Shown here: in pieces, positions 1 through 64,000 of the stretch | Numbering within the stretch: position 1 is the first letter of the stretch | Layout: each line of letters begins with the position of its first letter | From: Ectopseudomonas oleovorans | Lineage (GTDB): Bacteria > Pseudomonadota > Gammaproteobacteria > Pseudomonadales > Pseudomonadaceae | Direction of reading: 5' to 3' | NCBI RefSeq assembly: GCF_003052605.1 | Contig: NZ_QASO01000040.1 | Coordinates: forward strand, 1-64,000 | Length of the DNA stretch: 64,000 bases | The notes under the pieces: generated by a model | Told to the model about the DNA's origin: nothing | The model's database searches: none | Seen by the model: only the letters and a program-made list of their open reading frames with translations | Position numbers and translations under genes: made by a program

Positions 1-577
1 CTGCCTGCTGACCACTGCGATCTCTTACCACCAGCACAGGAATTTGCTCGGCAGACAGTCCGCGTCGTTGGGCGCTGCCACCGCGCCGACGAGGCGGTCG
101 AGGCAGTTCGCGTTGCCCTTTGAAGGACTCCAGGAAGAAGGTTTCATCTGCTTCAACAATGCCTGACGCGTGCTGGGCCTGGTGATCGGCAATCCGAGAA
201 AGAAACCTATGTCGCCACAGGAAAGCTGTGTTTTTGCTGACGCCACAATGAACGGCGGCCTTGCGCACGCTCAGGCTCTGGGTCAGTGCGTCCGCATAGT
301 CTTGCCAGAGATGGCGCTTTCTCAGTCGCGCCATTGGGGTGCCCGTCAGGGCATTGCTGGTTTTGCCGCAAACCTTGCAGCGGTATCGCGGCAAGTCACC
401 ACTGGAACCCCAGGGGCGCAGTTCCCGCGATTGACAATGCGGGCAATGGCTTGGGGCCTTGATTGCGTCCTGCCAGTGCCTGGCAGCTGGCAAGAGCTTG
501 GATCTCAACTGGTCGCGTTGCTCTGGGTTGAGGCTGGAGAGCTGTGCCATCCACCGCGAAAACTGAACCGCTTTCAT
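1..577 (-). CDS. IS1595-family transposase, partial (N-terminal 192 residues)
   Basis: The frame is open from an ATG at 577 to the window edge, so only the N-terminal part is visible. The protein has a helical start, a zinc ribbon (CPHC about residues 44-47, CKVC about 68-71), a [13 protein letters not shown] segment and then a helix-turn-helix-like stretch with [19 protein letters not shown]. It continues into [10 protein letters not shown], which carries the first Asp of the DDE/N catalytic domain. This zinc-ribbon plus ISXO2-like layout is typical of IS1595-family transposases, which are usually about 300 residues. The rest of the catalytic domain lies outside the window, so intactness cannot be judged. 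It reads in the same direction as the LPS operon it interrupts. Confidence 0.85.
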
Positions 578-648
578 GATAGATCCCTCATGCTGGGAAA
601 GATCACGATTCAGTTTAGACCACTGCAACAGATAACTCAGACAGAGCC
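1..648 (-). mobile_element. IS1595-family insertion sequence, one end visible
   Basis: The element holds the transposase gene plus about 70 bases of leader. Its outer end is probably at 648, where the minus strand reads GGCTCTGTCTGAGTTATC, the kind of terminal sequence expected for this family. The 8 bases outside (649-656, AAAGAAAT) would be the target duplication if the family rule of 8-bp duplications holds. The other end is outside the window, so neither the inverted repeat nor the duplication can be confirmed here. Confidence 0.65.
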
Positions 649-1602
649 AAAGAAATTGAAGCGCGCGCGCAAGGTCTGCCAGGCGGAGACTTTGCCCACC
701 TCGGGCCAGGCTTGCTGCAACACGTCGAACAAATGCTCGGCCAGGTGCACATGGCTCATATGCGCCTCGACGAAACGGCGCCCCTGCTCGGCGATCGCCT
801 CGGCCCGCGCCGGATCGCCGCGCAGATCGGCGAGGTGCCCGCGCAACTCGTCGAGGTCGGAATACAGCAGCAGGTGGACGCCATCCTGCAGGCCGATGAC
901 CGCCTCCTCGCTACCCTGGCGCCAGGCCAGGAGCAGGCAGCCGCAGGCCATCGCTTCGAAGTTCTTGGCCATGTACTCGCCGAGCCCGACATCGGCGCTG
1001 ACGAAATAGCGGATGCGGTTGAGCATCTCGCGATAAGGCTGGCCCGGCGCCGTGCGCAGCAGCTGCAGCGGCTCTTGCGCCGCCAACCGCTCCAGCAGTT
1101 CCTTGCGCCCGCCGTAAGCGGCGCTGGCGGTACGCCCGACGAAACCCAGCTCGATATCCCGCGCGCGCTCCTCGCAATAGATGGTGCGCGGGTCGTAGCC
1201 CTTGGCGAGGAAATGCACGTTGAACCCCTCGCCGCGCAGGCGTTCGGCGACGCTGGCGCCCGTCACCACGATTCGTGCGTTGGGCAGGGCCCGGTAGAAG
1301 CGACTGAAGCGCTCGCACCAACGGGAAGCGGCCAGGTAGTTCTGGCAGGCGTCTTCCTCGTAGATCAACAGCCCCGATATCTGCCGCAAGAAGGCGGTCT
1401 GGCGGCGGATGTTCTTGAAGTGCAGGTCCAGCAGCACGCGCTCATAACGCCCCAGATCGACGCCGCGCAGGTAGCGGCGCAGGTCGCGCTGCTCGTCCTT
1501 GCCCAGGATGCGCAAGTCGAGGTCGACCAGCTGCCCGAGCCGTTCATGAACGCAGGACAGATCCGGCTCGCGCCCGGCACTGCTGAGCGCCAGCACCTTC
1601 AT
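637..1602 (-). CDS. ssg: LPS/cell-surface glycosyltransferase (Ssg-like), 3' end remodelled by the IS
   Basis: A 321-residue protein of the glycosyltransferase-1 fold. It has an N-terminal Rossmann-like half ([10 protein letters not shown]) and a C-terminal half with [20 protein letters not shown] and ACGCLLLA, which matches the nucleotide-sugar binding region of GT4/CgeB-like enzymes. In P. aeruginosa the gene next to the LPS core cluster at this spot is ssg, of about the same length. Start: ATG at 1602 overlaps the TGA of the upstream GT2 gene (ATGA), so the two are translationally coupled; a longer in-frame extension to 1752 lies inside that gene and is unlikely. The last residues (GSV and the TGA at 637-639) come from the inverted-repeat end of the adjacent IS, so the native C-terminus has been replaced. 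The acceptor sugar is unknown. Confidence 0.75.
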
Positions 1603-2507
1603 GGGGTTCGGCTCAACCACAGACGGATGGCCTTGCGGGCGTAGGACCACTTCAACGCCACCCGCCAATCCGTGCGCAGCGCCTCGCGGTAGTAGCCGCG
1701 CGCCTGGGCGCGGTCGCCGGCCAACAGGCAGGTGCGGAACAGCGACAGGCAACGTTGGGCGCGGTAGGCGGGCTTAAGCGCTTGCAGGTCGGCCGGCAGT
1801 TGACGGAAGACCTCGTCCACCAGGGCCAGGCCGACGCGGCGTGCCGCCTCGGCGTTATGCCGCAGGCTGTCGGGATGCTTGTGGATACGCGCCAGCATCA
1901 GGTCGAGCACCGCCACCCGGCGCTGACTCAGGCAATAGGCGAACACCGGGATGTCTTCGCTGTGCCGCAGGTGCTCGGGGTACGGCCGCTGCTGCAGCAA
2001 CTCGCGACGGAGTACACAGGCGCCATGGCTGAGGGCGATGCGCTTGTCCAGCAGGTAGCCCTTGAGGCGCTGCAGCGCATCCGCGGGAACGGCACTGGCG
2101 GGATGCTCGCGCTCGCGGCCATCGGGCTGCACCGCCACATGTCCGGCCAGCCACAGGTCCATGTCGGGCTGGGCGCGCAGGCGTTCGCAGAGGCCGGGCA
2201 GCACGCCGGGCACCAGCTCGTCGTCGGCGTCGAGCAGCAGCACATGGCGCCCCCGCGCCAGGTGCACGCCCTTGTTGCGGGCCGCGGAGGGGCCGGCGTT
2301 GTCCTGGCGCACGCCCTGGAAGGCGGTGCCATGACGCTGACTCAGGCTGGCGAACACCGCCGGCGTGTCGTCGCTGGAGCCATCGTCCACCACCCAGAGT
2401 TCGACCTCGGGGGTGGCCTGGGACAACACCGAGTCGACGGCGCGCGACAGCACTCCAGCATAGTTGTAAGTAGGAATGACAACGCTAAGCAGCGGCTCAG
2501 CCGACAT
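1599..2507 (-). CDS. Family 2 glycosyltransferase of the LPS core cluster
   Basis: A 302-residue GT-A enzyme. LLSVVIPTYNYAGVL and the ELWVVDDGSSDDT motif open the nucleotide-sugar domain, QDNAGPSAARNKG follows, and HVLLLDADDEL carries the DxD-type metal site. HSEDIPVF later is consistent with the catalytic base region. The C-terminal third is helical and rich in Arg. ATG at 2507 lies inside the end of the carbamoyltransferase gene (8-codon-scale overlap), and its own stop overlaps the next start, so it is an internal operon gene. By class and setting it could be a WapR-like rhamnosyltransferase of the outer core, but the position differs from PAO1 wapR and the donor cannot be read from sequence. 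Confidence 0.8.
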   Translation of the reverse strand: MSAEPLLSVVIPTYNYAGVLSRAVDSVLSQATPEVELWVVDDGSSDDTPAVFASLSQRHGTAFQGVRQDNAGPSAARNKGVHLARGRHVLLLDADDELVPGVLPGLCERLRAQPDMDLWLAGHVAVQPDGREREHPASAVPADALQRLKGYLLDKRIALSHGACVLRRELLQQRPYPEHLRHSEDIPVFAYCLSQRRVAVLDLMLARIHKHPDSLRHNAEAARRVGLALVDEVFRQLPADLQALKPAYRAQRCLSLFRTCLLAGDRAQARGYYREALRTDWRVALKWSYARKAIRLWLSRTP

Positions 2508-4254
2508 TGTCGTACCAGTCCTTGCCATCCTTGACCACCAGGATGTCTTCCATGATCAGGTACTGCAGGTCGGAGCCGTAGAACATGTTCAGCGCGTCGG
2601 TCGGCGAGCAGATCATCGGCTCGCCACGACGGTTGAGCGAGGTATTCAGCGAGACACCGTTACCGGTGAGCTTTTCCAGTTCCAGCATCAGGTCGTACCA
2701 GCGCGGATTGAAGCGACGCTCCAGCACCTGAGCACGTGAAGTGCCGTCTTCATGTACCACTTCGCTGACGCGCTCTTTCCACTCCTCGTTCACTTCGAAG
2801 GTGAAGGTCATGAACGGGCTCGGGTGATCGACCTTGAGCATCTTCGGCGCCACGGTGTCGAGCATCGATGGGCAGAAGGGTCTCCAGCGTTCGCGGAACT
2901 TGATCTGTTCGTTGATACGATCAGCCACGCCAGGCACGCTCGGGCAACCGATGATCGAGCGGCCACCGAGGGCACGCGGGCCAAACTCCATGCGGCCCTG
3001 GAACCAGGCCACCGGGTTGCCGTCGACCATGATCTTGGCGATGCGCTCGGCCGTGTTGTCGATGCGTTTGAACACCGGCTGGTTCGAGTGCTTGGCGCAG
3101 GCAGCGATGACATCCTCGTTGCTGTACGAGGGGCCGAGGTAGACGTGCTCCATCTTCTCCACCGGCACACCACGCTTGTGCGAGACGTAGGCGGCAGCGC
3201 CGACCGACGTACCAGCGTCGCCAGAAGCCGGTTGCACGAACAGCTCCTTCACCTCGGGACGGGCGATGATCTTCTGGTTGAGCTTGACGTTCAGCGCACA
3301 GCCACCAGCGAAGGCGATCTTGCCGGTCTCGCGGATAATGTCGCCCAGGTAGTAGTCCATCATTTCCAGCGCCAGCTTCTCGAACAGCGCCTGCATGCTG
3401 GCGGCGTAGTGGATGTAGGGGTCGTCGGCGATATCGCCTTCGCGCTTCGGACCCAGCCACTCGATCAGTTTGGGCGAGAAGTAGAACCCCTTGCCCTTTT
3501 CCTTGTAGCGACGCAGGCCAATGACATTGGCGTAATCGGTGTTGATGATCAGCTCGCCGTTCTCGAACTTGGCCAGGCGCGAGAAATCGTACTTGCTGGC
3601 ATCGCCATAGGGCGCCATGCCCATGACCTTGAACTCGCCGTCGAGCATCTCGAAACCGAGGAATTCGGTGATGGCACCGTACAGACCGCCGAGCGAGTCC
3701 GGGTCGAAGAACTCCTTGATCTTGTGGATCTTGCCGTTCTCGCCGTAGCCGAAGAAGGTAGTGGCGTACTCACCTTTACCGTCGATGCCGAGGATCGCGG
3801 TCTTCTCCTTGAAGCCCGAGCAATGGTAAGCACTGGCGGCGTGGGCCAGGTGGTGTTCAACCGGTTCGATCTTGACCTTCTTGGCATCGAAACCCAGTTG
3901 TTCCAGGCACCAGACGATCTTCTTGCGGTAACGCTTGTAACGGCGGTTACCCATGAGCAGCGCGTCTAGCGCACGATCCGGCGCATACCAGTAACGCTTG
4001 GCGTAATGCCAACGCGCCTTGCCGAACAGACTGATGGGCGCAAAAGGAATAGCGACCACATCGACGTCAGACGGCTTGATGCCGGCCTGCTCCAGGCAGA
4101 ACTTGGCCGACTCGTAGGGCATGCGGTTCTTCGCGTGCTTGTCACGCACGAAGCGCTCTTCTTCGGCGGCAGCAACAAGCTTGCCGTCGATGTATAGCGC
4201 GGCGGATGGATCATGGCTCAGGGCGCCGGAAAGGCCGAGGATCGTCAATGCCAA
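2497..4254 (-). CDS. wapO: Carbamoyltransferase of the NodU/CmcH family (LPS core)
   Basis: A 585-residue protein with the two-part architecture of O-carbamoyltransferases. An N-terminal ASKHA-fold domain (ILGLSGALSHDPSAAL; AAEEERFVRDKH; EHHLAHAASAYH; GIDGKGEY) is followed by a YrdC-like C-terminal domain with FAGGCALNVKLN, GPSYSNEDV and GRMEFGPRALGGRSI. The family moves carbamoyl from carbamoyl phosphate to a sugar hydroxyl through a carbamoyl-adenylate. P. aeruginosa inner-core heptose carries a carbamoyl group, and the homologue in this position (PA5005) is named wapO. The start is TTG at 4254 with GAGG eight bases upstream on the minus strand. It overlaps the downstream GT2 gene; a 99-base gap with a small hairpin separates it from the kinase gene upstream. 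Confidence 0.85.
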   Translation of the reverse strand: MALTILGLSGALSHDPSAALYIDGKLVAAAEEERFVRDKHAKNRMPYESAKFCLEQAGIKPSDVDVVAIPFAPISLFGKARWHYAKRYWYAPDRALDALLMGNRRYKRYRKKIVWCLEQLGFDAKKVKIEPVEHHLAHAASAYHCSGFKEKTAILGIDGKGEYATTFFGYGENGKIHKIKEFFDPDSLGGLYGAITEFLGFEMLDGEFKVMGMAPYGDASKYDFSRLAKFENGELIINTDYANVIGLRRYKEKGKGFYFSPKLIEWLGPKREGDIADDPYIHYAASMQALFEKLALEMMDYYLGDIIRETGKIAFAGGCALNVKLNQKIIARPEVKELFVQPASGDAGTSVGAAAYVSHKRGVPVEKMEHVYLGPSYSNEDVIAACAKHSNQPVFKRIDNTAERIAKIMVDGNPVAWFQGRMEFGPRALGGRSIIGCPSVPGVADRINEQIKFRERWRPFCPSMLDTVAPKMLKVDHPSPFMTFTFEVNEEWKERVSEVVHEDGTSRAQVLERRFNPRWYDLMLELEKLTGNGVSLNTSLNRRGEPMICSPTDALNMFYGSDLQYLIMEDILVVKDGKDWYDNVG

Positions 4255-4284
4255 GGATAAAGCCTCTTAAAAAAGCGGCTGCAG

Positions 4285-4307
4285 GCTTGAAGCGGCAAGC
4301 TTCAAGC
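4285..4307. repeat. Small inverted repeat GCTTGAAGC/GCTTCAAGC
   Basis: Two 9-base arms (4285-4293 and 4299-4307) are perfect reverse complements with a 5-base loop, in the 99-base gap between the double-kinase gene and the carbamoyltransferase gene. There is no clear U-tract, so it may be an intercistronic mRNA hairpin or a degenerate dispersed repeat rather than a terminator. Confidence 0.5.
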
Positions 4308-4353
4308 AACAGCGTTCGTTATTCAGTCGCCCCGGTCGGGCACATTTACTGCC

Positions 4354-5799
4354 TTAACTGTTCGGTTTTGCCACCACCGATGGAAGGCGCTCGTCCAGAA
4401 CCTGGTACAGCGTACTGTCCTGCGGCCAGTTACGCAGGAAACGCGCCCGATCCTTCGCATAGGCGGGTGCGAAGCTACCGGCTCGACGGTGCTGCTGCAT
4501 GGCGTCCAGGTCGATCAACATCCAGCGCCCATCCTGCCACAGGATATTGCTGCCTTTGAGATCCCCATGACTGATGCGCTCGCGCAGCAGCGCCGCAAAC
4601 AGGTCATCCAGTGCCCGCAGTTCCGCTTCGGCTGGTAACTCGCCAGGCGCGCAGGACGCGAAACGAGTAATTATATCCACACCCGATGCGTGTTCGGTAA
4701 CAAGATAGGATCGGCGCCTGAGCCACAGGGTACGGCACTCGAGCACGGCAAGCGGTTTGGGCGTTGCGATGCCGAGAAAAACCAGGCGATTGCCCTCGCA
4801 CCAGCTGTGCCAGGCGCGGCTCGGACGCCAGCAGCGTTTGAGCCAATGCAGCATGCCCTTGATGTTGTAGCGTTTGATGACCAATTGCCTGGCACCCTGA
4901 TCGACTCGCGCGACGGTAGACGAACCACCCTGTTTGAGGGACTGCCCAGCCGCGATAGCGGCGTCAGGGTCAGCCAGTAATCGCGCCAGCAAGGCATCTT
5001 CCTCGCGCCGGACCACCTGCAAGCGCGAGGCACCGCGCCATGCGCAAAACGCCGAACAATCGCGACCGAGCTTGCCCATGAACTGGTGCAACCGCGAACC
5101 ACGGGCCTTGGCTACCGCCTTGAGCAGAGCCTCGAGCGGCAGCGCGTGCTCGCCATTGACCAGCAGGTAATGCACCAGCAGCTCCTCGATGAATGGATCG
5201 AGAGCACTCGGGAATTGAGCGAAGAACACACCCAGATTGACCAGCACCCTGTCTCGCGACAGAGGTTGGCCCGGAGTCTCGGCACGCACGCCGCCACCGT
5301 CGATCAGATACAGGCTGCCCTTTTGACGCAGCAGGTTGTCCAGGTGCAGATCCTCTTGCCACAGACCTTGTCGATGTAGCCCTGCAATGGCTGCCAGCGC
5401 CTCACCCAACACCCGCTGCCGAGCGTCGTCCAGCCACGCCAGATGGGCCACCGCCTGCCAGGCATCTCCGAGGCTTTCGGCATCGTCGAGGAACTCGAAC
5501 AGCAGCCAACCGCCCCCTCCTGGCGTCGAACCGTGGACAAGCAACTCGGGCGTCTTCAGCCCCTGCTCAGCCAGTAGCTGAACGCCGCGCAGCTCGCGGA
5601 CGAAATGCCGTTCGGCCTTATCGCCGACCAGCAGCTTGGCCAGCACCTCACGCCCCTGCCACTGCGCCCGACCGACATAGCGTTGACCTGGCAGCACCCG
5701 CAAAAGACTGAGCAACTGGATAGATCCCGCCCCCTCCAGCTCGATCAGCAGCGGTAGCGCGGGGGTACGTCCGGCATCGACCAGGGAAGCAAGCCTCAT
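4354..5799 (-). CDS. LPS core kinase-like protein with two kinase domains (PA5006-like)
   Basis: A 481-residue cytoplasmic protein with two eukaryote-like kinase folds in tandem. Domain 1 (about 1-215) shows VLAKLLVGDKAERHFVREL for the nucleotide site, GLWQEDLHLDNLL as catalytic loop and LYLIDGGG in place of DFG. Domain 2 (about 290-470) shows LVIKRYN, the catalytic loop ISHGDLKGSNIL and WMLIDLDAM. Both loops keep an Asp and Asn, so both may be active. It belongs to the lipopolysaccharide kinase (Kdo/WaaP) clan and corresponds in place and length to PAO1 PA5006. Its ATG at 5799 overlaps the stop of wapQ by 4 bases. The substrate is inferred to be a core sugar; which one is unknown. Confidence 0.8.
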   Translation of the reverse strand: MRLASLVDAGRTPALPLLIELEGAGSIQLLSLLRVLPGQRYVGRAQWQGREVLAKLLVGDKAERHFVRELRGVQLLAEQGLKTPELLVHGSTPGGGGWLLFEFLDDAESLGDAWQAVAHLAWLDDARQRVLGEALAAIAGLHRQGLWQEDLHLDNLLRQKGSLYLIDGGGVRAETPGQPLSRDRVLVNLGVFFAQFPSALDPFIEELLVHYLLVNGEHALPLEALLKAVAKARGSRLHQFMGKLGRDCSAFCAWRGASRLQVVRREEDALLARLLADPDAAIAAGQSLKQGGSSTVARVDQGARQLVIKRYNIKGMLHWLKRCWRPSRAWHSWCEGNRLVFLGIATPKPLAVLECRTLWLRRRSYLVTEHASGVDIITRFASCAPGELPAEAELRALDDLFAALLRERISHGDLKGSNILWQDGRWMLIDLDAMQQHRRAGSFAPAYAKDRARFLRNWPQDSTLYQVLDERLPSVVAKPNS

Positions 5800-6545
5800 G
5801 AGCGCCTCGCCTTGTCCTTGAATCGTGCCGTGAGACGTTGCAACCAGTACCCCAACTGACGAGCGTCACCGAGATAGGCGGTCAGGAAACAGGCTACATC
5901 GTCATCGCCCCAGGCACTGGCGCGACGCAGCAGGGGTTCCAGATCCTTGACCCGATCACGCTCGCCAAACAACAGGGGCCGGGTCTTTTCCAGGTCGATC
6001 AACTGCGCGACGAAACCATCGCCGCTGGGTTGGAGGAAAATATGTTTGGGATAGAAGCAACCATGGACCTGGCCCTGGCCATGTACGCACCGGGCCAGCA
6101 CCCCGCAGGCACTGGCGATGGCATGGCGTTGCACGGCGGCCAGTTGCGACCAGTTCGGCAGGTAGCTGTCCAGATCCCGCCAACCATCCAGGGCTCGGGT
6201 CAGCAGGACGGCGCGGCGCTCGCCGCCAATGCGTCGTTCGGCATAGAACGCCGAACGCATCGCCGGAATGCCCAGGCGCTGATAGCGGCAGGTATTGCGA
6301 AACTCCCGCGCCAGGGTCGGCTCACCCAACGGACGATGCAAGCTGCGGGTCAGGTAATTGCTCTGGCGCTTGAGGTAGTAGCCGGTGCCGTCGAGGTCGA
6401 GCCGGTACACCGCACTCCAACCACCGCGAGAAGCGGTGTTGGGCTCGTCCACGGCAAACAGCTGCAGTGCCCATAAGGCCTCGAAGCTGTCCAGGCCGTG
6501 ACGCTCGAGCAACGTTTTATCCTCGCCCTCGATGAAGTCCTTCAT
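5796..6545 (-). CDS. wapQ: LPS core kinase-family protein WapQ-like
   Basis: A 249-residue member of the Kdo/WaaP kinase family. YYLKRQSNYLTRS carries the probable ATP-binding Lys, a VLLTRALDGW hinge follows, then VHGCFYPKHIFL at the catalytic loop and VAQLIDLEKTRP in place of DFG. The loop has no Asp after His-Gly, unlike HRD or HGD in its neighbours, so the catalytic base is either missing or supplied differently. HGxxYPxH is also the form seen in InaA-like members of the family. It overlaps both neighbours by 4 bases. Position corresponds to PAO1 PA5007. Confidence 0.75.
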   Translation of the reverse strand: MKDFIEGEDKTLLERHGLDSFEALWALQLFAVDEPNTASRGGWSAVYRLDLDGTGYYLKRQSNYLTRSLHRPLGEPTLAREFRNTCRYQRLGIPAMRSAFYAERRIGGERRAVLLTRALDGWRDLDSYLPNWSQLAAVQRHAIASACGVLARCVHGQGQVHGCFYPKHIFLQPSGDGFVAQLIDLEKTRPLLFGERDRVKDLEPLLRRASAWGDDDVACFLTAYLGDARQLGYWLQRLTARFKDKARRS

Positions 6546-7279
6546 TCTCTTCCCTCGAAGTAGCGCACGATCTGCACGATCCGTCGTTTGTCACTGTCGT
6601 TGAGACGATCGCGATCCCGATACTGCAGATAGAAACGCAGGCGCTGGGTGCGCGACAGGTGGTACTTGGCGACCTTGTCCAGGCAAGCGAGATCCTTGAC
6701 GATCCGGTAGCGCAGGAACGGCCCCCACCAGAAGGTCCCCGCAGGGCAGTCGATGAGAAACAACCGGCGCTGCTCGTCCACCAGAAGGTTGCGCCACTTG
6801 AGGTCGTTGTGGACGAAATGATGGTCATGCAGCGTGCGCGTGGCCTTGGCCAACTGGCGGCTGACATCGTCGACCCAGGCCCGGTCATGCAGACGTGCAT
6901 CGTCCGTGGCCGCCAGGCGTGACATGTCCAACGTATCGACGATCTCCTGAGTGATCAGCGCGCCTCGGGCGAAGGCGCCGACCTTGCGCTCCAGGCCGTA
7001 GGCGGCGATGGGCGCAGTGGGAATACCCCAGGCGGCGAAGTGCTTGAGATTCTGCCACTCGGCCTTGACCCGCGGCCGGCCGATGAAACGCCGAACGCCC
7101 TTGCCAGCGCCGTGATAGCGCTTGACGTAATAGCGCAGCCCATCGAATTCGACGCGGATCACGTCCGACAGCGGATCACGGGTGATCGCCTCGCCCTGCA
7201 GGGAAAACACCGCATCCAGGCTGGCGAAGGCTTTTGCCGCCTGCGGCGTGGCCAGGGCGGTGACGCGCCATTCACTCAT
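6542..7279 (-). CDS. wapP: LPS core heptose kinase-family protein WapP-like
   Basis: A 245-residue single-domain kinase-like protein. YYVKRYHGAGKGVRRFIG carries the ATP-site Lys, HHFVHNDLKWRNLL is an HxD catalytic loop with Lys and Asn in canonical positions, and LFLIDCPAG stands where DFG would be. This is the standard set of the LPS kinase family that phosphorylates inner-core heptose. Start: ATG at 7279 lies 8 bases inside the end of waaP; a longer frame to 7309 would sit deeper inside waaP. Position corresponds to PAO1 PA5008 (wapP). The precise phosphorylation site is not shown by sequence. Confidence 0.8.
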   Translation of the reverse strand: MSEWRVTALATPQAAKAFASLDAVFSLQGEAITRDPLSDVIRVEFDGLRYYVKRYHGAGKGVRRFIGRPRVKAEWQNLKHFAAWGIPTAPIAAYGLERKVGAFARGALITQEIVDTLDMSRLAATDDARLHDRAWVDDVSRQLAKATRTLHDHHFVHNDLKWRNLLVDEQRRLFLIDCPAGTFWWGPFLRYRIVKDLACLDKVAKYHLSRTQRLRFYLQYRDRDRLNDSDKRRIVQIVRYFEGRE

Positions 7280-8105
7280 GCTTCGCTCCCGGCGCGTACT
7301 TGCGTGCATAGCGAACCAGCAGGCGATCGGCCTTGCGTTGCAGCCAGAGCAGCAGCGCCGCCTCCTCCCGCAGGATCTGCCGCAACGGCCGCTCGTTCCC
7401 TGCCGCCGCGAAATAACTTTTGAGAAAGCGCAACTTGTCGCGGCGGGTCAGGCCAATATCCAGCGCTGAGAAATACAGAGCGGCCAGGTCCTTGTCGCGC
7501 CAGCGCCGTGGCGTGGTGCTGCGCACCTGGGCGCGGTGCAGGTCGATCAGTGATAAACGCAGGTCGCTGGCCTGGATCGGCCGGTCACTGTGCAGCAGAA
7601 AATGGCAGATGTAGCAGTCACGGTGGTTGACCCCGGCACGGTGCATACTGCCAGTCATCTTCGCCACTTCGCGAATCAATGCCCACTTCAGCGTCGGCTT
7701 CGGCGGCTGCTGTGCCCAGTTCAGGCTGAGCTGCTCCAGGTCGACGGTCGGCGCCAGCTCTTCGGTGATAATGAACGAGTGCTGGCGTGCGGGATTGGCG
7801 CCGTGCTCACCGTAGGCCACGGCGGTCATGGTCGGCACACCGGCCTCGGTCAGACGCTGAATGGCCTGCCACTCTTGCGCGGCTCCCAACACAGGCGCCT
7901 TGGCCGTGAGCAGGTTCTTGGCGATCTCACCCCAGCCGATGCCACGGTGGATCTTGACGAAGTAACCGCGCCCGTCGACCTCGGTACGCAGGGTGCGGCG
8001 CCCTTCCAGCTCGCGGTAGACCTGGCCCTCGAGCGCCTCGACGGCCTCGAAGGGATCGCGGCCCGCCCACAGGCTCTTGAAGGGTTCGGCGAGGATCAGG
8101 CGCAT
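7272..8105 (-). CDS. waaP: LPS core heptose(I) kinase WaaP
   Basis: A 277-residue protein kinase-like sugar kinase that phosphorylates HepI of the inner core, a step essential in P. aeruginosa. Lys51 lies in YFVKIHRGIGWGEI, and the catalytic loop is GVNHRDCYICHFLL with Asp163, the residue known to be essential in PAO1 WaaP. LSLIDLHRAQV follows as the metal-binding segment. ATG at 8105 has only a G-run upstream as a possible ribosome site. The 88 bases between waaG and waaP hold a large inverted repeat, unlike the other tight junctions in this operon. Confidence 0.93.
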   Translation of the reverse strand: MRLILAEPFKSLWAGRDPFEAVEALEGQVYRELEGRRTLRTEVDGRGYFVKIHRGIGWGEIAKNLLTAKAPVLGAAQEWQAIQRLTEAGVPTMTAVAYGEHGANPARQHSFIITEELAPTVDLEQLSLNWAQQPPKPTLKWALIREVAKMTGSMHRAGVNHRDCYICHFLLHSDRPIQASDLRLSLIDLHRAQVRSTTPRRWRDKDLAALYFSALDIGLTRRDKLRFLKSYFAAAGNERPLRQILREEAALLLWLQRKADRLLVRYARKYAPGAKHE

Positions 8106-8127
8106 GCAAGCCCCCCCAGCCGGGTAT

Positions 8128-8174
8128 CCGTGCGCACCGATGACACCGTGCTGTCGACCTTTGGGTGCGCACGG
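8128..8174. repeat. Inverted repeat (11-bp arms) between waaG and waaP
   Basis: CCGTGCGCACC (8128-8138) and GGTGCGCACGG (8164-8174) are perfect reverse complements around a 25-base loop. The half-site GGTGCGC/GCGCACC recurs at 36471-36487, so this looks like a dispersed palindromic element. It fills most of the only sizeable gap between waaF and the double-kinase gene. Confidence 0.7.
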
Positions 8175-8193
8175 CGCCCCCTACCCAAGCGAC

Positions 8194-9318
8194 TCATGCG
8201 TGCCTCTCCGCGAGGATCACATCGGCAGCCTTCTTCGGCATCGAATACAGGTCGGCGCTGTCGGCATAGGCCAGGCCGTTGCGCCCCCAGAATGCACGGC
8301 GCTCGGGATCAGCCAGCATATCGGCGAGCATGCGGTTGAGCTGTTCCTGTTCGAAGGGGCTGGGCACGACCCGGCCGCAATCAGCATCAGCGATGTAATG
8401 GGCGTAGCCGCAGACATCGGTTACCAGCACCGGCAGGCCGGAAACCAGTGCTTCGAGCAGCACGGTGCCGGTGTTCTCGTTGTAAGCCGGGTGGATCAAC
8501 AGATCGGCCCCCAGCAGAAAGCGCGGAATGTCGCTGCGTCCCTTGAGAATCTGCACCTGATCGGACAGCCCCAGCGCCTTTATCTGCAACAGAAAGGGCT
8601 TGGGATCGTCCTGGCCGATGGCGATCAGCCGGGTGCGCTTGCGCAGCTCGCGCGGCAACGCGGCCAGCGCCTTGAGACTGCGATCCAGGCCCTTGGTCTT
8701 GAAGCCGGAGCCAATCTGCACCAGCAGCAGGTCATCGTCGGCCAGCTTGAACTCGCGACGAAACTCGGCGCGAATCTCGCCAGCATTGGCCGGCGCGCGG
8801 CGATCCTGGGCGATGCCCGGCGGCAGCAGGTGGAAGCGATGCAGCGGGGTCTTGTAGTGTTTGACGAACAGCGGCTGCTGCACCTCGGAGATCATCAGAA
8901 TCTCGGTCTTGGACTCCGGCGCGAATACCGCGCGCTCGTAATCGGCGAAGTGCTTGTAGCGGCCCCAGCGGCGGTAGATCGGGTTGCGCAGGGTCTGCGC
9001 CTTGTCCTCGAAGCAGCCATCGGCAGCGTAATAAACATCCAGCCCCGGCATCTTGTTGAAACCGATCACCCGGTCGACCGGATCGCGCTTCAGGTCAGCC
9101 TGCAACCAGGCACTGAATTTTTCGTTGCGGCGATGGTTGAACAGCGCGCGTACCGGCGCTACGCGCACATCGAAGCCGCCGGGGTTATCCCCTTCCCAGA
9201 TCGGTGTATAGACGCGAATGGCGTGGCCACGCGCCTGGCATTCCAGGGCGATGCGCATGAAGTCGCGCTGCAACCCGCCGAACGGGAAGTATTTGTAGAG
9301 AACGAAGGCCAGTTGCAT
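8194..9318 (-). CDS. waaG: LPS core glycosyltransferase WaaG
   Basis: A 374-residue GT4 enzyme. The N-terminus LYKYFPFGGLQRDFMRIA is the signature WaaG opening with the GGLQRD acceptor/donor loop. The C-terminal Rossmann domain holds VQIGSGFKTKGLDR, RLIAIGQDDPKPF and HPAYNENTGTVLLEALVSG, with the conserved E-x7-E donor-binding region. WaaG adds the first outer-core hexose to inner-core heptose II at the cytoplasmic face; in Pseudomonas that residue is galactosamine rather than glucose. ATG at 9318 follows AAGGAG, a strong ribosome site. It starts 9 bases after the waaC stop. Confidence 0.93.
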   Translation of the reverse strand: MQLAFVLYKYFPFGGLQRDFMRIALECQARGHAIRVYTPIWEGDNPGGFDVRVAPVRALFNHRRNEKFSAWLQADLKRDPVDRVIGFNKMPGLDVYYAADGCFEDKAQTLRNPIYRRWGRYKHFADYERAVFAPESKTEILMISEVQQPLFVKHYKTPLHRFHLLPPGIAQDRRAPANAGEIRAEFRREFKLADDDLLLVQIGSGFKTKGLDRSLKALAALPRELRKRTRLIAIGQDDPKPFLLQIKALGLSDQVQILKGRSDIPRFLLGADLLIHPAYNENTGTVLLEALVSGLPVLVTDVCGYAHYIADADCGRVVPSPFEQEQLNRMLADMLADPERRAFWGRNGLAYADSADLYSMPKKAADVILAERHA

Positions 9319-9327
9319 AGCCGCTCC

Positions 9328-10332
9328 TTATAGGGTGCCAGGAGGCGCGAGCAGCAGCGCCTCCAGTTCCAGGCCGACGCGCTCGGCGCCGAGACCATCG
9401 AAGCAGGGCTTGTCACGGTCACCGCTGCCGGCGTTCGGGCCGCTGGCGCACAAGTGAATCTGGCTACGGCCATAGGCGCCCACCTTGCCGGGCAAGGTCG
9501 GGCCGTAGAGGGAAATGTTCGGCACATCCAGCGCAGCAGCCAGATGGCCGAGCCCGGTGTCGACGGAGACGCAGGCGCTAGCGCCAGCGATAACCTTGGC
9601 CACACCAGCCAGATTCAGCTTCGGCAGCACGGCGGCATGTGTCAGACCAGCAGCGATGCGTTCGGCACGCGCCTTCTCCGTCTCGTTACCCCAGGGCAGG
9701 CGCACGGCCCAGCCCAGCTCGTCCATGCGTTCGGCCAGCGCACGCCAATCAGCTTCGGGCCAGTGCTTGCTGGCCCAGGTGGTGCCATGCAGGAACACCA
9801 AGTACGGCTGCGCGGCGGCATCCATCATCGCCGTACGGTTGAGGCCGTAGTCACCCGTGCCGGACGGCAGCGTGTAACCGAGCGCCTTGGCGAACAGCTG
9901 GCGCACCCGTTCCAGGGCATGTTGATCCTTGGGTACCGCATAGCGGCGATCATAGAAGCGACTGGCCAGCGGCTCACGCGCCGAGTCGCGATCCAGCCCC
10001 GCGACCGGTGCCGACACATAACGGGTCAGCCAGGCGCTCTTGAGCAGGCCCTGGGCATCGATCACCAGGTCATAGCGGGTTTCCCGCAGACGCCGCTTGA
10101 AGCGTGCCCATTCGCCGCTACGCCAGGTGCGCAGCGGATGCTTGCGCCAGCGGCGAATGGCCACCGGGATCACCTGGGACACGGCTGGATGCCAGGCGGG
10201 AATCTCGGCAAAGCCTTCTTCCACCACCCAATCGAAGCGAATACCGGGAATGGCGCGCGCGGCATCAGTCAACGCCGGCAGGGTGTGCACCACGTCGCCC
10301 AGCGACGAGGTCTTGATGATCAGCACCCGCAA
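9328..10332 (-). CDS. waaC: LPS heptosyltransferase I WaaC
   Basis: A 334-residue GT9 enzyme that adds the first L-glycero-D-manno-heptose to Kdo. VLIIKTSSLGDVVHTLPAL at the N-terminus is the Kdo-binding loop signature, and the C-terminal half has VFLHGTTWASKHWPEADW and SVDTGLGHLAAALDVPNIS, the ADP-heptose site. The start is TTG at 10332, one base after the waaF stop codon (TGATTTG), so translation is probably coupled to waaF. Lengths match the family. Confidence 0.93.
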   Translation of the reverse strand: MRVLIIKTSSLGDVVHTLPALTDAARAIPGIRFDWVVEEGFAEIPAWHPAVSQVIPVAIRRWRKHPLRTWRSGEWARFKRRLRETRYDLVIDAQGLLKSAWLTRYVSAPVAGLDRDSAREPLASRFYDRRYAVPKDQHALERVRQLFAKALGYTLPSGTGDYGLNRTAMMDAAAQPYLVFLHGTTWASKHWPEADWRALAERMDELGWAVRLPWGNETEKARAERIAAGLTHAAVLPKLNLAGVAKVIAGASACVSVDTGLGHLAAALDVPNISLYGPTLPGKVGAYGRSQIHLCASGPNAGSGDRDKPCFDGLGAERVGLELEALLLAPPGTL

Positions 10333-10333
10333 A

Positions 10334-11377
10334 TCAGTCGCCCTCGACCAAGGTCAGGGCATCACCAACCAGACGCTCCAGCGCCTCGATCACCGGCCGC
10401 GGCTTGAGTTCGCGCAGGCAGTTGTAGTGACCGAAGCGGCAGGTACGCTCGAAGCAGGGGCTGCACTCCAGCCCCAGACGCACGATCTCGACACGATCAG
10501 CCAGCGGCGGCGTGAAACCCGGCGAGGTGGAACCGTAGACCGCCACCAGCGGGCGGTTCAGCGCCGCTGCCACGTGCATCAGCCCGGAATCATTGGACAC
10601 CACGGCCGTGGCCGCCGACATCAGGTCGATGGCCTCGGCCAGGCTGGTCTGCCCGGACAGGTTGCTGACTTCCTCACGCAGCCCCGGAATCAGGCGCATG
10701 CGAATGTCTTCACCGCCGGCATGGTCGTTCTTCGAGCCAAACAGCCAGACCTGCCAACCCTCGCGGATCTTGATCTCGGCGACCTTGGCGTAATGCTCGG
10801 CCGGCCAGCGCTTGGCCTCACCGAACTCCGCACCTGGGCATAGCGCCAGTACCGGACGATCCAGCTGCAGACCGAACTTGGCCAGGGCAGCTTCACGGCT
10901 GGACTCGTCGATCTGCAAACGCGGCTGTGGATAAGGTTTCGGCAACGCAGCGCCGGGCTCATAGGCCAGCGCCATGAAGCGCTCGATCATCAACGGATAG
11001 CGGTCTTTATCCAGCGTGCGGATATCGTTGAGCAGGCCATAACGCATCTCGCCCTTCCAGCCGGTGCGCTTGGGGATGCCGGCGAACCAGGGCACCAAGG
11101 CGGACTTGAGCGAGTTGGGCAGCAGGATCGCCTGGTCGTACTGGCCGGCCAGCGACTTGCCGATACGCCGGCGCGTGGCCAGGTCGAGCACGCCATGGCC
11201 CAGCGGCAGGCTCAGCGCGGCGCGCACCTCGGGCATACGCTCGAGGATCGGCCGGCTCCAGTCCGGCGCCAGCACGTCGATCTCGCACTCGGGATGGCGC
11301 TGTTTCAGGCACTGGAACAGCGTCTGCGCCATCACCATGTCGCCTACCCAGCTTGGCCCAACGATCAGTATCTTCAT
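10334..11377 (-). CDS. waaF: LPS heptosyltransferase II WaaF
   Basis: A 347-residue GT9 enzyme that adds the second inner-core heptose. ILIVGPSWVGDMVMAQTLF opens the acceptor domain, PGAEFGEAKRWPAEHYA and VSNDSGLMHVAAALNRPLVAVYGSTSP form the donor domain, and SPCFERTCRFGHYNCL near the C-terminus is the Cys-rich segment typical of WaaF. It is the first gene of the tightly packed core operon, so a promoter should lie in 11378-11579 or further upstream before ilvE. Confidence 0.93.
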   Translation of the reverse strand: MKILIVGPSWVGDMVMAQTLFQCLKQRHPECEIDVLAPDWSRPILERMPEVRAALSLPLGHGVLDLATRRRIGKSLAGQYDQAILLPNSLKSALVPWFAGIPKRTGWKGEMRYGLLNDIRTLDKDRYPLMIERFMALAYEPGAALPKPYPQPRLQIDESSREAALAKFGLQLDRPVLALCPGAEFGEAKRWPAEHYAKVAEIKIREGWQVWLFGSKNDHAGGEDIRMRLIPGLREEVSNLSGQTSLAEAIDLMSAATAVVSNDSGLMHVAAALNRPLVAVYGSTSPGFTPPLADRVEIVRLGLECSPCFERTCRFGHYNCLRELKPRPVIEALERLVGDALTLVEGD

Positions 11378-11424
11378 ATCTTTTCCAGAAACGACCGGGG
11401 AGGCTCAGAGCCCGCCTGCAATCA

Positions 11425-11560
11425 GCTGCGCGTCGGTCATGCGTCGTTGCAAAGGGCCTCGGGCGTTCATTTACCGCAGTAAACTCACGCCCTCGCCCCT
11501 GTTGCGCCTAGCCTGACTCTAGCTCGCAAGATTACCGGCGGACTCTTGAGGCCTCCCCGT
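11425..11560. repeat. Structured intergenic repeat between ilvE and waaF
   Basis: The 202-base gap holds nested imperfect inverted repeats. The clearest hairpin is 11461-11492, GGGCGT..TTTAC-CGCA-GTAAA..ACGCCC, and the flanks GCGTCGTTGCAAAGGG and CCCCTGTTGCGCC also pair partly. No open reading frame of note is present. It resembles long dispersed intergenic repeats of the P. mendocina group, a match from memory that needs a genome search. It may also end or attenuate transcription coming from ilvE. Confidence 0.45.
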
Positions 11561-11579
11561 CGAGCCTTCGAGCAATCGC

Positions 11580-12503
11580 TTACTTGACCAGCGTACGCCA
11601 TTCGGCGTGGCCACTGGTCTTGCCGGTGACCAGGTCGAAGTAGGCTTTCTGCAGCTTCTCGGTGACCGGACCACGGCGGCCGGCGCCGATCTTGCGGCCG
11701 TCGACTTCGCGAATCGGCGTGACTTCAGCGGCAGTACCGGTGAAGAACGCCTCGTCGGCGATGTACACCTCATCGCGAGTAATGCGCTTCTCGACCACCT
11801 TGATGCCATGCTCTTCAGCCAGGGTCAGGATGGTGCTGCGGGTGATGCCGTTGAGGCAGGAGGTCACTTCCGGGGTGTACACCACGCCGTCCTTGACCAG
11901 GAAGATGTTCTCGCCCGAACCTTCGGCCACGTAGCCTTCCGGATCCAGCAGCATTGCTTCGTCGGCACCGCCAGAGATGGCTTCCTGCAGGGCCAGCATC
12001 GAGTTGATGTAGTTGCCGTTGGCCTTGGCACGGGTCATCGCGATGTTGACGTGGTGACGGGTGTAGGAGCTGGTACGCACCTTGATGCCTGCTTCCAGCG
12101 CCTCTTCGCCCATGTAGGCGCCCCAGTGCCAGGCGGCGACGATCACGTGCACCTTCAGGCCAGCGGCGCGCAGCCCCATGCCTTCGCTGCCGAAGAACAC
12201 CATCGGGCGCAGGTAGGCGCTTTCCAGGCCGTTCTCGCGCACAGCGGCACGCTGCGCTTCGTTGATCTCTTCCTTGGTGAAAGGAATCTGCATGTTGAAG
12301 ATATGCGCGGAGTCGAACAGACGGTCGGTGTGCGCCTGCAGGCGGAAGATCGCGGTGCCGTCCGGGGTGTTGTAGGCACGCACACCCTCAAACACGCCCA
12401 TGCCGTAGTGCAGGGTATGGGTCAGCACATGGGTGTTGGCTTCGCGCCACGGCACCAGTTTGCCGTCGTACCAGATCACGCCATCACGGTCGGACATCGA
12501 CAT
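11580..12503 (-). CDS. ilvE: Branched-chain amino acid aminotransferase IlvE
   Basis: A 307-residue fold-type IV PLP enzyme that transaminates the 2-keto acids of valine, leucine and isoleucine with glutamate. LHYGMGVFEGVRAY near residues 31-44 and the catalytic Lys160 in TRAKANGNYINS match the BCAT family; EGSGENIFLVKDG and LNGITRSTILTLAEE form the phosphate-binding part. ATG at 12503 follows GAGGAG. Length agrees with other bacterial IlvE proteins. It is separated from waaF by a 202-base repeat region and from glnE by 63 bases. Confidence 0.95.
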   Translation of the reverse strand: MSMSDRDGVIWYDGKLVPWREANTHVLTHTLHYGMGVFEGVRAYNTPDGTAIFRLQAHTDRLFDSAHIFNMQIPFTKEEINEAQRAAVRENGLESAYLRPMVFFGSEGMGLRAAGLKVHVIVAAWHWGAYMGEEALEAGIKVRTSSYTRHHVNIAMTRAKANGNYINSMLALQEAISGGADEAMLLDPEGYVAEGSGENIFLVKDGVVYTPEVTSCLNGITRSTILTLAEEHGIKVVEKRITRDEVYIADEAFFTGTAAEVTPIREVDGRKIGAGRRGPVTEKLQKAYFDLVTGKTSGHAEWRTLVK

Positions 12504-12566
12504 CTTGCCTGCTCCTCAAATTCGCTTCACGGTTCGCACAATAAGATGGGGCCGCAGCCCCGTCAT

Positions 12567-15509
12567 TCAACTCAATCCCAGTTCGCGCCACAGGCGCATC
12601 ACAGCGCGGCGCTCATCCTGGAACTGATCCCCCGGCACCACTCCAGGCTGCTTCTGCAGCGCCTGGCGATGGGCCGCCGAGCGGTAATTTTTGTAGACCT
12701 CACGCAGCAACGCGGCATCCTCGGCGCCCATCAGACCGACCCGCTCCAGACCTTCCAGAATGCGGATGTTATCGGTGAACTCGAGTAGCTCCGGGTGTTG
12801 CCACGACCAAGCCAGAGCGGCGTATTGCACCATAAATTCGATATCGACGATACCACCGGCGTCCTGCTTCAGATCGAAGGAGGACGTGGCCTCGAAGGCA
12901 TTCGGCGCCGTTCCGGCCGCGGTATTTTTGTTGCCAAGGTTGTCACGCATCTTCGCCCGCATCTCGCTGACCTCGACGCGCAGCGCCTCGATATCGCGCT
13001 GACGACCGAGCACCTCGGCGCGCACGCGAGCGAATTCGCCGGCCAAACGCGAACATCCCACCAGCACCCGCGCGCGCACCAGCGCCTGATGCTCCCAGGT
13101 CCAGGCCTCGTTCTCCTGATAGCGCTGGAAGGCACCGAGCGAGCTGACCAGAAGCCCGGCTGCGCCCGATGGTCGCAGACGCATATCCACTTCATACAGG
13201 GCGCCGGAGGTGGTCTGAGTGGTCAGCAAATGGATGATGCGTTGGCCCAACCGGGTGAAGAACTGCGCGCCGTCGATGGGCTTGGCGCCGTCGGTCTCGG
13301 CCTGCGGGTCGCCATCATGAATGAACACCAGGTCCAGATCCGAGCCGTGGCCGAATTCCAGGCCACCGACCTTACCGTAGCCGACGATGATGAAGTCCGG
13401 GTCGCACGGTGTGCCGTCTGCACGGAACGGCCGACCATGACGCTGCACCGTATGCTGCCAGGCCAGCGCCAGCACCTGATCGAGAATCGCCTCGGCCAGC
13501 CAGGTGAGGTAATCCGACACTTTCATCAAGGGCAGCGTACCGGCGATCTCCGAGGCGGCCACGCGTAAGCTGTGGGCCAGCTTGAAATGACGCAGCGCCT
13601 CCATCTGCTGCTCCAGATCCTCCTCGGGAATGCGCACCAGTCGCTCACGCAACTCGGCCGCCAGTTCCGGTGCCAGCGGCGGCGAATACAACCGACCTTC
13701 ATTGAGCAACTCATCGAGCAGCAACGGGTAGCGGGCTATCTGCTCGGCAATCCAGGGACTGGCGGCGCAGAGCGTGATCAGTCGCTCCAGCGCCCCTGGG
13801 TTTTCAGTCAGAAGCACCAGGTAGGCCGAGCGCCGGGCGACCTTCTCTACCAACGGCAGCACCCGTTCCAGCACCAGATCCGGCTGGTCGTGCTCGACGG
13901 TCTGCGCCAGCAAGCGCGGAATAAAGGCATCCAGACGCTCGCGCCCGAGCCGCTGCATGGCACGCACCTGCGGCCCGTTGCGCAGATCGACGAGACGCCG
14001 ATTGGCCGTGACGGCCTCGACAAAGCCGGCCTCCTGCAACTGCAGCTGGGCAGCCTCATCATCCAGTGCGCCTTGCCATAAAGGCAGCCACTCGGCGCCG
14101 ACTGCGGTTTCGCCGGCCTGCGCCTCATCCTCATCGGGATCGGCGATCACTTGCTGGAAGTGCCATTCGATGCGACCACGCCAGTGCATCAGGCGCTCAT
14201 GGAAGCTCGACCAGTCGGCAAAGCCCATGATCGCCGCCACCCGCGCCTGATCCTGCGCATCGGCCGGCAGCATCTGCGTCTGCCGGTCACCGATGCCTTG
14301 CAGGGCATGCTCGGTATAACGCAGAAACTCATAACCTTCCTTCATCTCCGCAACCACCGCCGGCGGCAGGTAGCCTTGCCCTTCCAGCGTGGTCAACACC
14401 TTGAGCAGCGGCCGCTGCTGCAGACTGAGGTCACGTCCGCCATGGATCAGCTGGAAGGCCTGGGCGATGAACTCGATCTCGCGAATACCCCCCGCGCCGA
14501 GCTTGATGTTTTCGCTCATGCCCTTGCGCCGCACCTCCTGCTGGATCAGCAGCTTCATCGCACGCAGCGCTTCGATGGCGGAGAAATCCAGATAACGGCG
14601 ATAAACGAAGGGCCGCAGCATCTCCAGCAACTCGGCACCGGCGGCCTGGTCACCGCCGACCACGCGCGCCTTGATCATGGCGTAGCGCTCCCAGTCACGC
14701 CCCTGATCCTGGTAGTACTGCTCCAGCGCATTGAAGCTGAACACCAGCGCACCGCTGGAACCATAGGGGCGCAGGCGCATGTCGGTGCGGAACACGAAGC
14801 CGTCGACGGTGATCGCATCCAGTGCCTTGATCAGCTTCTGCCCCAGACGAATGAAGAACTCCTGATTATCCAGCGGACGCTTAACACCCTCGGTCTCGCC
14901 ACCTTCGGGATAGCCGAAGATCAGGTCGATGTCCGAAGACAGGTTGAGCTCGTGCGCACCGAGCTTGCCCATGCCGAGGATCACCATATGCTGCGGCTGG
15001 CCGCTGCGCCGGCCCACCGGCGTACCGAACTGCGCGCAATGGCGTGGGTACAACCAGTGATAGGCCAGATCGATGCAGGCATCGGCGAGATCGGACAGAT
15101 CGCGACAGGTTTCACCGAGCGCCGCCTGGCGGCTGAAGTCGCGCCAGATAATGCGCAGTTGCTGGCGATTGCGAAAACGCCGCAGGCAGCGCCCCAGGGC
15201 ATCCTCATCGGCACACTCAGCCAACTGCGCCTCCAGTTGCTGGCGCAGCTCGCCCGATGCCAGGCTGCGCTCCAGCTCACCGGACTCCGCCAGCGCGACG
15301 AACATCTGTGGATCACGCTGAGCCTGCTCAGCGACGAAATCGCTCAGCGCCGACACCTGCCGCCAGGCATTGCGGCGTTCTTGCGGCCAGGCCGCAACTC
15401 GCTCGACCAGCCCATCATGCTCGGCCAGCACCGCCTGCAATGACTGTTCGGCGCGCTCGGCAAGGGCGCTCAGGGAAGGGGGCAACTCGACCAACAACGG
15501 CAGGCTCAT
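12567..15509 (-). CDS. glnE: Bifunctional glutamine synthetase adenylyltransferase/deadenylase GlnE
   Basis: A 980-residue cytoplasmic enzyme that adenylylates and deadenylylates glutamine synthetase in response to PII and glutamine. Both nucleotidyltransferase domains are intact: LNLSSDIDLIFGYPEGGE near residue 190 is the N-terminal deadenylylase site, and FGHGSDLDLVFIHDGDP near residue 720 is the C-terminal adenylylase site. Helical linker and HD-like regions fill the rest, and the length is normal. ATG at 15509 follows AGGA. It diverges from aceE across a 270-base region that holds two operator-like palindromes. Confidence 0.95.
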   Translation of the reverse strand: MSLPLLVELPPSLSALAERAEQSLQAVLAEHDGLVERVAAWPQERRNAWRQVSALSDFVAEQAQRDPQMFVALAESGELERSLASGELRQQLEAQLAECADEDALGRCLRRFRNRQQLRIIWRDFSRQAALGETCRDLSDLADACIDLAYHWLYPRHCAQFGTPVGRRSGQPQHMVILGMGKLGAHELNLSSDIDLIFGYPEGGETEGVKRPLDNQEFFIRLGQKLIKALDAITVDGFVFRTDMRLRPYGSSGALVFSFNALEQYYQDQGRDWERYAMIKARVVGGDQAAGAELLEMLRPFVYRRYLDFSAIEALRAMKLLIQQEVRRKGMSENIKLGAGGIREIEFIAQAFQLIHGGRDLSLQQRPLLKVLTTLEGQGYLPPAVVAEMKEGYEFLRYTEHALQGIGDRQTQMLPADAQDQARVAAIMGFADWSSFHERLMHWRGRIEWHFQQVIADPDEDEAQAGETAVGAEWLPLWQGALDDEAAQLQLQEAGFVEAVTANRRLVDLRNGPQVRAMQRLGRERLDAFIPRLLAQTVEHDQPDLVLERVLPLVEKVARRSAYLVLLTENPGALERLITLCAASPWIAEQIARYPLLLDELLNEGRLYSPPLAPELAAELRERLVRIPEEDLEQQMEALRHFKLAHSLRVAASEIAGTLPLMKVSDYLTWLAEAILDQVLALAWQHTVQRHGRPFRADGTPCDPDFIIVGYGKVGGLEFGHGSDLDLVFIHDGDPQAETDGAKPIDGAQFFTRLGQRIIHLLTTQTTSGALYEVDMRLRPSGAAGLLVSSLGAFQRYQENEAWTWEHQALVRARVLVGCSRLAGEFARVRAEVLGRQRDIEALRVEVSEMRAKMRDNLGNKNTAAGTAPNAFEATSSFDLKQDAGGIVDIEFMVQYAALAWSWQHPELLEFTDNIRILEGLERVGLMGAEDAALLREVYKNYRSAAHRQALQKQPGVVPGDQFQDERRAVMRLWRELGLS

Positions 15510-15599
15510 GGTCTATCCTTTTGGCGGGCTGCCAGACATACGGCGCAGACCCCCAAACCCCTGAGGTAGTGGGCGCGCGCGGCCGGCAACACCGCGAAC

Positions 15600-15614
15600 T
15601 GTAGTTTTACTACG
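15600..15614. promoter_or_regulatory. Operator-like palindrome 1, glnE/aceE intergenic region
   Basis: TGTAGTTTTACTACG, a 6-3-6 inverted repeat (one end base mismatched). It is the reverse-orientation copy of the second site 53 bases downstream. The TGTA(A/G)T-N3-A(T/C)TACA pattern resembles the published HexR operator of gamma-proteobacteria, a sugar-phosphate-responsive repressor or activator of central carbon genes. The assignment to HexR is inference. Confidence 0.5.
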
Positions 15615-15652
15615 GAAGAAATGTATCCAGAGGGCTGAATCCGCCGTCGAAA

Positions 15653-15667
15653 TGTAGTAAAACTACA
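15653..15667. promoter_or_regulatory. Operator-like palindrome 2, glnE/aceE intergenic region
   Basis: TGTAGTAAAACTACA is a perfect 6-3-6 palindrome. Its centre is 53 bases from site 1, about five helical turns, so a protein could hold both sites on one DNA face. It ends 112 bases before the aceE start, a normal distance for control of aceE or of the divergent glnE. Confidence 0.55.
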
Positions 15668-15779
15668 CGCGGCCGGTCCTACCCCCGGTAAATCCAAGAA
15701 CTTCAACTCGCCCGCCCACAAAGCCGGCGAGACCCAACTGGCCTCCGATTCTGGAAGCCTTTCCGCCCTGGAGCAAGCC

Positions 15780-18425
<2,646 letters not shown>

Positions 18426-18436
18426 GGAGCGTAGCG

Positions 18437-20407
18437 ATGAGTGAGTTGATTCGCGTACCCGACCTCGGCGGTGAAGGCGAGGTGATTGAACTGCTGGTCA
18501 AGGTCGGCGACCGTATCGAAGCCGACCAGAGCGTACTGACCCTGGAGTCCGACAAGGCCTCCATGGAAGTGCCCTCGCCCAAGGCCGGCGTGATCAAGGA
18601 AATCAAGGTCAAGATCGGTGACCGCCTGAAGGAAGGCGACGAGCTGCTGGTGCTGGAAGTCGAAGGTGCTGCGCAAGCGGCGCCTGCGCCGAAAGCCGCA
18701 GCCGCCCCTGCCGAAGCCCCTAAAGCGGCCGCTCCGGCAGCCGCGCCCGCCGCTGCTGCCACCGGCAGCAGCGTGCAGGACGTGCACGTGCCGGATATCG
18801 GCACCGACGGCAAGGTCAAGGTCATCGAAGTCATGGTCAAGGCCGGCGACACGATTGAAGCCGACCAGTCGCTGATCACCCTGGAGTCCGACAAGGCCTC
18901 CATGGAAATCCCCTCGCCGGCTGCCGGCGTGGTGGAGCAAGTGCTGGTCAAGCTGGATGATGAAATCGGCACTGGCGACCTGATCCTCAAGCTGAAAGTC
19001 GAAGGAGCTGCTCCGGCGGCCTCGGCTCCGGCGGCCGCGCCGGCGCAAGCTGCCGCACCCGCCGCAGCCCCTGCACCGGCCGCCGCAGCGAGCGGCAGCA
19101 GCGTGCAGGACGTGCGCGTGCCGGACATCGGCTCCAGCGCCAAGGGCAAGGTCATCGAGATCATGGTCAAGGCCGGCGACAGCATCGAAGCCGACCAGAG
19201 CCTGCTGACCCTGGAGTCCGACAAGGCCTCCATGGAAATCCCCTCGCCGGCTGCCGGCGTGGTGGAACAGGTGCTGGTCAAGCTGGATGACGAAATCGGT
19301 ACTGGCGATCTGATCCTCAAGCTCAAGGTCGCTGACGCAGCTCAGGCTGCTCCGGCACAAGCCAGTCAGCAAGTGCACCGCGTTCCGGAAGGAGCCGCAC
19401 CGGAAGTGGCCGCAGAAGTACGCGCCATCGCCTCGCTGTCGGCTGCAGCTGCCGACCCGGCCAATGCACCCAAGCGCAGCAGCGCCAAGGTGCACGCCGG
19501 CCCAGCCGTGCGTCAGCTGGCCCGCGATTTTGGTGTGGAGCTGACTGATATCACCGGCACCGGCCCGAAAGGCCGCATTCTCAAGGAAGACGTGCAGGTA
19601 TACGTCAAGGCCATGATGCACAAGGCCAAGGCCGCACCGCAGGCGCCTGCTGCAGCTGCTACCGGCGGCGCCGGCATCCCGCCGATCCCGACCGTGGACT
19701 TCAGCAAGTTCGGTGAAATCGAAGAAGTACCGATGACCCGCCTGATGCAGGTCGGCGCTGCCAACCTGCACCGCAGCTGGCTCAACGTACCGCACGTGAC
19801 CCAGTTCGATTCGGCCGATATCACCGACCTGGAAGCCTTCCGCGTCGCGCAAAAGGCCGTGGCGGAAAAGGCCGGCGTCAAGCTGACCGTACTGCCGCTG
19901 CTGCTCAAGGCCTGCGCCCACCTGCTCAAGGAACTGCCGGACTTCAACAGTTCGCTGGCGCCGAGCGGCAAGGCGATCATCCGCAAGAAGTACGTGCATA
20001 TCGGCTTCGCCGTCGATACGCCGGACGGCCTGCTGGTGCCGGTGATCAAGAACGTCGACCAGAAGAGCCTGCTGCAACTGGCTGGCGAAGCCGCCGCCCT
20101 GGCGGAAAAAGCGCGCACCAAGAAGCTTTCAGCTGACGACATGCAGGGCGCCTGCTTCACCATCTCCAGCCTCGGCCACATTGGCGGCACCGGCTTCACG
20201 CCGATCGTCAACGCGCCGGAAGTGGCGATCCTCGGTGTCAGCAAGGCAACCATGCAGCCGGTGTGGGATGGCAAGGCCTTCCAGCCCAAGCTGATGCTGC
20301 CGCTGTCGCTGTCCTACGATCACCGGGTGATCAATGGCGCAGCCGCTGCCCGCTTCACGCAGCGCCTGTCGCAGCTGCTGGCCGACATCCGCACCATCCT
20401 GCTGTAA
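18437..20407 (+). CDS. aceF: Dihydrolipoamide acetyltransferase E2 AceF with three lipoyl domains
   Basis: A 656-residue E2 core protein of the pyruvate dehydrogenase complex. Three lipoyl domains begin near residues 1, 115 and 225; each has the lipoylated Lys in ESDKASME. Ala/Pro-rich linkers follow each domain. The E1/E3-binding domain is near 351-390 (GPAVRQLARDFG..GTGPKGRILKEDV) and the catalytic domain runs from about 425 to the end, with the active-site His in SYDHRVINGAAAARF. Domains 2 and 3 are nearly identical, also at DNA level with a 330-base period, which suggests recent duplication or gene conversion. P. aeruginosa AceF has two lipoyl domains (about 547 residues); Azotobacter and E. 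coli have three. Confidence 0.96.
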   Translation: MSELIRVPDLGGEGEVIELLVKVGDRIEADQSVLTLESDKASMEVPSPKAGVIKEIKVKIGDRLKEGDELLVLEVEGAAQAAPAPKAAAAPAEAPKAAAPAAAPAAAATGSSVQDVHVPDIGTDGKVKVIEVMVKAGDTIEADQSLITLESDKASMEIPSPAAGVVEQVLVKLDDEIGTGDLILKLKVEGAAPAASAPAAAPAQAAAPAAAPAPAAAASGSSVQDVRVPDIGSSAKGKVIEIMVKAGDSIEADQSLLTLESDKASMEIPSPAAGVVEQVLVKLDDEIGTGDLILKLKVADAAQAAPAQASQQVHRVPEGAAPEVAAEVRAIASLSAAAADPANAPKRSSAKVHAGPAVRQLARDFGVELTDITGTGPKGRILKEDVQVYVKAMMHKAKAAPQAPAAAATGGAGIPPIPTVDFSKFGEIEEVPMTRLMQVGAANLHRSWLNVPHVTQFDSADITDLEAFRVAQKAVAEKAGVKLTVLPLLLKACAHLLKELPDFNSSLAPSGKAIIRKKYVHIGFAVDTPDGLLVPVIKNVDQKSLLQLAGEAAALAEKARTKKLSADDMQGACFTISSLGHIGGTGFTPIVNAPEVAILGVSKATMQPVWDGKAFQPKLMLPLSLSYDHRVINGAAAARFTQRLSQLLADIRTILL

Positions 20408-20438
20408 ACCGTTTCGAGCACGCCACGCTCGCACCCTC

Positions 20439-20468
20439 AACCCCGCCCATCCAGGCGGGGTTCTTTTT
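20439..20468 (+). terminator. Rho-independent terminator after aceF
   Basis: AACCCCGCC (20439-20447) pairs perfectly with GGCGGGGTT (20454-20462) and is followed by CTTTTTG. It lies 32 bases after the aceF stop and closes the aceEF operon. Confidence 0.9.
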
Positions 20469-20498
20469 GCCTGCACGAATCAGGGCCGGCTTGATCCT

Positions 20499-20532
20499 GA
20501 TCATGGCGCTGAACGCAGCAAGCGCCATGATC
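20499..20532. repeat. Perfect 12-bp inverted repeat upstream of the CopD-like gene
   Basis: GATCATGGCGCT (20499-20510) and AGCGCCATGATC (20521-20532) are perfect reverse complements with a 10-base loop, ending 31 bases before the ATG of the next gene. It could be a transcription factor site or an mRNA leader hairpin; no U-tract follows, so it is not a typical terminator. Confidence 0.55.
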
Positions 20533-20563
20533 GTTGCATCGATCTCGATCCGGTGCGCGCCTC

Positions 20564-21004
20564 ATGCTCTATCTATTGCTCAAATTCGCCCACCTGACTG
20601 CAGCCGCATTCTTCATCGGTGGCGTTTTCTTCGAAGTGATGATTCTCAGCCGTGCCACACAGGCACTGCCGGATGCAACCAAGGCCGGCTTCTCACGCGC
20701 GCTGGGTCAGCGCGCCAGGCAGGTCATGCATTGGGTCATACTGGTGCTCTACGCCGCCGGCCTGGGCCTGGCCTGGCACTACCGCGCAGCCCTGCATGCG
20801 CCACTGGCCAGCAGCTTCGGCATTCTGCTCAGCCTGAAAATCATCCTGGCGCTGAGCATCCTCGGGCATTTTCTGCTGGTGGTGTTCCTGATGCGCAACG
20901 GCCGCATGACCGCGCCACGCTCGCGCCGTATTCACCTGAGCGTGCTGCTGCACATGTTGGTCATTCTGTTCCTGGCCAAGGCCATGTTTCTGCTGAACCT
21001 GTGA
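20564..21004 (+). CDS. CopD-like four-helix integral membrane protein
   Basis: A 146-residue hydrophobic protein with four predicted membrane spans. They centre on LLLKFAHLTAAAFFIGGVFF, VMHWVILVLYAAGLGLAW, GILLSLKIILALSILGHFL and LLHMLVILFLAKAMFLL. Single His residues recur inside or at the edge of the spans (KFAH, VMHW, ILGH, LLHM), a pattern shared with CopD/YebZ-like and small heme- or copper-linked membrane proteins. The substrate or cofactor is not established. Start: ATG at 20564 (MLYLLLK) gives a helix right at the N-terminus; an upstream in-frame start at 20534 would add 10 polar residues. It is convergent with the broken gene at 21015-21547 and has no counterpart between aceF and dipA in PAO1. 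Confidence 0.65.
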   Translation: MLYLLLKFAHLTAAAFFIGGVFFEVMILSRATQALPDATKAGFSRALGQRARQVMHWVILVLYAAGLGLAWHYRAALHAPLASSFGILLSLKIILALSILGHFLLVVFLMRNGRMTAPRSRRIHLSVLLHMLVILFLAKAMFLLNL

Positions 21005-21014
21005 GCGGGGCAAA

Positions 21015-21547
21015 TCAGCCCTTCTGCACGTTGCGAATCAGAAAGCTCAGCGCCTTGGCCAGCTCACCCGCGCCCTTGTGATCACGCAGAATGCTCAGCA
21101 ACGGCGTGTCATCGAGCGGGTTGAACAGCACGCAACGAATACCGCCGGTCGGACACTCGTAGCGGATGAACGGATCGATACCGAACACCGCAATACGCTG
21201 ATTGCGCACCGAGATGGCGGTGCCCTGAGCGCCACGGGTCTCTTCACGCAGGATCAACTCGCCGGAATTGCCGACCGCGAAGCGGTACAAGAGATCATCC
21301 CGTTGCGCCTGGCCAACCTGATAACCGGCACGCAGGGCGTAGGTTTCCAGCAAGGCGTGCTGTGCGCGAGCAACGCATTGCGCTCGTTGTCGGTCAGATA
21401 AAGACGCTTGAGCCCGTCCAGATAAGCAGCCTGCTCGGCGCCCTGCAGCAACGCCTTGTCGTCAGCGCTGGCGATGCCGGGTAGCACGCAAGCCAGCACC
21501 GCCCCCAGGAGCACGGCCATCAGTTTTCTTGTCAGTCTCGCTTGCAT
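21015..21547 (-). pseudogene. Exported hypothetical protein gene broken by a frameshift
   Basis: Two overlapping frames together make one protein. The first starts with ATG at 21547: a signal peptide (KLMAVLLGAVLACVLPGIASA, cut before DD) and then LLQGAEQAAYLDGLKRLYLT up to NERNALL. The second continues in another frame with RAQHALLETYALRAGYQVGQ to the stop at 21015. Adding one base near 21363-21369, in the CGCGC run, joins them into about 177 residues without a gap, so a single-base deletion (or a sequencing error) is the simplest reading. I recognise no family; the mature part is predicted to be periplasmic and has two Cys residues near the end (YECPTGGIRCVLF). It sits between the CopD-like gene and dipA. 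Confidence 0.75.
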
Positions 21548-21686
21548 GATGCACCCTTGCCGAACGCTATAGTGAAGTAGGCCTGAGCCTCAGTCTCCGT
21601 CCGTGCCGCTGCGCCCTCTGGCGGCAGCGGCCCTGTACTGAGAACGGATGCCTCGCCTGGTCAGCATACTGGAAGCCCACCGCCCA

Positions 21687-24389
21687 ATGAAAAGCCATCC
21701 CGATGCCAGCGCACGCTCGGCAGCCGAGGTTGTGACGCAGTTGCCAGTGCCCTCGCGGCTCGGCATGCTGCGTTTCGAGCGCTTGAACGAGCCAAGCTGG
21801 GCACTGCTGTTTCTCGACCCGGCCTGTGAACGCCAGCTAGGTATCAGCGCCAGCGATCTCTGTGCACTGGTGGACGCCCCCTACGCCAGCCTGATGGAAC
21901 CCGAAGCGCGCTATCACCTGCACGACGCCATCCAGCAGCAACTGCTGCAAAGCCCGCATTACCTGGTGCGCTACACCCTGCATACCCCGCAAGGTGCTCT
22001 GACCCTGCTGGAGATGGGCGAACCCTTCAAACAGCGCAACCGCCAGTTGCTGCGCGGCTATCTGCTGGTAGCGGACGAGAGCCTCGATCAGTTCGCCCCT
22101 GCCGAACAAGAGCTGTACACGCAGAATCAGCAACTGCGCAGCTCGCTGCAGCAATATCAGCGCACCCAGAATGACCACCTGCAACACCTCGCCCGTTCAC
22201 ATACCCAGCAGCAGCTGATCGTGCGTCTGGCGCGCCAGCGCTACACCTCCAGCGACCCTCAGCAGGAAGCGGCCGAACTGATCACCCAGGCCGCCTGCGA
22301 GGTCTATGGTGTCGCTCGCGCCGGCATCTGGAAGCTGGGCGGTCATCACCTGGATTCCGTGTCGCTGTACCGCCGCGACCTGGACCGCCACGAACAACTA
22401 CCGTCGATAAACGCACGTAATTTCCCGCAGTATCTGCAAGCACTGCACAGCGGCCGCGCCATCGACGCACACGACGCCCTGCAGGATCCGCGCACCTGCG
22501 AACTGGCCGCCAGCTACCTGCAGCCGCTGGATATCCGCTCGATGCTCGACGCCAACATACGCATCGAAGGCGAAGTGGTCGGCGTGCTCTGCCTGGAACA
22601 TATCGGCGGCCTACGCACCTGGCAGGCCGACGAGATCGCCTTCGCCGGCGAGTTGGCCGCTCAGTTCGCCCAGGTGCTGATCAACCAGCAGAAACGTAGC
22701 GCCACCAGCGCCCTGCATCTGTTCCAGCGCGCGGTCGAACAGAGCGCCAGCGCCTTTCTGCTGGTCGACCGCGACGGCCGGGTGGAGTACGTCAACCCCA
22801 GCTTCACGGCCATCACCCTGTACAGCAGCGACGAGGTCTGCGGCCACCGTCTGTCCGAGCTGCCGGCGCTGAACAACCTCAGCGACCTGCTGTTCGATGC
22901 CGGCTCGAGCCTGGCCGAGCACAGCAGCTGGCAAGGCGAGTTCCGCAGCCGACGCAAGAACCTGGACCCCTACTGGGGCCATCTGTCGATCTCCAAGGTG
23001 TATGGCGACGATGGCGAACTGACCCACTACATCGGCATCTACGAAGACGTCACCGAAGCCAAGCTGGCACAGCAGCGCATCGAACGCCTGGCCTATACCG
23101 ACAACCTGACCAACCTGGGCAATCGCCCGTCGTTCATCCGCGGCCTTGAAGAGCGTTTCGCCCGCAATGTTCAGTCGCTCGGGCTGCTGCTGGTGGACAT
23201 CGACAACTTCAAGCGGATCAACGACAGCCTCGGCCACCAGACCGGCGACAAGCTGCTCTCGGCCCTGGCCCGGCGCCTGCGCAACAGCCTCGGCGCCAAG
23301 GGCACACTGGCACGCTTCGCCAGCAACGAGTTCGCCATCCTGCTCGACGGTTTCGATCAGGACAGCGGCCTGCGCGTCGCTCATCAGGTGCTGCAGACCC
23401 TGGACAAGCCGCTGTTCGTCGATAACCAGTTGATCAGCATCACCGGCTCGCTTGGCCTGGCTCTGGCCCCGGAACACGGCGACGACCCGCAGACACTGAT
23501 GAAGCACGCCGGCCTTGCCCTGCACAAGGCCAAGGCCAACGGCAAGCATCAGGTGCAGCTGTTCACCGAAGAGCTCAATGCCGAGGCCAACTACAAGCTG
23601 TTCGTCGAGAACAACCTGCGCCGAGCCTTGACCCAGAGTGAACTGGAGGTGTTCTACCAGCCCAAGCTGTGCCTGAAAAACGGCCAGTTGCTGGGTCTGG
23701 AAGCGCTGCTGCGCTGGCACCATCCGGAGAAGGGCATGATCCGCCCTGACCAGTTCATCAGCGTCGCCGAGGAAACCGGCCTGATCATTCCCATCGGCAA
23801 GTGGGTAGTGCGCCAGGCCTGCCGCATGAGCAAGCAGATCGCCGCCATCGGCATGGGCGAACTGCAGGTGGCGATCAACCTGTCACCCAAGCAGTTCTCC
23901 GACCCCGATCTGGTCGGCTCGATCGCCGCCATCCTGCATGAAGAACAGCTCGACCCGCGCCTGCTGGAACTGGAACTGACCGAGAGCCTGCTGCTGGAAG
24001 CCACCGAGGACACCCGCCACCAGCTCGGCCGTCTCAAGAGCCTGGGCCTGACCCTGGCCATGGACGACTTCGGCACCGGTTATTCCTCGCTCAGCTACCT
24101 GAAGAAATTCCCCATCGACGTGATCAAGATCGATCGCAGCTTCATCAAGGACATTCCCGACAATCAGGACGACATGGAGATCACCTCAGCGGTGATTGCC
24201 ATGGCCCACAACCTCAAACTCAAGGTGGTCGCAGAAGGCATCGAAACTGGCGCCCAGCTCGGTTTCCTGCGCCGCCAGCAATGCGACGTCGGCCAAGGCT
24301 ACCTGTTCGACAAGCCGATTCCTGGCCGCGAACTGATCGACAGCCTGCGCCGCTACCCCTGCCGGCCACAGGCCGACCAACGGACGTAA
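21687..24389 (+). CDS. dipA: Cyclic-di-GMP phosphodiesterase DipA (GAF-PAS-GGDEF-EAL)
   Basis: A 900-residue cytoplasmic protein. An N-terminal region (1-150) leads into a GAF domain (about 190-340), a PAS domain (about 350-465, with [17 protein letters not shown]), a degenerate GGDEF domain whose signature reads ASNEF, and an EAL domain with [23 protein letters not shown] and [15 protein letters not shown]. The intact EAL motifs and broken GGDEF site match DipA (PA5017), a phosphodiesterase required for biofilm dispersal. Start: ATG at 21687 (MKSHPD) matches the PAO1 protein of 899 residues; an in-frame ATG lies at 21648. msrA follows in the same order as in PAO1. Confidence 0.94.
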
Positions 24390-24439
24390 TACACCGCCCT
24401 GCGCATAGTCCACGACCTACTCACTTTCAGGAGACCGCC

Positions 24440-25093
24440 ATGGTTCTGCGTTCCCAGATTCTCGTAAACAAACATGCATTGCCGACTGCCGAGCAGGCCT
24501 TGCCCGGCCGTACAGAGGCGATGCCAGTAGCGGACACTCATTACGTCAACGGCAACCCAATCAAAGCGCCCTTCCCCGCCGGCCTGCAACAGGCGGTGTT
24601 CGGTCTGGGCTGTTTCTGGGGTGCCGAGCGGCGCTTCTGGCAACAGCCTGGCGTGTTCAGCACGGCGGTCGGCTATGCCGGTGGCCTCACACCCAACCCC
24701 ACCTACGAGGAGGTCTGCTCGGGCCTGACCGGACACACCGAAGTGGTACTGGTCGTGTTCGATCCGCAGCAGACCAGCTTCGAAGCGCTGCTCAAGGTGT
24801 TCTGGGAAGCGCACAACCCGACCCAAGGCATGCGCCAGGGCAACGACCAGGGCACCCAGTACCGCTCGGCGATCTACTGCCAGGACGAGGAGCAGCTGAG
24901 CGCCGCCAAAGCCAGCCAGGCACGCTTCCAGGCTGAGCTGGACAAGGCCGGAGTGGGCAGCATCACCACTGAAATCACCGAGGCACCGACCTTCTACTAC
25001 GCCGAGACCTATCACCAGCAATACCTGGCGAAGAATCCGGGCGGCTATTGCGGCCTCGGCGGAACAGGCGTATGTCTACCCCCTGAATCTTGA
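24440..25093 (+). CDS. msrA: Peptide methionine (S)-sulfoxide reductase MsrA
   Basis: A 217-residue enzyme that repairs the S epimer of methionine sulfoxide. [13 protein letters not shown] holds the catalytic Cys58, [17 protein letters not shown] and [12 protein letters not shown] follow, and the C-terminal [14 protein letters not shown] supplies the recycling cysteines. Start: ATG at 24440 after AGGAGA; the frame is open further upstream into the dipA 3' end but that is not needed. Length and N-terminal extension match E. coli-type MsrA. Confidence 0.95.
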
Positions 25094-25109
25094 GCACGGG
25101 TAACGGGTC

Positions 25110-25449
25110 GTGGAGCTGAGCAGCATTTCCAGCCAGGTATCGAGTCAGGCATCGGCGCAGATGTCCCTTGTGCTGCTGCGCAAGACGCTGCAGCCTGGTG
25201 CAACTGGACGATGAGCGCTATGCGCTGGTGCTGGGCATGGACCCGACTCAGGCGTTGAAGCCGACGCTGATTCTCTACGACGCCGACATTCCCAAGCAGG
25301 AAGCCCTGATCGTCGATCTCGGCCAGGAGCCGAAGCTCGCCATCGCCCGCAGCCTGCGCCCCGCGCAGCTACCGCTGGAGGTTCTGGAGTACCTCAGCCC
25401 GCGGCGCAACCTCAACTACCACATCGAGCCCAACCACAAGCCCGCTTGA
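25110..25449 (+). pseudogene. Debris of a YjfB-like gene joined to a C-terminal fragment of an HD-GYP-type protein
   Basis: A GTG at 25110 starts VELSSISSQVSSQASAQMSL and LVLLRKTL, which looks like the first half of the small YjfB-type putative motility protein; the frame then ends at a TGA near 25213. In another frame, from about 25193, comes LVQLDDERYALVLGMDPTQ to PRRNLNYHIEPNHKPA, with its stop at 25449. The second part resembles the C-terminal tail that follows HD-GYP phosphodiesterase domains in Pseudomonas, from family memory only. The parts are out of frame and both incomplete, so this is probably a deletion scar between two motility or c-di-GMP genes. A fused short ORF from TTG at 25168 (93 residues) is possible but has no good ribosome site. 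Confidence 0.5.
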
Positions 25450-25456
25450 GCCCCTT

Positions 25457-25514
25457 GTAGCCCGGCTGCAATCCGCGGATCGGTGGCCGCGGCTCCAGGA
25501 TTTCATCCGTGCTA
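25457..25514. repeat. Degenerate palindromic repeat, GTAGCCCGG family
   Basis: GTAGCCCGGCTGCAATCCGCGG near the left edge and a diverged mirror (GGATTTCATCCGTGCTA) at the right edge make a decayed copy of the element that is intact at 39027-39083. It lies between the gene debris and the 3' end of rlmJ. Confidence 0.6.
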
Positions 25515-25519
25515 TGCGC

Positions 25520-26377
25520 TTATGACTTGCCGCTTGGCGCTTCCTCTATCAGCCAATCCAGGCGCCAGCCGCCCTGGCTCTGGCCAAGCACATCGGCCAG
25601 CCAGGGCAGCAGCTGCTGCTTGAGCTCATTTTCCAGGCCCCATGGCGGATTGCTGATCACCAGGCCCGAGCCGCTCAGGCGCGTGGCGTCGTCCGGCGCG
25701 TGCACGTAAAGCTCAGCGCGCAGCAGCTTGGGCGCGGCGCTCTTGCTCAGGTCACGATAAAAGCGCGCCAACTGGCGCTCGTCCTTGATCGGGTACCAGA
25801 TCGCCACGATGGCCTGGCGCATACGCCCGTGCGCTTCGTTCAAAGCCTCGACGCAGCGCTGCAGCTCATCGCCCTTCTCGAACGGCGGGTCGATCAGCAG
25901 CAGCACGCGTTTCTCTCGCGTCGGCATCAGCGCTCGAGGCACCAGCCAGCCCTCGCCCAGGTGCACAGCGACGCGGCGATCGCCGCGCATGTTGTCCTTG
26001 AGCAGGCGGCCGTCCTCGGGATGCTTCTCGTTAAGCTGCAGGCGATCCTGCTTGCGACTGAGCAGGCGCGCCAGCTCCGGCGAGCCGGGGTAATAGCGCG
26101 GCTCACCATCGGGGTTCATCGCCCGCACCACCTCCAGATAGGCTTCCACCGCATCCGGCAGCTGCGTGGCCTGCCACAGACGAGCGATGCCGTCCTGATA
26201 TTCGCCAGTACGGCTGGCCTGGTCGCCTCGCAGGTCGTAGAGGCCAATGCCAGCGTGGCTGTCGAGGTAGGCGAAGGGCGCCTCCTTGCGCGACAGTAGG
26301 GCGATCAGGCGGGTCAGCACCAGGTGCTTGAACACATCGGCGTGGTTGCCGGCATGGAAGGCGTGGCGGTAGTTCAT
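25520..26377 (-). CDS. rlmJ: 23S rRNA (adenine(2030)-N6)-methyltransferase RlmJ
   Basis: A 285-residue SAM-dependent methyltransferase. MNYRHAFHAGNHADVFKH is the conserved family N-terminus, YLDSHAGIGLYDL carries the SAM site, and LLLIDPPFEKGDE contains the DPPF catalytic motif of N6-adenine methylases. The family modifies A2030 of 23S rRNA (E. coli YhiR). ATG at 26377 follows GAGGA. It diverges from the nitronate monooxygenase gene across 122 bases, the likely site of both promoters. Order after msrA matches PAO1 (PA5019). Confidence 0.94.
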   Translation of the reverse strand: MNYRHAFHAGNHADVFKHLVLTRLIALLSRKEAPFAYLDSHAGIGLYDLRGDQASRTGEYQDGIARLWQATQLPDAVEAYLEVVRAMNPDGEPRYYPGSPELARLLSRKQDRLQLNEKHPEDGRLLKDNMRGDRRVAVHLGEGWLVPRALMPTREKRVLLLIDPPFEKGDELQRCVEALNEAHGRMRQAIVAIWYPIKDERQLARFYRDLSKSAAPKLLRAELYVHAPDDATRLSGSGLVISNPPWGLENELKQQLLPWLADVLGQSQGGWRLDWLIEEAPSGKS

Positions 26378-26499
26378 GCGGGAGTCCTCGAATCAGGCGC
26401 GCAGTTTAACAGGCCGCTGACGACTCGCATCGTGACTTGCTCCATTGCACCTTCAAGGCCTAGGCTGCCTGCTCCTCCACGGACAGCGAGAACCCCGCC

Positions 26500-27549
26500 A
26501 TGCCCCTGCAAAAGCTGCTCGGCAGCGAACTTCCCCTGATCCAGGCGCCGATGGCCGGCTCGCAGGATCATCGCCTGGCCGCCGCCGTGTGCCAGGCCGG
26601 CGGCCTCGGCTCGATTCCCTGCGCGATGCTCACGTCTGCCGCCCTGCGCCAGGAGCTGCAGGCGATGCGCGAGCTGACCGAGAGGCCGTTCAACCTCAAC
26701 TTCTTCAGCCATGTGCCGCCCGAGCCGGACGCGGCCCGCGAGGCTGGCTGGCGCGAAGCGCTGGCGCCCTACTATGACGAGCTGGGCGTGAACCCGGCGA
26801 GCATTGCCAGCGGGCCTGGGCGCCTGCCGTTCAACGACGAAGCGGCCGCACTGGTGGAGGAGTTCCGCCCTGCTGTGGTCAGTTTCCACTTTGGCCTGCC
26901 GCAGCCGGACCTGCTGGAGCGAGTACGCCGCAGCGGGGCGAAGATCCTCTCCAGCGCCACCACCCTGGACGAAGCGCTGTGGCTACAGGAACGTGGCGTC
27001 GATGCGGTGATCGCCCAAGGACTGGAAGCCGGCGGCCATCGCGGGCACTTTCTCGATTTCGACCTGAGCCGCCAGCTCGGCACCTTCGCCCTGTTACCGC
27101 AGCTGGTGGATGCACTGTCGGTGCCGGTGATCGCCGCCGGCGGCATCAGCGATGCCCGTGGCGTGGCCGCTGCCATGGCCCTAGGCGCAGCAGGTGTGCA
27201 GGTTGGTAGCGCTTATTTACTGTGCCCGGAAGCCACGACCAGCGTCCTGCACCGCGCGGCGCTGCAGAGCCCGGCGGCGCGCCACACGGCGCTGACCAAC
27301 CTGTTCAGTGGGCGCCCGGCGCGCGGCATCGTCAATCGCCTGATGCGCGAGCTGGGGCCGCTGAGCACGCAGGCGCCCGCCTTCCCCCTGGCCACTGCGG
27401 CCATCGCACCGTTGCGCGCGGCGGCCGAAGCGCAGGGCAGCGGCGACTTTTCACCGCTCTGGGCCGGGCAGAATGTCGCGCGTTGTCGGCCCATGCCTGC
27501 AGCCGAGCTGACCCGTGAGCTGGCCCAGGGCCTCGGTTGCTCGATATGA
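26500..27549 (+). CDS. Nitronate monooxygenase (class I, FMN-dependent)
   Basis: A 349-residue TIM-barrel flavoprotein of the NMO/2-nitropropane dioxygenase family. LIQAPMAGSQDHRLAAAVCQ opens the barrel, AQGLEAGGHRGHF is the FMN/catalytic His region, and PVIAAGGISDARGVAAAMALGA binds the FMN phosphate. Such enzymes oxidise alkyl nitronates such as propionate-3-nitronate and serve in detoxification. ATG at 26500 follows a weak GAGAA. It stands alone, with rlmJ divergent and a palindrome downstream. Confidence 0.88.
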   Translation: MPLQKLLGSELPLIQAPMAGSQDHRLAAAVCQAGGLGSIPCAMLTSAALRQELQAMRELTERPFNLNFFSHVPPEPDAAREAGWREALAPYYDELGVNPASIASGPGRLPFNDEAAALVEEFRPAVVSFHFGLPQPDLLERVRRSGAKILSSATTLDEALWLQERGVDAVIAQGLEAGGHRGHFLDFDLSRQLGTFALLPQLVDALSVPVIAAGGISDARGVAAAMALGAAGVQVGSAYLLCPEATTSVLHRAALQSPAARHTALTNLFSGRPARGIVNRLMRELGPLSTQAPAFPLATAAIAPLRAAAEAQGSGDFSPLWAGQNVARCRPMPAAELTRELAQGLGCSI

Positions 27550-27623
27550 CAACTGCCACTCCCGCCCAGGCCCCGCCAATTTCCTGGGTTCCCGCATTCG
27601 CGGTATGACGGTCAACTGATGCC

Positions 27624-27676
27624 GTAGGACGGGTGCAAACCGCCACTACCGGAGTGGCGGGTTGCACCCGCCCTAC
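27624..27676. repeat. Palindromic repeat (23-bp arms) after the nitronate monooxygenase gene
   Basis: Arms 27624-27646 (GTAGGACGGGTGCAAACCGCC..) and 27654-27676 (..GGCGGGTTGCACCCGCCCTAC) pair with two mismatches around TACCGGA. Compact hairpins of this type bounded by GTAGG/CCTAC are dispersed intergenic repeats in Pseudomonas. It may also act as the transcript end of the upstream gene. Confidence 0.75.
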
Positions 27677-27774
27677 TCATATCGGCCAACGAATGACTAT
27701 CACGGCCAATGATGATGCTGGGCAGTCAGGCGGCAGACTGCCTAGACTCGATTGATCATCTGGAGGCCCGTTCC

Positions 27775-29580
27775 ATGTCCGAGACACTGCTCAGCTCCCG
27801 CAACCTGGCGTTCGAACTCTATGAGGTGCTCGACGCCGAAGCCCTGACCCAGCGTCCGCGCTTCGCCGATCACAACCGCGAGACCTTCGACGCGGCGATC
27901 AACACCGCGCGTGGCATTGCCGAAGAGCTGTTCGCCCCGCACAACCGCAAGAACGACGAACACGAGCCGCAGTACGTCGACGGCGGCGCGGTGCTGATCC
28001 CCGAGGTCGAGCCCGCGCTGCGCGCCTTCCATGAAGCGGGCTTCCTCAATGCCACCCGCGATTTCGAGCACGGCGGCATGCAACTGCCCAATCTGCTGTC
28101 GCAGGCCTGCTTCGCGCATTTCCAGTCAGCCAATATCGCCACCAGCTCCTACTCGATGCTGACCATGGGCGTGGCCAACCTGATCGAGGCCTTCGGCAAC
28201 GAGGAGCAGAAGGCCCGCTACCTGCAACCGATCATCGATGGCCGCTTCTTCGGCACCATGGCGCTGACCGAGCCGCACGCTGGCTCGTCGCTATCGGACA
28301 TCAGAACCCGCGCTGAACCGCATGCCGACGGCAGCTACCGGATCAAGGGCAACAAGATCTTCATCTCCGGCGGCGACCAGCCGATCTCCGAGAACATCGT
28401 GCACATGGTGCTGGCCAAGCTGCCGGACGCACCGCCCGGCGTTAAGGGCATCAGCCTGTTTCTGGTGCCCAAGTTCCACGTGGGCGACGACGGCTCGCTG
28501 GGCGCGCGCAACGACGTGACTCTGGCCGGCCTGTTCCACAAGATGGGCTGGCGCGGCACCACCTCCACTGCACTGAATTTCGGCGACAACGGCGAGTGCG
28601 TCGGCTACCTGGTGGGCAAGCCGCACCACGGGCTGTCCTACATGTTCCAGATGATGAACGAGGCGCGCATCGGTGTCGGCATGGGGGCGATCATGCTTGG
28701 CTACGCCGGCTACCTGTATTCGCTGGACTACGCGCGCAACCGCCCGCAGGGCCGCCAGCCGGATGGCAAGGATCCGAGCAGCCCGCAGATTCCCATCGTC
28801 GAGCATGCCGACGTACGACGCATGCTGCTGACGCAGAAGGCCTACGTCGAAGGCGCCTTCGACCTCGGGCTGTACGCCGCGCGCCTGTTCGACGACACCC
28901 ACACTCTGGAAACCGCCGAAGAGCGCAGCCGCGCCTTGGAACTGCTCGACCTGCTCACGCCCATCGTCAAATCCTGGCCGTCGGAGTTCTGCCTCAAGGC
29001 CAACGAGTTGGCCATTCAGATTCTCGGCGGCCACGGCTACACCCGCGAGTACCCGGTGGAGCAGTACTACCGCGACAACCGCCTCAACCCGATCCACGAA
29101 GGCACCCACGGCATCCAGTCGCTCGACCTGCTCGGGCGCAAGGTGTCGCAAAACGGTGGCGCTGCACTCAAGCAGTTGCTCAAGCTGATCAACGGCTGCT
29201 GCCTGCGCGCCAGCGAGTACGAATCGCTCACCGCCCTGCGCCAACCGCTGGAACAACTGCTGGCGCGCCTGCAGGCGGTGACCCTGGCCCTGCTCGGCGA
29301 CCTGATGAGCGGCAAGGTCAACCAGGGCATGGCCAACTCGGCGTTGTACCTGAAGGTGTTCGGCCATACGGTGATCGGCTGGCGCTGGCTGGAGCAGGCG
29401 ATTCGCGCCGAGCAGGGCCTGGCCCGCACGGACAATGCCGACGAGCAGGCTTTCTATCGCGGCAAGCTGCAAGCCGCGCGCTACTTTCTGACCTGGGAAG
29501 TGCCAAGCTGCCATCACGACCTGGCCATTCTCGAAGCACGCGACGACACCTGCCTGGGCATGCAGGACACCTGGTTCTGA
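27775..29580 (+). CDS. Acyl-CoA dehydrogenase (PA5020-like, long form)
   Basis: A 601-residue FAD-dependent acyl-CoA dehydrogenase. The N-terminal and middle domains carry FFGTMALTEPHAGSSLSDI and NKIFISGGDQ. The C-terminal FAD domain has QILGGHGYTREYPVEQYYRD, and the catalytic Glu is in NPIHEGTHGIQSLDLLGRK. The extra C-terminal helical domain of about 130 residues is typical of this long subfamily, which includes DmdC-type enzymes. The substrate chain is unknown. Start: ATG at 27775 after GGAGG; an in-frame extension to 27709 is unlikely. Same place and size as PAO1 PA5020. Confidence 0.9.
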   Translation: MSETLLSSRNLAFELYEVLDAEALTQRPRFADHNRETFDAAINTARGIAEELFAPHNRKNDEHEPQYVDGGAVLIPEVEPALRAFHEAGFLNATRDFEHGGMQLPNLLSQACFAHFQSANIATSSYSMLTMGVANLIEAFGNEEQKARYLQPIIDGRFFGTMALTEPHAGSSLSDIRTRAEPHADGSYRIKGNKIFISGGDQPISENIVHMVLAKLPDAPPGVKGISLFLVPKFHVGDDGSLGARNDVTLAGLFHKMGWRGTTSTALNFGDNGECVGYLVGKPHHGLSYMFQMMNEARIGVGMGAIMLGYAGYLYSLDYARNRPQGRQPDGKDPSSPQIPIVEHADVRRMLLTQKAYVEGAFDLGLYAARLFDDTHTLETAEERSRALELLDLLTPIVKSWPSEFCLKANELAIQILGGHGYTREYPVEQYYRDNRLNPIHEGTHGIQSLDLLGRKVSQNGGAALKQLLKLINGCCLRASEYESLTALRQPLEQLLARLQAVTLALLGDLMSGKVNQGMANSALYLKVFGHTVIGWRWLEQAIRAEQGLARTDNADEQAFYRGKLQAARYFLTWEVPSCHHDLAILEARDDTCLGMQDTWF

Positions 29581-29592
29581 CGCTGAGCCAAA

Positions 29593-29628
29593 GGCCCCGG
29601 GCGAACCCGCGCGGGGCGCTTCGGGGCC
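29593..29628 (+). terminator. Weak terminator-like hairpin after the acyl-CoA dehydrogenase gene
   Basis: GGCCCC (29593-29598) pairs with GGGGCC (29623-29628), with a GC-rich inner stretch that can pair as well. It is followed by ATTTAGA rather than a U-run, so termination may be inefficient. Confidence 0.45.
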
Positions 29629-29652
29629 ATTTAGAAAAATGTAATAACCTTT

Positions 29653-29683
29653 TTGACAGCGGTAGGAAGGCTACGGTTAGAAT
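29653..29683 (+). promoter_or_regulatory. Candidate sigma-70 promoter of the antiporter gene
   Basis: TTGACA at 29653-29658 and TAGAAT at 29678-29683 are separated by 19 bases, slightly longer than ideal, and lie about 60 bases before the start codon of the antiporter gene. The -35 is a perfect match; the spacing keeps confidence moderate. Confidence 0.5.
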
Positions 29684-29741
29684 CCCTGGCACGCGCCATG
29701 CATAGCGGCGCCCCACGTTTCCCAGCCAGGAGTACGCGCAG

Positions 29742-31487
29742 TTGGATGCCAGCGCCATCAATAATCTGTTCTTGATCGGCGCATTGCTGGTAGCGGTCAG
29801 TATTCTGGTCAGCGCGTTCGGGACGCGTTTTGGCATCCCCATTCTGGTGATCTTCCTCGGTGTCGGCATGCTGGCCGGCACTGATGGCCCCGGCGGCATC
29901 GTCTTCGACAACTATCCCCTGGCCTACCTGGTCGGCAACCTGGCGCTGGCGGTGATCCTGCTCGACGGCGGTATGCGCACCCGGGTTTCCAGCTTCCGCG
30001 TGGCCCTGTGGCCCTCGCTCTCATTGGCGACGTTGGGGGTGGTGATAACCGCGGGCCTGACCGGCCTGGCCGCCGCCTGGCTGTTCAACCTGACCCTGCT
30101 GGAGGGCTTGCTGATCGGCGCCATCGTTGGCTCCACCGATGCTGCTGCGGTGTTCTCCCTGCTCGGCGGACGCGGCCTCAACGAGCGGGTCAGCTCCACG
30201 CTGGAAATCGAGTCGGGTAGCAACGACCCGATGGCGGTGTTCCTCACCGTTTCCCTGATCGCCATGCTCGCGAGCGGCCAGACCGGCTTCAGCTGGGATC
30301 TGCCGATTCAACTGGTGCAGCAATTCGGCCTGGGTGCCCTGCTGGGCCTGGGCGGAGGCTGGCTGCTGCTCAAGCTGGTCAATCGCATGGAACTGGCCGC
30401 GGGTCTCTACTCGCTACTGGTGGTCAGCGGCGGCCTGATCATCTTCGCCATCACCACCGCCGTGGGCGGCAGCGGCATCCTGGCCATCTACCTGTGCGGG
30501 CTGTTGCTGGGCAACCGGCCGATCCGCTCGCGCCACGGCATTCTGCACATGCTCGACGGCCTCACCTGGCTGGCGCAAATCGGCATGTTCCTGGTCCTCG
30601 GCCTGCTGATCACGCCGCACGAGCTGCTGCCCATCGCCCTGCCGGCCCTGGCCCTGGCGCTGTGGATGATCCTCTTCGCGCGACCGCTGTCGATCTTCCT
30701 CGGCCTGCTGCCATTCCGTGCCTTCCATGACCGCGAGCGAATTTTCATCGCCTGGGTTGGCTTGCGCGGCGCCGTGCCGATCATCCTCGCGGTGTTCCCG
30801 CTGATGGCCGGCCTGCCCAATGCGCAGCTGTTCTTCAACGTGGCGTTCTTCATCGTGATCATCTCCCTGCTGCTGCAGGGCACCAGCCTGCCGCTGGCCG
30901 CCAAACTGATGCGCGTCACCGTACCGCCAGAGCCCGTCCCCGTGTCACGCGCCGGCCTGGAAGTACACCCGACCAGCCAGTGGGAGCTGTTCGTCTATCG
31001 ACTCGGCGCGGAAAAATGGTGCATCGGCGCGGCCCTGCGTGAGCTGAAAATGCCCGAGGGCACCCGCATCGCCGCGCTGTTCCGTGGCCGTGACCTGCTT
31101 CACCCCTCCGGCAGTACCCGCCTGGAAGCAGGGGATCTGCTCTGCGTGATCGGCCACGAGCACGACCTGCCGGCCCTTGGCAAGCTGTTCAGCCAGGCAC
31201 CCAAGCGGGGTCAGGACCTGCGCTTCTTCGGTGATTTCGTGCTGGAAGGCGACGCCGAACTGAGCGCGGTTGCCTCGCTCTACGGCCTCAAGCTGGATGA
31301 GGTGGAGGGCAATCAGCCGCTGGGCCGCTTCATCGCTCACGAAATCGGTGGCGAACCGGTAGTGGGTGACCAGGTGGAATGGCAGGGCCTGACCTGGACG
31401 GTCGCGGCCATGGAGGGGAACAAGGTGCGTAAAGTCGGCGTCAGATTCCCAGAAGGCACACGCCCTGGCCCCGGGCTGCACTTCTAG
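29742..31487 (+). CDS. nhaP2: Potassium/proton antiporter, CPA1 type with C-terminal TrkA-C domain
   Basis: A 581-residue inner-membrane protein. About twelve membrane segments fill residues 1-390, with [33 protein letters not shown] and the ion-site [12 protein letters not shown] conserved in CPA1 exchangers. The cytoplasmic C-terminus holds an RCK/TrkA-C segment (about 405-480) and a CorC/HlyC-like domain, as in CvrA/NhaP2, which exchanges K+ for H+ and helps in osmotic adaptation. The start is TTG at 29742, with AGGAG nine bases upstream supporting it. Same position as PAO1 PA5021, next to mscK. Confidence 0.88.
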
Positions 31488-31533
31488 CAAGCAGTTGAAA
31501 ACTACCTGCCAGGACTCTGCTAGCATCAGCATC

Positions 31534-31558
31534 ACGCGCGGGCCACAAGGGCCCGCGT
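31534..31558 (+). terminator. Hairpin between the antiporter and mscK genes
   Basis: ACGCGCGGGCC (31534-31544) pairs with GGGCCCGCGT (31549-31558) around a 4-base loop. A short TCTTCGTTG follows, only partly U-rich. It may weakly terminate the antiporter transcript or lie in the mscK leader. Confidence 0.5.
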
Positions 31559-31616
31559 CTTCGTTGTGCCGCAGGTATTCTCCATCGTTGCCGTTCACTC
31601 AGTAGATCAATCGACC

Positions 31617-34600
31617 ATGCATCTGTCGCGCCTTTCCCTAGCAGCCGTTCTGTTTGCCCTGTTCATCGGCATCCCACCCGTGTTCGCCGAAGAACCACCG
31701 ACGGCAGAGAGCGTGCAGCAGAGCCTGGACAGCCTGGCTGATCGCAAACTGCCGGAAGCCGAGCAACTGGCGCTCAAGCAGACCCTCGAACAAACGCTGC
31801 GCATGCTGCGGGACCGGCAAACCGCCGACCAGCGCCTCAACGACTTGCGCAAACAACTGGACGAGGCGCCACGCCTGATCAGCGAAGCACAGCGTGAACT
31901 GGACAAGCTCAAGGCCAGCCCAGAACAGCAGATCGCCGAGCGCCACGCACGAACCTCGCTCGCTCAGCTCGAGCAACTACTGAGCGAGCGCTCCACTCAG
32001 CTCAGCGAATGGAACAAGGCAATCATCGAGGCCAACAGCCTGGTGATCACCGCACAGACCCGGCCGGAGCGCGCCCAGGCGGAGATCAGCCAGAACCAGA
32101 CACGCAGCCAGCTGATCAACGATGGCCTCAAGAGCGGTCGCTTCGATGGCAAGGCGTTGACTCAGGAGCGCCGCAATCAACTCACAGCAGAGCTCTCGTT
32201 GCTCGCGGCGCAAACCCAGCTGCGCCGCCAGGAACTGGCCGGCAACAGCCTGCTGCAGGACCTCGGCAGCGCACAGCGGGCCCTGTTCGAGGAGCGCATC
32301 AATCGTGCGGAGCAGGAACGCCAGGCACTGCAAAGCCTGATCAACGAACGCCGCCGCGCAGAATCGGAACAGACCGTCGCCGAGCAATCGCGTGAGGCCG
32401 AGCGCGCCAGCTCGGACAAACTGCTGGCCCGGGAAAGTACGCTCAACCTCAAGCTCTCCGATTACCTGCTGCGCGCGACAGATCGCCTCAATGGACTGAC
32501 CGAGCAGAACCTGCAAACCCGCCAGCAGCTGGACAACCTCAACCAGGCCAACCAGGCGCTCGATGAGCAGATCCGGGTGCTGCAAGGCAGCCTGCTGCTG
32601 TCGAGGGTGCTCTACCAGCAGAAGCAAGCGCTACCGAAGCTGAAACTCGAAGAGGGCTCACTCGCCAACGAGATCGCCGATATTCGCCTCTACCAGTTCG
32701 AGCTGAACAAGCAGCGTGAGGAGATCAGCGACCCCGCCCGTTATGTGGACAATCTGCTCAGCGGCCAACCGAGCGAGGAGGTCACGCCGGCACTGCGCAG
32801 CGCACTGCGCGACCAGCTCAATACCCGGCGTGAATTGCTCGATCGCCTCAACCGCTCGCTGAATGCGCTGCTCAACGAGTCGATCACGCTGCAGCTCAAT
32901 CAGAAGGAGCTGGAAAACACGGCAAGCAGCCTGCGCGCCACCATCGACGAGCAGATGTTCTGGATTCCCAGCAACAAGCCACTCGATCTGGACTGGCTGA
33001 AATCGGCACCGCGTCGTCTCGAGCAGCAACTGGCCAACATGCCCTGGGGCCTGGCCATCAGCGAGCTCGGCGCCGGCCTGTTCGAGCGCCCGCTGGTGTT
33101 CCTGCCGCTGATTCTGCTTTGCGCCCTGATCCTCTGGCGGCGCCAGTACCTGTTCAGCAAGCTCGGCGCGCTGCATGGCGACATTGGTCATTACAAGCAC
33201 GACAGCCAGCTGCACACGCCCATGGCGCTGGGGCTCAACATCATCCTGGCGTTGCCGGTAACGCTGTTCCTGGCACTGTGCGGCTACGCCCTGCTGCATG
33301 ATGCGCGCGGGCAGAACCTCTACCTGGGCGCCGCGCTCTACGAGATGGCCGAGGCCTGGCTGGTGTTCTACACCCTGCACCGGATTCTCTCCCCGGATGG
33401 CGTGGCCGTCCTGCACTTCCACTGGCCACCCGCCAACGTCACCTTCTTCCGCCAGCACCTACGTCGCCTGGGTCTGGTGGTGATGGCCTTGGTGGCCGTG
33501 GTGAGCATCGCCGAGCACCAGCCGGCGAGCCTGGCAGGCGATGTGATCGGCATCGTCGTGGTGATCACCTGCTACGCCCTGATGGCCTGGCTGCTGTTCC
33601 ACCTGCTGTTCAACGCACCATTGCGCGAGAACGCTTCGGGGCTGCGCACCGCCCTCGGCGTGCTGTTCAACCTGCTGCCACTGGCGCTGATCGGCGCGGT
33701 CGCCTTCGGCTATTACTACACCGCGCTCAAGCTCACCGACCGGCTGATCGATACCCTCTACCTGCTGATCATCCTGCTGATCGTCGAGGCCACCCTGGTA
33801 CGCGGTCTGAGCGTGGCGGCACGGCGCCTGGCCTACCAGCGCGCCCTGGCCAAACGCCAGGCACAGAGCAAGGAAAGCCTGGACGGCGAAGCACCGCTGG
33901 AAGAGCCGACCCTGGATATCGAGCAGGTCAACCAGCAGTCCCTGCGCCTGATCCGCCTGGCCCTGCTCGGCGGTTTCCTGGTCTGCCTGTACGCGGTCTG
34001 GGCCGATCTGATCGGCGTGTTCACCTACCTCGACACCATCAACCTCTACGAATACAGCAGCGGCACCGGGGATAACGCGGCCCTGGTGCCGATCAGTCTG
34101 ATGGACGTGATCGGCGCGCTGATCATCGTCGCCATCACCGTGGCGCTGGCGCGCAACCTGCCGGGCCTGCTCGAAGTGCTGGTGCTGTCGCGCATGCGCC
34201 TGGCACAGGGCAGCGCCTACGCCACAACGACCCTGCTGTCCTATGCATTGGTCGCTATCGGCATCGTCAGCACGCTGTCCACCCTTGGCGTAAGCTGGGA
34301 CAAATTGCAGTGGCTGGTGGCGGCGCTGTCGGTCGGCCTGGGTTTCGGCCTGCAGGAGATCTTCGCCAACTTCATTTCCGGCCTGATCATCCTGTTCGAG
34401 CGCCCGGTGCGCATCGGTGACGTGGTGACCATCGGCAATCTCTCCGGCACGGTGAGCAAGATCCGTATCCGCGCCACCACCATCACCGATTTCGATCACA
34501 AGGAAATCATCGTTCCGAACAAGACCTTCATCACCGGTCAGCTGATCAACTGGTCGCTGACCGACACGGTCACCCGCGTCACCCTCAAGGTGGGTGTCGG

Positions 34601-34967
34601 TTATGGTTCGGACCTCGACCTGGTGCGCAAGCTGCTGCTGCAGGCCGCGCAGGAAAATCCGCGAGTGCTCAAGGAGCCGGCGCCCATCGTCTACTTCCTC
34701 AACTTCGGCGAGAGCACGCTCGACCACGAACTGCGCATCCATGTGCGCGACCTCGGCGACCGCAACCCGGCGACCGACGAGATCAACCGTTTCATCGACC
34801 GTGAGTTCCCGAAGAACGGCATCAACATCGCCTTCCGCCAGGTCGAGGTGTACGTGAAGAACCTGCAGCACGGCGAGCAGAAACTCGATCAGAAGGATCT
34901 GGCCCAGGCCGCGGCCGCCGGCGCCGCCAGCGTGCAGCAAGCACCCAAACCGCCCGCAGCGCCCTGA
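31617..34967 (+). CDS. mscK: Mechanosensitive channel of the MscK (KefA) type
   Basis: An 1116-residue membrane protein. A signal peptide (SLAAVLFALFIGIPPVFA) is followed by a long periplasmic coiled-coil region of about 450 residues rich in Gln, Glu and Arg (the MscS porin-like domain). Multiple membrane segments run from about 490 to 900. The conserved MscS pore/beta domain follows, with LQWLVAALSVGLGFGLQEIF, FANFISGLIILFERPVRIGD and NKTFITGQLINWSL. The protein ends in an Ala/Pro/Gln tail. The family relieves osmotic downshock, and MscK also senses external K+. Start: ATG at 31617 gives the signal peptide; the ribosome site is weak. Neighbours (antiporter, permease) fit an osmotic role. Matches PAO1 PA5022. 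Confidence 0.9.
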   Translation: MHLSRLSLAAVLFALFIGIPPVFAEEPPTAESVQQSLDSLADRKLPEAEQLALKQTLEQTLRMLRDRQTADQRLNDLRKQLDEAPRLISEAQRELDKLKASPEQQIAERHARTSLAQLEQLLSERSTQLSEWNKAIIEANSLVITAQTRPERAQAEISQNQTRSQLINDGLKSGRFDGKALTQERRNQLTAELSLLAAQTQLRRQELAGNSLLQDLGSAQRALFEERINRAEQERQALQSLINERRRAESEQTVAEQSREAERASSDKLLARESTLNLKLSDYLLRATDRLNGLTEQNLQTRQQLDNLNQANQALDEQIRVLQGSLLLSRVLYQQKQALPKLKLEEGSLANEIADIRLYQFELNKQREEISDPARYVDNLLSGQPSEEVTPALRSALRDQLNTRRELLDRLNRSLNALLNESITLQLNQKELENTASSLRATIDEQMFWIPSNKPLDLDWLKSAPRRLEQQLANMPWGLAISELGAGLFERPLVFLPLILLCALILWRRQYLFSKLGALHGDIGHYKHDSQLHTPMALGLNIILALPVTLFLALCGYALLHDARGQNLYLGAALYEMAEAWLVFYTLHRILSPDGVAVLHFHWPPANVTFFRQHLRRLGLVVMALVAVVSIAEHQPASLAGDVIGIVVVITCYALMAWLLFHLLFNAPLRENASGLRTALGVLFNLLPLALIGAVAFGYYYTALKLTDRLIDTLYLLIILLIVEATLVRGLSVAARRLAYQRALAKRQAQSKESLDGEAPLEEPTLDIEQVNQQSLRLIRLALLGGFLVCLYAVWADLIGVFTYLDTINLYEYSSGTGDNAALVPISLMDVIGALIIVAITVALARNLPGLLEVLVLSRMRLAQGSAYATTTLLSYALVAIGIVSTLSTLGVSWDKLQWLVAALSVGLGFGLQEIFANFISGLIILFERPVRIGDVVTIGNLSGTVSKIRIRATTITDFDHKEIIVPNKTFITGQLINWSLTDTVTRVTLKVGVGYGSDLDLVRKLLLQAAQENPRVLKEPAPIVYFLNFGESTLDHELRIHVRDLGDRNPATDEINRFIDREFPKNGINIAFRQVEVYVKNLQHGEQKLDQKDLAQAAAAGAASVQQAPKPPAAP

Positions 34968-36446
<1,479 letters not shown>

Positions 36447-36470
36447 AGATGAATGGTCACCTGAGCGTAG

Positions 36471-36598
36471 GGTGCGCCGCGCGCACCAATACCCGATTAC
36501 CCACCATCGCTGACGGCGGGTTGCCCCAGCCCTACCCGGCCGGTCAGCTCAGGTAGATGGATAACGCGCCAGCCACCCAAGCCGTACGCCTTATCCAT
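36471..36598. repeat. Two small palindromes in the selO/permease gap
   Basis: GGTGCGC-CGC-GCGCACC at 36471-36487 shares its half-site with the element in the waaG/waaP gap. ATGGATAA (36557-36564) and TTATCCAT (36591-36598) form a second, looser inverted repeat. After these, 36600-36660 is AT-rich and probably holds the promoter of the permease gene. No gene is seen in the 285-base gap. Confidence 0.5.
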
Positions 36599-36731
36599 TA
36601 AATCGAAAAGGCATATAAACCTTTCCAAACATTCTTAGACTATCTAATACAAGCCCACTATCTTGGCGCCCTGCCAGGCCGCCCAGGTGCGTGCCCGATA
36701 CCTCACACGAGATTCGACGCTAAGGATGCTC

Positions 36732-38522
36732 ATGTCCTGGGACTCACTTCCCCTCCTGTTCGTCGGCGCCCTGCTGATCTGGGTGCTGTATGCCTTCGTC
36801 CGCGAGAAGTGGAGCCCGGACATAGTCGCCGCTATCGCCGTGGCCGCCTTGCTGGTCAGCCAACTGCTGACGCCGGGCGAAGTACTCAGCGTGCTGTCCA
36901 ACTCCGCCCCCGTCACCATCGCCTGCATGTTCGTGCTCTCCGCTGCTCTGGAGCGCACCGGCTGCATCGACGCTCTCGGCAACTGGCTGGGCAATCTGGT
37001 CGGCACCAGCCCGATTCGCGTGCTCACTGGCCTCACCGTCACCGCGTTGGTGGTATCGGCCTGCCTCAACAACACACCAGTGGTTGCCATCTTCACCCCG
37101 GTGGCCATTGCCCTGGCACGCCGCGCCGGCACTTTGCCGTCCAAGCTGCTGATTCCGCTGTCCTACGCCACCATCCTCGGCGGCACCCTGACCATGATTG
37201 GCACTTCGACCAACATCCTGGTCGACGGTGTCGCACGCAAGGCCGGCATGACGCCCTTCGGCATCTTCGAAATCACCGGCGTGGGTCTGGTCATGGCCGC
37301 TTTCGGCATGCTCTATCTGCTGACCATCGGCCACCGCCTGCTGCCCGAGCGGGAAACCCTGTCACGCCAGTTGCGCCCGGACCTGGCGCGTACCTTCATG
37401 ACCGAGCTGCTGGTACCACACGACTCGCCGATGATCGGCAAGACCCTGCATGAGGCCAATCTCAACGGTGGCAGTGGCTTGCAGGTACTCAAGCTGTTCC
37501 GTGACGAACAGGAACTGACCGCCCCCGGCGCCGACACCCTGCTGGCCAGCGGTGACCGCCTGGTGCTGCACGGTCAGGTCAAGGATGTGGTGGAACTGCG
37601 CGAAAGCGGCCACCTGAGCTTCAACCGTGGCGACGCCTTCGAGACCATCAGCAGCCATGACGTGATCCTCGCTGAGGCTATCGTCGGGCGAAACTCGCGC
37701 TACAGCCACCGGCCGATGCGCGACCTCGACCTCACCGCACGTTACGGCATCGCCGTGCTCGCCGTGCATCGCCAGGACGAGAACGTGCAGGGCAACCTCG
37801 ACGACTTCGAGCTGCAGTTCGGCGACGTGATGCTGGTCGAAGGCACCCCGGCGCAGATCAAGCGCTTCGCCGACAACGGCGAGCTGATCAGCCTCAACGC
37901 CGTGCAGGAGCGTGCCTTCCGCCGCGACAAGGCGCCCATTGCCATTCTCGCGACCCTGGCCGTGATGCTGCTGGCCGCCTTCGGCGTGATGCCCATCGAG
38001 GGCCTGGCGATCATCGGCGCCGTGACCGTACTGGCTACCCGCTGTCTGGATGTGGAAGACGCCTACAAGGCGGTGGACTGGAAGATCCTCAGCCTGATCT
38101 TCGGCATGCTGGCCATCAGCATCGCCATGGACAAGGTCGGCCTGGTCAAGCTGCTCGTGGAGAACGTCATGGGCTGGCTGCCCTGGGCCGGGCCGCTGCT
38201 GATGCTGAGCTTCATCTACCTGTTCACCTCGATCCTCACCGAGATGCTGTCGAACAACGCGGTGGCGGTGCTGGTGACGCCCATCGCCATCGGCATGGCT
38301 CAGCATCTGGGCGTCGATCCGCGCGCCTTCGTGGTCGCGGTGATGTTCGCTGCCAGCGCCAGCTTCGCCACGCCCATCGGCTACCAGACCAACACCTTCG
38401 TCTACAACGCCGGCGGTTACCGCTTCACCGACTTCATGAAGATCGGTATTCCCCTGAATCTGCTGCTGTGGGGCGTGGCCACCCTGGTCATCCCCTGGTT
38501 CTTCCCGCTGACCCCGCTCTGA
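36732..38522 (+). CDS. SLC13-family (citrate/sulfate-type) permease with two TrkA-C domains
   Basis: A 596-residue inner-membrane transporter. An N-terminal set of membrane segments (1-195, with CLNNTPVVAIFTPVAIALA and ATILGGTLTMIGTSTNILVDG) and a C-terminal set (about 400-596, with LTEMLSNNAVAVLVTPIAI and SFATPIGYQTNTFVYNAGGY) each carry the SNT-type substrate signature. Between them lie two RCK-C/TrkA-C domains (about 215-370), which bind small ligands and gate transport. The substrate is not readable; sulfate and dicarboxylates are both possible. Start: ATG at 36732 (MSWDSL) has AGGA at proper spacing; an ATG two codons upstream is the alternative. Matches PAO1 PA5024. Confidence 0.87.
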   Translation: MSWDSLPLLFVGALLIWVLYAFVREKWSPDIVAAIAVAALLVSQLLTPGEVLSVLSNSAPVTIACMFVLSAALERTGCIDALGNWLGNLVGTSPIRVLTGLTVTALVVSACLNNTPVVAIFTPVAIALARRAGTLPSKLLIPLSYATILGGTLTMIGTSTNILVDGVARKAGMTPFGIFEITGVGLVMAAFGMLYLLTIGHRLLPERETLSRQLRPDLARTFMTELLVPHDSPMIGKTLHEANLNGGSGLQVLKLFRDEQELTAPGADTLLASGDRLVLHGQVKDVVELRESGHLSFNRGDAFETISSHDVILAEAIVGRNSRYSHRPMRDLDLTARYGIAVLAVHRQDENVQGNLDDFELQFGDVMLVEGTPAQIKRFADNGELISLNAVQERAFRRDKAPIAILATLAVMLLAAFGVMPIEGLAIIGAVTVLATRCLDVEDAYKAVDWKILSLIFGMLAISIAMDKVGLVKLLVENVMGWLPWAGPLLMLSFIYLFTSILTEMLSNNAVAVLVTPIAIGMAQHLGVDPRAFVVAVMFAASASFATPIGYQTNTFVYNAGGYRFTDFMKIGIPLNLLLWGVATLVIPWFFPLTPL

Positions 38523-38580
38523 CTTGATATCGGCCGGCGGCGGCTCCATCTAGTGAGCATGTCCCACGGAGCCTGCCGCC

Positions 38581-39015
38581 ATGTCCGATCCCCTGCTGAT
38601 TCCCTGCCCGCACTGCAACGGCCTCAACCGCATTCCCTCCGAACGCCTGGGCGATGCCCCACGCTGTGGCCGCTGCAAGAGCGAAGTGTTGCCAGGTGTA
38701 CCCATCACCCTCACGCAGGCTAATTTCGCCAGCCAACTCAAGGGCGACCTGCCGTTACTGGTAGATGTCTGGGCCAGTTGGTGCGGCCCCTGCCAAGCCT
38801 TCGCACCGACCTTCCAGCAGGCAGCCGCACAACTGCAGGGACGCTGCCGTCTGGGCAAGCTCGATAGCGAGGCCAACCCGAACCTGGCCGGGCAACTGGG
38901 CATCCGCTCCATTCCCAGCCTGATACTGTTCAAGGGCGGCGTCGAAGTCGCCCGCCAGAGCGGCGCCATGCCGCTGCCGCAACTGCAGGCCTGGCTGCGC
39001 CAGCAGGGCATTTAG
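38581..39015 (+). CDS. trxC: Thioredoxin TrxC (thioredoxin 2, zinc-binding)
   Basis: A 144-residue cytoplasmic thioredoxin. An N-terminal zinc finger (Cys9, Cys12, Cys29, Cys32) precedes the thioredoxin fold, with the redox site WASWCGPCQAF (WCGPC at 67-71) and the cis-Pro region IRSIPSLILFKGG. TrxC supplies reducing power and in many bacteria responds to oxidative stress. ATG at 38581 is preceded by ACGGAG. It is 58 bases from the permease gene. Confidence 0.94.
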   Translation: MSDPLLIPCPHCNGLNRIPSERLGDAPRCGRCKSEVLPGVPITLTQANFASQLKGDLPLLVDVWASWCGPCQAFAPTFQQAAAQLQGRCRLGKLDSEANPNLAGQLGIRSIPSLILFKGGVEVARQSGAMPLPQLQAWLRQQGI

Positions 39016-39026
39016 GATGCACCTAT

Positions 39027-39083
39027 AGCCCGGATGCAATCCGGGGATAGCCGGTCCGCGATTTCCCGGATTGCATCCGGGCT
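39027..39083. repeat. Palindromic repeat with 19-bp perfect arms (AGCCCGGATGCAATCCGGG)
   Basis: Arms 39027-39045 and 39065-39083 are exact reverse complements with a 19-base spacer. The same family is seen, decayed, at 25457-25514. It starts 12 bases after the trxC stop and may also serve as its transcript end. Confidence 0.85.
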
Positions 39084-39194
39084 AAGTGCCTGGTGCTCTT
39101 GAGCGCTTCGGTCAGTCGCCACGGGCGCTGCGGTCAATTGCAGCGCGCTATCCGCCCCTTAGTCTGGCAAAACGTCCGCTCAAGGAGTTTCGCC

Positions 39195-39638
39195 ATGCCG
39201 CTGCCCGTGGAAATCGCTCGTCAGCTCACCGAAGAACAGATCGCCTTCGTCAAACGCAGCGGCCTCAAGGCCGAGGTGCTGGAGCCAGGATTCGTGCGCC
39301 TGCGCATGCCCCTGCAAGGCAACCAGAATCATATCGGCAGCATGTACGCCGGCGCCCTCTTCACCCTGGCGGAGATTCCGGGTGGCGCCCTGTTTCTGAC
39401 CAGCTTCGATGCCCAGCGCTTCTACCCCGTCATCAAGGAAATGAACCTGCGCTTTCGTCGCCCGGCCACGGGCGACATTCAGGTCGAGGCGCGCCTCTCA
39501 GCCGAGCAAATCGCCCAGCTGGAAGAACAGGCCAACCAGCAGGGCAAGGCCGAATATCTGCTGGAGCTGCAACTGACCGACGGCAGCGGCGAAGTGGTCG
39601 CAGAAAGTCGCGGGTACTACCAATTGCGTTTACGCTGA
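39195..39638 (+). CDS. Hotdog-fold thioesterase-like protein (YiiD C-terminal/DUF4442 type)
   Basis: A 147-residue single hotdog domain. GFVRLRMPLQGNQNHIGSMY leads into AGALFTLAEIPGGALFLTSF, the long central helix of the fold, followed by beta strands. This matches the DUF4442/YiiD-C group related to acyl-CoA thioesterases; the substrate is unknown. Start: ATG at 39195 after AAGGAG; upstream in-frame sequence to 39093 overlaps the repeat region and is not needed. It probably corresponds to a conserved hypothetical gene beside usp in PAO1. Confidence 0.75.
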   Translation: MPLPVEIARQLTEEQIAFVKRSGLKAEVLEPGFVRLRMPLQGNQNHIGSMYAGALFTLAEIPGGALFLTSFDAQRFYPVIKEMNLRFRRPATGDIQVEARLSAEQIAQLEEQANQQGKAEYLLELQLTDGSGEVVAESRGYYQLRLR

Positions 39639-39682
39639 ATGACGCCGCTGCCTGCATTCGCAATCGGTAACAGTCTCCGACC

Positions 39683-39696
39683 TTGCCATAGGTCAA
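39683..39696 (+). promoter_or_regulatory. Candidate Anr/FNR box upstream of the Usp gene
   Basis: TTGCCATAGGTCAA fits the TTGAT-N4-ATCAA dyad in its outer bases (TTG..N4..TCAA). A TAAAAT at 39723-39728 would be the -10, placing the box about 40-45 bases before the transcript start, the usual activator position. Anr control of Usp genes under low oxygen is known in P. aeruginosa; its use here is inference. Confidence 0.5.
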
Positions 39697-39760
39697 AAGA
39701 GCGGCTATCTGAACAGGCACAATAAAATTGCCGAGGGGTATCGGCAGGAGAGCCGTCACC

Positions 39761-40558
39761 ATGTTCAAGCACATTCTTATCGCCCATGACCTGCGCGACA
39801 CCGCTGACATGGCGTTGTGCCGCGCCACGCAGTTGGCGCAGCAGCACAACGCCCGCCTGAGCATCCTGCACGTGCTCGACCCCAGCCAGAGCAGCGAACA
39901 GCACGAAAAGGCGCGCCAAGCGCTGGATCGCAGCCTGACCCAATACACCCCGCCCGGCACCGAGCTGCGCATGCTCAGCGGCAAGCCGTCGGAGGTCGTC
40001 CTGCAACAGGTTCAGGACAGCGGTTGCGACCTGCTGGTACTGGGCGGCCACCATCAGCGCCATGACTTTTTCTCCGGCACCAGCCTCGACCGTATCGCTC
40101 GTCGCTGCACCGTGCCACTGCTGCTGGTCGCCCGCAACGACTTCCAGCCGTATCAACGGGCATTGGCCGCCATCGACTTTTCCCTATGCGCCTGCAGCGC
40201 TCTGGGCCAGGCCTATCATCTGCTGCCTGGCGATGCCGAACTGCATGCCCTGCATGTATTCGAACCGGACAAGGGCACGCCGCAACAGGTCGAACTGCAG
40301 CTGCAGACCCAGCAAGGTCTGATCGATCAGCTACTGCATGACGAAGCGCAGAAGCTCCCGGCCGGAGGTCCCAAGCTGAGCCACGAGGTGCTGCAGGGTG
40401 GCATCCTGCGTAGCCTGCAAGAGCAGATCAAGACGCGTCGAGCAGAACTACTGGTACTCGGCAGCCATGGCCGCAGCGCCTTCTCCCAGGCATTGCTGGG
40501 CAGCCTGGCACAGCACTTCCTGCACAAGGCGCCCTGCGACGTGTTCGTGGTGCGCTAA
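39761..40558 (+). CDS. Universal stress protein with tandem Usp domains
   Basis: A 265-residue cytoplasmic protein made of two UspA folds. Domain 1 (1-135) starts FKHILIAHDLRD and ends with the nucleotide-loop segment LLVLGGHHQRHDFFSGTSL then RIARRCTVPLLLVA. Domain 2 (about 140-265) ends LLVLGSHGRSAFSQALLGSL then APCDVFVVR, with the G-x2-G-x9-G(S/T)-type ATP motif. Same place as PAO1 PA5027, an oxygen-limitation Usp. ATG at 39761 follows GGCAGGAG. The leader carries a candidate Anr box, in line with anaerobic induction. Confidence 0.9.
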   Translation: MFKHILIAHDLRDTADMALCRATQLAQQHNARLSILHVLDPSQSSEQHEKARQALDRSLTQYTPPGTELRMLSGKPSEVVLQQVQDSGCDLLVLGGHHQRHDFFSGTSLDRIARRCTVPLLLVARNDFQPYQRALAAIDFSLCACSALGQAYHLLPGDAELHALHVFEPDKGTPQQVELQLQTQQGLIDQLLHDEAQKLPAGGPKLSHEVLQGGILRSLQEQIKTRRAELLVLGSHGRSAFSQALLGSLAQHFLHKAPCDVFVVR

Positions 40559-40606
40559 CGAACAAGGCGCCCGCGGGCTAATGCTGATCAGATAAGTTCG
40601 TCACCA

Positions 40607-40639
40607 CCCCCTCCTACTTGCAGTAGAGGGGGCGCTTTT
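40607..40639 (+). terminator. Rho-independent terminator after the Usp gene
   Basis: CCCCCTCCTAC pairs with GTAGAGGGGG (one bulged C) around TTGCA, followed by CGCTTTTC. It lies about 50 bases after the Usp stop. Confidence 0.75.
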
Positions 40640-40640
40640 C

Positions 40641-40700
40641 GTAGGAGCCAGCTTGCTGGCGATGCTTTTTATGGCGGATCGCCGGCAAGCCGGCTCCTAC
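40641..40700. repeat. REP-type palindrome (GTAGGAGCC..GGCTCCTAC)
   Basis: Arms 40641-40663 and 40678-40700 (23 bases each, two mismatches) pair around a 14-base loop. GTAGGAGC-type hairpins are the classic REP elements of pseudomonads. It directly follows the Usp terminator, between convergent genes. Confidence 0.85.
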
Positions 40701-40771
40701 AAAAATCGAGTGCAACGGCTTAACTGACTGGCATTAGCCCACGGGCGCCTTGATTTATCGCTGACAAACCT

Positions 40772-41542
40772 TCAAGCCTGATTGAGCAGATCGTGCAACT
40801 CGACGAACTGCTGCGTCAGCTTGTGCCGTGCATCCAGATGGATCAGCGGCGTGCACACCTGGTGCGATTCGCGCATCTTCACCGAGCTCATCAGGTTGAC
40901 CGGCAACACCGGCAAGCCCTCGGCGATTAGTTCATCCAGCAACTGCTGCGGCAAGGTCGCGCGCGGCTGGAACTGGTTGACCACGATGCCCTCCACCTCC
41001 AGACCATCGTTATGGTCTTCCTTCAACTCGTCGATCTCGGCCAGCAAGCCATACAGGGCGTTGCGCGAGAAGCTGTCGCAGTCGAAGGGTATCAACACAC
41101 GGTCGGCCGCGATCAAGGCGGAAACCGTATAGAAATTCAGCGCTGGCGGCGTATCCAGATAGATGTGGTCGTAGTCTTCGGCCAGCTCGTCGAGCAGTTT
41201 GCGCAGCTTGTTGATCTTGTGCTTCTGCTCAAGCTTGGGCTGCAGTTCGGCCAGTTCGGCCGTGGCCGTGACCACATGCAGGTTGTCGAAGGGAGTTTCG
41301 TAAATATCGACCTTGCCCTTTTTGGCGAACGGCCCGGACGACAGGGTTTGCTTGAAGAAATCGGCGATGCCCATGGGAATTTCCTCGCCGGTCAGCCCGG
41401 TGAGGTAGTGGGTCGAGTTGGCCTGGGCATCCAGGTCGATCAGCAGCGTACGGTAGCCCTGCGCCGCACTCACTGCCGCAAGATTGCAGGCGATGCTGGA
41501 CTTGCCCACGCCACCCTTCTGGTTGAACACCACACGTCGCAT
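40772..41542 (-). CDS. ParA/MinD-family ATPase (PA5028-like)
   Basis: A 256-residue soluble P-loop ATPase. VFNQKGGVGKSSIACNLA is the deviant Walker A (Lys9, Lys14), TLLIDLDAQANSTHYL is Walker A', and DHIYLDTPPALNFYTVSALI is Walker B. It carries no ParB partner gene or obvious DNA-binding domain, so it is an orphan ParA that may position some other cargo. Start: ATG at 41542 (MRRVVFNQKGG) gives the normal N-terminus; the long in-frame extension to 41965 runs into hemE antisense frame and is not real. It lies downstream of hemE on the same strand. Confidence 0.87.
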   Translation of the reverse strand: MRRVVFNQKGGVGKSSIACNLAAVSAAQGYRTLLIDLDAQANSTHYLTGLTGEEIPMGIADFFKQTLSSGPFAKKGKVDIYETPFDNLHVVTATAELAELQPKLEQKHKINKLRKLLDELAEDYDHIYLDTPPALNFYTVSALIAADRVLIPFDCDSFSRNALYGLLAEIDELKEDHNDGLEVEGIVVNQFQPRATLPQQLLDELIAEGLPVLPVNLMSSVKMRESHQVCTPLIHLDARHKLTQQFVELHDLLNQA

Positions 41543-41654
41543 CGCACACCTCCCTGAGCCTGAGTGACCTCGGATTCTATGCAAAGGCTGTGACAAGCGC
41601 GAGGAGCTTGCCCGGCCGATAGCAAAGAGGCCGCTTGCACGGCCGCTGTTCTGC

Positions 41655-42722
41655 TTATTGGTGATACTGCGCGGACAACTCGTGCACGGCTTCGAAGAAA
41701 GCGCCCGCGTGAGCCGGGTCGACCTCCGGAGTGATGCCATGGCCAAGGTTGAACACGTGGCCGCTACCGGCACCATAGGCGGCCAGGATGCGCGCCACTT
41801 CGGCGCGAATCGCCGCCGGCTTGGCGTACAGCACCGCCGGATCCATGTTGCCCTGCAAGGCGACCTTGGCACCGACACGGGCGCGCGCGCTGCCGATGTC
41901 GCAGGTCCAGTCCAGGCCCAGCGCTTCAGCGCCGGTGTCAGCCAGGGACTCGAGCCACAGGCCACCGCCCTTGGTGAACAGGATCACCGGCACACGACGC
42001 CTGTCGTGCTCGCGGATCAGGCCATCGACGATCTTCTTCATGTAAGCCAGGGAGAACTCCTGATAGGCCGCTGCCGACAGAGCGCCGCCCCAGGAATCGA
42101 AGATCTGCACCGCCTGCGCACCGGCCAGGATCTGCCCGTTGAGGTAGGCAGTGACCGATTGTGCCAACTTGTCGAGCAGCGCGTGCAAGGCTTGCGGGTT
42201 GTCGTAGAGCATGGCCTTGGTCTTGCGGAAGTCCTTCGACGAGCCGCCTTCGACCATATAGGTGGCCAGCGTCCACGGGCTGCCGGAGAAGCCGATCAGC
42301 GGTACTCGGCCATTAAGTTCACGGCGAATGGTACGCACGGCGTCCATCACGTAGCCCAGATCCCGCTCCGGATCGGGCACCGACAGCGCCTCGATATCGG
42401 CCAGGCTGCTGACCACTTTCTTGAAGCGCGGGCCTTCGCCGGTCTCGAAGTACAGGCCCTGGCCCATGGCATCGGGAATGGTCAGGATGTCGGAGAACAG
42501 AATCGCCGCGTCCAACTGCGGGTAGCGATCCAGCGGCTGGATGGTGACCTCGCAAGCCAGCTCCGGGTTCTTCATCAGGCTCACGAAGTCGCCGGCCTTG
42601 GCCCGGGTCGCGCGGTACTCCGGTAGATAGCGGCCGGCCTGGCGCATCATCCAGATCGGCGTGACATCCACGGGTTGCTTGAGCAGGGCACGCAGGAAAC
42701 GGTCGTTCTTCAGGGCGGTCAT
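41655..42722 (-). CDS. hemE: Uroporphyrinogen decarboxylase HemE
   Basis: A 355-residue cofactor-free enzyme that converts uroporphyrinogen III to coproporphyrinogen III in heme synthesis. [20 protein letters not shown] with [10 protein letters not shown] is the substrate-binding N-terminal signature, [18 protein letters not shown] carries the catalytic Asp, and [15 protein letters not shown] and [15 protein letters not shown] follow. Start: ATG at 42722; a longer frame to 42791 has no support. Length equals PAO1 HemE. In PAO1 gltD is next upstream, whereas here a dehydrogenase gene intervenes. Confidence 0.95.
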
Positions 42723-42834
42723 GGCGGTTCCGAGCAGAAAACAGTGAACAAAAATTGTGCGCATTGTCGCAGAGCAGACAACAAAAGGCACGGCGTAGGA
42801 CGCCGTGCCGCAGGTTCAGGGGATACAGATGTGG

Positions 42835-43929
42835 CTAGGCGACCTTACGCCGGCGCCCTTCGGCGTCGGCCGTGCGCATGGCCGCCAGTACACTGCGGGC
42901 GTCCACCGGGAACGGCTCGTTGTGGATACTCTCGCCCGGCGCACAGGCCAGCTCCGCGGCGCGCAGCAGCGCTTCGTCGCTGACATCCTGCAGGCCGATA
43001 TCGGCCAGGGTCACCGGCAGACCGATGGCGATGCAGAAGTCGTATACCTCGTCGATCAACGCCGGCTCGCTGTCGCGCAGCATCAGCATGCTCAGCACAC
43101 CGAAGGCGACCTTCTCGCCATGCCAGTAGTGATGGGTTTCAGGCAGCGCGGTGAAGCCGTTATGAATGGCATGCGCCGCAGCCAGGCCGCCGCTTTCGAA
43201 GCCCAGCCCGGAGAGCAGCGTGTTGGCCTCGATGACATGCTCCAGTGCCGGCGTCACCACCTGTTGGCGGCAAGCCTGCAGCGCCAGCGGCCCGTACTGC
43301 AGCAGGGTGTCGTAGCAGAACCGCGCCAGCGCATGGGCGGTACGCGGGCCAGGTCGCCCGGTCATGTTGGCGGCGCCGCGAATGCGGCAGTCCTCGGCCT
43401 CGAACCAGGTGGCCAGGGCATCGCCCATCCCGGAAACGAGAAAGCGCGCCGGCGCCTGGGCGATCACCTGACTGTCGACCAGCACCAGATCCGGGTTGCG
43501 CGGCAGCACCAGGTAGCGTTTGAACTCACCGGACGCGGTATAGATCACCGACAGCGCACTGCACGGCGCATCGCTGGAAGCCAGAGTAGGCACAATCGCC
43601 ACCGGTACGCCCAGCTCGTAAGCCAGCGCTTTGGCAGTATCCAAGGCCTTGCCGCCACCCATTCCCAGCACAACCTGTGGCTTGCTTTCGCACGCCATGG
43701 TCAGCAGCCGGGCGATCTCTTCATCGCAGCATTCTCCGGCAAAGCGCACGCGCTGGCAGTCGATCTGCCCTGCGCAGGCACTGGCCACAACAGCGCCCAG
43801 ATGGTCGTCGGCGAAGGGATCGAGCAAGGCCAGTGCCGTGCTGCCGAAACGCGCTAGCTCGCTGCCCAACTGTTCGAGCGCATTGCGCCCCTGCACATAG
43901 CGGGATGGGAAAATGGCGGTGGTAAGCAT
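42835..43929 (-). CDS. gldA: Glycerol dehydrogenase-type (GldA) iron/zinc alcohol dehydrogenase
   Basis: A 364-residue NAD-dependent group III alcohol dehydrogenase. VVLGMGGGKALDTAKALAY binds NAD, VPTLASSDAPCSALSVIYT is the family segment, and the metal ligands are Asp in VSGMGDALATWFEAE, His in AAAHAIHNGF and His in HYWHGEKVAFGVL. This fits GldA, which oxidises glycerol to dihydroxyacetone, though related enzymes act on other vicinal alcohols. ATG at 43929 follows GAGGAGATTGCC. It sits between hemE and gltD, which are neighbours in PAO1, so it is a lineage-specific insertion (or a loss in PAO1). It probably has its own promoter in 43930-44017. Confidence 0.88.
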   Translation of the reverse strand: MLTTAIFPSRYVQGRNALEQLGSELARFGSTALALLDPFADDHLGAVVASACAGQIDCQRVRFAGECCDEEIARLLTMACESKPQVVLGMGGGKALDTAKALAYELGVPVAIVPTLASSDAPCSALSVIYTASGEFKRYLVLPRNPDLVLVDSQVIAQAPARFLVSGMGDALATWFEAEDCRIRGAANMTGRPGPRTAHALARFCYDTLLQYGPLALQACRQQVVTPALEHVIEANTLLSGLGFESGGLAAAHAIHNGFTALPETHHYWHGEKVAFGVLSMLMLRDSEPALIDEVYDFCIAIGLPVTLADIGLQDVSDEALLRAAELACAPGESIHNEPFPVDARSVLAAMRTADAEGRRRKVA

Positions 43930-44017
43930 GGCAATCTCCTCGATAAAAGTACTGGAGACAGCCTACTGCCGATAACCCTGCGGCCCATTGCCTCAGGTCA
44001 GCAAAGAGGCAGATACG

Positions 44018-44044
44018 ACGAGGCCGGCATCAAGCCGGCCTCGT
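44018..44044 (-). terminator. Terminator-like hairpin downstream of gltD
   Basis: ACGAGGCCGGC (44018-44028) and GCCGGCCTCGT (44034-44044) are perfect 11-base complements. On the minus strand it starts 16 bases after the gltD stop and is followed by ATCTGCCTCTTT, a modest U-rich tail. It probably ends the gltBD transcript. Confidence 0.7.
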
Positions 44045-44060
44045 TCGCTACCGCGCGGAA

Positions 44061-45488
<1,428 letters not shown>

Positions 45489-45513
45489 TCATCAAACCAC
45501 TTCAGGCGCATTC

Positions 45514-49962
<4,449 letters not shown>

Positions 49963-50092
49963 AGGGGGGACTCTCACCAGGCTGCCTAGACTTCAGGCAA
50001 ATTACTTTCTAATTCAATTGCTTAAACCCGAATAACAGGCACGGGCGTGCTTTGCATGGGCAAAAGGGAGGTCATTGTACATATCCACCCAT

Positions 50093-50116
50093 CTCGTCAC
50101 AAATTTTCGTGACGAG
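50093..50116. repeat. 8-bp inverted repeat in the gltB leader
   Basis: CTCGTCAC (50093-50100) and GTGACGAG (50109-50116) pair around AAATTTTC, about 130-155 bases upstream of the gltB start. It is a candidate operator or mRNA hairpin; I do not recognise the factor. Confidence 0.45.
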
Positions 50117-50151
50117 GGGGTGAAAGTTTATGTCGCAAAAACGAAGGATAA

Positions 50152-50183
50152 GACCGCAAGGTCGTGCTAACGACCAGGCGGTC
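50152..50183 (-). terminator. Terminator-like double stem after the damX-like gene
   Basis: GACCGC/GCGGTC (50152-50157, 50178-50183) encloses GGTCGT/ACGACC around GCTA. On the minus strand it lies 18 bases after the stop at 50201 and is followed by TTATCCTTCGTTTTTG. It probably ends the pilM-to-damX-like operon. Confidence 0.65.
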
Positions 50184-50200
50184 ATCTTGGGACAGAGCGT

Positions 50201-51754
50201 CTAACGGCTCATTTCCTGCTGAATGCTACCCAGCGTACGAGGCCAGGGCTTACCGGCCTGCAGCTTGGCGGGCAGGGTTTTCACCGCCGCCTGAGCGGCG
50301 TCGCGACTGGAGAAGCTACCATAGGTCAGCACGTACAGCGGCTGCCCTTGATGGATTTTCTTGAAGTAGCGGTACTCGCTACCCCCCTCACGCACCAGCG
50401 CCTGAATATTGGCCTCCGAACGCGATCCGAGTACCTGCAAGGCATAGCGGGACGCCGGCTGCTGCGCATACCAGTTGGTCGCCGCAGCACCTGAGGCTAC
50501 AGCCGGAGCGGGCGCAGGCTTAGGCGCAGGCGCTGGTTTAGCGGCCGCTGGTGCGGGCTTTGCCGCAACAGGCTCAGGCTGCTTCACTGGTGCAGGTGCA
50601 GGTGCAGGTGCAGGTGCAGCAGTCATTGGCGCAGGCGGCGGCGTGACTGTCGAGGGCTCAGGCGTAGCCGGCGGCTCAAAGTTATCCAACGCTTCCCCGG
50701 CAGCCTCAGCCAGAGGCTGGCGAATCACGGTTTGCGACTCCCCCACCAGCGGCAGAGGCAGTGGTTGACTGGTGCCGGCAAACTCGATAGCTGGCGCACG
50801 CCCCCTCTCTGCAGGAGCTTGCGCAGGCTCCTGAACCTCGGGGGCGGGCGCGGATGATTGCAAAGGCAACGACGAACTGCTGGCCACCGGCGCAGGCGAG
50901 GATGACTCACGCCCCTGCATCATCCAGGCAGCGGCGACGCCAACCAGGACGACAGCCAACGCCAGCAGGTGCTTTTTCGGTAAGGCAAAACCGCCACCAA
51001 CGCCGCGACCGGCAGCACGCTGCGCAAGCATTTGTTCGACCAGCAGCTCACGCGCTTCCTGATTGATCGCTCCAGGCCACCCCTGAGCGCGCACATGGAT
51101 GTCTTCGACCTGCTCATCAGATAACAGATCAATACCCTGACCAGCGCCCTCGAGCCGCTGCGCCAGGTAGTCACGCGTTTCATCTTCGGTATAGGGCTGC
51201 AGCTCGATGGCGTGGTAACACTCCTCGCCATCCGCCAGCGCCTCCAGACGCGCCAGGAGTCCCCGCTCGGCAAACAGGAAAATGTGCGGACGCCCGTCGG
51301 CATTGCCAGCAGCAAGTTCCAGAACGCATTTCAAGGCGGCGTCATCCAGTTGATCGGCATCATCGACGAGCAGATAAACCTCCTGCCCGGTCAGCGCCAG
51401 CTGTGCAACCTGCGCCAGTATCGAGCGCACGTCGGCCTGAGCGATTGCCAACCCCTGAGCCACCTGACGCAGCAGCGCGTCAGCCGTGGTCGCACCCTGT
51501 GCAACGACGATGCTCTGCACGGCCTGCTTGTTGGTACTGGCAACCAGCGCCTGACGCAACAAGGTCTTGCCACTGCCCTCAGGACCGACCACAGCCAGCA
51601 ACAGCTGACTGTAACGCGCAAGATGATGCAATTGCCCAAGCACCGGCTTGCGCTGCGCCGGAAAAAACTTGAAGCCAGGTACTCGCGGCGCAAAAGGGTC
51701 GTGACTGAACTGGTAATGCGCCAGAAAAGCTTCGTCAGCATGCAAACTGGTCAT
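50201..51754 (-). CDS. DamX-like AAA/SPOR-domain division protein
   Basis: A 517-residue bitopic membrane protein. The N-terminal cytoplasmic ExeA/GspA-type AAA domain has LLAVVGPEGSGKTLLRQALV (Walker A) and EVYLLVDDADQLDD (Walker B). A single membrane span lies near residue 270 (HLLALAVVLVGVAAAWMM), followed by a long Ala/Pro/Lys linker and a C-terminal SPOR domain (about 435-515, with WYAQQPASRYALQVLGSRSE and YVLTYGSFSSRDAAQAAVKT). SPOR domains bind denuded septal peptidoglycan. The linker holds a (GGTGCA)5 repeat at DNA level, so its length may vary. It follows aroB as DamX does in enterics and as PA5037 does in PAO1. Confidence 0.85.
   Translation of the reverse strand: MTSLHADEAFLAHYQFSHDPFAPRVPGFKFFPAQRKPVLGQLHHLARYSQLLLAVVGPEGSGKTLLRQALVASTNKQAVQSIVVAQGATTADALLRQVAQGLAIAQADVRSILAQVAQLALTGQEVYLLVDDADQLDDAALKCVLELAAGNADGRPHIFLFAERGLLARLEALADGEECYHAIELQPYTEDETRDYLAQRLEGAGQGIDLLSDEQVEDIHVRAQGWPGAINQEARELLVEQMLAQRAAGRGVGGGFALPKKHLLALAVVLVGVAAAWMMQGRESSSPAPVASSSSLPLQSSAPAPEVQEPAQAPAERGRAPAIEFAGTSQPLPLPLVGESQTVIRQPLAEAAGEALDNFEPPATPEPSTVTPPPAPMTAAPAPAPAPAPVKQPEPVAAKPAPAAAKPAPAPKPAPAPAVASGAAATNWYAQQPASRYALQVLGSRSEANIQALVREGGSEYRYFKKIHQGQPLYVLTYGSFSSRDAAQAAVKTLPAKLQAGKPWPRTLGSIQQEMSR
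50589..50618. repeat. Hexanucleotide tandem repeat (GGTGCA)x5 in the damX-like gene
   Basis: Five exact copies of GGTGCA encode alternating Ala-Pro on the minus strand inside the proline-rich linker. A 6-base unit keeps the frame, so copy-number changes would lengthen or shorten the linker without breaking the protein. Confidence 0.85.
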
Positions 51755-51764
51755 GGATCACTCT

Positions 51765-52868
51765 TCAAGAGTTGGACGACTGAGTCAACGCGACGTAGTC
51801 GCTACGCAGCGTGGCGTCGAGAATTTCACGCGGGTAGTCGGCGGTCACCACCGCCTCTCCCAGATGTTTCAGCAGGACGAGACGCATCTGGCCGTCGAGC
51901 ACCTTCTTGTCCACCGCCATATGCTCAAGAAAGCGCTCGGGCGTCATGTCCCGTGGCGGCACCACCGGCAATCCGGCGGCCTGCAACAGACGCACACCGC
52001 GATCACGCTCCGGCGCAGACAACCAACCAAGGCGATGAGACATCTCCAACGCCATCACCGTTCCAGCGGCAACAGCCTCGCCATGCAGCCACACGCCATA
52101 CCCCTGCTCGGTCTCGATGGCATGCCCGAAGGTATGACCGAGATTGAGCGTGGCACGCACGCCAGACTCACGCTCGTCAGCCCCCACTACGCGGGCCTTG
52201 GCTGCACAGGAGCGCTCGATGGCATAAGTCAGCGCAGCACCATCGAGCGCACGCAGGGCCGGCATATTTTCCTCGAGCCAGGCCAGGAAGGGCTCATCGC
52301 AAATCAACCCGTACTTGATGACCTCGGCTAACCCAGCGGAAAGCTCGCGCTCCGGCAGGGTGCGCAGACTGGCCGTATCAATCAACACGGCCTTGGGCTG
52401 ATAGAAAGCGCCGATCATGTTCTTGCCCAGCGGATGATTGATCCCCGTCTTGCCTCCTACCGAGGAATCCACCTGAGACAACAACGTCGTCGGCACCTGG
52501 ATGAAATCCACACCTCGCTGGTAACAGGCAGCAGCAAAGCCCGCCATGTCGCCGATGACACCGCCACCCAGAGCGATAATTGTCGTACGCCGATCATGCC
52601 TGGCCGTCAGCAGGCCATCGAAAATCAGCTGTAGCGTTTCCCAGCTCTTGAACACCTCGCCATCCGGCAGCACGATCGAGGCGACCTTGAAACCCTCAAG
52701 GGATCGCATCAGCGTTTCGAGATACAGAGGCGCTACGGTCTCATTGGTGACCACCGCCACCTGCCGTCCGCCGATATGGCGCGCGAGCAACTCAGGATCC
52801 GTCAGGAGACCCGCGCCGATATAGATGGGATAACTGCGCTCGCCAAGTTCAACGTGAAGAGTCTGCAT
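51765..52868 (-). CDS. aroB: 3-dehydroquinate synthase AroB
   Basis: A 367-residue NAD- and metal-dependent enzyme, second step of the shikimate pathway. [20 protein letters not shown] binds [23 protein letters not shown] and [19 protein letters not shown] bind substrate; the metal ligands include Glu in [14 protein letters not shown], His in [12 protein letters not shown] and the following [10 protein letters not shown]. The next gene starts 10 bases after its stop, and aroK ends 51 bases upstream, so all are in one operon with the pil genes. Confidence 0.95.
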
Positions 52869-52919
52869 GAGGCCCCCAGAATAAAAAGGCCACTAGGATA
52901 GCGCAGTTCGCCCCGCGCT

Positions 52920-53438
52920 TTAACGGGGCGACAAGGCTTCCAGACGCGCAAGAATTTCCTGCACTACCATGCGCGGCGGACGCTCGTCGGTCTCGATGAT
53001 GATATCGGCAACCTCGCGGTAGAGAGGATCACGCGCGGCCATCAGATCCCTGAGCACTTGCGCCGGATTGGCCGTGCGCAACAACGGCCGATTGCGATCA
53101 CGCGAGGTGCGATCAATCTGCTGCTCCACGGAGGTGTGCAAATACACGACTCGCCCTCCCGCATGCAGAGCCTGACGATTCTCTGGACGCATCACCGCCC
53201 CACCGCCAGTAGCCAGCACCAGGCCATCTTGCTGCGACAGTTCGGCAATTACTGCCTGCTCCCGCTCACGAAAGCCCTGCTCACCCTCGACATCGAAGAT
53301 CCAGGGAATATCAGCACCGGTACGCTGCTCGATCTCCTTGTCGGAGTCTTTGAAAGGCACACGCAGTTCTTTGGCAAGCAAACGCCCGATGGTGCTTTTT
53401 CCAGCTCCCATCGGGCCAACGAGGATTACATTCCGCAC
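52920..53438 (-). CDS. aroK: Shikimate kinase AroK
   Basis: A 172-residue P-loop kinase that phosphorylates shikimate. [20 protein letters not shown] is Walker [21 protein letters not shown] binds shikimate (Asp pair and Arg), [15 protein letters not shown] is the second substrate segment, and RNRPLL is the lid Arg region. It starts 5 bases after the pilQ stop. The pilQ-aroK-aroB-damX order is the common gamma-proteobacterial arrangement. Confidence 0.95.
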
Positions 53439-53443
53439 TTAGG

Positions 53444-55618
53444 TCATCGATTCACGGCAATGGCTTGGTTGTTCATGATGCGCGGAGTGATGAAAACCAG
53501 CAACTCGGCCTTGTTGTCGCTGACGATGTCACGACGGAACACTCGGCCCAAGAATGGCAGGTCACCAAGGAATGGGACTTTCTCTACACCCTTGGTCTGG
53601 GTGTTGGAGAACACCCCACCGATCACAATGGTCTCGCCATCATTGACCAGTACCTTGGCATTGACTTCGTTCTTGTTGATCGGCGGCACCCCGTCCAGGG
53701 CCCGGGCGAAGTCTGGCGCATCCTTGGTTACTTTCACTTCCATGATGATGCGATTATCCGGAGTAATCTGAGGAGTAACCTCTAGGGAGAGAGCCGCCTC
53801 CTTGAAGGATGTACTGGTCGCGCCACTAGAGCTGGCTTCCTGATAGGGCACTTCCTGCCCCTTCAAGATTTTCGCTGTCTCCTTGTCCGAAGTAACAACC
53901 TTGGGCTGGGAGACAATCTCGCCATTACCGGTCTTCTCCATGGCCGACAGCTGTAGATCCAGTGTCACATTGTCAGTAAGGAAGCCGATGCCTATACCTG
54001 AAGTACTGCCCAGAACCCCCATGTCGACGAATGGCACAGGAGCCACACCATCCTGCAGCGGAAAGTCGCCTACCGTATCGGTGCCCGGCAAATATTCCTG
54101 CCTGCTTTCATTATCGAAGGAAATTGCGTCCATGGAAGTTGCACCGTCCTTGCCGTAAACGCTCCAGTTTCCGCGACGAGTTTCCCCTCCCCAACGCACA
54201 CCCAAGGCCTTGTCGTAGTCCACGTTGGCCTCGACGATGCGCGCCTCGATCATTACCTGACGCACAGGAATGTCGAGCTGGGCAATGATACGCCGCAACT
54301 CATCCAGGCGATCCTGCGTCTGGTAAGCAATAATGCTGTTGGTGCGATCATCAACCGTTACAGAACCACGGGCATCGGATGATGCACCATCAGCACTGGT
54401 GACCGACTGAAACAGCTTCGCCATATCAGCAGCCTTGGCATAATTCACCTGAATCAGTTCACGACGCAGCGGAGCCAGCTCAGCAATTTGCTTTTGCGAC
54501 TCCAACTCCTGACGCTCACGAGCGGCGATCTCATCTGCCGGAGCCACCAGCAAGACGTTACCAACCTGGCGCTTATCCAGCCCCTTGGTCTTCAGCACCA
54601 GGTCCAACGCCTGATCCCATGGCACGTTCTGCAAACGCAGAGTGATATTGCCGGCGACAGTATCGCTTGCAACCAGGTTCAGATCGGTAAAGTCCGCAAT
54701 CAGCTGCAGCACCGAACGCACGTCGATATCCTGAAAGTTGAGCGACAATTTCTCCCCGGTATAAGCAAAGCGCTCAGCCTTGCGGCGTTCTACGTCATCC
54801 TGAGTGAGAGGTTTGACACTCAACGTCAGCCTGTTCTCGGTCTGGTAAGCCAGGTAATCGTATAACCCGACTGGTTCAATCACGATACTGGTTCTGTCTG
54901 CGCTACCCGTAGCACTGACGAACTGCACCGGCGTGGCGAAATCCTTCACATCCAGCCGTACACGCAGCGACTCGGGCAGGTCAGTCTTGGCGAAGTCCAG
55001 ACGAATCTTCCCACCCTGCTCTTGGATATCAGGACTGATCGATGCATCGGAAAGGGTAATGACGACATTACCCTCACCCTGCTCCCCACGCTGAAAGTCG
55101 ATATTACTGATTGCTTTCGCTTGCGGCCCGTAGGCTTTCTTGGGTGCAACCGCCGCTACCGAAGCAGGCACCGAGGCTGAGGGCCGCGACGCGACGGCAG
55201 AAGAATCTCCAACCAAGACATACAGATCATTACCCTCAACTCGAGTGCTGTATGGCGCCAGACTGGTGAGATTGACAATCAGACGGGTACGGTCCTTCGC
55301 CTCGACAATGGTAATGCTACGCGCATTACCGACACCCAGTTCACGATTCTTTGAGCCGAGCTTGTTCGACACGCCCGGCAGGTCCAAAGCGATACGCGCA
55401 GGCTGCTCGATGGTATAGCCGCGAGGAGCCGTTACCGGCTCATCGAAGGAAAGCTTCAGCTCAACTCGATCACCAGGCAAACTGGCGACATTCAAATCCT
55501 GAAGATTGGCCGCCAATACCGCGGGCGACAGCAGCGCCGCCAGCAGAACGACGCTAAGACGCGAAAGAGAGCTGTTCATTTTCGTATCCCGTGTGGCAGA
55601 CAGATTATTTATATTCAT
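53444..55618 (-). CDS. pilQ: Type IV pilus secretin PilQ
   Basis: A 724-residue outer-membrane secretin that forms the pilus exit pore. A signal peptide (LSVVLLAALLSPAVLA) is followed by two AMIN domains that bind peptidoglycan (LNVASLPGDRVELKLSFDEP; NIDFQRGEQGEGNVVITLSD), an STN/N0 domain (LSLNFQDIDVRSVLQLIADF), an N1 domain, and the secretin core (QVMIEARIVEANVDYDKALG to VPFLGDLPFLGRVFRRDIVS). Start: ATG at 55618 has GAGG at good spacing; ATG at 55579 (MNSSLSRL) matches the PAO1 start and is the alternative, giving 711 residues. The start of the gene follows pilP by 16 bases. Confidence 0.94.
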   Translation of the reverse strand: MNINNLSATRDTKMNSSLSRLSVVLLAALLSPAVLAANLQDLNVASLPGDRVELKLSFDEPVTAPRGYTIEQPARIALDLPGVSNKLGSKNRELGVGNARSITIVEAKDRTRLIVNLTSLAPYSTRVEGNDLYVLVGDSSAVASRPSASVPASVAAVAPKKAYGPQAKAISNIDFQRGEQGEGNVVITLSDASISPDIQEQGGKIRLDFAKTDLPESLRVRLDVKDFATPVQFVSATGSADRTSIVIEPVGLYDYLAYQTENRLTLSVKPLTQDDVERRKAERFAYTGEKLSLNFQDIDVRSVLQLIADFTDLNLVASDTVAGNITLRLQNVPWDQALDLVLKTKGLDKRQVGNVLLVAPADEIAARERQELESQKQIAELAPLRRELIQVNYAKAADMAKLFQSVTSADGASSDARGSVTVDDRTNSIIAYQTQDRLDELRRIIAQLDIPVRQVMIEARIVEANVDYDKALGVRWGGETRRGNWSVYGKDGATSMDAISFDNESRQEYLPGTDTVGDFPLQDGVAPVPFVDMGVLGSTSGIGIGFLTDNVTLDLQLSAMEKTGNGEIVSQPKVVTSDKETAKILKGQEVPYQEASSSGATSTSFKEAALSLEVTPQITPDNRIIMEVKVTKDAPDFARALDGVPPINKNEVNAKVLVNDGETIVIGGVFSNTQTKGVEKVPFLGDLPFLGRVFRRDIVSDNKAELLVFITPRIMNNQAIAVNR

Positions 55619-55634
55619 TTCTCACCTCGCCCCG

Positions 55635-56159
55635 TCAGGAGCGCTCCTTCAAGGAAAGGCTGCGTGGTCGCTCAAGCCAGCCACCTTCGCCATCTGGAAC
55701 AATTTCCATAACATCGATCTTGGAGTCATCGATCACGAGAATCTTGCCGTGGTTACGCCCAAGAAAGTCGCCTACTTTTACACGATGAACACCACCCGCA
55801 CCGTTAACCAGAGCGAACAACTGGCGATCATTTCTCAGCGTGCCAACCATCTCGAATGTTTCGATATTGAACCCTTCGAGGAATTGCTTGACACGGCTTT
55901 CATCCGGCTTGATCTCTGGCGCCCCTTTTTGTCGGGTGACGACATCGATTTTAACCGGGGGCTGAAAAGGGCTACGTAGAGACGCAGCACGATAGGTGAA
56001 GCTTTCATACGGCTGAAACGTCGGCAGCGGCTCAATAGCGCCTTTAGGCTTTGCGCGCACTTCATCCATATAGATACGCAAATCGGAAAAATCACCACCG
56101 ACACCGCACCCGGCCAAGAGAGCGAAACCCGCCACCAGAACCAAACGAGAGAAACTCAT
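55635..56159 (-). CDS. pilP: Type IV pilus inner-membrane lipoprotein PilP
   Basis: A 174-residue lipoprotein. The lipobox LLAGC puts the lipidated residue at Cys18. A flexible Pro-rich region (about 35-75) precedes the C-terminal beta domain (ETFEMVGTLRNDRQLFALVN to VMEIVPDGEGGWLERPRSL), which contacts PilQ N0. PilP links the PilMNO inner-membrane complex to the secretin. Its ATG overlaps the pilO stop by 4 bases. Confidence 0.95.
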   Translation of the reverse strand: MSFSRLVLVAGFALLAGCGVGGDFSDLRIYMDEVRAKPKGAIEPLPTFQPYESFTYRAASLRSPFQPPVKIDVVTRQKGAPEIKPDESRVKQFLEGFNIETFEMVGTLRNDRQLFALVNGAGGVHRVKVGDFLGRNHGKILVIDDSKIDVMEIVPDGEGGWLERPRSLSLKERS

Positions 56160-56779
56160 TGTTGAGCCCCCTTATCATTGTAGCGATAGGTCTTGGCCAT
56201 AATCTGCATGCTCAGGCGGCTGGAGTTTCCAGCACTGACTGGTGCCAACTCAAAATCATGCAAGGTAACGATACGCGGTAGACTGGCGACACCACTTACA
56301 AAAGTCGCAAGGTCGTGATAACCACCGGTAACTTTGATCTGAATCGGCAATTCGATATAGAACTGCTGAGCCACTTCCGGCAACAGTTTGATCTCTTCGA
56401 ACTCCAAGCCACTGCCCAGGCCGGTACGAGTAATATCCTCGAGCAACCCGGGAACCTCGGTATCGCTTGGCAGCTGACGCAGAAGAGCGCCAAAGGACAC
56501 CTCCATCTCCTGCATCTGCTCTTTATAGGCCTCAAGGTTCGCCGCCTGATAAGCTTTGCTGGAGAACTGCTCCTTCAGCGTCACCTCTTCTCGCTGACGC
56601 TGCTCGAGCATGCTCTGCAGATCCTTGAGGTGAAAGTTGTAGCCCAACGCCAGAACGACAATAAACAGTAGCAGGCCGGCAATGAATTTGACCGCACCAG
56701 GCCACGACCCAACATTGTTCAAATCAAGGTCATTGATATCAATACTGCGCAGGCTGTCCAAGGAACTCTTAATGCTCAT
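56156..56779 (-). CDS. pilO: Type IV pilus alignment protein PilO
   Basis: A 207-residue bitopic inner-membrane protein. A short cytoplasmic N-terminus, one span (AVKFIAGLLLFIVVLALGYN, about 30-50), a periplasmic coiled coil (about 55-105) and a ferredoxin-like domain with LELEEIKLLPEV-type strand sequence and ELPIQIKVTGGYHDLATFVS are in the usual order. It forms heterodimers with PilN. Overlaps of 4 bases with pilN and pilP indicate coupled translation. Confidence 0.95.
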   Translation of the reverse strand: MSIKSSLDSLRSIDINDLDLNNVGSWPGAVKFIAGLLLFIVVLALGYNFHLKDLQSMLEQRQREEVTLKEQFSSKAYQAANLEAYKEQMQEMEVSFGALLRQLPSDTEVPGLLEDITRTGLGSGLEFEEIKLLPEVAQQFYIELPIQIKVTGGYHDLATFVSGVASLPRIVTLHDFELAPVSAGNSSRLSMQIMAKTYRYNDKGAQQ

Positions 56780-57347
56780 TGCGCCGCCTCCGCTTTTTCT
56801 TGATCAGGCTGTGTCTGCTGCACCGTCAGCTGAAACACATTCTCCTGATCCAAAGCCCCCGCTGTAACAGCTTTGACTTCGGTCAGATTGGGAGCGGTTA
56901 ACCACTCAGAAGCATCCAAGTTACGCATCAGATTCGAGACGCGATTATTCGATTCAGCCACACCAATAATGGCAATGCTATTACCCACCATTTTCACACT
57001 GGTGAAATACACACCGTCCGGCAGCGTTCTCACCAACTGGTCGAACACACGACCGATAATTGGCCGGTTACCCTGCAAGTCTTGAATAATCTTCATGCGC
57101 TCCAGCAATTGCTGGCGACGCGCTCTCAACTCACTGATTTCCTTGATACGCGCATCGAGAACTGCGATCTCCTTCTTGATGAAGTCATTTCGCGCATTCT
57201 GGTTACTGATTGCCGCACTGAGAAATTGATCACCCAGAAACACCAAACCAGCCGCCACAACGAGGACACCGACAAGACTTACCAGAAACCGCTGCTTGCG
57301 CTCCTCGCGCAGCTGTTCACGCCAGGGAAGTAGGTTAATCCGCGCCA

Positions 57348-57348
<1 letters not shown>
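56776..57348 (-). CDS. pilN: Type IV pilus alignment protein PilN
   Basis: A 190-residue bitopic membrane protein. The N-terminal INLLPWREQLREERKQR is the segment that docks into PilM, a span follows (FLVSLVGVLVVAAGLVFLG), then a periplasmic coiled coil (about 45-85) and a ferredoxin-like domain (LVRTLPDGVYFTSVKMVGNS). ATG overlaps the pilM stop. Partner of PilO in the alignment complex. Confidence 0.95.
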
Positions 57349-58439
<1,091 letters not shown>

Positions 58440-58518
58440 TTACGGACTATTTATGTTTTTCCACATTAAATATCAGTCTTGACAGAAGCGCAAATGGCTC
58501 CCCGGGAAAAAAAACGCT

Positions 58519-58524
58519 TATAAT
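58519..58524 (+). promoter_or_regulatory. Candidate -10 element of ponA
   Basis: A perfect TATAAT lies 70 bases before the ponA start codon, behind an A8 run. No good -35 is seen at 17-18 bases; a TTGACA at 58479-58484 is too far upstream (34 bases) to pair with it. The AT-rich 181-base gap must also hold the divergent pilM promoter, whose elements I could not assign. Confidence 0.45.
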
Positions 58525-58593
58525 GTGATCAGCTTTTCCCTTTTAGCCTCGGCTCCTGCTTAATTCATTCTTTTACTTGGAATTCCGAACATT

Positions 58594-61005
58594 TTGATAC
58601 GCCTGCTGAAGTTCATCTGGTGGTCTTGCGTTGCCGTTTTTTGTGGGCTGCTGCTCAGTTTCAGCGGCGCGTTTCTTTACCTTAGCCCGACCCTTCCTTC
58701 CGTCGAGTCGCTGCGCCAGGTTCAGCTGCAGATCCCTCTGCGCGTCTACAGCAGCGATGCCAAGCTGATTGCCGAGTTCGGCGAGATGCGCCGTTCGCCG
58801 ATTCGCTTCGATGAAATTCCCAAGGAATTCATCAGCGCTCTGCTGGCTGCCGAAGACGATAATTTCGCCAATCATTATGGCGTCGATGTGACCAGCCTGA
58901 TGCGCGCTGCCACGCAATTATTGAAAAGCGGCCAGATTCAGAGCGGTGGCAGCACCATCACCATGCAGGTGGCGAAGAACTTCTTCCTCACCAACGAGCG
59001 CAGTTTTTCGCGCAAGGCCACCGAAATTCTTCTGGCCTTGCAGATCGAGCGCGAGCTGAGCAAGGACGAGATCCTCGAGCTCTACGTCAACAAGATCTAC
59101 CTCGGCCACCGCGCCTACGGCATCGAAGCTGCCGCACAGGTCTATTACGGCAAATCGATCCGTGACCTGAACCTGGCGCAGATGGCGATGATCGCCGGCC
59201 TGCCGAAAGCACCGTCGCGCTACAACCCGCTGGTCAATCCGACCCGAGCCAAGGAGCGCCGCGACTGGATTCTCGGCCGCCTGTATCGCCTGGGCCGTAT
59301 CGATCAGGCCAGCTACGAGGAAGCGCTTGCCGAGGTAGTCGATGCGCGTTACCACGTTCCCACACCAGAATTGAGCGCTCCTTATATAGCCGAGATGGCA
59401 CGCGCGGAAATGGTTGGCCGCTATGGCAGCGAGGCTTATACGGAAGGCTTCAATGTCACCACCACCGTGCCTAGTCATTTGCAGGAGGCAGCCAACACCG
59501 CCCTGCGTGACGGACTGATCGCCTATGACCAGCGTCACGGCTATCGCGGCCCTGAGAGTCGCCTGCCGGGCATGACCCGCGAAACCTGGCTGACCGAGCT
59601 GGCCAAGTTCCGCAGTATCGGCGGCCTGGAGCCCGCTGTGGTTACCCAAGTCGAGAAAAGCGGCATTCTGGTATTGACCCGTAACGGCGAAGAACAAGCG
59701 GTGTCGTGGGGCAGCATGAAATGGGCTCGCCCCTACCTGAACACCAACAGCATGGGCCCGCGCCCGCAGCAACCTGGCGATGTCACCCAGGTCGGCGATA
59801 TCGTTCGCGTGCAGCGCCAGGCCGATGGCAGCCTGCGTTTCACCCAAGTCCCCGCAGCACAGGGCGCGTTGGTTTCCCTCGACCCATACAGCGGCGCCAT
59901 TCAGTCACTGGTCGGCGGGTTCTCATTCGATCAGAGCAACTACAACCGCGCCGTGCAGGCCAAGCGCCAGCCGGGCTCGAGCTTCAAGCCCTTCATCTAT
60001 AGCGCGGCTCTCGATAGCGGCTACACCGCAGCGACGCTGGTCAACGACGCGCCGATCATCCTCTCCGACGACTACCTGTCGCAGAAGTGGCGCCCGAAGA
60101 ACGACAACAATACCTTTCTCGGCCCAATTCGCATGCGTGAAGCGTTGTACAAGTCGCGCAACCTGGTTTCCATCCGCCTGCTGCAGGACATGGGCATCGA
60201 CCGTAGCTTGCGCTATATCGAGCGCTTCGGCTTCGCCCCGCAGGATCTGCCGCGCAACCTGTCACTGGCACTCGGCACTGCCAGCCTGACCCCCATGGAA
60301 ATCGCTGAGGGCTGGGCCACCTTCGCCAATGGCGGTTACAAGATCGAGCCGTACCTGATCGAACGCATTGATGACCGCAACGGCAAGCCGCTGTTCCGCG
60401 CCAATCCGGCCCGCGTGCCAGGCAGCGCACCGACCGAGGAGAACGCCAACCTCACCGTCAACGTAACTGATGAGTTGCCGTTGGAGGAGCCTAAGGTCGC
60501 CGAACAGATCATCGACGAGCGCACCGCCTACATCATGACCAGCATGCTGCAGGACGTGATCAAGCGCGGTACCGGGCGGCGCGCTCTCGCCCTTGGCCGC
60601 AATGACCTGGCAGGCAAGACCGGCACCACCAACGAGTCCAAGGACAGCTGGTTCTCCGGCTACAACGGCGATTACGTAACCACCGTCTGGGCCGGCTTCG
60701 ACCAGCCGGAGAGCCTGGGCCGCCATGAGTACGGCGGCACTGTCGCGCTGCCTATCTGGATGAACTACATGGGCGCAGTACTCAAGGATCGACCCAACCA
60801 TCTGCCCAAAGAACCCAAGGGGCTGCTGACGCTGCGCGTCGACCCGATCAGTGGCCGCGCTGCTGCACCCGGCACACCGGACGCCTATTTCGAACTGTTC
60901 AAGAGTGAAGACTCGCCCCCTCCGATGAGTGAGCTCGAACCTGGCATGGGTGTTCCTGGCAGCCCGCTACCGGCCGACGAGATGGCGCCGATTGACTTGT
61001 TCTAG
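58594..61005 (+). CDS. ponA: Penicillin-binding protein 1A (bifunctional murein synthase)
   Basis: An 803-residue inner-membrane enzyme. One span near the N-terminus (about 8-30), a GT51 glycosyltransferase domain with AAEDDNFANHYGVD (catalytic Glu87) and QSGGSTITMQVAKNFFL, an OB-like insert, and a transpeptidase domain with the SxxK serine in RQPGSSFKPF (near 460), the SRN-type motif KSRNLVS and the KTGTT box (near 673) follow in order. The start is TTG at 58594, supported by the conserved N-terminal IRLLKFIWW and by PAO1 alignment from memory. It diverges from the pil operon as in most pseudomonads. Confidence 0.95.
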   Translation: MIRLLKFIWWSCVAVFCGLLLSFSGAFLYLSPTLPSVESLRQVQLQIPLRVYSSDAKLIAEFGEMRRSPIRFDEIPKEFISALLAAEDDNFANHYGVDVTSLMRAATQLLKSGQIQSGGSTITMQVAKNFFLTNERSFSRKATEILLALQIERELSKDEILELYVNKIYLGHRAYGIEAAAQVYYGKSIRDLNLAQMAMIAGLPKAPSRYNPLVNPTRAKERRDWILGRLYRLGRIDQASYEEALAEVVDARYHVPTPELSAPYIAEMARAEMVGRYGSEAYTEGFNVTTTVPSHLQEAANTALRDGLIAYDQRHGYRGPESRLPGMTRETWLTELAKFRSIGGLEPAVVTQVEKSGILVLTRNGEEQAVSWGSMKWARPYLNTNSMGPRPQQPGDVTQVGDIVRVQRQADGSLRFTQVPAAQGALVSLDPYSGAIQSLVGGFSFDQSNYNRAVQAKRQPGSSFKPFIYSAALDSGYTAATLVNDAPIILSDDYLSQKWRPKNDNNTFLGPIRMREALYKSRNLVSIRLLQDMGIDRSLRYIERFGFAPQDLPRNLSLALGTASLTPMEIAEGWATFANGGYKIEPYLIERIDDRNGKPLFRANPARVPGSAPTEENANLTVNVTDELPLEEPKVAEQIIDERTAYIMTSMLQDVIKRGTGRRALALGRNDLAGKTGTTNESKDSWFSGYNGDYVTTVWAGFDQPESLGRHEYGGTVALPIWMNYMGAVLKDRPNHLPKEPKGLLTLRVDPISGRAAAPGTPDAYFELFKSEDSPPPMSELEPGMGVPGSPLPADEMAPIDLF

Positions 61006-61051
61006 GATAAGGCTCAAGCGGCTGCAATCGTTGCCTTAAGCCGTATCACAG

Positions 61052-61087
61052 ACAATAAAAAACCCGCCGAAGCGGGTTTTTTATTGT
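61052..61087. terminator. Bidirectional terminator between ponA and maeB
   Basis: ACAATAAAAAACCCGC (61052-61067) and GCGGGTTTTTTATTGT (61072-61087) are perfect 16-base complements with loop CGAA. A-rich and T-rich flanks make it work for both convergent genes. Confidence 0.95.
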
Positions 61088-61094
61088 CGGCTGA

Positions 61095-62363
61095 TCAGCC
61101 GTTGAACACTTCATCCACCGATTTCAGCGGATAGTGCTTCGGATAGGGCAGAGTCGCCACGCCGGATTCGATGGCAGCTTTGGCCACTGCATCGCAAACC
61201 ACGGTGATCAGACGTTGATCCATTGGCTTCGGAATGATGTACTCGCGACCGAACGACAGCTCGATACCGCAGTAGGCGTCGCAGACTTCCTGCGGCACCG
61301 GCAGCTTGGCCAGATCACGCAGGGCCAGGGCAGCGGCGATCTTCATCTCTTCGTTGATGCGGGTGGCACGCACGTCCAGAGCACCGCGGAAGATGAAGGG
61401 AAAACCCAGCACATTGTTGACCTGGTTCGGGTAGTCGGAACGACCGGTGGCCATGATCACGTCGTTGCGCGTCTCGTGCGCCAGCTCCGGCTTGATTTCC
61501 GGATCCGGGTTGGAGCAGGCGAAGACGATCGGGTTGGCCGCCATGCGCTGGAGATCTTCCGGGCTCAGCAGGTTGGCGCCGGACAGGCCGACGAACACGT
61601 CAGCGCCTTCGAGCGCGTCGGACAGCGTGCGCTTGTCGGTCTCGGTGGCGAACACGGCCTTGTACTGGTTCAGATCATCGCGACCGGCATGAATCACGCC
61701 CTTGCGATCGACCATGAAGATGTTCTCAACCTTGGCACCCATGCTCACCAGCAACTTCATGCAGGAGATGGCAGCTGCACCGCCGCCCAGGCAGACGATC
61801 TTGGCATCGATCAGAGTCTTGCCGGCGATTTCCAGGGCATTGAGCATGCCGGCCGCGGTGACGATGGCGGTGCCATGCTGGTCATCGTGGAATACCGGGA
61901 TGTCGCACTGTTCGATCAGCGCGCGCTCGATCTCGAAGCACTCAGGCGCCTTGATATCTTCCAGGTTGATGCCGCCGAAGGTGATGGAGATGCGCTTGAC
62001 GGTGTCGATGAACGCCTGCGGGCTTTCAGCGTCGACTTCAATGTCGAACACGTCGATGCCAGCGAAGCGCTTGAACAGTACACCTTTACCTTCCATTACC
62101 GGCTTGGAAGCCAGCGGGCCGAGGTTACCCAGGCCGAGGATAGCGGTACCGTCGGAAATTACGGCGACCAGGTTGCCCTTACCGGTATAGCGGTAGGCCA
62201 GTTCGGCATCGCGAGCGATCTCGCGTACCGGTTCGGCTACGCCTGGGCTGTATGCGAGGGACAGGTCGCGGGCAGTGGCAGTGGCTTTGGTCAGCTCGAC
62301 ACTCAGCTTACCGGGACGGGGCTGAGCGTGATATTCGAGAGCGGCTGTTTTTAGATCGGACAT
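61095..62363 (-). CDS. maeB: NADP-dependent malic enzyme MaeB, short form
   Basis: A 422-residue enzyme that decarboxylates malate to pyruvate. DLSLAYSPGVAEPVREIARD and YTGKGNLVAVISDGTAILGL form the substrate and metal region; VFHDDQHGTAIVTAAGMLNA and IVCLGGGAAAISCMKLLVSM bind metal and NADP. Unlike E. coli MaeB (759 residues), it ends before any phosphotransacetylase-like domain, as in PAO1 PA5046, so it lacks the acetyl-CoA regulatory module. ATG at 62363. Convergent with ponA. Confidence 0.93.
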   Translation of the reverse strand: MSDLKTAALEYHAQPRPGKLSVELTKATATARDLSLAYSPGVAEPVREIARDAELAYRYTGKGNLVAVISDGTAILGLGNLGPLASKPVMEGKGVLFKRFAGIDVFDIEVDAESPQAFIDTVKRISITFGGINLEDIKAPECFEIERALIEQCDIPVFHDDQHGTAIVTAAGMLNALEIAGKTLIDAKIVCLGGGAAAISCMKLLVSMGAKVENIFMVDRKGVIHAGRDDLNQYKAVFATETDKRTLSDALEGADVFVGLSGANLLSPEDLQRMAANPIVFACSNPDPEIKPELAHETRNDVIMATGRSDYPNQVNNVLGFPFIFRGALDVRATRINEEMKIAAALALRDLAKLPVPQEVCDAYCGIELSFGREYIIPKPMDQRLITVVCDAVAKAAIESGVATLPYPKHYPLKSVDEVFNG

Positions 62364-62466
62364 AGTGGCATTTCCGCTTTTATGAGGCTTGTTGAACGGG
62401 CGCGGCCGAGGATACGCAAGTTGTATATACCTGCCAAGACCGTTCGGTCGCGATGGATGCGCCGCG

Positions 62467-63903
62467 CTAGCGCAGCGTTTTCAACCACTGTCCCGGACGC
62501 GGCTCGCCACGCGGATACAGCCCATTGAGCAGCCTCAACTGTGCCTCGCCATCGGCCGCCAGCGGCGCGCCACTGGCCAGACCAGTCATACTCTGCCCGG
62601 CCTTGACCCGCACCAGATGCAGACGCACCGGCTCGGCCAACTTGCGCTCGGCCGCCTTCAGTGGCCGGTAACTGCGGATAACCTCGAGAAAACGCTGATC
62701 CTCGGCTTCCAGCGAAGCGCGCCCTTTTACTGCCGCCACGAACAGGTAAGCGTTGTCGCCGCGATAGATCACCGCCACGCGACGCGCCGATTGGCCCTGC
62801 AACACCGCCGTATAGCCCTGCAGCACGCCAAGACGCAACTCCTCGCCTGCCACCAGACGCTGATTGCCGACGCGCTGACGCAGGAATTCGGCAGGCGACA
62901 GGCGTTTGTCCACTGCCTCCAGAGTCATGGCGATAAAGGCTTGCTCATCCGGGGTGTGACCGATCAGTACATCGGGGCGATTGACCAGCTGCCAGCCCTG
63001 CGGGTAGGTCAGCGTGAAGTCCAGCTCGCCGTGATAGAAATGGCGTCCGCGGCGAATACCGCTGGCCGCTGAATCGCCGAACACCAGACCATCGAGCATC
63101 TGCAGAAAACGGTCGCGCCCCACTTCCTGATTGCCGCCGGCCAGCGCACGCGCCGGGCCGATCACTTCCTGCAGGCGTCGATCATTGTCCGGGTGGGTAT
63201 CGAACAAGCCGTGGTAGCCGCCCGCCGCGGGTGATTCGCCGCGCTTGGCTGCCTGCTCACGGGCGAAATCCTCCTGCGCCTTGAGCACCTTGACCACCTC
63301 GATCATCGCTTGCGGATCGTAGCCACCACGCGCCAGGTATTGCGCGCCCAGGCCATCGGCCTCCAACTCCATGTCGCGCCCATAGCCGCGCACGAACGCA
63401 TTACCTATGGCGCTGGTCAGATCCCCCACTGCGCCGACACCAGTACCGATAGCCGCAGCCTGCCCGAGCAAGCCCCAGGCCGTGGACTGACTTTGCTGGC
63501 GCACGCTATGGCGGGCCGTAACGTGACCGACCTCGTGCCCCAGTACGGCCGCCAGTTCCGCCTCGGAATTCAGATAAGCGAGCAGGCCACGGTGGATATA
63601 GATGTAGCCACCCGGCAGGGCGAAGGCGTTGATATCCGGGCTGTCCACCAGGGTGAAAACGTAGTTGAGCTGATTGCGATGGCTGCTGCGTGCTACCCGC
63701 TCGCCGACGCGCTGAATATAAGCCTGCAGTTTGGCGTCCTCATAGCGCGGGTATTGCTTGAGGATTTCCTGGTTGTAGCGCGCCCCGAGCTCCAGCTCCT
63801 GGCGCTCACTCATCATCACGAAGTCGTTGCGACCCGTGGCAGGATTGACCGCGCAACCTGCCAGCCAGCTGCAGATCAGGCACAACATCAATGCACGCAT
63901 CAT
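62467..63903 (-). CDS. M48-family metalloprotease lipoprotein
   Basis: A 478-residue exported zinc protease. The lipobox WLAGC gives lipidated Cys17. The M48 catalytic motif HEVGH is at 123-127 and the third ligand Glu lies in MELEADGLGAQYL. A C-terminal region of about 200 residues after the protease domain (YHGELDFTLTYPQGWQLVNR onward) resembles the extra domain of LoiP/YfgC-like proteins in pseudomonads and ends in a short LysM-like stretch (VKAGQSMTGLA). Such proteases act in envelope quality control. ATG at 63903 follows GGAGG and overlaps the stop of the upstream gene (ATGA). Confidence 0.87.
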   Translation of the reverse strand: MMRALMLCLICSWLAGCAVNPATGRNDFVMMSERQELELGARYNQEILKQYPRYEDAKLQAYIQRVGERVARSSHRNQLNYVFTLVDSPDINAFALPGGYIYIHRGLLAYLNSEAELAAVLGHEVGHVTARHSVRQQSQSTAWGLLGQAAAIGTGVGAVGDLTSAIGNAFVRGYGRDMELEADGLGAQYLARGGYDPQAMIEVVKVLKAQEDFAREQAAKRGESPAAGGYHGLFDTHPDNDRRLQEVIGPARALAGGNQEVGRDRFLQMLDGLVFGDSAASGIRRGRHFYHGELDFTLTYPQGWQLVNRPDVLIGHTPDEQAFIAMTLEAVDKRLSPAEFLRQRVGNQRLVAGEELRLGVLQGYTAVLQGQSARRVAVIYRGDNAYLFVAAVKGRASLEAEDQRFLEVIRSYRPLKAAERKLAEPVRLHLVRVKAGQSMTGLASGAPLAADGEAQLRLLNGLYPRGEPRPGQWLKTLR

Positions 63904-64000
63904 GGCAACACCTCCAGCATCGCCGAATGAGTAAGCGGCAGCATCCAGCGCGCCTGCCCGGACTTCAAGCCACCGCGACTCTGGCGATCGATGACCCAGC
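63900..64000 (-). CDS. 3' end of an upstream gene, product uncertain
   Basis: The last 32 codons of a frame that runs in from the window edge: WVIDRQSRGGLKSGQARWML to a TGA at 63900-63902. The stop overlaps the protease ATG, the usual sign of a coupled operon gene. By PAO1 order the neighbour could be the nuclease gene PA5048, but too little is visible to name it. Confidence 0.5.
   Translation of the reverse strand, partial: WVIDRQSRGGLKSGQARWMLPLTHSAMLEVLP

Follow-up and report, generated by a model that had tools for sequence, protein, structure and literature searches.

Which regulator reads the two short palindromes that lie between the divergent glnE and aceE genes of Ectopseudomonas oleovorans, and do the two sites act together? 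A preliminary description of the window, the whole 64,000-nucleotide stretch of DNA analysed here, placed twin palindromic 15-mers in this intergenic region with centres 53 bp apart, and both are present exactly where it put them (Table 1). Their centres are at 15607 and 15660, the outer span is 68 bp, and their first bases lie 180 and 127 bp ahead of the start codon of aceE. The distal copy, TGTAGTTTTACTACG, matches the reverse complement of the proximal copy, TGTAGTAAAACTACA, at 14 of 15 positions, the difference being one end base. With up to two mismatches allowed, TGTAGTWWWACTACA matches the window twice, both times at aceE, and as 100 shuffles of the window gave a mean of 0.02 matches, a maximum of one and never two, a chance origin of the pair is excluded. 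Genome-wide, exact TGTAGTNNNACTACA occurs in two places, the proximal aceE site and upstream of an rpiR-family gene (rccR); with one mismatch, the distal aceE site and one unrelated place (C70:19440) are added.

Table 1. Features of the glnE/aceE region (window coordinates; conservation counts refer to the 80 Pseudomonas regions from the best 80 of 591 loci).
Feature	Position	Strand	Basis or remark
Distal RccR operator, TGTAGTTTTACTACG	15600..15614	.	1 mismatch to palindrome
Proximal RccR operator, TGTAGTAAAACTACA	15653..15667	.	Perfect palindrome
Predicted aceE -35, CTGAAT	15635..15640	+	Between operators; CTGAAA/ATGAAA/CTGAAT in 73/80 regions
Predicted aceE -10, TAAAAC	15658..15663	+	Inside proximal operator, 17 bp after -35; 80/80 regions
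aceE, pyruvate dehydrogenase E1, controlled gene	15780..18425	+	ORF; TIGR00759 aceE equivalog (NCBIfam), 1486 bits
glnE, divergent neighbour	12567..15509	-	ORF; NF008292 equivalog (NCBIfam), 1310 bits

Both sites have the form TGTAGT-N3-ACTACA, that of the 15-bp operator of RccR, a KDPG-sensing RpiR-family paralogue of HexR (PMC5489143). In P. fluorescens SBW25, RccR is reported to bind TGTAGTTTTACTACT and TGTAGTAAAACTACA upstream of aceE: ChIP-seq gives a double peak there, binding was also seen by surface plasmon resonance, and footprinting with DNase I and hydroxyl radicals shows hypersensitive and protected tracts between the two sites. RccR binding there encompasses the mapped aceE start site and shows apparent cooperativity, and KDPG reduces the affinity of RccR for the aceE sites (PMC5489143). 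Gel shifts demonstrated that the P. aeruginosa RccR also binds aceE, and its complex with KDPG is a tetramer with nine contact residues (PMC10810197); aceE is repressed by RccR in both SBW25 and PAO1 (PMC5489143, PMC10810197). The gene, the presence of two sites and the member of the regulator family are the same as here, and SBW25 and PAO1 belong to another species group than the genome of the window. Relative to SBW25, the proximal site of the window is identical and the distal site differs in the last base only. The spacing in SBW25 is stated as 68 bp (PMC5489143), a value that in the window corresponds to the outer span rather than to the 53 bp from centre to centre; the Pseudomonas regions (best 80 of 591 loci) have start-to-start distances of 52-53 bp and outer spans of 67-68 bp. 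The feature is the published RccR operator pair of Pseudomonas aceE (PMC5489143). That the two 15-mers are RccR operators of aceEF we regard as close to certain, and for the account as a whole, an RccR operator pair of aceEF with repression by the tetramer and release by KDPG, we put the probability at roughly 0.9.

The genome (5.2 Mb in 143 contigs) has two matches to the RpiR profile (PF01418). One is HexR, encoded beside zwf. The other, of 288 residues, matches PDB entries 8k3b (residues 1-288) and 8ju9 (1-280) with E <1e-160, and 8JU9 is the P. aeruginosa RccR (PMC12713135). All nine KDPG contact residues are kept, and the genome encodes an RccR orthologue distinct from HexR. The rccR gene and a second gene for glucose-6-phosphate dehydrogenase (G6PD_N) point away from each other (L017/L001, C36 near 62992, and L016, C90 near 40126), as do hexR and zwf, resulting in two paralogous regulator/zwf pairs.

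About 90 bp upstream of rccR, an exact copy of the 15-mer is nested in a perfect TGTAGT-N14-ACTACA, the core of the long RccR site in this genome; the same nested arrangement is reported at SBW25 rccR in degenerate form (PMC5489143). Perfect N14 sites also precede aceA (L108), a malate synthase G gene (L119) and a gene for a 131-residue protein, and sites with one mismatch precede pntAA and pckA, gene names that, like edd, were assigned by reading of their sequences. A second malate synthase G gene (L118) has no N14 site within two mismatches. Of the published RccR targets tested (aceA, glcB, pntAA, pckA and gap) all have such a site, gap (contig C54) only by a two-mismatch site beside the start, a level that is also reached by chance. 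Three further one-mismatch sites (L125, L126 and L128) were left out of the regulon as they occur in approximately the number expected by chance (within two mismatches there are 60 N14 matches versus 67 for the reversed control). Two of these are near central metabolism, between etf genes (L125, 1501-1526) and before a pyruvate kinase gene (L128, 1501-1526), with the gene names again taken from reading of the sequences. The perfect long site at L120 (1501-1526) precedes the 131-residue protein (1065-1463, minus strand), which has no Pfam match and is possibly the counterpart of PFLU2154, a hypothetical target in SBW25 (PMC5489143). A second-type GAPDH gene is present four times in the assembly (L112-L115; contigs C32, C72, C73 and C85), beside a transporter-like gene, and the copies do not differ within the frame that was compared. 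This is presumably an arsenate-resistance GAPDH/transporter pair, repeated in the assembly or in the genome.

The preliminary description had likened the pair to HexR sites, a reading in which HexR would bind both and repress aceE until KDPG appears, and had named HexR targets without the motif as a refutation. The HexR-target regions examined do lack it: they carry TTGT-N7-ACAA instead, with one site at hexR/zwf and two at edd/gap, and at these HexR-type positions the 15-bp TGTAGT site is absent even with three mismatches allowed. Conversely, the only match to TTGTN7-8ACAA in the window is at 53883, far from aceE. The half-site and the 15-bp form do resemble the HexR motif of Shewanella, and the NCBIfam HexR subfamily model, with a cut-off of 296 bits, matches RccR (308 bits) as well as HexR (483 bits), so that automatic annotation can name an RccR HexR. 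Pseudomonas HexR operators (consensus TTGT-N7-8-ACAA, cited in PMC5489143) do, however, serve a paralogous regulator with the same ligand, KDPG, through a different spacer and half-site, SBW25 aceE has been assigned to RccR and not to HexR (PMC5489143), and the aceE site was found in none of five HexR-only genomes described below. Regulation of the pair by HexR is thus very improbable. What stands from the preliminary description is the aceE operator pair, its tie to KDPG and a probable cooperative or looped complex; the motif, and with it the regulator, is that of RccR.

Conservation was evaluated in the best 80 of 591 confirmed Pseudomonas aceE loci together with the window which, after removal of a locus with 102 bp upstream (L078), gave 80 regions. 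Within this sample, the palindromes are retained in relatives: the proximal operator is identical in 80/80 regions, centre included, and the distal operator is present within two mismatches in 77/80, at a spacing of 52 bp in 67 regions and 53 bp in 10. The three regions without a distal operator at this level are from P. baltica, P. entomophila 6C6 and P. massiliensis (L067, L079 and L082), and all have kept the proximal site. At its final position (15614 in the window), the distal operator has T in 66 and G in 11 of the 77 regions (best 80 of 591 loci) and never the palindromic A, which does occur outside the family of the window. Averaged over positions in the same best 80 of 591 loci, the most frequent base has a share of 1.00 in the proximal and 0.96 in the distal operator, compared with 0.70 in the stretch that separates them, 0.63 on the upstream side and 0.87 on the downstream side, so that the aceE leader is also well kept. 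A scan of the aceE upstream region for the sigma-70 consensus gave nothing above the threshold, and the -35 sequence predicted in Table 1 scores below it; the TAAAAC of the predicted -10 is invariant because the proximal operator is invariant. The layout of these elements suggests that the proximal operator lies over the -10 element and the -35 element between the operators, in agreement with the start site mapped inside the RccR-bound region of SBW25 aceE (PMC5489143).

For a wider survey, 244 genomes were drawn from the order, of which 158 have an RccR relative at E up to 1e-20, and 80 were chosen to span the families and RpiR classes. An aceE gene was found in 79 of the 80 and a second aceE match in 10, two of which were included; 80 aceE upstream stretches and 74 rpiR genes were compared. 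The RpiR tree separates into two clades, each with support of 100/100, with 14 HexR and 62 RccR rows; one protein (G007) is on a long branch and perhaps misplaced. All 62 RccR rows have His at residue 164, a KDPG contact, where all 14 HexR rows have Leu or Met. At position 270, where P. aeruginosa needs a lysine to sense KDPG, only 39/62 RccR-clade rows have Lys, and KDPG sensing outside Pseudomonas is therefore not assured.

With one mismatch allowed and within 400 bp of aceE, TGTAGT-N3-ACTACA is present in 25 of the 57 RccR-clade genomes outside the family of the window, is missing in the other 32, and was found in none of 5 HexR-only genomes and none of 12 without an RpiR protein (Fisher p 0.0003, uncorrected for kinship). 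These counts omit G003, with an RpiR protein outside the tree, and G092, with no aceE match. The same search returned 0.1 of 57 in shuffled sequence and 0/57 with eight other half-sites. The aceE operator pair recurs in other families of the order in which the RccR clade is present. A TGTAGT-type site precedes rccR itself in only 7 of the same 57 genomes.

A variant, TGTAAA-N3-TTTACA, was found at aceE with up to one mismatch in 9 of the 57 (0.05 in shuffled sequence), nearly all without the TGTAGT site, and three genomes of f41 have TGTAAA sites before rccR. Seven RccR-clade genomes from seven families (L157, L175, L190, L192, L203, L211 and L213) have exact TGTAAA-N3-TTTACA palindromes before aceE, several of them at a similar distance of about -315 to -343. 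A pairing of TGTAAA sites with an altered recognition helix was rejected, as the helix is the same in both groups; either the same protein therefore reads both types of site or those with TGTAAA belong to a different regulator. Half-sites may have drifted to TGTAAA in a sub-clade with the recognition helix unchanged. In two f6 genomes (G048:C1:2533707-2538054 and G225:C28:20968-24052) a HexR-clade rpiR gene precedes aceE by 2-3 kb in the same orientation, and no TGTAGT site was found upstream of aceE in either.

To compare spacing, 39 of 40 matched genomes of f37, 38 of 39 of f44 and 30 of 41 of f36 were used, the 30 loci of f36 replacing seven regions of the first sample and 11 matched genomes being left out; a few stretches were taken over from the wider survey. 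Pairs were assigned by a rule blind to phase, which took the best TGTAGT-type site and then its best partner 25-200 bp away with up to two mismatches to TGTAGT, TGTAAT or TGTAAA halves. In f37, 38 pairs have spacings of 61-63 bp (10), 71-74 bp (5), 82-84 bp (20) and 92-94 bp (3), and nowhere else, with a phase statistic R(10.5) of 0.88 and p at the 1e-5 floor versus uniform spacing. When each of the 15 genera is represented by one value, its smallest spacing, R is 0.92 with p again at the 1e-5 floor. By f37 alone, the period is only loosely fixed (R of 0.80 at 10, 0.88 at 10.5 and 0.88 at 11). Comparisons inside single genera of f37 give differences of 0-2, 10, 11, 22 or 31 bp and never of 3-9 bp. 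All 37 pairs of f44 are at 71-73 bp, a single class, as are the 80 pairs found at 51-53 bp in 84 regions from the family of the window (f1), in which three regions have no partner and the second aceE of G094 has no site at all; in f2 and f34, 6/6 pairs are at 51-52 bp. Taken together, the 161 pairs of these five families occur only at 51-53, 61-63, 71-74, 82-84 and 92-94 bp. When each pair is put into a class by rounding to 10.4, the classes average 52.1, 61.4, 71.7, 82.9 and 93.0, with a fitted step of 10.34 bp per class and an intercept of -0.15. The 19 pairs from 30 regions of f36 are spaced by 155-190 bp, and their phase is weak (R 0.47, p 0.02). Shuffled controls gave a partner in 13% (f37) and 11% (f44) of cases, with R of 0.08 and 0.17. 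Among the titles and opening abstract lines listed from one open collection of papers, none reports how the aceE pair is spaced or whether it loops, and the near-whole-turn spacing across families goes beyond the literature found for the RccR aceE pair.

As the spacing takes only values near whole helical turns, a loop is favoured, and we consider it likely, from this regularity in the sequences, that the pair acts through a DNA loop. A phase kept over four added turns fits a loop and hardly a side-by-side contact between proteins. At low KDPG, as in growth on acetate, tetrameric RccR would occupy both aceE sites and keep pyruvate dehydrogenase off. Once occupied, the two sites would point to one side of the DNA, and a bridge between them could close a small loop around the core promoter in which the proximal site covers the -10 element; KDPG from the Entner-Doudoroff pathway would weaken RccR at the 15-bp sites and so release aceEF. 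One tetramer might hold both operators, as RccR is a tetramer (PMC10810197). By eye, there are conserved promoter-like blocks between or over the operators in f1, f37 and f44, so that a loop would enclose the promoter in all three. We lean towards the pair being an old looping switch of several families, in which RccR tetramers would bridge operators with the promoter in a loop of 5-9 turns, the loop length would change in whole-turn steps and KDPG would open it.

The two sites could instead function without a loop, the proximal one blocking RNA polymerase and the distal one acting independently, with the promoter fixing the distance. In Pseudomonas the predicted -35 between the sites and -10 within the proximal site could by themselves hold the distance, and three regions there (best 80 of 591 loci) have one site only. 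Independent sites have, however, no need of a rule by which spacings within f37 genera change by 10, 11, 22 or 31 bp and never by 3-9 bp, and the apparent cooperativity in SBW25 (PMC5489143) also argues against this arrangement, which we judge unlikely. No more probable is that the phase reflects a distal regulator touching RNA polymerase, in the style of a class I activator, rather than contact between operators. Spacings of ~61, 72, 83 and 93 bp do resemble known class I activator positions, but, judged by reading of the conserved blocks, the distance from the distal site to the predicted -10, ~57 bp in f1, ~56 bp in f44 and ~63/74/85/95 bp in f37, has no phase common to the families, whereas the operator-operator phase is shared across them. 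Moreover, RccR is a repressor of aceE in SBW25 and PAO1 (PMC5489143, PMC10810197).

A loop bridged by RccR would have parallels in other RpiR-family regulators. E. coli MurR and V. vulnificus NanR also have two sites, as RccR does at aceE, and a MurR tetramer has been proposed to bridge two adjacent sites, with bridging also discussed for NanR (PMC12713135). These regulators differ from RccR in their ligands and targets, the MurR sites are 17 bp apart, and a series of whole-turn spacings is absent from the descriptions of MurR and NanR in the part of PMC12713135 available. Similarly, in the available parts of PMC5489143 and PMC10810197 we found no discussion of the spacing of the aceE pair in other families.

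For the window itself, the result is mainly a corrected name, RccR in place of HexR, the sites themselves having been published. Across the order, evolution has in effect run a helical-phasing experiment, and its outcome suggests that the two RccR sites cooperate via a loop. One and the same ligand loosens RccR at aceE and tightens it at aceA, by a mechanism that was called unclear in the 2017 paper (PMC5489143). The natural variants, with spacings from 61 to 94 bp and with a single site in three Pseudomonas, bear on these opposite effects of the ligand at aceE and aceA.
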